The notes under the pieces were generated by a model. That model was not told the DNA's origin and did no database searches. It saw only the letters and a list, made by a program, of their open reading frames with translations. Both the position numbers and the translations under genes were made by a program. A stretch of DNA of 37,736 bases from Candidatus Parvarchaeota archaeon (GTDB taxonomy: Archaea; Nanobdellota; Nanobdellia; Parvarchaeales; Parvarchaeaceae): positions 1 to 37,736 of the forward strand of contig JAMCRO010000009.1 in assembly GCA_023380615.1 (NCBI GenBank), written 5' to 3'. Positions 1 to 37,736 of the stretch are shown here, piece after piece. Within the stretch, counting starts at the first letter, position 1, and the number at the start of each line of letters is the position of its first letter.

Positions 1-210
1 CATCACATGTACAAATTTATTTTTTAGTTAGAAGAATAAAGTATTTTTGAGCTCCATTCCCAATTTTATTCTTCTTAAAAAGTCATTTGTAGCTATCTTT
101 TCAGTATCTACATTTTCTTTTAAAAGTTCATTGTATAATCTAATAGAATATGTGCTGACTCCTCTGCCGTTTTCAGCGAAGGTGTAATTTATAAGATAAA
201 CTTTTTCCAT
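1..210 (-). pseudogene. N-terminal part of a GT4-type glycosyltransferase, interrupted by an in-frame TAA and cut by the window edge
   Basis: 60-aa ORF MEKVYLINYTFAENGRGVSTYSIRLYNELLKE... looks like a GT-B/GT4 N-terminus. After the TAA (28-30) the same frame reads LKNKFVHVM, resembling the next GT4 strand (..DVVHV..). Confidence 0.5.
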
Positions 211-211
211 A

Positions 212-1213
212 TTAAATTTTAATAATTTGGTTTATAATTTCTTCCCTCGGTTCGTATTTGTATAAGTTAATTATGTCTTTCATTATTTTGGGATGCTTTA
301 TATTTTCCAATTCTGTCCGTTTAATTATGTCAAGGTAACTTTTGTTGTTTATGTTTATAAAAATTGAATTGAAATAGCGTTTTATGAAGTTATAATATAA
401 TGCTTCAACGTTAAGTTTTTTGTAATTTGATTTTAAAAAATTGTCAGCATCGTAAAACATATCCTTTCGGTCATATTCCTTTGTCTTATATAATTCGCTG
501 TGTCCCTTTAATTTTTTAATAATATTCTCTGGAAATAACAGGTTATACCTAAATATTGGAGGGTATAAAGGTACTACTTGATATAATGCAGGTTCCTTTC
601 TTTTACCTCTATTAACCGTTAAGTTGAATAGTCTGGAATAATACTGACCATGCTTTTTATATCTGTATACTTGTCCTATAACATCTCTAATTACCGTGTG
701 CACACTAACTTCATTTAAAGGTTCAAGGTGCATTCCATCACCCAGACTCTTAAAATAAGAATTTGCTTTAATTAATCTGAATCTCCAGTCATAGTTTAAA
801 ATATACCTCCAACAGAAAAGGTTGTATGGTAATACAAAAACCTTAGTTTGTTGGTATTCTTTTATTAAGTTTCTCAATTTGTTATAACTTTCTTCATGCG
901 CTATTTCATTTGCTTGCAATTCGAATATATAATCTTGTTTCCCCACCCTTTTTTTGGCCGTTTCAATTAAGTTGTTGTAGGCAGCACCTATACTTGCGCC
1001 TTTTTTAAGTTCCGGCCATCTGTATCTATATATGTGTATTCTTTTGTTTTTAGATAGTCTCTCTAATATCTCGTAAGTTCCATCATTAGAGTATCCATCA
1101 GATATATATAATTCATCTCCCCAATTTAAAAAAGAATAAATTGCTTCTAAAAAAGGATAGCCTTGTGAAACTAAATTTTTACTAGCTAAAATTCCAATTA
1201 TCTTTGCTTTCAT
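212..1213 (-). CDS. GT2-family (GT-A fold) glycosyltransferase-like protein
   Basis: 333 aa; ISDGYSNDGTYEILERL nucleotide-binding motif typical of GT2; QANE where related proteins have QADE. Confidence 0.75.
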   Translation of the reverse strand: MKAKIIGILASKNLVSQGYPFLEAIYSFLNWGDELYISDGYSNDGTYEILERLSKNKRIHIYRYRWPELKKGASIGAAYNNLIETAKKRVGKQDYIFELQANEIAHEESYNKLRNLIKEYQQTKVFVLPYNLFCWRYILNYDWRFRLIKANSYFKSLGDGMHLEPLNEVSVHTVIRDVIGQVYRYKKHGQYYSRLFNLTVNRGKRKEPALYQVVPLYPPIFRYNLLFPENIIKKLKGHSELYKTKEYDRKDMFYDADNFLKSNYKKLNVEALYYNFIKRYFNSIFININNKSYLDIIKRTELENIKHPKIMKDIINLYKYEPREEIINQIIKI

Positions 1214-1264
1214 ATCTAGTATCTAATTTTAATTATTTATATTAGTTATACTAAGATAATAGCT

Positions 1265-2197
1265 ATGTCAAAAATCTTGATATCCGGAGGCAATGGCTTT
1301 CTGGGTAGTTATCTTTGCGAGAAAGCATTGAGTAATAATTTTGAAGTTACAGTCGTTGATAACCTGTCTACTTCAAAAGAAAGGCAGGTTCCAAAAGAAG
1401 TAAAGTTTGTGAAAAAACCAATTGAGAAATTTAGTACAAATGAAAGATTTGACTTCGTAGTTCATTTGGCTGCAAGGCCAAGTCCAGAGGATTACATAAA
1501 AAATCCATTAGCCACAATCGATTCAAATGACATAGGTACTAGGAATATGCTGGAGATAGCTAGGAAAAGCAATGGTGTTTTCATGTACACATCGACTTCA
1601 GAAGTATATGGGGATCCAAAGATATTGCCAATACCAGAAACTTACTTCGGTTATGTTAATCCAAATGGCATTAGAAGTTGTTATGATGAAAGCAAGAGAT
1701 TTTCAGAAGCGCTTATAAAGGCTTATGAACGTCAGTATGGTTTGGACGTAAGGATACAAAGGCCGTTTAATGTCTATGGACCCAGGATAAGAGAAGATGG
1801 GTTTTACGGCAGGGTTATCCCCCGATTTATAGACCAGGCTTTGAGAAACGAGCCATTGACTGTGCATGGTGATGGTAAACAGACACGGTCCTTCTTATAT
1901 CAAAGTGACTGGGTTGCCGCTACTTGGAAGTTATTAATGAATGGTAAAGCCAAAGGGGAGGTTTTGAACATAGGAAACTATAAGGAGATAAGTGTGCTGG
2001 AACTGGCTAAGCTTATAATTAAAAAAACCGGCAGCAAATCAAAAATAGTGCACTTGCCTCCGAGAGAAGAGGATCCTAAAAGAAGGGCAGCAGATATTAC
2101 GCAAGCACGTAAGATATTAAATTGGGAGCCAAAAGTTAGTTTAGATGAGGGTTTGGAATCTACAATTAATTGGCTGAAGGAGAAGAAAAACCTATGA
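1265..2197 (+). CDS. Extended SDR, UDP-glucuronate decarboxylase (UDP-xylose synthase)-like
   Basis: GGNGFLG Rossmann motif; STSEVYGDP, YVNPNGIRSCYDESKR (YxxxK) and GDGKQTRSF resemble UXS signature blocks. Confidence 0.8.
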   Translation: MSKILISGGNGFLGSYLCEKALSNNFEVTVVDNLSTSKERQVPKEVKFVKKPIEKFSTNERFDFVVHLAARPSPEDYIKNPLATIDSNDIGTRNMLEIARKSNGVFMYTSTSEVYGDPKILPIPETYFGYVNPNGIRSCYDESKRFSEALIKAYERQYGLDVRIQRPFNVYGPRIREDGFYGRVIPRFIDQALRNEPLTVHGDGKQTRSFLYQSDWVAATWKLLMNGKAKGEVLNIGNYKEISVLELAKLIIKKTGSKSKIVHLPPREEDPKRRAADITQARKILNWEPKVSLDEGLESTINWLKEKKNL

Positions 2198-3411
2198 AAA
2201 TAGGAGTAGTGGGATTAGGTTATATTGGATCAGTTACTTCAGTAGCATTGGCAGAGGCGGGATACGAAGTTGTTGGTATAGACATAGACGAATCAAAGGT
2301 AAAATTACTTTCTGCAGGTGAAACTCCGATATATGAACCTGGTTTGAAAGAAATGCTTGTAAAGAATGCAAAAAAATTAAGGTTTTCAATAGATTACAAT
2401 GAGCTTAAAGACATAAATTACATTTTTGTTATAGTTCCAACCCCAAATAAAGATGGCAAAATCTATTTAAAGTATGTCGAGGATGCGATTGAAAAGATAA
2501 AGCAGATAAACAAAAATGCAGTTGTAATTATTAAAAGCACGGTTTTACCCGGTACAGCCAGTAATTTAATGGCAACAACTGGCATGACAATAATTTCAAA
2601 TCCAGAATTTACAAAGGAAGGCACTGCAATAGAAGACACTTTGAAACCAGACAGGGTCGTAATAGGCGGGAATAATAAAAATGCGATAGAAGAAGTTAAA
2701 AAGATATGGGAATTTACAGGTTCGCCAATCATAGAAACAACAAATGAAAATGCAGAAATGATTAAATATGCAAGTAACTCTTTCTTAGCCGTTAAGGTAT
2801 CTTATATAAATGAAATAGCCAATTTGTGCGAAAAGGTTTCTGGTTGTGATGTTGAGGTTATCGCTAAGGGGATGGGATTAGACAAGAGGATAGCGCCATA
2901 TTTCTTGAAGGCAGGAATAGGTTTTGGAGGATCCTGTTTTCCCAAAGACACGGCAGCATTTATTTCATTTGCTAAAGATTTGAATGAAGATTTATCTATC
3001 ATAGAAAGCGCAGTTAGTGTTAATAGAAGTAGAATATCAAGGATAGTTAATTTATTAGAAGATAAGTTTAATGGTAAAGAGACCATGACAAGAATTGGGG
3101 TATTGGGGCTTGCCTTTAAGGCAAATACAGACGACACTAGAGAGTCACAGTCAATAAAGTTAATAAATAAGCTTCTTAGTATTGGATTTAAAGTAAATGC
3201 TTATGACCCAATAGCTAAAGTTAAACTAGAAAATATCAGTTTATTTAGTAGTGCAAGAGAGTGTATTGAAAACTCAGATGCAATAGTCGTAGCTACAGAA
3301 TGGCCAGAATTTAAGAATTTAGAAATAAAAGGCAAATTTGTTATAGACATGCGCAGGATGTTAAGCTTAAATAATGATTCTAATCTAAAAGTAGTTGGAC
3401 ACTATGGCTAA
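2194..3411 (+). CDS. ugd: UDP-glucose 6-dehydrogenase
   Basis: MKIGVVGLGYIG N-terminus, GFGGSCFPKD catalytic Cys motif, C-terminal GLAFKANTDDTRES. ATG at 2194 overlaps the upstream stop; the track's 2170 start is a TTG. Confidence 0.92.
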   Translation: MKIGVVGLGYIGSVTSVALAEAGYEVVGIDIDESKVKLLSAGETPIYEPGLKEMLVKNAKKLRFSIDYNELKDINYIFVIVPTPNKDGKIYLKYVEDAIEKIKQINKNAVVIIKSTVLPGTASNLMATTGMTIISNPEFTKEGTAIEDTLKPDRVVIGGNNKNAIEEVKKIWEFTGSPIIETTNENAEMIKYASNSFLAVKVSYINEIANLCEKVSGCDVEVIAKGMGLDKRIAPYFLKAGIGFGGSCFPKDTAAFISFAKDLNEDLSIIESAVSVNRSRISRIVNLLEDKFNGKETMTRIGVLGLAFKANTDDTRESQSIKLINKLLSIGFKVNAYDPIAKVKLENISLFSSARECIENSDAIVVATEWPEFKNLEIKGKFVIDMRRMLSLNNDSNLKVVGHYG

Positions 3412-4216
3412 AATAAGGAAGGCAGTTATACCCGCAGCTGGTTTAGGTTCTAGGATGTATCCTTTGACAAGGGCACAACCAAAAGAAATGTTGCCAATAC
3501 TAGACAAACCAGTTATACACCATGTTGTAGATGAGATTTTAAGTGCAGGTATAGATCAGATACTTGTAATAGTTGGGAAAGGGAAAGAGTCTATAATAAA
3601 CTACTTTGACTATAATGAACTCGATTCAAAATTTAATGTTACGCCCGATTTTCCAGAGATATTTTTTGTTAGACAGAGGGAACAAAAGGGCTTGGCAGAT
3701 GCAGTAAAGTACGCAAAAAAATTCGTGAATGATGAACCTTTTTTAGTTTTGGCTGGGGACACTATATATCGATCAAATACAGATAAAACAATTGCAAATC
3801 AGCTTCTTGGTATTTTTGATAAAAAACAATCTACGTCTATCTGTTTGGAAGAAGTGCCTATGGAGAAAACTAAATATTACGGTATCGTAAAAGGAGAAAA
3901 AATTGAAAATAACCTATACTCAATAAGGGACATGGTTGAAAAGCCAGATATTTCCGATGCGCCAAGCAACCTTGCAATCACAGCTGCTTATGCGTTACAG
4001 CCTGAGATATTTGATTTTATCGATAAGATAAAGCCCGGTAAAAATAATGAGTACCAATTAACTGATGCCCTTAATTTAATGTGCAAAGAAAAGGATTTAT
4101 TCGGAGTTAAGATAGACGGGAAAAGATATGATATCGGCTCAAAAGAGTTCTGGGTAGAAACATTTATAGAATTTGCTAGAAATGATAGCAGATTCTCTAA
4201 TCTTTTTAAGAATTAA
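3404..4216 (+). CDS. galU: UTP--glucose-1-phosphate uridylyltransferase
   Basis: KAVIPAAGLGSRMYPLTRAQPKEMLPILDKPVIHHVVDE, FLVLAGD; ATG at 3404 overlaps the ugd stop. Confidence 0.92.
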   Translation: MAKIRKAVIPAAGLGSRMYPLTRAQPKEMLPILDKPVIHHVVDEILSAGIDQILVIVGKGKESIINYFDYNELDSKFNVTPDFPEIFFVRQREQKGLADAVKYAKKFVNDEPFLVLAGDTIYRSNTDKTIANQLLGIFDKKQSTSICLEEVPMEKTKYYGIVKGEKIENNLYSIRDMVEKPDISDAPSNLAITAAYALQPEIFDFIDKIKPGKNNEYQLTDALNLMCKEKDLFGVKIDGKRYDIGSKEFWVETFIEFARNDSRFSNLFKN

Positions 4217-4219
4217 TTT

Positions 4220-5548
4220 TTAATTTACATTCGGTATAATGAATTCTTCTTTGCCTTTGAATATCTCCAATTCTTCCAGCAATTCCTTTGCCTTATCTTT
4301 GTTATCTTCAACTTTTAGCTCTTTGTTGCCTTCTAAGAATTCTTCGATTATGCCGTCAGTCCCGTTTACAGTTAGCTTAAATCCGTCTTTGTATACCGCC
4401 TTTCTCAGCTTTTCATAAGTTTTCTTCACGTACTCCTCTCTGTGTTTATACCCACCGGGTAAAACAATAACTGCCCCATAGGCTTCGCTGAAAGTGGTTT
4501 CAGAGTAGACTGAGGAATCATCACCGCCTTCTAAAACCTCTTTTATGAGTTTTGGCAGATAAACCAAGTTTTGATACCCTTTTTTAGCCTCGAATTTTTT
4601 GTTGCCGGGGTATTTTATTATCATCGGTATCCTAATTAGTTCATCATAGAGGTAAGTGCTGTGCAGCATGTAGCCATGCTCATTTATTGCTTGCCCGTGG
4701 TCGGAAGTTATTATTATCATCGTGTTGTCGTATTTTCCCGCCTTTTTCAGCGTTGAAATCAGTTTACCTATCTGCTCATCCAAGTATTCCATCTCAGCAA
4801 TGTATTCCTTTCTTATGTTTTTTATCGAATTCTGGCTCATCGGCTTTATACCGGTAACATTGTCCCATACTTCCTTGGAGTTGTAATTCCTGTAAGGCTC
4901 ATGCACCTCTAAAAAGTTGATAAACCTGAAGAACTTGCTTTCCCAGTTTCCGTTTGAAAGCAGTTTGTTAGTGAGTTCAGCGCCTTTATCCAATGGGAAA
5001 TTTATTACTTCACTGATCAATTTTTCCCGTTTACGTAGTTTAGCGAATTCAAGTATCTTTCCAAATTTTCCCTGTTTTATCAGTTTTAATGCAATTTCTT
5101 TAGGGCTAGCACCTAATCTTCTGGCTTCCTGGAATATAGGGTCTTCCTTGCTTACTGGGAAGGGATCTATCATAAAGAAGTCCTGGAAGCCGATATCAAA
5201 TGCAGTTTGAGTGGAAACCATTGGATTATTGGAAATCCCTAATGTATTGTAACCTTTGTTTGAAAAGTATTCTGCAAGCCTTTCAGCCTTCAAGTCCAAA
5301 TTGAATTTAGTCAGATCCAAGAGCTTATCCTTTTCTGTTTCATGTACTTTGTGTTCGTTTAGATACAGACCAGTGAACAACGAAACATGCGAGGGAAATG
5401 TCCATGGCGAAGGGGCTATGGCATTCTCATAGACAACGGCATCTTCTTTAAGTTTTAACAGATTAGGAGTTTTAGCCTCTCCGCCGTAGATCTGCATTAT
5501 ATCTTTACGCAAACTGTCGCAAACTATCAGCAAAACGTCAGGTTCCAT
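4220..5548 (-). CDS. Sulfatase/alkaline-phosphatase-superfamily enzyme
   Basis: LLIVCDSLRKD, APSPWTFPSHVSLFTG, ITSDHGQAINEHGYMLHSTYLYDELIRIPMII. Confidence 0.85.
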   Translation of the reverse strand: MEPDVLLIVCDSLRKDIMQIYGGEAKTPNLLKLKEDAVVYENAIAPSPWTFPSHVSLFTGLYLNEHKVHETEKDKLLDLTKFNLDLKAERLAEYFSNKGYNTLGISNNPMVSTQTAFDIGFQDFFMIDPFPVSKEDPIFQEARRLGASPKEIALKLIKQGKFGKILEFAKLRKREKLISEVINFPLDKGAELTNKLLSNGNWESKFFRFINFLEVHEPYRNYNSKEVWDNVTGIKPMSQNSIKNIRKEYIAEMEYLDEQIGKLISTLKKAGKYDNTMIIITSDHGQAINEHGYMLHSTYLYDELIRIPMIIKYPGNKKFEAKKGYQNLVYLPKLIKEVLEGGDDSSVYSETTFSEAYGAVIVLPGGYKHREEYVKKTYEKLRKAVYKDGFKLTVNGTDGIIEEFLEGNKELKVEDNKDKAKELLEELEIFKGKEEFIIPNVN

Positions 5549-5579
5549 TAATACATTAAAGATAATGTAAATTAATTCT

Positions 5580-6593
5580 TTAGCTTAATAGCTTTTTGTA
5601 CTCTTCCACAAGAATTTCACGGCATTTGTTCCATGAGAATTCTTCCTTAACTTTCTTTGCTTTTTCTGCAAAATCTTTTTGCAGTTCCTTGTAGTCCTTT
5701 GTGATTATGTCATCTAGTTTGTCTATTTCAACAGCATATTTCTTGACTTCCTCTGGTATGACTGCATCCTTGTATACGAAAGAGGGTATACCACAGGCTA
5801 TGCATTCCAATAGTGGTAAGCCGAAGCCCTCATATGAAGTGGGGTAGACAAAGTAGTCAAAGCCGTTTATGACTTTTGTAATCTCATCTTCAGGTATTTT
5901 CTCTTTAAAGATTATGCTGCCGAACTTTTCGTATTTTTTCTTCAGCAGGGGGTAATCCTCGTCGTTTCCGAATATTACTAGCTTAAGCTTAGCATTCAAT
6001 GAAGAGGCTATGAAGTCCTCGATAAGCTTATCTACTCTCTTTCTCCTGTTGAATCCTCCAAAGTAGCCAATTATTCCTTCCTTTTTGCTTTCCAAAGGCT
6101 TGAATTTCTCTTCTATGCCTAAGTTATCAACGATAATTTTTCCGGGGTCGGTTTTAAGTATGTTTATCAGTTCGTCCCTGGTTTGAGTGCTATTCACCAT
6201 TATTGTGTCTGCCCTTTCTATTGAGAACTTGAATTGCTTTCTAAATGAAATCCCGCGTGCGCTGCCATACAATCCCTTTACTTTCATCGTGCCGAAAACC
6301 GCAAGGTCATGCACTGTAAGGACAACTTTGCGTTTACTTAATTCCTTAGTTTTAACCATAACTTCAGGCTGCGTGAAATGCAGTACTTTTCCAAGTTTGT
6401 CGACATTCCTTTCAAGTATGTTTTTACGTCGGTAAAGCTTGTTTAAGAACTTGTTAGAAAGCCCTTCATTGCTAAGGCTTTTAGAAAAGTCAACTACGTT
6501 TTTTATCTCCTTTATCTTGGCAATTTCATAATTATATCTAGGTATGCCTCCTTTGCTAGGATCCAAAGTCTCAGCTATGAGCGTTACTTCCAT
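5580..6593 (-). CDS. GT4 (group 1) glycosyltransferase
   Basis: GYFGGFNRRKRVDKLI, YPTSYEGFGLPLLECIACGIPSF (GT4 E-x7-E region). Confidence 0.88.
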   Translation of the reverse strand: MEVTLIAETLDPSKGGIPRYNYEIAKIKEIKNVVDFSKSLSNEGLSNKFLNKLYRRKNILERNVDKLGKVLHFTQPEVMVKTKELSKRKVVLTVHDLAVFGTMKVKGLYGSARGISFRKQFKFSIERADTIMVNSTQTRDELINILKTDPGKIIVDNLGIEEKFKPLESKKEGIIGYFGGFNRRKRVDKLIEDFIASSLNAKLKLVIFGNDEDYPLLKKKYEKFGSIIFKEKIPEDEITKVINGFDYFVYPTSYEGFGLPLLECIACGIPSFVYKDAVIPEEVKKYAVEIDKLDDIITKDYKELQKDFAEKAKKVKEEFSWNKCREILVEEYKKLLS

Positions 6594-6661
6594 GCTATTT
6601 TAATAGCAAAAGTAAAATTTAAAGTAATAATAAGCAGAAAATTCATATAAAAAAGTGAAAA

Positions 6662-6744
6662 GCTGGGTTGGCTGAGCGGTTAAAGCGCCGGTCTCGAGAA
6701 CCGGTTTCCGAAAGGATGCGTAGGTTCGAATCCTGCACCCAGCG
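6662..6744 (+). tRNA. tRNA-Ser(CGA)
   Basis: Acceptor GCTGGGT/ACCCAGC; anticodon loop CTCGAGA; long variable arm; T-loop TTCGAAT; no encoded CCA. Confidence 0.93.
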
Positions 6745-6879
6745 TTTTTACTATAATCAAAACCCTGTTTGTTATCAACCTTCTATGCAGATATGCATTA
6801 AATTCTTAGTAAAGAAAACTAAACTAACAAGTCAGCGGTGTGGAAAACTTTAAATAATGAATCACTTCTTAGTAATCAA

Positions 6880-7248
6880 ATGGCATACACTGGGAAGGAA
6901 AGTTATCAGGATATGAAGATAAACCTGAAAAGAGAAGAGAAAGGTTCCAATCTAGTAAATTATCTAGAAAAGGCGGCAACAGATCTTAACATGTATACTG
7001 AGACCGAATATCCTGCTGGAAGCATGTGCGGCAACTCTTGCTTGAGAAAAGGAGATTGTGTGCTTATGTCGTTTTTCAGCCCAGTTTCAAAGCTGTTTCA
7101 TCTTTATACAGCAAAGTTCTCTATCATAATAAATAAAAATGAAAATTACAGCTCTTTGAGAGTTACGGATGAACCGCTGGCTTCTTTAAAGAAGGTAAAG
7201 CAGCTTTCACAAAAACTGGAAAGCAAAATGGAAGAACTACTGAAATAA
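6880..7248 (+). CDS. Uncharacterised protein with a Cys cluster (MCGNSCLRKGDC)
   Basis: ATG at 6880 (MAYTGKESYQDMKIN...) preceded by a TATA-like sequence aactttaaata. Confidence 0.65.
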   Translation: MAYTGKESYQDMKINLKREEKGSNLVNYLEKAATDLNMYTETEYPAGSMCGNSCLRKGDCVLMSFFSPVSKLFHLYTAKFSIIINKNENYSSLRVTDEPLASLKKVKQLSQKLESKMEELLK

Positions 7249-7291
7249 TTAAAAGGAAAACTTTTAAATATTACAATTATTTACGTATTGC

Positions 7292-8098
7292 ATGGATTCT
7301 GACGAAAACAAGCAGAATCTTGATTTAAAAAACGAAGAAAATAAAGCAAATCAAGATCCAGAAAAAAAGCAAAGCAGCGAAGAAAGCGAATCAAAAAGCG
7401 TCACTGATTCAAATGCAGATAATAACAGTTCAGCAGAACAAAAGCCCCAAGGTAAAAATTCTTCTAAAATACCTGTAAAAATCATAGTACCAGCAGTTAT
7501 AGTCATAGTGGCCGTAATCATAATTGCAGTTTTTCTCATTCACCCTGCCAGCAAAGCAGCAGCAGTAACTACAGTAAGTTACACTCCAATAAATTACCTT
7601 TCAAATTCAGGTTTAAATTCAGCAATAGGCGGAAACTGGTCCCTGATACTGAATGAAACGGCAAACTCAACGGTAATAAATGAATACGCCGGAACCGGAG
7701 ATTTTCCGCCAGGTACAGTTGCGGCAGAAATTCAGGAGTTCGTTCCTTCCTCCGAGGTTTCACAGCTATCAGCAAATAAATCCGCAAATATATCAGATTT
7801 CGTATCGACCGTTTATTACATGAATTCATCATCGGCTGCTCTTTGTCTTTTCGATGAAATAGAAAGCATTACAGGTTCAGAGTATGCAAATAATTCAAAG
7901 GTAAATTATAATTTAAGTGCCATAGGAACTGCAGGCATGGTTTATATTAACGGAAGGCTAAATTCATCAAATTCGTCTACGGAAAATGCCACAGAACTTT
8001 ATATGATAGACGGCAGCTCGGTGGTAATAGCAACCGCGGCAAATGAGAACATAGGTTACTCGCAGGCTAAAAACATAGTGTCTTATTTATTCTCTTAG
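7292..8098 (+). CDS. Single-pass membrane-anchored exported protein of unknown function
   Basis: Charged low-complexity N-terminus, one TM (VKIIVPAVIVIVAVIIIAVFLI), then an NxS/T-rich extracytoplasmic domain; upstream TATA-like acttttaaatatt. Confidence 0.75.
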   Translation: MDSDENKQNLDLKNEENKANQDPEKKQSSEESESKSVTDSNADNNSSAEQKPQGKNSSKIPVKIIVPAVIVIVAVIIIAVFLIHPASKAAAVTTVSYTPINYLSNSGLNSAIGGNWSLILNETANSTVINEYAGTGDFPPGTVAAEIQEFVPSSEVSQLSANKSANISDFVSTVYYMNSSSAALCLFDEIESITGSEYANNSKVNYNLSAIGTAGMVYINGRLNSSNSSTENATELYMIDGSSVVIATAANENIGYSQAKNIVSYLFS

Positions 8099-8149
8099 TT
8101 TTTATCCAGTGGCATAAAAAGATTAATTCCAGTGTTTTTTACTTATAGT

Positions 8150-8545
8150 ATGGAAAAAAGCGTAAGGGAACTTACCGAAGTCGCAAAGAACTTCATAAAC
8201 GAAAGGGATTGGAGGCAGTTCCAGACTTCAAAGGATATAGCAGAGGACATTTCCGTAGAAGCGAATGAATTGTTGGAATTGTTTTTATGGAAAGACGGGA
8301 AAGAAATGGACAGGAAAACAATGGAAGACAAGGAATTACTGCAAAAAATAAAGAACGAAACAGCGGACGTTTTATTCGGCTGTTTAGCCATTTCTGATCA
8401 CTTGAATTTTGATTTGGAAGAAGCGTTTCTTTCAAAGATGAAGCAGTTGGAGAAAAGATACGACAAAGAGCAGGTAAAGGGCAAGTCAGTAAAAATAGAC
8501 GAAAAGGAATGGCTGGAAAAGCAGCAGGGCAAAACTGAATTTTAA
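8150..8545 (+). CDS. MazG-like nucleotide pyrophosphohydrolase
   Basis: RDWRQFQTSKDIAEDISVEANELLELFLWKD..ETADVLFGCLAISDHLNFDL: MazG-type ExxE and ExxD metal-binding pattern. Start set at ATG 8150. Confidence 0.85.
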   Translation: MEKSVRELTEVAKNFINERDWRQFQTSKDIAEDISVEANELLELFLWKDGKEMDRKTMEDKELLQKIKNETADVLFGCLAISDHLNFDLEEAFLSKMKQLEKRYDKEQVKGKSVKIDEKEWLEKQQGKTEF

Positions 8546-8641
8546 TCCTCGTTTGTTAGTATCCCTTCTGTAAAGTCAGCGTAGTTTCATACTCAATTAA
8601 AGGTAGCAAATGATTTTATTTACACAGTCTTATCATATACT

Positions 8642-9955
8642 ATGCCTTACAGCGTAGTAATTGGTAGAAACGAGAAAGACCACAAGGATTACGGTGATTT
8701 AGCCACTACATTGATAGGAAAGCAATACATAACAATGGGCAACGTAGTGAGCTTGGGAAATAACATAATGCTTGATGCATTAAGGCCGCATGTTGTCTTA
8801 ATAGCGGGAAAAAGAGGCTCGGGAAAAAGCTATACTATGGGGGTCATAGCAGAGGGTTTGGCTTCATTAGAGGAAGACACTGCAAACAGCATCACCTCAT
8901 TGATAATAGACACTATGGGCATATACTGGACGATGAAGAACCCGAATTACAAGGAAGCAGATCTGTTAAAGCAGTGGGGCTACCAGCCGACAGCTTTCAA
9001 AAACATAAACGTATTCGTTCCAAAGGGTGCTTTTGACAGGGTAAAGGAAGAAAACGTGGAGATGGCCGACTATCCATTTTCAATCTCCGCAAATGAGCTT
9101 TCAACTAGTGACTGGTGCGATATCTTCGGCTTTTCGATAAACGACGAATACGGCATACTGATTAACCAGGTATTGGAAGCACTGGAAGAAGACAAGCGGC
9201 CGTATGACTTAAAGGACATAATAGAAAACATAAATTCGCAGGTAACTACCTCCGATACCGTAAAAGAAGCGGTAAAGGAAAGGTTTGAGTCCGCTTTGGG
9301 ATGGGGCTTGTTTGAAAAGGAAGGAACAAAGATAGAGGATCTTCTTGTTCCTGGATACATAAACATCTTGGACATAAGCCTTTACGCCCATTCCTTGGGA
9401 GAATTCAGCTTGAGAGCTTTGGTTATAGGCTTGCTGTCTCAGAAGATACTGGAAATAAGAACGAAGCAGAGAAGGATAGAGGAATTGAATGAAATAAATT
9501 CAACGGAAATAACGGAAGAAGAGAAGAAAAAGACCATACCGATAGTTTGGATGTTCATAGACGAAGTTCATGAGTTCCTTCCGGCAAACAGCACAACTGC
9601 GGCAACTGCTTCATTATCAAGGGTAATAAAAGAAGGAAGGCAGCCTGGCATAGGCTTAGTAATAGCAACACAGCAACCTGGAAAATTAGACACGGACATA
9701 ATAACACAGTCTGATATCATAATATCGCAGCATGTAACCGCAAAATTGGACATAGATGCTTTGAACACAGTAATGCAAACATATATGTCCTCTGACATTC
9801 GAAAGTACCTAGTAGACCTGCCGAGATTGCCTGGTGCATGCATAATACTTGACGACAATTCCGAGAGAATATACCCTGTTCAGATAAGGCCTAGGCTGAC
9901 ATGGCACGGGGGAGAAACCCCCAGGTCAATAAGCAAAAAAGCACAGAACAAATAG
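8642..9955 (+). CDS. HerA/FtsK-like P-loop ATPase (DUF87-type)
   Basis: VVLIAGKRGSGKSYTMG Walker A, IVWMFIDEVHEFLP Walker B, GIGLVIATQQPGKLD. Confidence 0.85.
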   Translation: MPYSVVIGRNEKDHKDYGDLATTLIGKQYITMGNVVSLGNNIMLDALRPHVVLIAGKRGSGKSYTMGVIAEGLASLEEDTANSITSLIIDTMGIYWTMKNPNYKEADLLKQWGYQPTAFKNINVFVPKGAFDRVKEENVEMADYPFSISANELSTSDWCDIFGFSINDEYGILINQVLEALEEDKRPYDLKDIIENINSQVTTSDTVKEAVKERFESALGWGLFEKEGTKIEDLLVPGYINILDISLYAHSLGEFSLRALVIGLLSQKILEIRTKQRRIEELNEINSTEITEEEKKKTIPIVWMFIDEVHEFLPANSTTAATASLSRVIKEGRQPGIGLVIATQQPGKLDTDIITQSDIIISQHVTAKLDIDALNTVMQTYMSSDIRKYLVDLPRLPGACIILDDNSERIYPVQIRPRLTWHGGETPRSISKKAQNK

Positions 9956-9964
9956 AAAGAACAA

Positions 9965-10843
9965 ATGGAAAAGTATTACATTTTTGGGATAATAGCTGCG
10001 GTTGCCGTTTTTGCATTTGTCTTATTGCTTTTCGGTGTAGGAAAAAGCAGCCTTCCAAACAAAAGCGTGCCTTTGCAGGCATACGGCATTGCAAATTCAT
10101 CGCTGAAAAGTGCAGTCTATAATGACATTATTGGATTGCAGACCTATCAAAATGCAATACCGAATGGCAAACAATTGCTTTACAGCGTAAATTACAGCCT
10201 TTCAACCTCTGCTTCATTGTCAAACGGCAGCGGATCAAACAGCACGGAAAATGCAAAAGGGCACATACAAATGTTTCATGGACTAAACAGTAATTCAGAG
10301 GCATTTTCTAATTTTACAATATCCGTTCCATTGTCTTCAGGAATAGGTTATAACTTGACCTCTCTTTCATATGTTTTTGCCATTGGAAACAACACGGATT
10401 TGTGTTCAGGCTCTTCATCTACATTGGGAAAAGTGTCTTGCGGATCATTGAATCAAAGCATAGAAACCTTGGATTCAGGACTTTTTGAATCCCTAAATAT
10501 TAGCAGGATTTCATTGCTTGAAGCTTATAATACGACATACGATGGTTATCCCTGTCTGTTCACGGTTTCCACTTTTGCAATAGCTATAAACAGCAGCAAC
10601 AGTTCACTGATTGCAGGCAAAACGGGAAAAGAGGTTTTATCCGGAATATCAACAAGCTGCTTTTACAGAGACTACAACATAACTGTTTTAAACAGCCTGG
10701 CTGCAGATCTTTCGGTTTCAATGGAAATAAACGGGACTAACTTTACCTCAACGTCTTTTATCAGCTATAATGAATCACTGTCAAAAATAAGCAATTTCAA
10801 CTATGATATAAATCAGAACAGCCTTCCAAACAAAAGCATCTGA
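9965..10843 (+). CDS. Single-pass exported protein of unknown function with terminal SLPNKS repeats
   Basis: N-terminal TM IFGIIAAVAVFAFVLLLFGVG, then Ser/Asn-rich ectodomain with many NxS/T sequons. Confidence 0.75.
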   Translation: MEKYYIFGIIAAVAVFAFVLLLFGVGKSSLPNKSVPLQAYGIANSSLKSAVYNDIIGLQTYQNAIPNGKQLLYSVNYSLSTSASLSNGSGSNSTENAKGHIQMFHGLNSNSEAFSNFTISVPLSSGIGYNLTSLSYVFAIGNNTDLCSGSSSTLGKVSCGSLNQSIETLDSGLFESLNISRISLLEAYNTTYDGYPCLFTVSTFAIAINSSNSSLIAGKTGKEVLSGISTSCFYRDYNITVLNSLAADLSVSMEINGTNFTSTSFISYNESLSKISNFNYDINQNSLPNKSI

Positions 10844-10891
10844 AACAAAACGTTTTATGGATGCGAATGCATCTTAGTATTTGGTAAAAGT

Positions 10892-12658
10892 ATGATTTCA
10901 TTTCCTTTCAAATCAATGAGAAGCGGGCAGAGAGATATAGCCGAAGCAGTTGAAAAAACCGTAAAGGAAAGGGGAAAGCTAATAATACAGGCTTCAACTG
11001 GAATGGGGAAAACGGCAGCGGTTCTGTATGCCGCAGTAAAAGCCGCAAAGGAAAACAATCTTAAGGTTTTGTTCCTTACAGCAAAGCACACGCATCAAAA
11101 CATTGTGTATGACACAATGAAGAGGATAAACGAGTCTTCCTCTGAAAATGTTAGTTTTGCAGGCATAAACGGGAAAAGGTCCATGTGCCTTTTTGAGAAC
11201 AGCGTTGAGCCTTCGTTGTTCATAGAATTCTGCAGAGCAGTACGGGAGCAGAACATGTGTGATTTCTACAGCAATACGTTTACAAAAAGCAAGGACGTTA
11301 AGCCGGCAGTCATAGAAGCATTGTCTGGAAACATTTCGGATCCAAAAAGCGTGATGGAGACTGCAAGGGAGTTTGAGCTTTGCCCTTATGAGCTTTCGCT
11401 TCTTAATGCAAAGCAGTCTACAGTTGTGGTTGCAAACTACTCGCATGCCTTTGATCAGAGCATAGCTCTGGGCTTTACTATAAGAACCGGGATAGATCCC
11501 GGAAATACCATTTTAGTGGTTGACGAGGCGCACAATTTGCCGGCAAAGATACTGGACATGAACTCCTTTTCCATATCGCAGAGAAACCTTGAGAAGGCTT
11601 ATTCCGAAGCAAATCTAGCAGGCTACAATGACATTGCCGTGAAGATAGACAAAATAATAGCGGAAATAAGAAACGTTACACATGAAAGTATAGTAGACAT
11701 AAGGGGAATATTCAGTGAAGCTGATTTAGACAAAATGGAAGACATAGTAAAATTCCATGAAAAGGGGTACAACATACCTGCAGCGTTTATGCTGAAGAAT
11801 TTTACAGAAAAACTGCTTTCCGCCAAGGAAGAGGACATAATCTACGTTTCAATAGACGAGAAAGGAAGAAGAATAAACGTAAATTCACTGGATCCCGCAG
11901 ATTACTCAAAAGGCGTTATAGATTCCTTTTACTCAACCATATTAATGAGCGGAACATTCCGGCCGATAGAGATGTTTTCAAATCTCTTAGGTTTAGAGAA
12001 TCACGAAAGCCTGGAAGTAAAAGGGGATGCCGTAATTGACAATAGGCTTATGATAATAGACAAAGAAGTTACGTCTAGATTTTCAGCACGGGAGGAGCAA
12101 TACTCTAGAATAGCGGATTCCATAAATGACATGATGGAAAAAGCAAAGTACAACATGATATTTTTCTTCCCTTCCTATTCTTTCATGGACAGAATTTACT
12201 CGCTGATAAACGAAAAGGGGAGGATAATAAAGGAAGAGCAGAAGATGGAGAGGGAAAGGAAAAATGAGATAATGGAAAAGCTCTCTCTTTCAAGCTCCGT
12301 TCTGTTTGCAGTAATGAACGGTAATTTCTCCGAAAGCATAGGAATAAAGAACAACATGATAAAGCTGATAGGTATAGTCGGCGTTCCGTTTGAGCCGCCA
12401 TCAATAAAGCTAAGGGCAATGCAGATCTACTATGACAAAAAGATGGGCAACGGATTTGAGTATGCGCAGGTCCTTCCCACAATGATAAAGGTCATGCAGG
12501 CTGCCGGCCGAGGTATAAGGTCAAAGAACGACAAGTGTGCAATAGTGTTGATGGATTCAAGGTATGATACCCCCATATTCAAGAAATATCTGCCGAATGA
12601 CACAATTGCTGTTGATAGTGACACAATCTCCGTAATAAGGGAAAAAGGTTTTGCCTAA
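10892..12658 (+). CDS. XPD/Rad3-family Fe-S DNA helicase
   Basis: MRSGQRDIAEAV, ASTGMGKTAA Walker A, VVDEAHN, four Cys (CLFEN, EFC, NMC, ELC) between motifs consistent with an Fe-S cluster, QAAGRGIRS motif VI. Confidence 0.9.
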   Translation: MISFPFKSMRSGQRDIAEAVEKTVKERGKLIIQASTGMGKTAAVLYAAVKAAKENNLKVLFLTAKHTHQNIVYDTMKRINESSSENVSFAGINGKRSMCLFENSVEPSLFIEFCRAVREQNMCDFYSNTFTKSKDVKPAVIEALSGNISDPKSVMETAREFELCPYELSLLNAKQSTVVVANYSHAFDQSIALGFTIRTGIDPGNTILVVDEAHNLPAKILDMNSFSISQRNLEKAYSEANLAGYNDIAVKIDKIIAEIRNVTHESIVDIRGIFSEADLDKMEDIVKFHEKGYNIPAAFMLKNFTEKLLSAKEEDIIYVSIDEKGRRINVNSLDPADYSKGVIDSFYSTILMSGTFRPIEMFSNLLGLENHESLEVKGDAVIDNRLMIIDKEVTSRFSAREEQYSRIADSINDMMEKAKYNMIFFFPSYSFMDRIYSLINEKGRIIKEEQKMERERKNEIMEKLSLSSSVLFAVMNGNFSESIGIKNNMIKLIGIVGVPFEPPSIKLRAMQIYYDKKMGNGFEYAQVLPTMIKVMQAAGRGIRSKNDKCAIVLMDSRYDTPIFKKYLPNDTIAVDSDTISVIREKGFA

Positions 12659-12990
12659 GATATATAACTGCCTTCCTTTATGTCCTTGTCAACGGTTAAA
12701 AGCGAAAGGTTTCCTTCGTCATCGGAAGCAGCCAAAAGCATGCCTTGAGACTGCAGGCCCATAAGCATTGCCGGTTTTAAATTGTCGATTATTATTATCT
12801 TTTTTCCGATTAAGTCGCTGCTTTTGTATTCCTTTCGTATGCCGCTTAGAATTGTTTTTTCCCTGTCACCCAAAGAAACCCTTATTTTTATCAGCTTGCT
12901 GCTTTTTTCCACGTCTTCCGCTTCAAGTATCTTTCCAACCTTAAGGTCAAGCTTCCTGAAAAGGTCAATGTCTATTTCTTCCTTTGTCAC
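12655..12990 (-). CDS. Stand-alone tRNA-binding OB-fold protein (MetRS-beta/Trbp111-like)
   Basis: FRKLDLKVGKILEAEDVEKSSKLIKIRVSLGD..TILSGIRKEY..GLQSQGMLLAA; GTG start. Confidence 0.88.
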   Translation of the reverse strand: MTKEEIDIDLFRKLDLKVGKILEAEDVEKSSKLIKIRVSLGDREKTILSGIRKEYKSSDLIGKKIIIIDNLKPAMLMGLQSQGMLLAASDDEGNLSLLTVDKDIKEGSYIS

Positions 12991-12991
12991 T

Positions 12992-13501
12992 TTACTCCTC
13001 TACGTTTGAAAGATAAGCCGACATCCTTTCGACCATTTTTCTCATGTCTTGTATAAGAAGGTTGTAATTCTTCACGTATTCCCTTTGAGTATCCAATGCC
13101 CTAGAGTAATTCTCCAGGTCAGTCTGTGACTGTGTTATCCTTTTCTCTAATTCTTTTATGTCATCAAGTACTTTTTTGAAGTCGCTCATTTTTATGAAGG
13201 CAATTGATTTGCTGTTCGATTCTAGTCTTAAAGCATCCAATACGCTTATCCCCCCAGACCTGACTGGCTGGAGGTTAATGTCAGGAATCTTTACGCTTGG
13301 GACTGGTATAAGAGGAATTGAATAAGCAGGTTTTTGAGGCTGCTGGCCAGCTTGTACCTGTGATTGCGTTGCAGTGTTTTGAGCTGAGGTATTTTGTGGA
13401 TTAACATTTTGAGCAGTATTTTCAGGTGCAACAGGCTTAAGGTTGCTTTCCTTGTAATAAGGATTTACAGGTTCTTCCTTTTTCTTTTTGAAAAGTGCCA
13501 T
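12992..13501 (-). CDS. Uncharacterised protein with Q/N/T/P-rich linker and C-terminal coiled coil
   Basis: Basic MALFKKKKEEP N-terminus, low-complexity linker, heptad-like C-terminus; TATA-like element (minus strand) about 25 nt upstream. Confidence 0.7.
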   Translation of the reverse strand: MALFKKKKEEPVNPYYKESNLKPVAPENTAQNVNPQNTSAQNTATQSQVQAGQQPQKPAYSIPLIPVPSVKIPDINLQPVRSGGISVLDALRLESNSKSIAFIKMSDFKKVLDDIKELEKRITQSQTDLENYSRALDTQREYVKNYNLLIQDMRKMVERMSAYLSNVEE

Positions 13502-13576
13502 ATTAATTAATTATTATACAGGTATATAAAAGTTTTAAGATTTTAAGCTTTTAATTGTAACATATCATAGATTAAT

Positions 13577-13744
13577 ATGCATTTAAAGGAAAAAGTCAAT
13601 GGGTTTGCAAACCTGCTTGTAATAGTATTTGCTGTTTTGTTTATAGCATTGCAGACAAGCCTTTTTGTCTCCACTGTACAGGTAAAAAGTAGCTTTAGAT
13701 GGCTTTTCAAAAGAATCCTTGCATTGAAGGCAGAGAAAGCATAA
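13577..13744 (+). CDS. 55-aa single-pass membrane microprotein, absent from the ORF track
   Basis: MHLKEKVNGFANLLVIVFAVLFIALQTSLFVSTVQVKSSFRWLFKRILALKAEKA; hydrophobic helix plus basic tail; TATA-like ttttaagctttta about 29 nt upstream. Confidence 0.6.
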   Translation: MHLKEKVNGFANLLVIVFAVLFIALQTSLFVSTVQVKSSFRWLFKRILALKAEKA

Positions 13745-13789
13745 TATTTTAACTTCTGTTGCAAATAACTTATATGCTGCATACTAAAA

Positions 13790-13860
13790 GCGCCAATAGT
13801 CTAGCAGCATAACTCTGGCTTCCCAAGCCAGCGACCCGGGTGCGAATCCCGGTTGGCGCA
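13790..13860 (+). tRNA. tRNA-Gly(CCC), structurally atypical
   Basis: Acceptor GCGCCAA/TTGGCGC fully paired; anticodon stem ctggc/gccag with loop TTCCCAA; T-stem ccggg/cccgg but T-loop TGCGAAT; D-stem gtct/taac pairs at only 2 of 4 positions; A at position 18. Confidence 0.88.
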
Positions 13861-13980
13861 TTTTTTAGCGCTTTTTTGCCGTTAAATAGAGCTCAAGACA
13901 AAAATTTTATAATAGATATATTTGTTAATCATATGTCTTTATTATCTAAATATATAACTATCTTGTATCGCCGTTTAATT

Positions 13981-14496
13981 CTAATTTAAAACCCTGTAAT
14001 GCAGCCTAACCTCATTCTTTGAGAACTTTTTCACCTGCAACAGTTCAAGCCTCTTTTCAAATTTTTCGTTTGCAAATATCGGTATGCCTTTTCCGAAAGC
14101 AATTGGTTCAACGTTGATGTAAAGCTCATTTACCAAACCTTCTTTCAAAAAGCTTGTGGCCAGTTTTCCTCCGGCCACCATGGCACTTTTGTATCCGTTG
14201 CTTTCTATGATTTTGATTATCTCTTTGGGTTTTTTATTAGCCATTATTACATTTTTCCATTCCTTTTTCAGCTTTATCTTGTGGCTTGTAACAACTATAT
14301 TAAAGCCGTCTAAAGGAAAATCATTGCTCTTTGAAGCCATGTTAAACGTGTTTCTTCCTATTACATTGACCTTGTACCTTTTAATCATCTTTAGGAAATC
14401 TGATCTGGCAAGCTCCGAGGAAAAATCACTGTTATCTAATCTAGCAATCATCCCATTGATTGAGACATGCATGTAAATTGCTACGTTGACTGACAT
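13981..14496 (-). CDS. RibD C-terminal / DHFR-like reductase
   Basis: VAIYMHVSINGMIAR, VIGRNTF, MVAGGKLATSFLKEGLVNELYINVEPIAFGKGIPIF. Confidence 0.85.
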   Translation of the reverse strand: MSVNVAIYMHVSINGMIARLDNSDFSSELARSDFLKMIKRYKVNVIGRNTFNMASKSNDFPLDGFNIVVTSHKIKLKKEWKNVIMANKKPKEIIKIIESNGYKSAMVAGGKLATSFLKEGLVNELYINVEPIAFGKGIPIFANEKFEKRLELLQVKKFSKNEVRLHYRVLN

Positions 14497-15075
14497 CTAA
14501 CCCTCTAATAAAAGCTTTAGAGCCTCTTCTCTTGTTTCCTTGCTTTCCTTGAATACTCCTCGGATAGCGGAGCTCCTTGTTTCAGCGTTTCTTGACTTTA
14601 TCCCGCGCATTTCCATGCACATATGCCTTGCCTTTATTATGACTAAAACGCCCTTTGCTTTGACTTTTTCGCTAATGAAATCAGCTATTTCCTTTGTCAG
14701 TCTTTCCTGCACCTGCGGCTTAGATGCAAAGAATTTCGTTATCCTCGGGAACTTTGACAGGCCTAGGATCTCATCTCCAGGTATGTATGCTATTGAAACT
14801 GTTCCAAAGAAAGGCAGAAGATGGTGCTCGCACATTGAATAAAAGGGAATGTCCTTTACTGCTAAAATGTCGTTGTAACCGGGATTTTTGAACAGCGTTA
14901 TCTTAGGCTCATTGCCGTCATCCATCCCTGCAAATATTTCCTTGTATGATTTAGCAATCCTTTTTGGAGTATTCTTTAAAACTTCTGTATTTTCCTGAAT
15001 GCCTATTTCTTTTAGAACTTCCCTGAAAAGAGCTTCTATTTTATCCTCGTCCATTTTATTATAATGGAACTGCAA
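14497..15075 (-). CDS. folE: GTP cyclohydrolase I (FolE1 type)
   Basis: PFYSMCEHHLLPFFGTVSIAYIP, GLSKFPRI, PQVQERLTKEI, MCMEMRGIKSRNAET. Confidence 0.95.
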   Translation of the reverse strand: MQFHYNKMDEDKIEALFREVLKEIGIQENTEVLKNTPKRIAKSYKEIFAGMDDGNEPKITLFKNPGYNDILAVKDIPFYSMCEHHLLPFFGTVSIAYIPGDEILGLSKFPRITKFFASKPQVQERLTKEIADFISEKVKAKGVLVIIKARHMCMEMRGIKSRNAETRSSAIRGVFKESKETREEALKLLLEG

Positions 15076-15177
15076 GTATTAAAATTATTATAAAACGTTC
15101 AAAACAAAATTATGCAAAAAATGGAAAACAAAGTAAATTGGTAAAATGTTAAATAGCTTGCTAATTTTAAATAAACA

Positions 15178-15606
15178 ATGGCAGAAGAGGAGATAGAATT
15201 GAAATGCACGATAGAATTGATGGGAAAGCCAAAGGAAGCTGTAATCGATTCTTTAAAGAAAATACTTTCAAACGTTGAAGAAAACGGAAAGAAATTAGAG
15301 ATCAAGGAGGAAAAATACGCAGAACCGAAGGAGGTAAAGGACGGCTTTTATTCCTCATTTGCAGACTTTAAGATTAAAGGAAATGTAGTAGATTTGTTCG
15401 GTTTTGTAATGGATTACGCTCCGTCTTCCATAGAGGTTTTAACTACAAAGGATACGAAGCTTTCTATAACGGATATGCAGGCCTTGTTAAACGATCTTTC
15501 AGGAAGGATGAATGAGATGGATCAGAGGCTTAAAATCTTTTCCGGCCAAACAATATTGCTTTCGCAGCAGTTAGAAGAATTAAAGAAGAAAATCGAGAAA
15601 AAGTAA
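15178..15606 (+). CDS. Uncharacterised protein with C-terminal coiled coil
   Basis: 142 aa, acidic N-terminus, heptad-rich C-terminus; preceded by TATA-like and AT-rich sequence. Confidence 0.7.
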   Translation: MAEEEIELKCTIELMGKPKEAVIDSLKKILSNVEENGKKLEIKEEKYAEPKEVKDGFYSSFADFKIKGNVVDLFGFVMDYAPSSIEVLTTKDTKLSITDMQALLNDLSGRMNEMDQRLKIFSGQTILLSQQLEELKKKIEKK

Positions 15607-15693
15607 TTTCCTTTTCAGTTATTCAAACTTTGATGCAAGTAAAAAAATAAAAGTATTTTTCACTCAAAATTGGTAAAGAATAAAAATAGAAAC

Positions 15694-15783
15694 CTTTTTA
15701 AATACCTAATTTATTAAATCGTTAAGGCATCAAAGCCTTAGACACTTAAAATAAGTTAAGTCCGAGTAAAATGTGAGGTAAAC
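15694..15783 (+). promoter_or_regulatory. S-layer gene promoter and structured 5' leader
   Basis: BRE/TATA-like aaacctttttaaatac (about 15690-15705); hairpins TAAGGC/GCCTTA (15723-15740) and ACTTAA/TTAAGT (15744-15761); SD-like gtgaggt before ATG 15784. Confidence 0.65.
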
Positions 15784-18438
15784 ATGAAAGCGAAATTAGT
15801 GAGAAATGTAAAAAAAGCAGCAGCAGTAGCAACAGGAGCTCTTTTTGTAGGAGCAACATTAGGAATGGCTAGCGTATTTGCTAGTGGACTATCAAGTCTG
15901 CCAGGGCCTTTTGTAAGCAGTGGACACGTTAACGCAGTATTCGTAGTTGGAGCAAACGCAGTACCATCCGACGTATTGGGTGCAATAGATGTTTCAGCAG
16001 CATTGACAGCAGCCGCAGCGGCAACTCATTCTTCAACAGTAAGTGGACAGATAACAATAGGAACATTGTCACTTAGCTCAAAGGCACACAGCACAAATGT
16101 CTTCGGAAACAATGACACTCAGCTAGCTGCAATTAGTCCTTCAGTGAATCTTGTAGCTATGAACTTTACGTCTAATGGAAAAAATTACACAAGCGTAGAG
16201 AATCTTTCATTTGTTAAGGATGCAACATTTAACGGATTGAACGTTGAATTCCCAGCAGGTTCTTACGAATTGCAGTCTTACATAGTAAACAGATCTAATA
16301 ACAGCAACCACAATGATTTAGGTAAAGCTATATTGAACTTTACATCATTTGATACAGCAGCAAACGTTACATACACATTCGGAAAGGATACAGAGTCATT
16401 GCTTTTACTGAACAGTTCACAGGCACAGTTCGGTACAACTAAAACATACTCTAATACAAAGGTACCTGGGATAGTTACACAAGGGCCAAATTCAATTGAC
16501 TTAGAGGGATTAGTTACATTTACTGGTGCAAAGGCTTCAAGCTCATACGACCAGCTTGAAGTAAGCGTCGATGGTGGCGCAACACAGTACGTTAACTTCA
16601 GTACTCAAACGACAATTGGACCTGTAACAATAAACTTGGGCCCTGGACTTTTAACAAATACTACAGGTAGCTACTTGAAAACACTAACAATATCAAGCAT
16701 TGCATACAAGCAGAATCTTTCTGGTTCACATGTAGCAGTTTTACCTGGTTTAAGTTCATTTAACATGACTACTGAGAATGCAAGTAAAACAAAGGGGGGA
16801 GAATTCCTTCTTACAAGTACAGCTGGATTCATGCTACCACACAGCTTTACAGCAGCGAGCAGCTTTGAATTACCACAGAACCTTACAAGCGTAAGCTTGC
16901 AAAAATTAGTTCCAGTTTATTCAGACGGTGCTAATGTAACATTGACTGTTGGAAAAGCGGGCTTCGACAATATAACAGTAACACCAAACACCTCTTATGT
17001 TGATGTAGGTAGTCTTGTACCTAACATAGCGGTCGGAACTGGCGCATTGTACTCTTCCAGTGTAAATGTACCAAGTGAAATAGTATTCGGTACAGTTGGT
17101 TCAGCGGGAGCTACTACAGTTAAATTGACAAACATACTTGCAAATGACACCTTGCTTTACAGTGTAAATGGAAACACTAAAGATGTCGCAGCAGGCGTAA
17201 CTGGTGTAAACAAGAATGTTAGCATAGCATTTAACTCTCTTTCAACGGCACCAGCAGGAATACTTGGACTAGCGATTACAAACGCAACGGGAAAAGCGAA
17301 TTACTCTAAATTAACACCAGCATTGAATAATTCGGCTGCACCAGCATTAGTGGTTTATAGATTGCCAAACGGTGAATATCTTGGATTACATTACAAATCT
17401 GTTACTTCTTCTTTGGGCGCCACTACTGGTGAAAACTTGACTTATATATTAAGCTTCAATGCATCTAATACACTTACGCCAACCAATACTTCAATTGTAT
17501 ATACAAAAGGAATGTTTTCAAAAGTTTACAGTGGTTATAATGTCACTGTCAAAGCATTTAATTTGACTACGAAAGCGGCATCGGTCGTTGGAAATGTAGA
17601 TATTAAGGCACCTGTAGCTACATTATCTTTAACTGGTGACTCAATAGTGCCTGGCTCTAGTGGTATATACACTTCAACAGGAGTTGTAAACTCATTGAAT
17701 ATTACTGCGAAAACGCCTGCAAATACAAATATAGGTACTTTAACCTTCAACGGATCAGCACTTAAGTTTACAGATCTACTAGGTGAAACGCAAGTAGCTA
17801 ATGTTGGATCATACAGCAATGGTACGACTCACTTAATGTCATCGGCAAATACTTCAGCTAACACATGGGGTGATTACGCAACATTTACAAAGGATAGCGC
17901 GGAATTCTTCGTCCCAACGGAGAACTACACACTAGCAATAGCAGGCGCGGAAATCGTTACAGGACAGAAGAACTACACAATAGGACAGACTGTTAGTACA
18001 GGTGAACTATTGAATGTAAGCGGCGTTTCAACAATAAACGCGGGAAGCTTAATCAATAATAATCCAGATGTAGCAATTTTGGACAGCAACTTTACGGGCG
18101 CTACGAATAGTGTACCTGTAATAGTAATCGGCGGTCCAGCAGTAAACACTTTGGCAGACACATTGCTTAACTTGAGTGCTCCAGTATACGGCACAAAGTT
18201 TACCAATTTAACAGGAGTAGGTGCGAATGAAGCTGTAATCGAAATGTTCAACAGTGTAAGCGGTTTCAACAACCAACCAGCACTTTGGGTTGCAGGTTAC
18301 AGTGCAAGCGGAACTCTTGAAGCTTCAGAGGTTCTTGCAGAATCACTTGTAGGTCAGCCAGTAGTAACATTGACGGGCAACAAGGTAATCCTTAGCACTG
18401 CTTCGTCAACTTACAAGGGCGTTACCGTTGTGAGCTAA
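15784..18438 (+). CDS. S-layer protein
   Basis: 884 aa; Sec-type signal (KAAAVATGALFVGATLGMASVFAS), very rich in A/S/T/N, VIVIGGPAVNTLAD and NNQPALWVAGYSASGT as in archaeal S-layer proteins. Confidence 0.88.
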   Translation: MKAKLVRNVKKAAAVATGALFVGATLGMASVFASGLSSLPGPFVSSGHVNAVFVVGANAVPSDVLGAIDVSAALTAAAAATHSSTVSGQITIGTLSLSSKAHSTNVFGNNDTQLAAISPSVNLVAMNFTSNGKNYTSVENLSFVKDATFNGLNVEFPAGSYELQSYIVNRSNNSNHNDLGKAILNFTSFDTAANVTYTFGKDTESLLLLNSSQAQFGTTKTYSNTKVPGIVTQGPNSIDLEGLVTFTGAKASSSYDQLEVSVDGGATQYVNFSTQTTIGPVTINLGPGLLTNTTGSYLKTLTISSIAYKQNLSGSHVAVLPGLSSFNMTTENASKTKGGEFLLTSTAGFMLPHSFTAASSFELPQNLTSVSLQKLVPVYSDGANVTLTVGKAGFDNITVTPNTSYVDVGSLVPNIAVGTGALYSSSVNVPSEIVFGTVGSAGATTVKLTNILANDTLLYSVNGNTKDVAAGVTGVNKNVSIAFNSLSTAPAGILGLAITNATGKANYSKLTPALNNSAAPALVVYRLPNGEYLGLHYKSVTSSLGATTGENLTYILSFNASNTLTPTNTSIVYTKGMFSKVYSGYNVTVKAFNLTTKAASVVGNVDIKAPVATLSLTGDSIVPGSSGIYTSTGVVNSLNITAKTPANTNIGTLTFNGSALKFTDLLGETQVANVGSYSNGTTHLMSSANTSANTWGDYATFTKDSAEFFVPTENYTLAIAGAEIVTGQKNYTIGQTVSTGELLNVSGVSTINAGSLINNNPDVAILDSNFTGATNSVPVIVIGGPAVNTLADTLLNLSAPVYGTKFTNLTGVGANEAVIEMFNSVSGFNNQPALWVAGYSASGTLEASEVLAESLVGQPVVTLTGNKVILSTASSTYKGVTVVS

Positions 18439-18471
18439 ACAGTTAAAAAACCTTACATTAAGAAATAAGTT

Positions 18472-18500
18472 GGGAGGGGTTTCCTCCCGCTTTTTGTTTT
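18472..18500 (+). terminator. Hairpin + T-tract terminator of the S-layer transcript
   Basis: GGGAGG-GGTTT-CCTCCC stem-loop (18472-18488) followed by GCTTTTTGTTTTTTT. Confidence 0.8.
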
Positions 18501-18553
18501 TTTATTTTATAGCTTTATAAATTCTCATTTTCTTATTATCCGTATAAGTACTT

Positions 18554-18967
18554 ATGAAATTGATAATTAAAAAAGAGGAAAAAGAAAAGAAAAGAATAAA
18601 CAAGCAGTTTATAGCTGCAATGCTTTTCTTTGTAGTAATAGCGGTTTTAGTATATTTTATTGCAGTATCCTTAAATCACGTTTCGCAGCAAAAGGACATC
18701 GCAAATTTAAATGCAGAGGCTGCAGCATACGGTCAGCAATTGACAAGCGAGATATCGGCTAATTCAACGGTTTGTACGCAGAATTATACATTTGCAAATG
18801 CAAGCAAGGCAACAATAGGCTGCGGTGCTGTTATCTATTGTTACTATTCATCTGCATGTCAATACAGCGGTCCACAATCCGCTAACACAGTAAGCTTTCT
18901 ATGCGATGCATTCAAACCAGATCAGGTAATAGCAACCGGCATGTGCTTTAAGGTTTCATTGAGTTGA
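18554..18967 (+). CDS. Single-pass exported small Cys-rich protein
   Basis: Basic N-terminus, TM FIAAMLFFVVIAVLVYFIAVS, ectodomain with six Cys. Confidence 0.72.
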   Translation: MKLIIKKEEKEKKRINKQFIAAMLFFVVIAVLVYFIAVSLNHVSQQKDIANLNAEAAAYGQQLTSEISANSTVCTQNYTFANASKATIGCGAVIYCYYSSACQYSGPQSANTVSFLCDAFKPDQVIATGMCFKVSLS

Positions 18968-18970
18968 AAA

Positions 18971-20191
18971 ATGGTTTCATTAGAGCAGATAGGAATATTG
19001 AATTTTCAGAGCTATAACCTAAAAGGAAAACTGTTTGAAAGAGAGGAAGACTTCAAGGTACAGGAAATAGAGGAAGACGGCGTAGTACTAAAGTTAGAAA
19101 GAGAAGAGAAGAAGGAAATAGAAGGAGAGAAGAAGGATTATCTGTTATTTACGTTGGTAAAGCGTGGAATATCAACACCTGAAGCAGTTAAGCTGATAGC
19201 AAGGAATTTGCACATCAGTTTCAAGAGGGTAGCTTACAACGGAAACAAGGACAAAAGAGCATTGACTTCTCAAAGAATGAGCATATTCAAGTTTGATTCG
19301 GAAAAATTAAAATTAGAAAACGAAAGGATATTTTTCAGGGACATAGTATACAGCAACGATCCATGCAAGATAGGAAAATTATATGGAAATCATTTTACCG
19401 TTACAGTAAAGAAATTAGAAAATTCTGTTCAAGAGCTTCAGGAAATAGTAGAAGAAACGGCGAAAGGAATACCAAATTTCTATGGTCCGCAGCGTTTCGG
19501 TGCGTCGTCCTTGAATATTGGCATATCCAGGAATATAATAAAAAGGGATTTCAAATCAGCTTTTTATGATTTAGTTCTCAAGGAAAGGGCAGAATCACAG
19601 TTGAATCAGCAGAAAAGAACAGAGATAAGAGATCTGTTTTCTCCATATCTTGAAGGCAGTGAAATAGACAGAGAAAAGGCAAAGGAAGCGCTTTCAAACC
19701 TTCCGGGTTTTATGTATTTTGAGAAGGAATCGTTGCAATACTTGCTGCAGCATAAAAACGATTATATAGGAGCTATAAGGATGATGCCTAAGTACATTCG
19801 CTTGCTTGTAATACAGGCATACCAGTATTACATTTTCAACAGAACGTTAAGCAAGCTGCTTGAAAATAAAAAAGCTAACGAATTGGAAAGCGAAATACCG
19901 ACAGTAGGCTATGACATGCAATTGAATGACGATGAAATCGGTAAAACAATAAAGGAGATATTGCTGCAGGAGGGTATAGATAACATAGAGGTATTTAAAA
20001 TAAGCAGCATGCCGGAAGCAAGCTTAAAGTCTTTTCTTCATCCATCCTTTTTCATACCTGAGAACTTTAATATAGAAAAAGAGGGAGAAAACGCGGAAAT
20101 AAGCTTTGACTTGAAAAAAGGATCATATGCAACCATACTTTTGATGAAGCTTTTCGGCGTAGAGAATGTCTATAGAGGAGTAGATTCATGA
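18971..20191 (+). CDS. truD: tRNA pseudouridine synthase TruD family
   Basis: FEREEDFKVQEIEEDG, VAYNGNKDKRALTSQRMS, GIPNFYGPQRFG. Confidence 0.93.
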   Translation: MVSLEQIGILNFQSYNLKGKLFEREEDFKVQEIEEDGVVLKLEREEKKEIEGEKKDYLLFTLVKRGISTPEAVKLIARNLHISFKRVAYNGNKDKRALTSQRMSIFKFDSEKLKLENERIFFRDIVYSNDPCKIGKLYGNHFTVTVKKLENSVQELQEIVEETAKGIPNFYGPQRFGASSLNIGISRNIIKRDFKSAFYDLVLKERAESQLNQQKRTEIRDLFSPYLEGSEIDREKAKEALSNLPGFMYFEKESLQYLLQHKNDYIGAIRMMPKYIRLLVIQAYQYYIFNRTLSKLLENKKANELESEIPTVGYDMQLNDDEIGKTIKEILLQEGIDNIEVFKISSMPEASLKSFLHPSFFIPENFNIEKEGENAEISFDLKKGSYATILLMKLFGVENVYRGVDS

Positions 20192-20249
20192 TTCTGCATG
20201 TGGAAGCAAGGCAAACATTATTAAATAGCAAAATAACCAATAATAAAAT

Positions 20250-21512
20250 ATGCTATCTTTAAGTGATTTATTTACTTCATCAATAGTGTTCGTTCTTCTA
20301 GTCCTGTCTATCTTCTGGATCTTCTACTTTTTTGACATAAACCATGAGATAAAGAAAGAAGAGGAAAATGAGTTAAAAATTAAGGAATTCCCAAGCGTGG
20401 CCGTTTTGATACCTGCCATATATGAGGGAAAAAGATTAAGAGAAACGATAGAAAACGTGAAGCAGACAAGCTATCCAAACTACAATATATATGTGGTTTT
20501 GAATAAATCCTCGACAAAGGAAACCGTAAAGGCGGCAACGGCAAAGGGCGTCAAGGTAATAAAAGCACCGTTTGATGGAAAAGCAAGGGTAATGAACTAT
20601 GCGATAAGGAACTACATAAACGAAAAGTTCCTTTTGGTACTGGACGCAGACACGTTTATAGAAAAGGATCTGATGACAAGGCTGGTTTATCACTTTAAAA
20701 ACAAGAAGGTTGCAGCAGTGGTTTCCTCAGTAAAGGTTTACAAACCAAAAAAGGTTGTGGAATACCTGCAGTACTATGAATACTTGCTGTCAATACTTGC
20801 AAGGAAGGCTTTGAGCAAAATAGGGGGATTAGTAATAATACATGGGGCAGGCTCAATGTTCAATACAGAAATACTGAAAAAGATAGGATATTTTGACGAC
20901 AACAACTATTCAGAGGACATGGAGATAGGCATGAGGATACTTACGCAGGGTTATAGGGTTGAGAGCTCAGTAAAAGCTATCTCATACACTGTTGTACCAA
21001 ATACATTAAGAAAGCTTTTCAAGCAGAGAGTAAGATGGTTCTCCGGCTTCTTTTTTAATGTCTTGAAATACAGGAAGACAGCGTTGGATTCAAAGAGGAA
21101 CGATATCTGGAAGATAGCTCTTCCTTTTATGCTGGTTTCAATATTTCTAAGCTTCTTCGTAATAATAGGCATAACATACACTGTAGTTGTATTTTTGCTG
21201 CCTGCTTACGGCATACTTTCAAATACGGGTTTATCCTTTTTTACAAGTTATTTCCTGCCGCAGATCTCATTCCTTACTCTGGACACTAGGATATTCTTGG
21301 AATTAGTCGGAGCAGGAATTGGAATTTTTTCAATAATCTATTCGTTACTAACGATTGACCACAAGTTTAAGGCCGTAAAGGACTTCTTCGGAATACTGGG
21401 ATACATGACTTTCTACTCCTTTTTCCTTTCATTTGTATGGTTATATAGTCTATCTGCGTTAGGAAAGTTTAAGGCTGGTAAATTAATATGGCTTCCAAAT
21501 ATAAGCGATTGA
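20250..21512 (+). CDS. Membrane GT2 glycosyltransferase
   Basis: VAVLIPAIYEGKRLRETIENV, LVLDADTFIEKD, SEDMEIGMRI, RVRWFSGFFF plus N- and C-terminal TM segments. Confidence 0.9.
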   Translation: MLSLSDLFTSSIVFVLLVLSIFWIFYFFDINHEIKKEEENELKIKEFPSVAVLIPAIYEGKRLRETIENVKQTSYPNYNIYVVLNKSSTKETVKAATAKGVKVIKAPFDGKARVMNYAIRNYINEKFLLVLDADTFIEKDLMTRLVYHFKNKKVAAVVSSVKVYKPKKVVEYLQYYEYLLSILARKALSKIGGLVIIHGAGSMFNTEILKKIGYFDDNNYSEDMEIGMRILTQGYRVESSVKAISYTVVPNTLRKLFKQRVRWFSGFFFNVLKYRKTALDSKRNDIWKIALPFMLVSIFLSFFVIIGITYTVVVFLLPAYGILSNTGLSFFTSYFLPQISFLTLDTRIFLELVGAGIGIFSIIYSLLTIDHKFKAVKDFFGILGYMTFYSFFLSFVWLYSLSALGKFKAGKLIWLPNISD

Positions 21513-22159
21513 CTTTGTCCATAGTCATAGCATTTGTAATAGTTGCTATAGTTTTGGTAGCAGGCTATTTTTACGATTCCAATAAAATATCCTACCTAAA
21601 TGCAAACCTGCAGAATTACGAACAGAATGTGAATGAATTGGAGCTTGCCACTCTTTTAACAACAACAAACAGCAGTTTTTCATGCAGTGTTCTGTCGGGG
21701 AACCTATACAACATAGCCAGCGAGATGCAGAACCTTGGAAGAGAGCTTACCAGCTCAAATCTAGCTAGCTCAGAAGTAAATTACCAGCAGCTTAACGATC
21801 AATACACATACGTAAGGGTTGAGTACTGGCTTTTGGCAAACAAGATAAATTCAATGTGCGGGGATAAGCTTGTAACTGTGATGTTTGTTTATCCTGGAAA
21901 CGGCGGAACAAACAGCATTGTAGAAGGCGATGAGCTTTCATTTCTGGCATATAAAAACGATTCCTTTGTTGTGAGCGCAATCGACGGAAACCTTAATCTT
22001 TCAATTGTAAGCATACTCCTAAAATCATATAACATAAGCAATTCTTCGCTTCCTGCTTTGATAATCGACGACAAATACGTTAAGGAAGGCTTTGTTAACA
22101 CATCTGAAATAGAAGAATTGCTATGCAAGTACGGCAGATGCCTCAACTTCAGCAGCTAA
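21488..22159 (+). CDS. Membrane-anchored protein with a C-terminal thioredoxin-like fold lacking CxxC (tentative)
   Basis: N-terminal TM; C-terminal pattern VTVMFVYPGNGG ... SSLPALIIDDKYVKEGFVNTSEIEELL resembles beta-strand / cis-Pro / edge of a Trx fold; overlaps the upstream GT gene by 25 nt. Confidence 0.55.
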   Translation: MASKYKRLTLSIVIAFVIVAIVLVAGYFYDSNKISYLNANLQNYEQNVNELELATLLTTTNSSFSCSVLSGNLYNIASEMQNLGRELTSSNLASSEVNYQQLNDQYTYVRVEYWLLANKINSMCGDKLVTVMFVYPGNGGTNSIVEGDELSFLAYKNDSFVVSAIDGNLNLSIVSILLKSYNISNSSLPALIIDDKYVKEGFVNTSEIEELLCKYGRCLNFSS

Positions 22160-22169
22160 ACATTTTACT

Positions 22170-23669
22170 ATGAGAAAAAAGAAATCAAATAAGATAATAT
22201 TCGGATCTGTCAAAAAGTTAATTTCAAGAAAATACATTATCATAGAAGTTCTTTCATTTCTCTCTCTTTTCATCTTCTCTGTATTAGTATTCAATTACCT
22301 AAAGAACTGGGACATGTTTGTAAGGATATTAAATGCAAGGCACATTTTCTTCAATGGCTATTACTATGAACCTATGAGGGCTTTATTCGAAAGTTTTGTG
22401 ATAGGCGTTTTCATGTTTGTTTCAAAGTCGTATGCCGTTTATATCTTCATATTTTTCGTTTCAGTGGTTTTCTTCATAGCAGTTTATTCCCTGTCAAAGG
22501 CATTGAAGCTCAACTTCCCGTTTCTTTTTCTCTTTACCCTTTCACCGTTTGTGCTTTTCTACGGGATAAAGAACGGCTCCGATCTTTTGGTCATAGCGTT
22601 TCTTTTAATTTACATAACTGCAATACTGAAGGACAAGCCTATTTTGGCAGGCGTTTTTCTTTCATTAGCATTTGTATCAAAGTCCTACGCTCTTCTATTT
22701 TCACCGCTCTTGCTTTTCTTCCTTTGGAACAGGAATTTAAAGGGAGTTTTAAAGCTTTTAGTTTCTGTAGTGTTCGCTGCGCTGGCATTGATTCCCTATT
22801 TTATTTACAACTTTTTAGCCTACGGTAATTTCCTTTACTCTATCGGTTTATCTTATCTTTATTTTCATATCTTTTCGTCGTACATCAGCTTGAGCCTTTC
22901 AATCAGTCACATAATGAACATTCCATTGATAGGTTTTATTGAGTTGTTGTTGCCGGCAGCGTTGCTGGTTTTCTTTTTCATTTATGACAGGAAACACTTC
23001 ATTGAAAAAATAAAAAAACATGAGAAAGAGTACGCAATGATAACAGTGGCATGCATTCTTTCTTTTTTGACCTATTTCTCCGTGGCTAACTTGCTTGCAA
23101 TAACAGGTCTGTCAATCTTTAGGTTCATGCTTCCTCTGTCAATTTTCATGTACATCCTTGCTTTCTCGTTCTTCACTGAAAAGCATATGAAACTCGTTTA
23201 CGTTTTCTTTGCACTGTCTTTCCTGATAGCGTTAATACTGCTTTATTCAAGCAGTTTATACGCTTTCCATCTCTCATACGCAAGCTCTGCGGTGTCACTT
23301 TTCACTTCAGTTTATAATTCGAGCAGCTGCACCGTATCCTCAAACGAATGGGTTTACCTAGATTACCTTGGTTTGAATGCAGTGCCACCACTTTCTTCTT
23401 ACGTTAATTATACGGGAGTTATACTTAATTTTGGACCAGTTAATACAACACTGCCGCTTGTGAAAAACAGCGGAAATATATACCTTTACGGATACAGCAA
23501 ATGCGGTTATTATCCTTCTTTGAATGAGTCCAGAGCATATTACGTTATGGAAGAGGAAGGCATACCCAACAATGCATGTTACTGGCTTTTTGGGATAAAT
23601 CCAAAATTAGGGTTTGGATATGACTCCTGCATTTCAATAAACAATGCCTTTTATGGTGTTTTCAGATAA
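22170..23669 (+). CDS. Polytopic membrane protein, GT-C-like glycosyltransferase candidate
   Basis: 499 aa, about 10+ TM segments, acidic first loop (KNWDMFVRILNARHIFFNGYYYEP), C-terminal extracytoplasmic domain; in an operon with a GT2. Confidence 0.55.
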   Translation: MRKKKSNKIIFGSVKKLISRKYIIIEVLSFLSLFIFSVLVFNYLKNWDMFVRILNARHIFFNGYYYEPMRALFESFVIGVFMFVSKSYAVYIFIFFVSVVFFIAVYSLSKALKLNFPFLFLFTLSPFVLFYGIKNGSDLLVIAFLLIYITAILKDKPILAGVFLSLAFVSKSYALLFSPLLLFFLWNRNLKGVLKLLVSVVFAALALIPYFIYNFLAYGNFLYSIGLSYLYFHIFSSYISLSLSISHIMNIPLIGFIELLLPAALLVFFFIYDRKHFIEKIKKHEKEYAMITVACILSFLTYFSVANLLAITGLSIFRFMLPLSIFMYILAFSFFTEKHMKLVYVFFALSFLIALILLYSSSLYAFHLSYASSAVSLFTSVYNSSSCTVSSNEWVYLDYLGLNAVPPLSSYVNYTGVILNFGPVNTTLPLVKNSGNIYLYGYSKCGYYPSLNESRAYYVMEEEGIPNNACYWLFGINPKLGFGYDSCISINNAFYGVFR

Positions 23670-23699
23670 CGTTATTTATGAATACTCTCTAGTAATTGT

Positions 23700-23921
23700 A
23701 TGAAAAAAAGGGATAAAAGACTGCTGGTAATATTGAAGGCTTTATGGATATACTTTACTCTTCTGTGGGCTTATATCGCAGTTGAAAATCTGGTTTACCC
23801 TGCTGCCGTTTACAGCACTAATTTCTCGGTTTACATTCCAATAAGGACAGATCTCTTGGGATTGATCTCATTTGCACTTTCGTTTATTTTCTACATTGTT
23901 TGGAAGCTGCAAGAAAATTAG
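23700..23921 (+). CDS. Small two-TM membrane protein
   Basis: 73 aa, two hydrophobic helices, downstream in the GT operon. Confidence 0.55.
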   Translation: MKKRDKRLLVILKALWIYFTLLWAYIAVENLVYPAAVYSTNFSVYIPIRTDLLGLISFALSFIFYIVWKLQEN

Positions 23922-23933
23922 TATTATATGAAT

Positions 23934-24938
23934 TCAGTTTTTTGACGTGCTCCATATGAAGTTTTCCGATAACAGGTATTTAAATATGAAGGACAGAACT
24001 ATACCGACCAGATTTGCTATCAGATACATAATAACAAATGACAAGTAGAATGCCACTCCCAGGTTTATTAGTCCAGCAACGAATGTTACAAGGGAAAATT
24101 TCAGTATAGATGGAATAAAGTTGCTTCTTCTCTTAAATGTAATGTAGTGGTTCATTAGGAAGTTTACAAGTGTAGATATTACTATCGCATAGACCAATGA
24201 AATGAAAAGAGGTAACTTTAAGTAAAAGACATACAATAACAATTCATTTAGGAATATTCCGAATATTCCTATCACTAAAAACACCAAAACCCTGTAATTG
24301 TTAAGTCTTAGCATCTGCTCTATGAACTCCATTATCACTTTTGGTTTTAGCTTCGATTTTCCATGTTTCCTGTATCCATAGGTATATTCCAAGTGCGTTT
24401 TTCTGCTTCCCTTCTTTAAGTTCATGAATATCTCTAGCATTATTTTGTAGCCCTGCGGTTTTACCCCGTTAAGGCTGACGCTTTTTGTGCGGAAGCCGAA
24501 AAAACCGGACATTGGATCCCTAAGCCAGGTGCTTTCAGGTACAAGCATGTAGAGTAACCTTTTAGCCGTTGTAGAGATAATGCCCCTGTTCCACAGTCTT
24601 TTTCCCACCTTTACGCACTCTACAAAGTCGTTTTTATCTAGAAGGTTAAAAACATCTTTTATTCTGCCGTAATCATGTTCAAAGTCGGCGTCTGCTACCA
24701 CCACCTTTGCGTCATTCTCCTTTATGGATCTGATGCCATCCATGACTGCAGATGCAAGCCCTCTTTTTCCCTTTCTTACTAATAGTTTTACGTTTTTGTA
24801 TTTTCTGCAGAGGTTTTCGGTTCCGTCAAGAGAATTATCATCCACTATTATGACATTATACTTAGTAAGAAGCGGCAGCAGTTCCTTCAGATTATCAGCT
24901 TCCTTGTATGTTGGTATTACAACGTAATTTTTCATCAA
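23934..24938 (-). CDS. Dolichol-phosphate mannosyltransferase-like GT2 fused to a GtrA-like membrane domain
   Basis: YVVIPTYKEADNLKELLPLL, IIVDDNSLDGT, VVADADFEHD, then four-TM C-terminus (FLVIGIFGIFLNELLLY.. LVNFLMNHYITF). Confidence 0.9.
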   Translation of the reverse strand: MMKNYVVIPTYKEADNLKELLPLLTKYNVIIVDDNSLDGTENLCRKYKNVKLLVRKGKRGLASAVMDGIRSIKENDAKVVVADADFEHDYGRIKDVFNLLDKNDFVECVKVGKRLWNRGIISTTAKRLLYMLVPESTWLRDPMSGFFGFRTKSVSLNGVKPQGYKIMLEIFMNLKKGSRKTHLEYTYGYRKHGKSKLKPKVIMEFIEQMLRLNNYRVLVFLVIGIFGIFLNELLLYVFYLKLPLFISLVYAIVISTLVNFLMNHYITFKRRSNFIPSILKFSLVTFVAGLINLGVAFYLSFVIMYLIANLVGIVLSFIFKYLLSENFIWSTSKN

Positions 24939-24974
24939 ACACTTTATATTTTATTGATTATATGTTTTTATAGT

Positions 24975-25283
24975 TTATATCCCGTATGCGGAATCATGCT
25001 CATCTAGGTTTTCTATGTATACTCCGTCGTTTTTGTCATACCTAAATATTATAACTTTGCTGCCTACATGTTTGCTTCTGTATCCCTTTAATCTTCCAGT
25101 CAGTTTTTCACTCTGTTCCGGATTGCAGCATATCCTTTCTATTGCCTTTTTGACCCTGTAAAAGTAATTTCCGTCTTTGCGGTACATTTTGTATATTTCA
25201 TTTGCAGTGTTTTCATTCAGGTTTAATGCCGTGTAACCGTTGCTTAAGATTTTTTCAAGCTCCGTCTTTTTATTAAAATCCAT
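24975..25283 (-). CDS. RelE/ParE-superfamily toxin-like protein, no adjacent antitoxin
   Basis: NPEQSEKLTGRLKGYRSKHVGSKVIIFRYDKNDGVYIENLDEHDSAYG matches the RelE-type core and terminal HDxxYG pattern. Confidence 0.7.
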   Translation of the reverse strand: MDFNKKTELEKILSNGYTALNLNENTANEIYKMYRKDGNYFYRVKKAIERICCNPEQSEKLTGRLKGYRSKHVGSKVIIFRYDKNDGVYIENLDEHDSAYGI

Positions 25284-25319
25284 TTATTTTACTGATTAAA
25301 AGTAGTATAAATACTTAAC

Positions 25320-25808
25320 TCACAGCTCATTTATCTGCACACGGTGCTTTTCCGATAGGTTTTTCAATTCACTTACAATTGCGGTCATCTCGCTCTGCGT
25401 CAACGTCTTTACAGTGTTTTCCTTTTCAGCAAAAGACTGAAAGAATTCTTTTTTGTTAACAGCCAAGTTGTCGTTTCTTTTTCTAGGCATAATATGAAAA
25501 TGCAGGTGCTTTATACTCTGTCCCGCGTTTTCCCCTTTCTGCAAAAGTAGATCAAAGTCGTTTGTATTTGCGTATTTCAGTGCAATGAATATTGCTTTGT
25601 TTGAAAAAGAGATGAAATCCTTCCGTTCACTGTCATTCAATTCAAGCATGCTTTCAATGTGCCTTTTCGGGATTATCAGGCAGTGGCCTTTGACTACCGG
25701 CCGAAGGTTGTATATTGCAATGAAGTTTTTATCTTCATAGAATTTTTCAAATTTTAAAGCGGTTTCGCTGCAGAATGCACATTCCATACTAGGTTTTATG
25801 GCTTGCAA
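25320..25808 (-). CDS. HIT-family hydrolase
   Basis: CAFCSE Zn-like Cys pair, VVKGHCLIIPKRH, GQSIKHLHFHIMPR histidine triad. Confidence 0.93.
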   Translation of the reverse strand: MQAIKPSMECAFCSETALKFEKFYEDKNFIAIYNLRPVVKGHCLIIPKRHIESMLELNDSERKDFISFSNKAIFIALKYANTNDFDLLLQKGENAGQSIKHLHFHIMPRKRNDNLAVNKKEFFQSFAEKENTVKTLTQSEMTAIVSELKNLSEKHRVQINEL

Positions 25809-25841
25809 TATTTATATACCAGTAAGTTATAATTTTAATAT

Positions 25842-27314
25842 ATGAATAAAGTCATTCCAGTAGCTGCTGTTATAATAGTTGTTTTAGTGATAGCTGTAGT
25901 TCTAGTGTCTTATCCAAACATAATACCAAAAACAACAAGCAGCACAAATACTACCGCGGTTCCAATAGCAATGACGGATCCTGCAGAAGTTCCTGCGAAC
26001 ACAACCAGTTTGTACATTTCCTATTCATCTTTTAAAATACTATACTTCTATGCGAACGGGTCCGGTAATTTTGCAAATGTGAACGCTTCCGGCAGCATTA
26101 ATCTCCTTTCTTTGGTAAATACCTCAAAGGTTCTGGCTTCTGCAAACCTTCCTGTAAATTCAATGATTAACTCAATACAGTTTTCAGTTGTTTCTGCCAA
26201 CATAACAATAAATGGGACTACTTATACTGTAAAAGTTCCAAGCCCAATCGTGTCGGCAATTATTCCTGCCAATTTCAACAAGGTCAACAGCTCTTCAGGT
26301 TTGATTTTAGACTTTACCCCGGCGGTAGTAACGGTTTATACCGCAAATTCAACACAATATATATTGATTCCTTCTCTTATGGCACTCTCATCAAAGGGCT
26401 TGACAAACAGGGCAGTGGGTGCAGTAGAGCACATTCCTGCTAACATCAACAGGTCCTTGTTCCTTGAAAGGCCGAATATAACTATTACAAGCGCAAGTTT
26501 GCAGCAAGTCGGCAATAGTACGAGAATATCAGTAACCGTAAAGGACAATTCAAATCAAAGCGTGATTCTTCAGCATTTGAGGCTTAGCATGGTAAATGGC
26601 TTCAAGCTTTCAACGCTTAACTTCAGCGTCAACTTGTCAGGAAATACTATACAAGGCGTAAATAACTACAGAAAGAACCTTCAAAATCAGGTTTCAGTGA
26701 TTAAATCAGAAATACCTTCAATAATAGGAAATTTAAACAGGTCTTTGGTTTCAAACCTTAGCAGCATAAACGCTAGTTTGTCAATAGGCGGTTACAACTT
26801 TTCAATCGGCAACGGTATAAATGGCAGGTTCGATAACATAAAATCAAGGGTGGAATCGCAGTTTAATAAGACGGAAGGAGAAATGCATCAGAATCTTGTA
26901 GCAAACGAAAACAGGGTTAACATTATGAACAGGATAGTTGCCGACAGGTCGGTAAACTTCTTCATTTCTTCCAATGCTACGCTTTTCCTTCCTTTCTCCG
27001 GATCTGCACTTTTTAATCTTCCAATAAACATAAGCCCCGCAAGTGTGCAAAGGATAAACAGCACGGATGTCGGCATTAACTATAATTACTCAGGTCTTTC
27101 AAACAGCATAGAAGAGAACAGCAACTTTTCGCTCCCAACTAACTTTGGCTACAGTCTGCGGGCAGGTAGTTCGGTAACGCTTACTTTCTTAGGGGGAATA
27201 AATCTTGGTAACGGTTTATTGTCATTAGAGCTCGTCCCAGGCACTCAGTATAATCTTTATCTTCAGGGGACCAACGGAGCAATGGCTTCCTATACGGTAA
27301 ACGCAACAAGTTAA
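25842..27314 (+). CDS. Exported DUF4382-like protein
   Basis: Signal/TM N-terminus; VPIAMTDPAEVPANTTSLYISYSSFKI...SINLLSL; many NxS/T sequons. Confidence 0.6.
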   Translation: MNKVIPVAAVIIVVLVIAVVLVSYPNIIPKTTSSTNTTAVPIAMTDPAEVPANTTSLYISYSSFKILYFYANGSGNFANVNASGSINLLSLVNTSKVLASANLPVNSMINSIQFSVVSANITINGTTYTVKVPSPIVSAIIPANFNKVNSSSGLILDFTPAVVTVYTANSTQYILIPSLMALSSKGLTNRAVGAVEHIPANINRSLFLERPNITITSASLQQVGNSTRISVTVKDNSNQSVILQHLRLSMVNGFKLSTLNFSVNLSGNTIQGVNNYRKNLQNQVSVIKSEIPSIIGNLNRSLVSNLSSINASLSIGGYNFSIGNGINGRFDNIKSRVESQFNKTEGEMHQNLVANENRVNIMNRIVADRSVNFFISSNATLFLPFSGSALFNLPINISPASVQRINSTDVGINYNYSGLSNSIEENSNFSLPTNFGYSLRAGSSVTLTFLGGINLGNGLLSLELVPGTQYNLYLQGTNGAMASYTVNATS

Positions 27315-27365
27315 TTCTTTTTGCATTTATTAAAACCTTAAGAAAATTTCTAAAGTACGCTATTT

Positions 27366-29558
27366 TTATGCTAAAGGCGGCAGTCCTTTTCTGTCCCTTA
27401 TCTGTTTCACAATCACAGGATAAATATCTCTCGGTAGCTTCCTAAAGGTTTCTCCCGCCAAAGACCAGGAACCTCTGCCTTCAGTAGCGGATCTAAGCTC
27501 GTTCGTGAAGTTGAAGGTAGATGAAACGGGCATTTCGGCTGTTATGACAGCCTTGCTTCCGTCATCCTTTACGTTGTCAATTATGCTTCTTTTAGACTGT
27601 ATCAATGCGCTTACGTTGCTGAGGTTTGCCATCGGCAAATCTACCCTTATTATCTGTATTGGTTCCAAAAGTATTGGGTTAGCCTGTAGAACAGCATCCT
27701 TTACTGCATCCCTTACTGCCGGGATAACCTGTGCAGGGCCACGGTGAATAGCATCTTCGTGCAAAACCATATCCGTTAGAACTATTTTTACTCCGCGGAC
27801 TTCTTCCCTGGCCTGAGGGCCTTCCTTCATTACTTCATTGAATGATTCTATGCACATCTCTATTACTTCACCAATGTGTATTATTCCCCTTGTACCGTCT
27901 ACAAGCATGTTCTCTCCGTGTATAGCCGCTATTTTTTTGGCTTCGTCTCTTTCCATACCGGCTTTTATCAGCAAGTCTATGTTTTCTGGCGTAAATGCCT
28001 TTATCTTTCCGGTAGGCATACTTTCATCGTTCAATGCTTCTGTAAGTTCCTGCGACAAAGGCTCAGCGTATAAGTAGAAACGGTTGTGCTTGTTTGGCGA
28101 TTTACCTTCAACGATTGGGCTTTTAGAAGATATGCTTTCCTTGTAAACTACTATTGGCTGTGAGCTCACTATATCTATGCCATAGGTTCTTCTGAGCTTG
28201 TCTTCAACTATTTCTAAATGTAAAGTACCTAATCCGGCTATCAAATTTTCACCGGTTTCATGGTTTATTGAGACTTTTAATGCAATATCGTATATTTCCT
28301 GCTCCCTTAAGGCCTGTATAAGCTTAGGCAGGTCCTTTGGGTTTTTAGGCTCTATCGCCTTTACAACTACCGGCTGCAATGAGTGCTTTATAGGCTCAAA
28401 TGGAGTAGTGTCCTGCTTGTCAGCGGAACTTAAAGTTTCACCTGATATTATGTTCTTAAGGCCGGCCATTCCTATTTGGTTGCCGGCAAGCGCGCTCTCT
28501 ACCTGGAAACGCTGCGGACCCTTCCATATGTAAATCTGCTGTACCTTGTTGATCTGTTTGTTGTTTACCAGGTAAACATCCTGTCCCCTGACAATCTTCC
28601 CGGAAAAGATCCTTCCTACCGCTATCTCACCAGCTTGCGGATCTATCTCTATGTTTGTAACGGAAATCATCAATGGACCGTTTGGGTCGCAGGCTACCAA
28701 TGATTTGCCTACTTCACTGTCCAGTTCTCCGTGCCATACAATAGGTATCCTGTACTTCTGTGCGTCAACAGGGTTAGGCAGATGTTCTATAACCATGTCA
28801 AGCAGTACTTTGTGAACGGGCGTTTTCTTTGAAAGCTCCTTTATTTTTTCCTTGTCATTTGAAGTGTAAGTTTCATATACGTCTTTGAACGATAAACCCG
28901 TATCTTTCATTCTCTTAAATGACAGGGAAAAAATAAAAGAGCATTCAAAGAATGCGACGGTATTGTCCTGTACGGCAACCTGCCATTTTCCCTTGACATC
29001 GTCAGGCGCCAAATCGTTTATAAAAGAATTGATCTGCGTTATAAGCTTAATCAAATGTTTCTGCATTTCTTCAGGAGAAAAACGCATTTCCGTTATAAGT
29101 CTGTCAATTTTATTAATATATAGTATAGGTTTTACCTTGTCCCTAAGCGCTTGCTTTAATACCATTTCAGTCTGTGGCATTACTCCCTCAACCGAGTCCA
29201 TTACCACTATTGCACCGTCTATTGCCCTTATTGCACGGGTAACATGTCCTCCAAAATCTACGTGTCCGGGCGTATCTATAAGATTGATAAGATATTCATC
29301 GTTTTCGCTTCTCTCATAAACCATGTTTACGTTTGAAGACTTAACGGTCATCTGCCTTTCCTGCTCTATCTTTTCAGAGTCCAGATAAAGCTGTTTGCCT
29401 GCCTTTTCCTCGGAAAGCATTCCACAGCCTGCCAATAAAGTATCGCAGGTGGTAGTTTTACCGTGGTCCACGTGTGCTATGACCCCTATGTTTCTGATGC
29501 GGTCCTGCTGGTTCATTAAACGCATCACTTTCTCTGTCAAGGATTCTTTTTCAGGCAT
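27366..29558 (-). CDS. fusA: Translation elongation factor 2
   Basis: NIGVIAHVDHGKTTTCDTLL, DTPGHVDFGGHVTRA, NKIDR, diphthamide loop LHEDAIHRGPAQVIPA. Confidence 0.98.
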   Translation of the reverse strand: MPEKESLTEKVMRLMNQQDRIRNIGVIAHVDHGKTTTCDTLLAGCGMLSEEKAGKQLYLDSEKIEQERQMTVKSSNVNMVYERSENDEYLINLIDTPGHVDFGGHVTRAIRAIDGAIVVMDSVEGVMPQTEMVLKQALRDKVKPILYINKIDRLITEMRFSPEEMQKHLIKLITQINSFINDLAPDDVKGKWQVAVQDNTVAFFECSFIFSLSFKRMKDTGLSFKDVYETYTSNDKEKIKELSKKTPVHKVLLDMVIEHLPNPVDAQKYRIPIVWHGELDSEVGKSLVACDPNGPLMISVTNIEIDPQAGEIAVGRIFSGKIVRGQDVYLVNNKQINKVQQIYIWKGPQRFQVESALAGNQIGMAGLKNIISGETLSSADKQDTTPFEPIKHSLQPVVVKAIEPKNPKDLPKLIQALREQEIYDIALKVSINHETGENLIAGLGTLHLEIVEDKLRRTYGIDIVSSQPIVVYKESISSKSPIVEGKSPNKHNRFYLYAEPLSQELTEALNDESMPTGKIKAFTPENIDLLIKAGMERDEAKKIAAIHGENMLVDGTRGIIHIGEVIEMCIESFNEVMKEGPQAREEVRGVKIVLTDMVLHEDAIHRGPAQVIPAVRDAVKDAVLQANPILLEPIQIIRVDLPMANLSNVSALIQSKRSIIDNVKDDGSKAVITAEMPVSSTFNFTNELRSATEGRGSWSLAGETFRKLPRDIYPVIVKQIRDRKGLPPLA

Positions 29559-29632
29559 TTAAATTCACCTTTAATTTTATCGTTATTTTTAGATTTTGTA
29601 ACTTATACTATTTATACTTGCTGTTTTGCAGA

Positions 29633-30193
29633 TTAAAGCCTTGGAAAGTACTTCTGCTTTATAGCCTTTGCAAAATTCAGGCATTCATTCGGCAAAAAGG
29701 AGAGGGAATAGCCAATGCTTTCATAAATGAGCTTATGAATCAAGTCAGTCTTTTCTTCCGGGACTTTTACGAAGGATATGTCATAGCTGTCATCGAAGAC
29801 CTTCGAGAAATATCTCTTAGCTCTCGGCATGTGCAATGTATCAGTTACTACCACAATATCGGAAAAGTTCCTGTAATTGCTACCATACCCATCGTTTGTG
29901 AAGTCGAAAGGGTCCTGCGCTTTCATAATCCTGAGCATTTCGAATGAGTTTACTGCATTATCATAGGTATTAACGGACTTGTTCTCATACAAGAAATCCT
30001 TACCTTCAAGCATTTCCATCGCAGTTTTATCAGAACGTACGTTCTGTCCAGCTATAAGCAGAAGGGAATTGTCTTTATTCCCATATATCTCTATTGCCTT
30101 TTCCAGTCTTTTCCTGAATCGTCTATTGCTTCCGCCTAGAATTATTATGGCAGTGCCGTTTTGTTCCTTTAGTATGTTTTCTAAATGCTGCAT
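29633..30193 (-). CDS. YdcF/DUF218-like protein
   Basis: AIIILGGSNRRFRKRLEKAIEIY, LLIAGQ, NTYDNAVNSFEMLR, IVVVTDTLHMPRAKRYF. Confidence 0.7.
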   Translation of the reverse strand: MQHLENILKEQNGTAIIILGGSNRRFRKRLEKAIEIYGNKDNSLLLIAGQNVRSDKTAMEMLEGKDFLYENKSVNTYDNAVNSFEMLRIMKAQDPFDFTNDGYGSNYRNFSDIVVVTDTLHMPRAKRYFSKVFDDSYDISFVKVPEEKTDLIHKLIYESIGYSLSFLPNECLNFAKAIKQKYFPRL

Positions 30194-30285
30194 TTATTAA
30201 ATAGAAAAGAAATAATATATAAACTTTAAGGGGAAAAAATGAAAATTAAAAAAATAAAAAACTCTTTATAAAAAAGGATCAGAAG

Positions 30286-30311
30286 AATTGAACCGTTTTA
30301 ACGGTTGAATT
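30286..30311 (-). terminator. Hairpin terminator candidate of the micropeptide unit
   Basis: aattgaaccgtt-tt-aacggttgaatt (12-bp inverted repeat with one mismatch) followed on the minus strand by a T-run (CCTTTTTTATAAAGAGTTTTTT). Confidence 0.55.
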
Positions 30312-30341
30312 AGCGGTAATATTTAGTTTATTAAAGAGATC

Positions 30342-30389
30342 TTACCTCTTCTTTTTTCCTTTTTTAGCTGCTTTTTTCTTTGTTGCCAT
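30342..30389 (-). CDS. 15-aa Lys-rich micropeptide ORF MATKKKAAKKGKKKR
   Basis: ATG at 30389-30387, TAA at 30344-30342; TATA-like TTATTTATAT (30420-30411, minus) about 25 nt upstream. Too short for the ORF track. Confidence 0.45.
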   Translation of the reverse strand: MATKKKAAKKGKKKR

Positions 30390-30510
30390 GTTATGTAAAA
30401 TTCACTCATCATATAAATAATTTTTTAATTTTTTTATTCTGCTTCAGAACCGCTTTTCTAAATAATATAAACATATATTTAGAGTCATTGATTAACTTTC
30501 TATATAAAAA

Positions 30511-30595
30511 GCAGAGATAGCGAAGCTCGGTCAAACGTGCTGGCTTCAGGGGCCAGTGGCTTAGGCCTTCGGGGGTTCAAATCCCCCTCTCTGCA
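30511..30595 (+). tRNA. tRNA-Leu(CAG)
   Basis: Acceptor GCAGAGA/TCTCTGC; anticodon loop TTCAGGG; long variable arm; T-loop TTCAAAT; D-loop GG present. Confidence 0.93.
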
Positions 30596-30652
30596 TATAA
30601 GCTAAATTTTCTAAAAAGATAGGTTTTTAAATGAATAATTTATATTGATTAT

Positions 30653-31315
30653 ATGGTTTGGGATACAAGCAAGAAAGCAAGCAAGATTTGGATAATTTTA
30701 GGCTTTATAGGAATCGGCCAGTTGATTGCTTTAATCTATTCATTAGTCAGCAAGAATGACAAAGACAGAATCTTAGGGGTTCTTTTCATCCTGGGTTGGC
30801 TTGGAGACATAATAATATACTTCTTAGAGAAGGACAAGGACAAATACATAGCAAGCATGGCGCTGTATCTTTTGATAGGTGAGATTGTTGTTATTATCGT
30901 TGCGGTATTATTATTTTCAGCTGGATTATTTAGCACAAGTGTGCTTGCTCCCACAGCAAGTGTATCAGTAAGTAGTGTCGGATTCAGCCCATTTTCAGTA
31001 AGTGCAGCTGTGTGTAATAGCAATGGATTAACAGTATCTTTCTCTACCGGCTCATTACCAAATGGAGCAAGCTCTGCAACAATTATAAGTTCAAGTTATT
31101 CTTCTGGAAGCGGAATTACTCCAACATCTGGAACATTAATTCCTTCGACTTCAATAATATCATCTGGTAGCAGCTTTAATTTAGTTTCATCTACAGCTAG
31201 CTGTAAGTCAGGAGCTGCGTTTAGTGCATCTGGAGTATTAACTTACGAAATTAGTTATAACGGTCTTACAACGACTTATAATGCAACAGGAACAATAGCA
31301 GGTACGGGCAGTTAA
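30653..31315 (+). CDS. Membrane protein with Ser/Gly/Thr-rich extracytoplasmic tail
   Basis: Three hydrophobic segments then SSATIISSSYSSGSGITPTSGTLIPSTS..; TATA-like gtttttaaatg upstream. Confidence 0.7.
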   Translation: MVWDTSKKASKIWIILGFIGIGQLIALIYSLVSKNDKDRILGVLFILGWLGDIIIYFLEKDKDKYIASMALYLLIGEIVVIIVAVLLFSAGLFSTSVLAPTASVSVSSVGFSPFSVSAAVCNSNGLTVSFSTGSLPNGASSATIISSSYSSGSGITPTSGTLIPSTSIISSGSSFNLVSSTASCKSGAAFSASGVLTYEISYNGLTTTYNATGTIAGTGS

Positions 31316-31360
31316 AATTAGCCAGAATTTTTGTTTTCTAAATTCATTCTATAAAATGCT

Positions 31361-31945
31361 TCAGTATATCTTTTCTACTCTAATCCCGGAAACAAACGTT
31401 GATACGGAAAGCAGTAACAAAGATATCGGAAGGATGTAAACGAAGTGATTCATTAACAGAACTGACAGATCAACAAGCAGAATTGAAGCTATAGCAAGGT
31501 AATTGGCATTCTTGTATTTTGCCAGCGAGCTTATGCCGTCTACCATGTAAAGCTCCAAGGCAGAATAAACAGTCCATATGAATGCAATAACAAGAAGATA
31601 AAAGTTAAGGGCATAATGGCCCAACGGATATACAACAATTTGACTGTTTCCAAAGTAGAGAAAGGTAAAAAGCAGTGCCAATCCCAAAATCCATACAATT
31701 GCATATGAGTACCTGAAAAGCGCTTTTCTGTCTTTTTTCCATGCTTTCCTCCAGAACCTGTTTCTTAGGTAAAGGCCTGCAAGATACAGGACAATTATAA
31801 ACGAGAAAGGAAAGAAGGAAAGTTTGTAGTCTAATATGAATTCTATGGAGAGAATAGCGAGCGAAATCGCAGTAAGCGAAGAAATGAAAAAACCTGCCTG
31901 TCGGGTTAAAACCTCAGCTTCCATTTGGATTCTGGTATGTAACAT
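31361..31945 (-). CDS. Uncharacterised multi-TM membrane protein
   Basis: 194 aa, about 6 hydrophobic segments; overlaps the upstream PH-domain gene by about 32 nt. Confidence 0.65.
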   Translation of the reverse strand: MLHTRIQMEAEVLTRQAGFFISSLTAISLAILSIEFILDYKLSFFPFSFIIVLYLAGLYLRNRFWRKAWKKDRKALFRYSYAIVWILGLALLFTFLYFGNSQIVVYPLGHYALNFYLLVIAFIWTVYSALELYMVDGISSLAKYKNANYLAIASILLVDLSVLLMNHFVYILPISLLLLSVSTFVSGIRVEKIY

Positions 31946-32474
31946 TGCCGATAAGCTTTAGTACTGCGCCCTGGAAGGAATAAGGGTCTCTTATACCGCG
32001 GAGAATGATGTTTGGCCGGCCCTGCTCCTCCGGCCGTATAACAACCTTCCCAAGCTTAAGTATCCTGTCTAAAATGCTTATGTCAACTGAAACATCGCTT
32101 ATCTTTGATGGAAGAATTATGTTTGTGTCCTTTGCTATGACTCCCTTTTGTATTATCACCCTGGAATTGGTTATTATATATTCTATAAAGTAGACCTGAA
32201 GCTCAGAAATTAATATATATATTACACCTATAACCTCCAAAACCGTTGAAATGATTGGAAGAGTGCCAATGAGAGGAATGTTCTTTACACCGACATAAGA
32301 AAGAGCAGCAGAAAATGAAAGATCAAAGGAAGGCTCAAATATTGACAAAGCTGCAAATATTACAATAGAAAGAACTATGAGCCACACCCCTCTCCAAAAT
32401 TCTTTCTGTCCCAGTATGGAGGGCTTCTCCGACCTTATTACTTTCTCGTTAGCAAGCAGGAATTGTTTCATCAT
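31914..32474 (-). CDS. Bacterial-PH-domain (DUF304/bPH2-like) membrane protein
   Basis: Two TM segments then YIITNSRVIIQKGVIAKDTNIILPSKISDVSVDISILDRILKLGKVVI. Confidence 0.82.
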   Translation of the reverse strand: MMKQFLLANEKVIRSEKPSILGQKEFWRGVWLIVLSIVIFAALSIFEPSFDLSFSAALSYVGVKNIPLIGTLPIISTVLEVIGVIYILISELQVYFIEYIITNSRVIIQKGVIAKDTNIILPSKISDVSVDISILDRILKLGKVVIRPEEQGRPNIILRGIRDPYSFQGAVLKLIGNVTYQNPNGS

Positions 32475-32522
32475 ATAACTATTAAATGGAATAGTAATAT
32501 ATAACTTAATTTGGGTAATAAC

Positions 32523-33215
32523 ATGAGAGTAGGAGCTTTGTTTACGGGCGGAAAAGATTCGACTTATTCCGCGTTTTTAGCAGGAAAAGAGAATGAAGTA
32601 GTGTGCTTAATGAACATGTACTCGGAAAACAAGGATTCATACATGTTCCATACTGTCGGCAGTTCCCTTCTTGAAATGCAGGCAGAGGCCCTTTCAATAC
32701 CTCTGGAAAGGCATAACACCGAGGGAATAAAGGAAGAAGAGCTTTCAGACCTGAAGGAGTTTATTTCTGAGATTAAAGAAAGATACAAAATAGAGGGCAT
32801 AGTAAGCGGTGCCCTTGCAAGCGAATACCAGTACAGCAGGATTAATAACATGCTGAAGGAATTAAACCTGGCTTCAATAACCCCGTTGTGGCATGTTGAT
32901 GTAGAAAGTTATCTCAAAAATCTGATTAATGACGGTTTTCATGCCATAATAGTTTCCGTTTCAGCAGACGGTCTGGATCAGAGCTGGCTTGGAAAGGAGA
33001 TAAACAGCGAAAACCTTGCAAGGCTTATAGCTCTGAGCAGAAAATACAGGTTTAATTTAGGATTTGAGGGCGGAGAGGCGGAGACTGCGGTTTTGGACGG
33101 GCCGAATTTCAAATACAGGATAGAGATAGAAAAAAGCAGCATTGTAATTGATGGGGGCAAAGCTTATCTAAGCATAGAAAAAGCAATAAAGAGAACCCCG
33201 CTTTTTAAAAAATAG
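32523..33215 (+). CDS. dph6: Diphthine--ammonia ligase-like ATP pyrophosphatase (Dph6 family)
   Basis: MRVGALFTGGKDSTYSAFLA PP-loop; IEGIVSGALASEYQYSRINNML, TPLWH, EGGEAETAVLDGP. Confidence 0.9.
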   Translation: MRVGALFTGGKDSTYSAFLAGKENEVVCLMNMYSENKDSYMFHTVGSSLLEMQAEALSIPLERHNTEGIKEEELSDLKEFISEIKERYKIEGIVSGALASEYQYSRINNMLKELNLASITPLWHVDVESYLKNLINDGFHAIIVSVSADGLDQSWLGKEINSENLARLIALSRKYRFNLGFEGGEAETAVLDGPNFKYRIEIEKSSIVIDGGKAYLSIEKAIKRTPLFKK

Positions 33216-33242
33216 TAAAAATGGTATTTGATCCTGTAAAAC

Positions 33243-33809
33243 TCAAAGTATTTTTTCAATTATTCGTTTGATCCTTTTGTTGAGTTCTTCAGATGAATTC
33301 TTGCTGTTTTCAAGCATGAAATCCGAAAGCTTTTCGGTTTCCTTAAGATTAAATATTTTTCTTTCGTTTCTGTCACCATTTAAAAATTCTCTGAATGATG
33401 AGGGCGCATCCACCCTTTTTCTGTCCATAGTCCTTTTGAACCTTACCTTTACGGGAGCATAAACGAATATGTTGTAAAATTTTACTCCTTTCTGCCTTTT
33501 GAAGAATTTAATGTCGTTTGGAAAGCGTATGCCTGCTATCGCTATCCTGTCTTTTTTCACGCTTTTTATCCTTTTCATGCATAGCTCCATCACATAGTCT
33601 TTCCCATACTTTTTTCTTAGTATGCCTTGAAGTTTTTGCTGCTCTTCCCTTGAAATTTTTCCCTTCTTCATCTTTGAAAGTTTCTCTCTTATTATGTCGC
33701 CGGGAGAAATCTTGTAAAATCCGTATGTTTCGGTTAGAATGTCGGCTATATAATCCTTTCCTCCTCCGGGAAGGGAAGATAAACCAATAATCAAAATGTC
33801 TTTTTTCAC
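33243..33809 (-). CDS. P-loop nucleotide kinase-like protein (UPF0200/dephospho-CoA-kinase-like)
   Basis: IIGLSSLPGGGKDYIADILTETYGFYKISPGDIIRE; IAGIRFPNDIKFF; RFKRTMDRKR. Confidence 0.75.
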   Translation of the reverse strand: MKKDILIIGLSSLPGGGKDYIADILTETYGFYKISPGDIIREKLSKMKKGKISREEQQKLQGILRKKYGKDYVMELCMKRIKSVKKDRIAIAGIRFPNDIKFFKRQKGVKFYNIFVYAPVKVRFKRTMDRKRVDAPSSFREFLNGDRNERKIFNLKETEKLSDFMLENSKNSSEELNKRIKRIIEKIL

Positions 33810-33893
33810 TGCTTATAATGGAAGTTTTATAATAAAAATCTTTAATAAGATAAGAAAAAAGTACTTATTTGTTATCCATTCATATAATTATGG

Positions 33894-34421
33894 ATGGAAG
33901 ACATTCCTAAAGCCGAAAGCAAGCTTGAGATATTTCTTTCACAGAGCCAGTTCAAAAAACAGGTCGATTCTCTCGGATACAATGTCTTCTCTTTTTTGTC
34001 TGACATGTATGAAGAGGGCAAGTTTGACGAAAAGACAAGGAAAATGTTTCCGGCTGAGAAGAGGCAGGAATTTGACGAGATAGCCGAAGAGCTGTCAGAA
34101 AATAACGGCGCTTACCGCGGAATAATGTACAGGTATCTCTCAGATTCAAAGGATTACAGGCCGAAAGCCGTTTTTGGAAACGAGTATGAAAGGATAATGG
34201 GGCTAAAAAACAAGATACTGGAAAAATTCGGAAAAAGCGGATACGGTTCTCTATACAGTAATTTCATAAATGCACAGTTCAATGATTCACTGATAGAAGC
34301 GGAGGGGGATGATTTTTTCTACATAGGGAAAAGAAGATTCACGCCGGAAGACAAAGACGAGGAGTTAATCTGGATTTTCGGCAAAGTGGTTGAACTTCTT
34401 TATGAAGTTAATAACGGTTGA
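33894..34421 (+). CDS. Uncharacterised protein, tandem paralog A
   Basis: 175 aa soluble; KLEIFLSQSQFKKQVDSLGYNVF shared with the next gene. Confidence 0.75.
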   Translation: MEDIPKAESKLEIFLSQSQFKKQVDSLGYNVFSFLSDMYEEGKFDEKTRKMFPAEKRQEFDEIAEELSENNGAYRGIMYRYLSDSKDYRPKAVFGNEYERIMGLKNKILEKFGKSGYGSLYSNFINAQFNDSLIEAEGDDFFYIGKRRFTPEDKDEELIWIFGKVVELLYEVNNG

Positions 34422-34422
34422 T

Positions 34423-34941
34423 ATGGAAAAGCCTTTGACAATGAAAAAGCTTGAAGCTCTGCTTTCTAATTCACAGATAAAGGCGCAGTTTTTCAACTTA
34501 GGCTACGGTGTTTTCAGGGCCTATTCAAAGGCCTACAAAGAATACGGAAACTTCTATGACCCAAGTGATCCAAGCGGCAAAAGATACAATGACTTTAAGG
34601 AAGCAGATGAAGACGTAAGGTACATCAACAATAAGAACGGAGGGAAAGCGCTGCTTAGATACTGGTTTGAGACCAACAAGGATTATGTAGACAGGAAACT
34701 TTTGGGAAGGTTCTACAACAGGGTTAAGTATCTTGAAGGAATGCTGGTTGACAACAAGCTACTGCAGGAGTTTGTCTACAGTGAATTGGTTGTTGAATTC
34801 CTTGCAAACCTATCGTCAGAAGAAAGCTTCAAGAATTACAGCTTTAAGGATTTTAATGATGGAAGGGAAAGAATTCTACCGGCATACATAGAAGCGTTGG
34901 AATCAGTATACAAGCTTTATATACAGAAGTCTTTGAACTGA
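34423..34941 (+). CDS. Uncharacterised protein, tandem paralog B
   Basis: ATG at 34423 directly after the TGA of paralog A; KLEALLSNSQIKAQFFNLGYGVF aligned to paralog A. The track's 34390 start is an alternative. Confidence 0.75.
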   Translation: MEKPLTMKKLEALLSNSQIKAQFFNLGYGVFRAYSKAYKEYGNFYDPSDPSGKRYNDFKEADEDVRYINNKNGGKALLRYWFETNKDYVDRKLLGRFYNRVKYLEGMLVDNKLLQEFVYSELVVEFLANLSSEESFKNYSFKDFNDGRERILPAYIEALESVYKLYIQKSLN

Positions 34942-36828
34942 TTACTTAAGACGCAGAGCATCCAATACATGCGGTGCATGCGTCTCTACCCTGAATCTCT
35001 TTCTTATATAACTGGAAAGCTCCAGTATCTTTCCTTCTTCACCGTGCCCTATTATTATTTTCCTTGGTCTTGGCCTTATGTCGTTTACAAATCTTTCCAG
35101 CTGCTTTCTATCAGAGTGGCCGGAAAATCCTTCTATTGAATACACCAATGCACTTACGGAGAAATGTCTCAGTTTTCCATTAAGCTCGATGTCAACTTCT
35201 CTTCCACCGTTCTGTATAGTTCTTCCGAGCGTCCCAACTCCCTGATAAGAAACAAGAACTACTGCATTCTTCGGATCTTCGCACAAGTTTGCAAAGTAGC
35301 TTACTGCAGGTCCGCCGTTTAACATTCCGGAGGTTGCAAGTATGATTGCGGGCCCCCCTGCAAGAACCTGCTGCCTTTCTTCCTCGCTGACAGTGTGCTT
35401 GAATATCGGTGACAAGAATGGGTTGTTGTGCGCTATTATCCTGTTTCTCGTTTCGCTGTTCATGAACTCGGGGTAAACAGTGTAAATTGCAGTTACATCC
35501 CAGAGCATTCCATCTACTATTACAGTAGCTTCAGGCAAAAGTCCGTAGCGCTGCCATTCTTCTATGAGAAGCATTAATTCCTGTGCCCTTCCAACTCCAA
35601 GTACTGGCACCAGCACTTTGCCGTTGTTTGCTATGGTTTTGCTTATTATATCAAGGAAGAACTGTTCTGTTTCGGTTCTGGACGGCTGTGTGTCCGAATC
35701 CCCGCCGTAAGTGCTTTCCATTATGAGCGTTTCCACCCTTTCAAACTGCGTTTCTGCCCTGTTCAGCGTCTTTGAATTGTCATACTTAAAATCTCCAGTA
35801 TAAAGTACATTATAAAAGCCGTTCCCTATGTTCAAATGAATCATCGCAGATCCAAGAATGTGACCGGCATTGTGCAGCGTTATTCTTATATCCGGAGTAA
35901 TATCCGTAACTTCATGGAAAGGCAGCGTTATTGAGTGTTTAAGCATATTTTTTACGTCGTCAACATCAAACAGCAGTTTAGAGTTTGTCCTGCTTGCCAG
36001 GTTTATATAATCCAAATGAAGCAAGGTCATAACATCCCTTGTTGGAGCGGTTGAATACACCGGGCCTTTGTAACCGTATTTGTAAAGTGCGGGAAGGAAA
36101 CCGCAGTGGTCTAAATGACTGTGCGTTATCACTACTGCTGCTAATTTTGAGATGTCAAACTCTGGAGCATCTACTCTTGGAACAGGTTCTTTAGGATTGC
36201 TTACATCGACTCCCGCATCTAAAAGGACGGAACTTATTGGCGTTTGCACCAATACGGCAGACCTTCCAACGTGTCTGAATGCACCCAGAGCGCTTATTCT
36301 TACCCAATACTTGTCGTCAACCTCGAATTTGGAGTTGTATATGCTTTCTCCGATTTCATTAAGCATTTTTCTCCTGAATTTTGAATTGTCATAAAGCATT
36401 TCTCTTATGGCCGTTACTATGTCGGATTTTATGAGCGGAGAACGTGCAAGTATGACCGACCAGCCGGTTTCTTCCTTTATTTTGTTTATACCTGCTTTTC
36501 TGTCTCCCGATAGAATTTCCGGCCTTTCAGCCTCTATAGTTACAATGCTTCTAGGCTCGTCAAACCAGAAATCGGTTATATGTGCCTCTCCGAAATCCAT
36601 CTTTCTTATCTTCTCTTCAGCTTCTTTTTCATTTAGAAGAAGAGAGGGATCAAGTCTTACTTCCACTCTTTTCTTTTCCTTGCTTACAAGGTTCCTTATG
36701 ATTTCCGTATTGTCAAGAAAGAAGTTCCTGTTCTTTGTGTATATAACTATGTTTGAAACCTCAAAGTTTATGTCTTCTATAAGGGACTTGTCAGCTATAA
36801 ATTCCGTTATTTCCTTTTTTATGTCCAT
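34942..36828 (-). CDS. aCPSF1/FttA-type KH + metallo-beta-lactamase/beta-CASP ribonuclease
   Basis: N-terminal KH-like region, VVITHSHLDHCGFLPALYKYGYKGPVYST, YTGDFKYDNSKTLNRAE, TSGMLNGGPAVSYFANL, FSGHSDRKQL, IIGHGEE. Confidence 0.95.
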   Translation of the reverse strand: MDIKKEITEFIADKSLIEDINFEVSNIVIYTKNRNFFLDNTEIIRNLVSKEKKRVEVRLDPSLLLNEKEAEEKIRKMDFGEAHITDFWFDEPRSIVTIEAERPEILSGDRKAGINKIKEETGWSVILARSPLIKSDIVTAIREMLYDNSKFRRKMLNEIGESIYNSKFEVDDKYWVRISALGAFRHVGRSAVLVQTPISSVLLDAGVDVSNPKEPVPRVDAPEFDISKLAAVVITHSHLDHCGFLPALYKYGYKGPVYSTAPTRDVMTLLHLDYINLASRTNSKLLFDVDDVKNMLKHSITLPFHEVTDITPDIRITLHNAGHILGSAMIHLNIGNGFYNVLYTGDFKYDNSKTLNRAETQFERVETLIMESTYGGDSDTQPSRTETEQFFLDIISKTIANNGKVLVPVLGVGRAQELMLLIEEWQRYGLLPEATVIVDGMLWDVTAIYTVYPEFMNSETRNRIIAHNNPFLSPIFKHTVSEEERQQVLAGGPAIILATSGMLNGGPAVSYFANLCEDPKNAVVLVSYQGVGTLGRTIQNGGREVDIELNGKLRHFSVSALVYSIEGFSGHSDRKQLERFVNDIRPRPRKIIIGHGEEGKILELSSYIRKRFRVETHAPHVLDALRLK

Positions 36829-36907
36829 AATTTAATTCAAAGTATTTACCATAAGCTAAAATTCCAATAATCAGTTTATCCCATGAGATAAGTGAAAAAA
36901 GATGCAC

Positions 36908-37528
36908 TTACTTGCTTACTACCTTTTGTATTTCTTCGTCTGAAAGTTTCTTGTAGCCTTTCTTGTTCATTATTGCTATGTCTATTCCTTCCCCGGTATA
37001 AACATCTCTCCTTATCGAAGAAGATATTGCCTTGTATGCCAGTTTGATTCCCTCTTCCTCTGTCATGTTCTCTTTGTAATCTCCTTCAAGTACGCCGAGA
37101 GCGAATACTCCGCCACTGCCGGTCACGGTGAATTTGTCCTTTCCCTGTCCACCGGCTTCATCTATGGAGAAAAGCTTTGGTTCGCTGTCGTATCCTCCGA
37201 TTATAAACTCACCATAAATTAAATTCAATGAAAGTCTCTTGTTGAAAAGTATTGCACTCAGTAAGCTTACAGCTCCGTCAGTATCTAATTTTGAACCGGA
37301 CCTTATTTCATAAAGAGTAAGCTCTGATCTCATCAGTCTTACCATGGCCTGTAAATCGGCAACCATCCCTGCAGTGGTTATGCCTATCTTGTCACTTATT
37401 GCCATGACTTTTTCTGCGTTCTTGTTAGCGACTATGTGATCTGCGGTTGCTCTCCTGTCTGCTGCCAAGATTACTCCGTCCTTGTACACTAATCCCAATG
37501 TCGTTGTTCCTGTTTTTACTATGCTCAT
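36908..37528 (-). CDS. psmB: Proteasome beta subunit
   Basis: KTGTTTLGLVYKDGVILAADRRATA with the N-terminal Thr after a short propeptide; TGSGGVFALGVLE. Confidence 0.96.
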   Translation of the reverse strand: MSIVKTGTTTLGLVYKDGVILAADRRATADHIVANKNAEKVMAISDKIGITTAGMVADLQAMVRLMRSELTLYEIRSGSKLDTDGAVSLLSAILFNKRLSLNLIYGEFIIGGYDSEPKLFSIDEAGGQGKDKFTVTGSGGVFALGVLEGDYKENMTEEEGIKLAYKAISSSIRRDVYTGEGIDIAIMNKKGYKKLSDEEIQKVVSK

Positions 37529-37665
37529 ATAAGAATCTTAGTATTTTATTTACATTTCCTAATGACTTTGTTAGTATTTAAACTTTTCTTAATTTTTCTT
37601 AAACAGTTAATTTTATATATGCGTATTAGGCTAAGTATTAAACTAAGTATGACCAATATAATAAT

Positions 37666-37736
37666 ATGAAAGCAAGAACCTCTTTTACGATTGATGCGGA
37701 TGTTGTTGCAAAACTGGATTCTTTAGTCGATAACAT
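37666..37736 (+). CDS. Ribbon-helix-helix (CopG/Arc-like) protein, partial
   Basis: MKARTSFTIDADVVAKLDSLVDN.. typical RHH strand-helix start; truncated by the window end. Confidence 0.7.
   Translation, partial: MKARTSFTIDADVVAKLDSLVDN

Follow-up and report, generated by a model that had tools for sequence, protein, structure and literature searches.

Some staphylococcal tRNA-Gly isoacceptors that serve the cell-wall glycine bridges carry GUGC in place of GT-psi-C, together with changes of the D-loop GG, and are poor in translation. The escape of the staphylococcal tRNA-Gly from EF-Tu has been ascribed to the base pairs 49-65 and 51-63 (PMC9976931). At the elbow, G18 stacks within the T-loop, touches residue 55 and adjoins the G19-C56 pair, and the literature presents G18 and U or pseudouridine 55 as contacting residues that are conserved or universal (PMC4810234; PMC7912444). 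Cbf5 is able to make pseudouridine 55 in vitro (PMC7912444).

The gene analyzed here lies in a window, that is, the whole stretch of DNA that was analyzed, of 37,736 nucleotides, and its host, a DPANN archaeon, is represented by an assembly that measures 645 kb, is 59.6% complete and gave 33 tRNA matches. When the gene is set beside the published description of the staphylococcal non-proteinogenic tRNA-Gly, both are glycine tRNAs with G55, but the archaeal gene keeps G19-C56 and a strong T-stem, and its change recurs on non-glycine tRNAs. With the canonical archaeal elongator tRNA-Gly(CCC) (RF00005) it shares the cloverleaf, the CCC anticodon, A73, an all-GC T-stem, G19/C56 and a T-loop of 7 nt, whereas A18/G55 replace G18/U55 and two D-stem positions are mismatched. 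The same A18/G55 pair, with G19 and C56 kept, was found on tRNAs of DPANN archaea, Patescibacteria and viral arrays, although on different isoacceptors.

The tRNA-Gly(CCC) gene

The gene scored 56.2 bits against the Rfam model RF00005, for a gathering score of 29, and ARAGORN agreed with the call. The earlier note had described, from the letters alone, a tRNA-Gly(CCC) with perfect acceptor, anticodon and T stems, A18, G55 and the T-loop TGCGAAT, and all of these features were confirmed by direct reading, ARAGORN and Rfam, as was a D-stem (gtct/taac) that keeps only two of its four pairs. The positions of the features are collected in Table 1.

Table 1. Features of the tRNA-Gly(CCC) gene and its surroundings, in window coordinates
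Feature	Position	Strand	Basis or comment
TATA-like TTATAT upstream of the gene	13770-13775	+	Weak; promoter role inferred
tRNA-Gly, anticodon CCC, 71 nt, intronless, CCA not encoded, discriminator A73	13790-13860	+	ARAGORN and Rfam RF00005
D-stem 5' strand GTCT (positions 10-13)	13799-13802	+	Direct reading
D-loop AGCAGCA, 7 nt; A18 = 13806, G19 = 13807	13803-13809	+	Direct reading; A18 common to the clade
D-stem 3' strand TAAC; 2/4 standard pairs	13810-13813	+	Direct reading
Anticodon CCC, reads GGG	13822-13824	+	ARAGORN
T-stem 5' strand CCGGG, all G-C with CCCGG 13848-13852, 5/5 pairs	13836-13840	+	Direct reading
T-loop TGCGAAT; G55 = 13842 replacing U/pseudouridine 55, C56 retained	13841-13847	+	Direct reading
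Two T6 runs directly downstream, possible terminator	13861-13877	+	Inferred

Direct reading gave an acceptor stem GCGCCAA/TTGGCGC with all seven pairs, followed by U8 and A9, an anticodon arm CTGGC-TTCCCAA-GCCAG with all five stem pairs, and a variable loop of 4 nt (CGAC). In the D-stem, G10-C25 and U11-A24 are paired, and C12/A23 and U13/U22 are mismatched; the D-arm was absent when the secondary structure of the isolated tRNA was folded. With a D-loop of 7 nt the register is A14 G15 C16 A18 G19 C20 A21, which places A and G at positions 18/55 and G and C at 19/56. The bases of the canonical G18-U55 contact are thus A/G at this elbow, and G19-C56 is present. The tRNA-Ser and the tRNA-Leu of the window are G18/U55, in keeping with the earlier statement that both are normal at the elbow. 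The DNA upstream of the gene is AT-rich in most of the clade members, and GGG accounts for 69 of the 626 glycine codons in the likely genes of the window.

Conservation within the genus and the other glycine isoacceptors

Full copies of tRNA-Gly(CCC) with A18/G55 were found in seven further congeneric species, eight species with the host, at 97-100% identity (100% to the host copy in four congeners and 97-99% in three). In another congener, G009, the gene is truncated at a contig end, and A18 is seen in the remaining 5' half, from which the T-loop is missing. The alignable flanks of these loci, which keep a syntenic order, are only 75-88% identical, as against 97-100% for the gene, which indicated purifying selection on the gene across species. 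A sequencing error at 13811-13841, named in the earlier note as a possible refutation, was excluded together with an assembly artefact by the presence of identical A18/G55 bases in the seven further species.

The change is not a property of the whole genus. The Gly-CCC tRNA has a normal G18/U55 elbow in the more distant G011 and G017, both congeners, and in G028, and it is G18/C55 in G029 and G016; a genus-wide elbow change was rejected on the state of the congeners G011 and G017 and on that of G016 and G029. As G18/U55 or G18/C55 is what the more remote members of the genus and the more remote families show, A18/G55 in Gly-CCC is derived within the genus.

Nor are all of the glycine tRNAs altered. 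Each of the eight clade genomes that were searched has a normal Gly-GCC (the copy of G014 contains an intron), as does the genome to which the window belongs, and Gly-UCC was normal in each of the six genomes, out of nine, in which it was found; the three that gave no Gly-UCC, G000, G003 and G009, are incomplete assemblies. An alteration common to all tRNA-Gly was consequently rejected. Because the GCC and UCC isoacceptors are normal (the latter in the six genomes where it was found), tRNA-Gly(CCC) is redundant for GGG, and poor translation by this tRNA alone would not be lethal wherever UCC exists. Furthermore, tRNAs with a normal elbow also show the C12/A23 mismatch of the D-stem, examples being Arg-GCG in the host genome and the Gly-UCC copies of several congeners, so that the mismatch is neither tied to A18/G55 nor an element of any special design.

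Distribution of A18/G55 in archaea, bacteria and viral contigs

A survey of 140 genomes of the class was performed with patterns that fixed A18, a D-loop of 7 nt and particular stem bases and left position 55 free. The real tRNAs among the matches were 21 A18/G55 and two A18/U55, counts that carry no correction for ancestry. A18/G55 was found on seven Gly-CCC, on Thr-UGU of G017, G004, G019 and G048, on tRNA-Ala of G043, G053, G087 and G108, on Val-CAC of G043 and G053, on Tyr of G048 and on Cys of G075. The Phe of G016 was counted as A18/G55 on loop length only, its D-loop AGCAGGA being ambiguous (G18 G19 if position 20 is missing). Both A18/U55 cases were tRNA-Ala of G068, and the remaining A18-pattern matches were due to chance or spanned introns. 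The G18 plus G55 pattern gave four matches in the 140 genomes, none of which was an ARAGORN tRNA in that register, leaving no real G18/G55 among the tRNAs matched. In G048, A18/G55 is on the single tRNA-Tyr that was found, and it is probably on the sole tRNA-Phe of G016, whose genome is 100% complete. These results indicated that A18/G55 is not a glycine feature, being present also on Thr, Ala, Val, Tyr, Cys and probably Phe tRNAs.

When all 102 tRNAs of three sampled genomes were classified, three were clear A18/G55, 11 were G18/C55 and 87 were G18/U55, with the ambiguous Phe of G016 as the one left; at 3/102 clear cases, A18/G55 is uncommon within a genome. C55 with G18 kept, which was seen on about a tenth of the tRNAs in these three genomes, occurs in the window's own genome on L012 (Thr-GGU), L013 (Asp-GUC), L026 (Ile-GAU) and L029 (Ser-GGA), and on several tRNAs of G016.

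A strict A18/G55 pattern was also run on named genomes, where at least 113 stretches matched, with record titles for all but the last 33. Among the matches listed, ARAGORN confirmed 103 tRNAs: 39 Cys-GCA, 34 Ala, 18 Gly-GCC, 5 Met and single others. By title, again among the matches listed, nearly all of the hosts of the Ala tRNAs were Micrarchaeota and other archaea, and for the Cys and Gly-GCC tRNAs most of the hosts with a title were Patescibacteria, the few exceptions being Clostridia, WOR-3 and untitled bacteria.

In viral contigs, only positions 18 and 55 were varied while the rest of the pattern was held constant, and ARAGORN-confirmed tRNAs were counted. A18/G55 was present on 50 tRNAs (38 distinct) and A18/U55 on two (a single distinct sequence and another that was unassigned), A18/C55 and A18/A55 gave no confirmed tRNA, and G18/G55 gave none in the correct register; G18/U55 was found on at least 110 and G18/C55 on 15. 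Fisher's test of the association between 18 and 55 over the distinct viral sequences gave approximately 1e-34, a value that ignores shared ancestry and for that reason overstates the case. The recurrence of A18/G55 over unrelated isoacceptors and phyla is a stronger argument than this test.

Whole viral arrays carried the change. G55 was present on 27 of 27 tRNAs in L334, 13 of 14 in L330, 34 of 38 in L346 (which, by our reading of its open reading frames, encodes a PhoH-like protein and an HNH protein) and 14 of 17 in L352, and AG replaced GG in nearly all of the D-loops of these arrays. A18/G55 is on all 27 tRNAs of L334 and on nearly every tRNA of the other arrays, compared with one in 33 in the host genome of the window. 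Nevertheless, the change is not general in phage arrays, because three cultured phages with tRNA arrays, RcXuper, RpAliso and phiCbK, have normal elbows with U55.

Readings of the altered elbow

The comparisons show a real gene under strong conservation, and a joint change of positions 18 and 55 both in this gene and in a large number of unrelated tRNAs. Judging by the sequences compared, unrelated lineages acquired the same A18/G55 double change on many occasions. Since half-changed states are nearly absent, A18 and G55 are suggested to restore the 18-55 contact between them. We consider it very probable that the gene encodes a working elongator tRNA-Gly(CCC), which would read GGG alongside tRNA-Gly(UCC) and in which an A18-G55 contact would dock the elbow with G19-C56 kept. 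A compensatory double change would then have rebuilt the 18-55 contact, with A18-G55, presumably a purine-purine pair, in the place of G18-pseudouridine 55. The two bases would touch in the folded RNA, position 55, being G, could not be pseudouridylated, the tRNA would be aminoacylated, and aEF1A and the ribosome would accept it. A18-G55 has the appearance of another functional way to build the elbow rather than of the mark of a broken or non-translational tRNA.

The earlier note had offered, as one of three readings, a specialised glycine tRNA that recalls the staphylococcal cell-wall type. Such a tRNA would work outside translation, its altered elbow serving to avoid the elongation factor, and this we regard as very improbable. 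The G55 of the T-loop does resemble the staphylococcal GUGC as the note described it, and the other glycine isoacceptors of the clade are normal, so that CCC is dispensable for decoding. The proposed check on the isoacceptors gave the expected contrast, with GCC and UCC normal and CCC divergent, but specialisation did not follow from it once the relatives were examined. The elbow is not confined to glycine tRNAs, as tRNAs for many different amino acids and entire viral sets have it, and sets of this sort cannot consist of non-translational tRNA-Gly. G19 and C56 are retained, and instead of weakened determinants at 49-65 and 51-63 the gene has the T-stem CCGGG/CCCGG, identical to that of the ordinary Gly-GCC (L006) of the same genome. 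A decaying gene was the second reading offered, and the mismatches of the D-stem and the redundancy with Gly-UCC would agree with it. Its probability is close to nil, given intact acceptor, anticodon and T stems and 97-100% identity over eight species against 75-88% in the alignable flanks; a pseudogene was rejected on this conservation, which contradicts degeneration as such. The last suggestion, a lineage-specific tRNA with compensating changes, is supported: conservation of A18/G55 in relatives, which the note had asked about, was found in the seven congeners, and the double change proved wider than one lineage, having arisen repeatedly in unrelated ones.

Additionally, relaxed constraint was weighed, under which position 55 would drift among U, C and G in a lineage without Pus10, the archaeal enzyme dedicated to making pseudouridine 55, and A18/G55 would be tolerated without tight coupling. 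Pus10 (TIGR01213) gave no match over the cut-off in 48 relatives, and the weak matches fell inside Cbf5 in the genomes checked; together with C55 on 11 of the 102 tRNAs of the three sampled genomes, this speaks for the reading, and the lineage may have become less strict at position 55 when Pus10 was lost. Drift, however, predicts numerous G18/G55 and A18/U55 tRNAs, of which the former are absent and the latter rare, and it does not cover Patescibacteria and phages. Hence, loss of pseudouridylation at position 55 was judged insufficient as a full explanation, and uncoupled drift is unlikely.

Beyond the working tRNA-Gly(CCC) favored here, a broader proposal can be put forward only tentatively. 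A18-G55 might be a genuine second way to connect the D- and T-loops, one that needs neither Gm18 nor pseudouridine 55. Paired substitutions on individual tRNAs would have produced it many times among DPANN archaea and Patescibacteria, and some phages would have taken it up for their whole tRNA sets, possibly to escape host enzymes that read the elbow. The natural recurrence of A18/G55, up to whole viral sets, would offer a ready-made natural experiment on the function of the elbow contact and of pseudouridine 55, would bear on models of tRNA detection and modification, and would provide a mark distinguishing phage tRNAs from host tRNAs. An earlier description of A18/G55 was not found in the literature searched; most subscription journals lay outside this scope, and older tRNA compilations, for example, may hold one.

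Two further observations were made on these genomes. The tRNA-Thr(UGU) L021 (G000:C28:13775-13846, minus strand), which ARAGORN misses, has the T-loop GCCAGCA, with G54/G58 replacing U54/A58. By alignment it is 99-100% identical in seven further clade species, and it was also matched in G002; no convincing case was found outside the clade in the 140 class genomes. The cbf5 gene L544 (G000:C32:12600-13900, minus strand) contains an insertion of 12 nt, AANNTTGAAGAA, which brings in an in-frame TGA. The insert splits the catalytic Asp codon behind its first base, G[AAGATTGAAGAA]AT, and the protein reads GTL-D-P without it. It was present in 15 and absent in 7 of the 22 genomes of the family that were read (L544 compared with L545 and L549-L568). 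Crenarchaeal cbf5 introns have been described at the same site (PMC2738675). When folded, the insert shows the helices GGGA/UCCC and CUUUA/UGAAG together with a bulge of 3 nt, and it probably represents a 12-nt intron of the splicing-endonuclease type in the mRNA of a DPANN archaeon.
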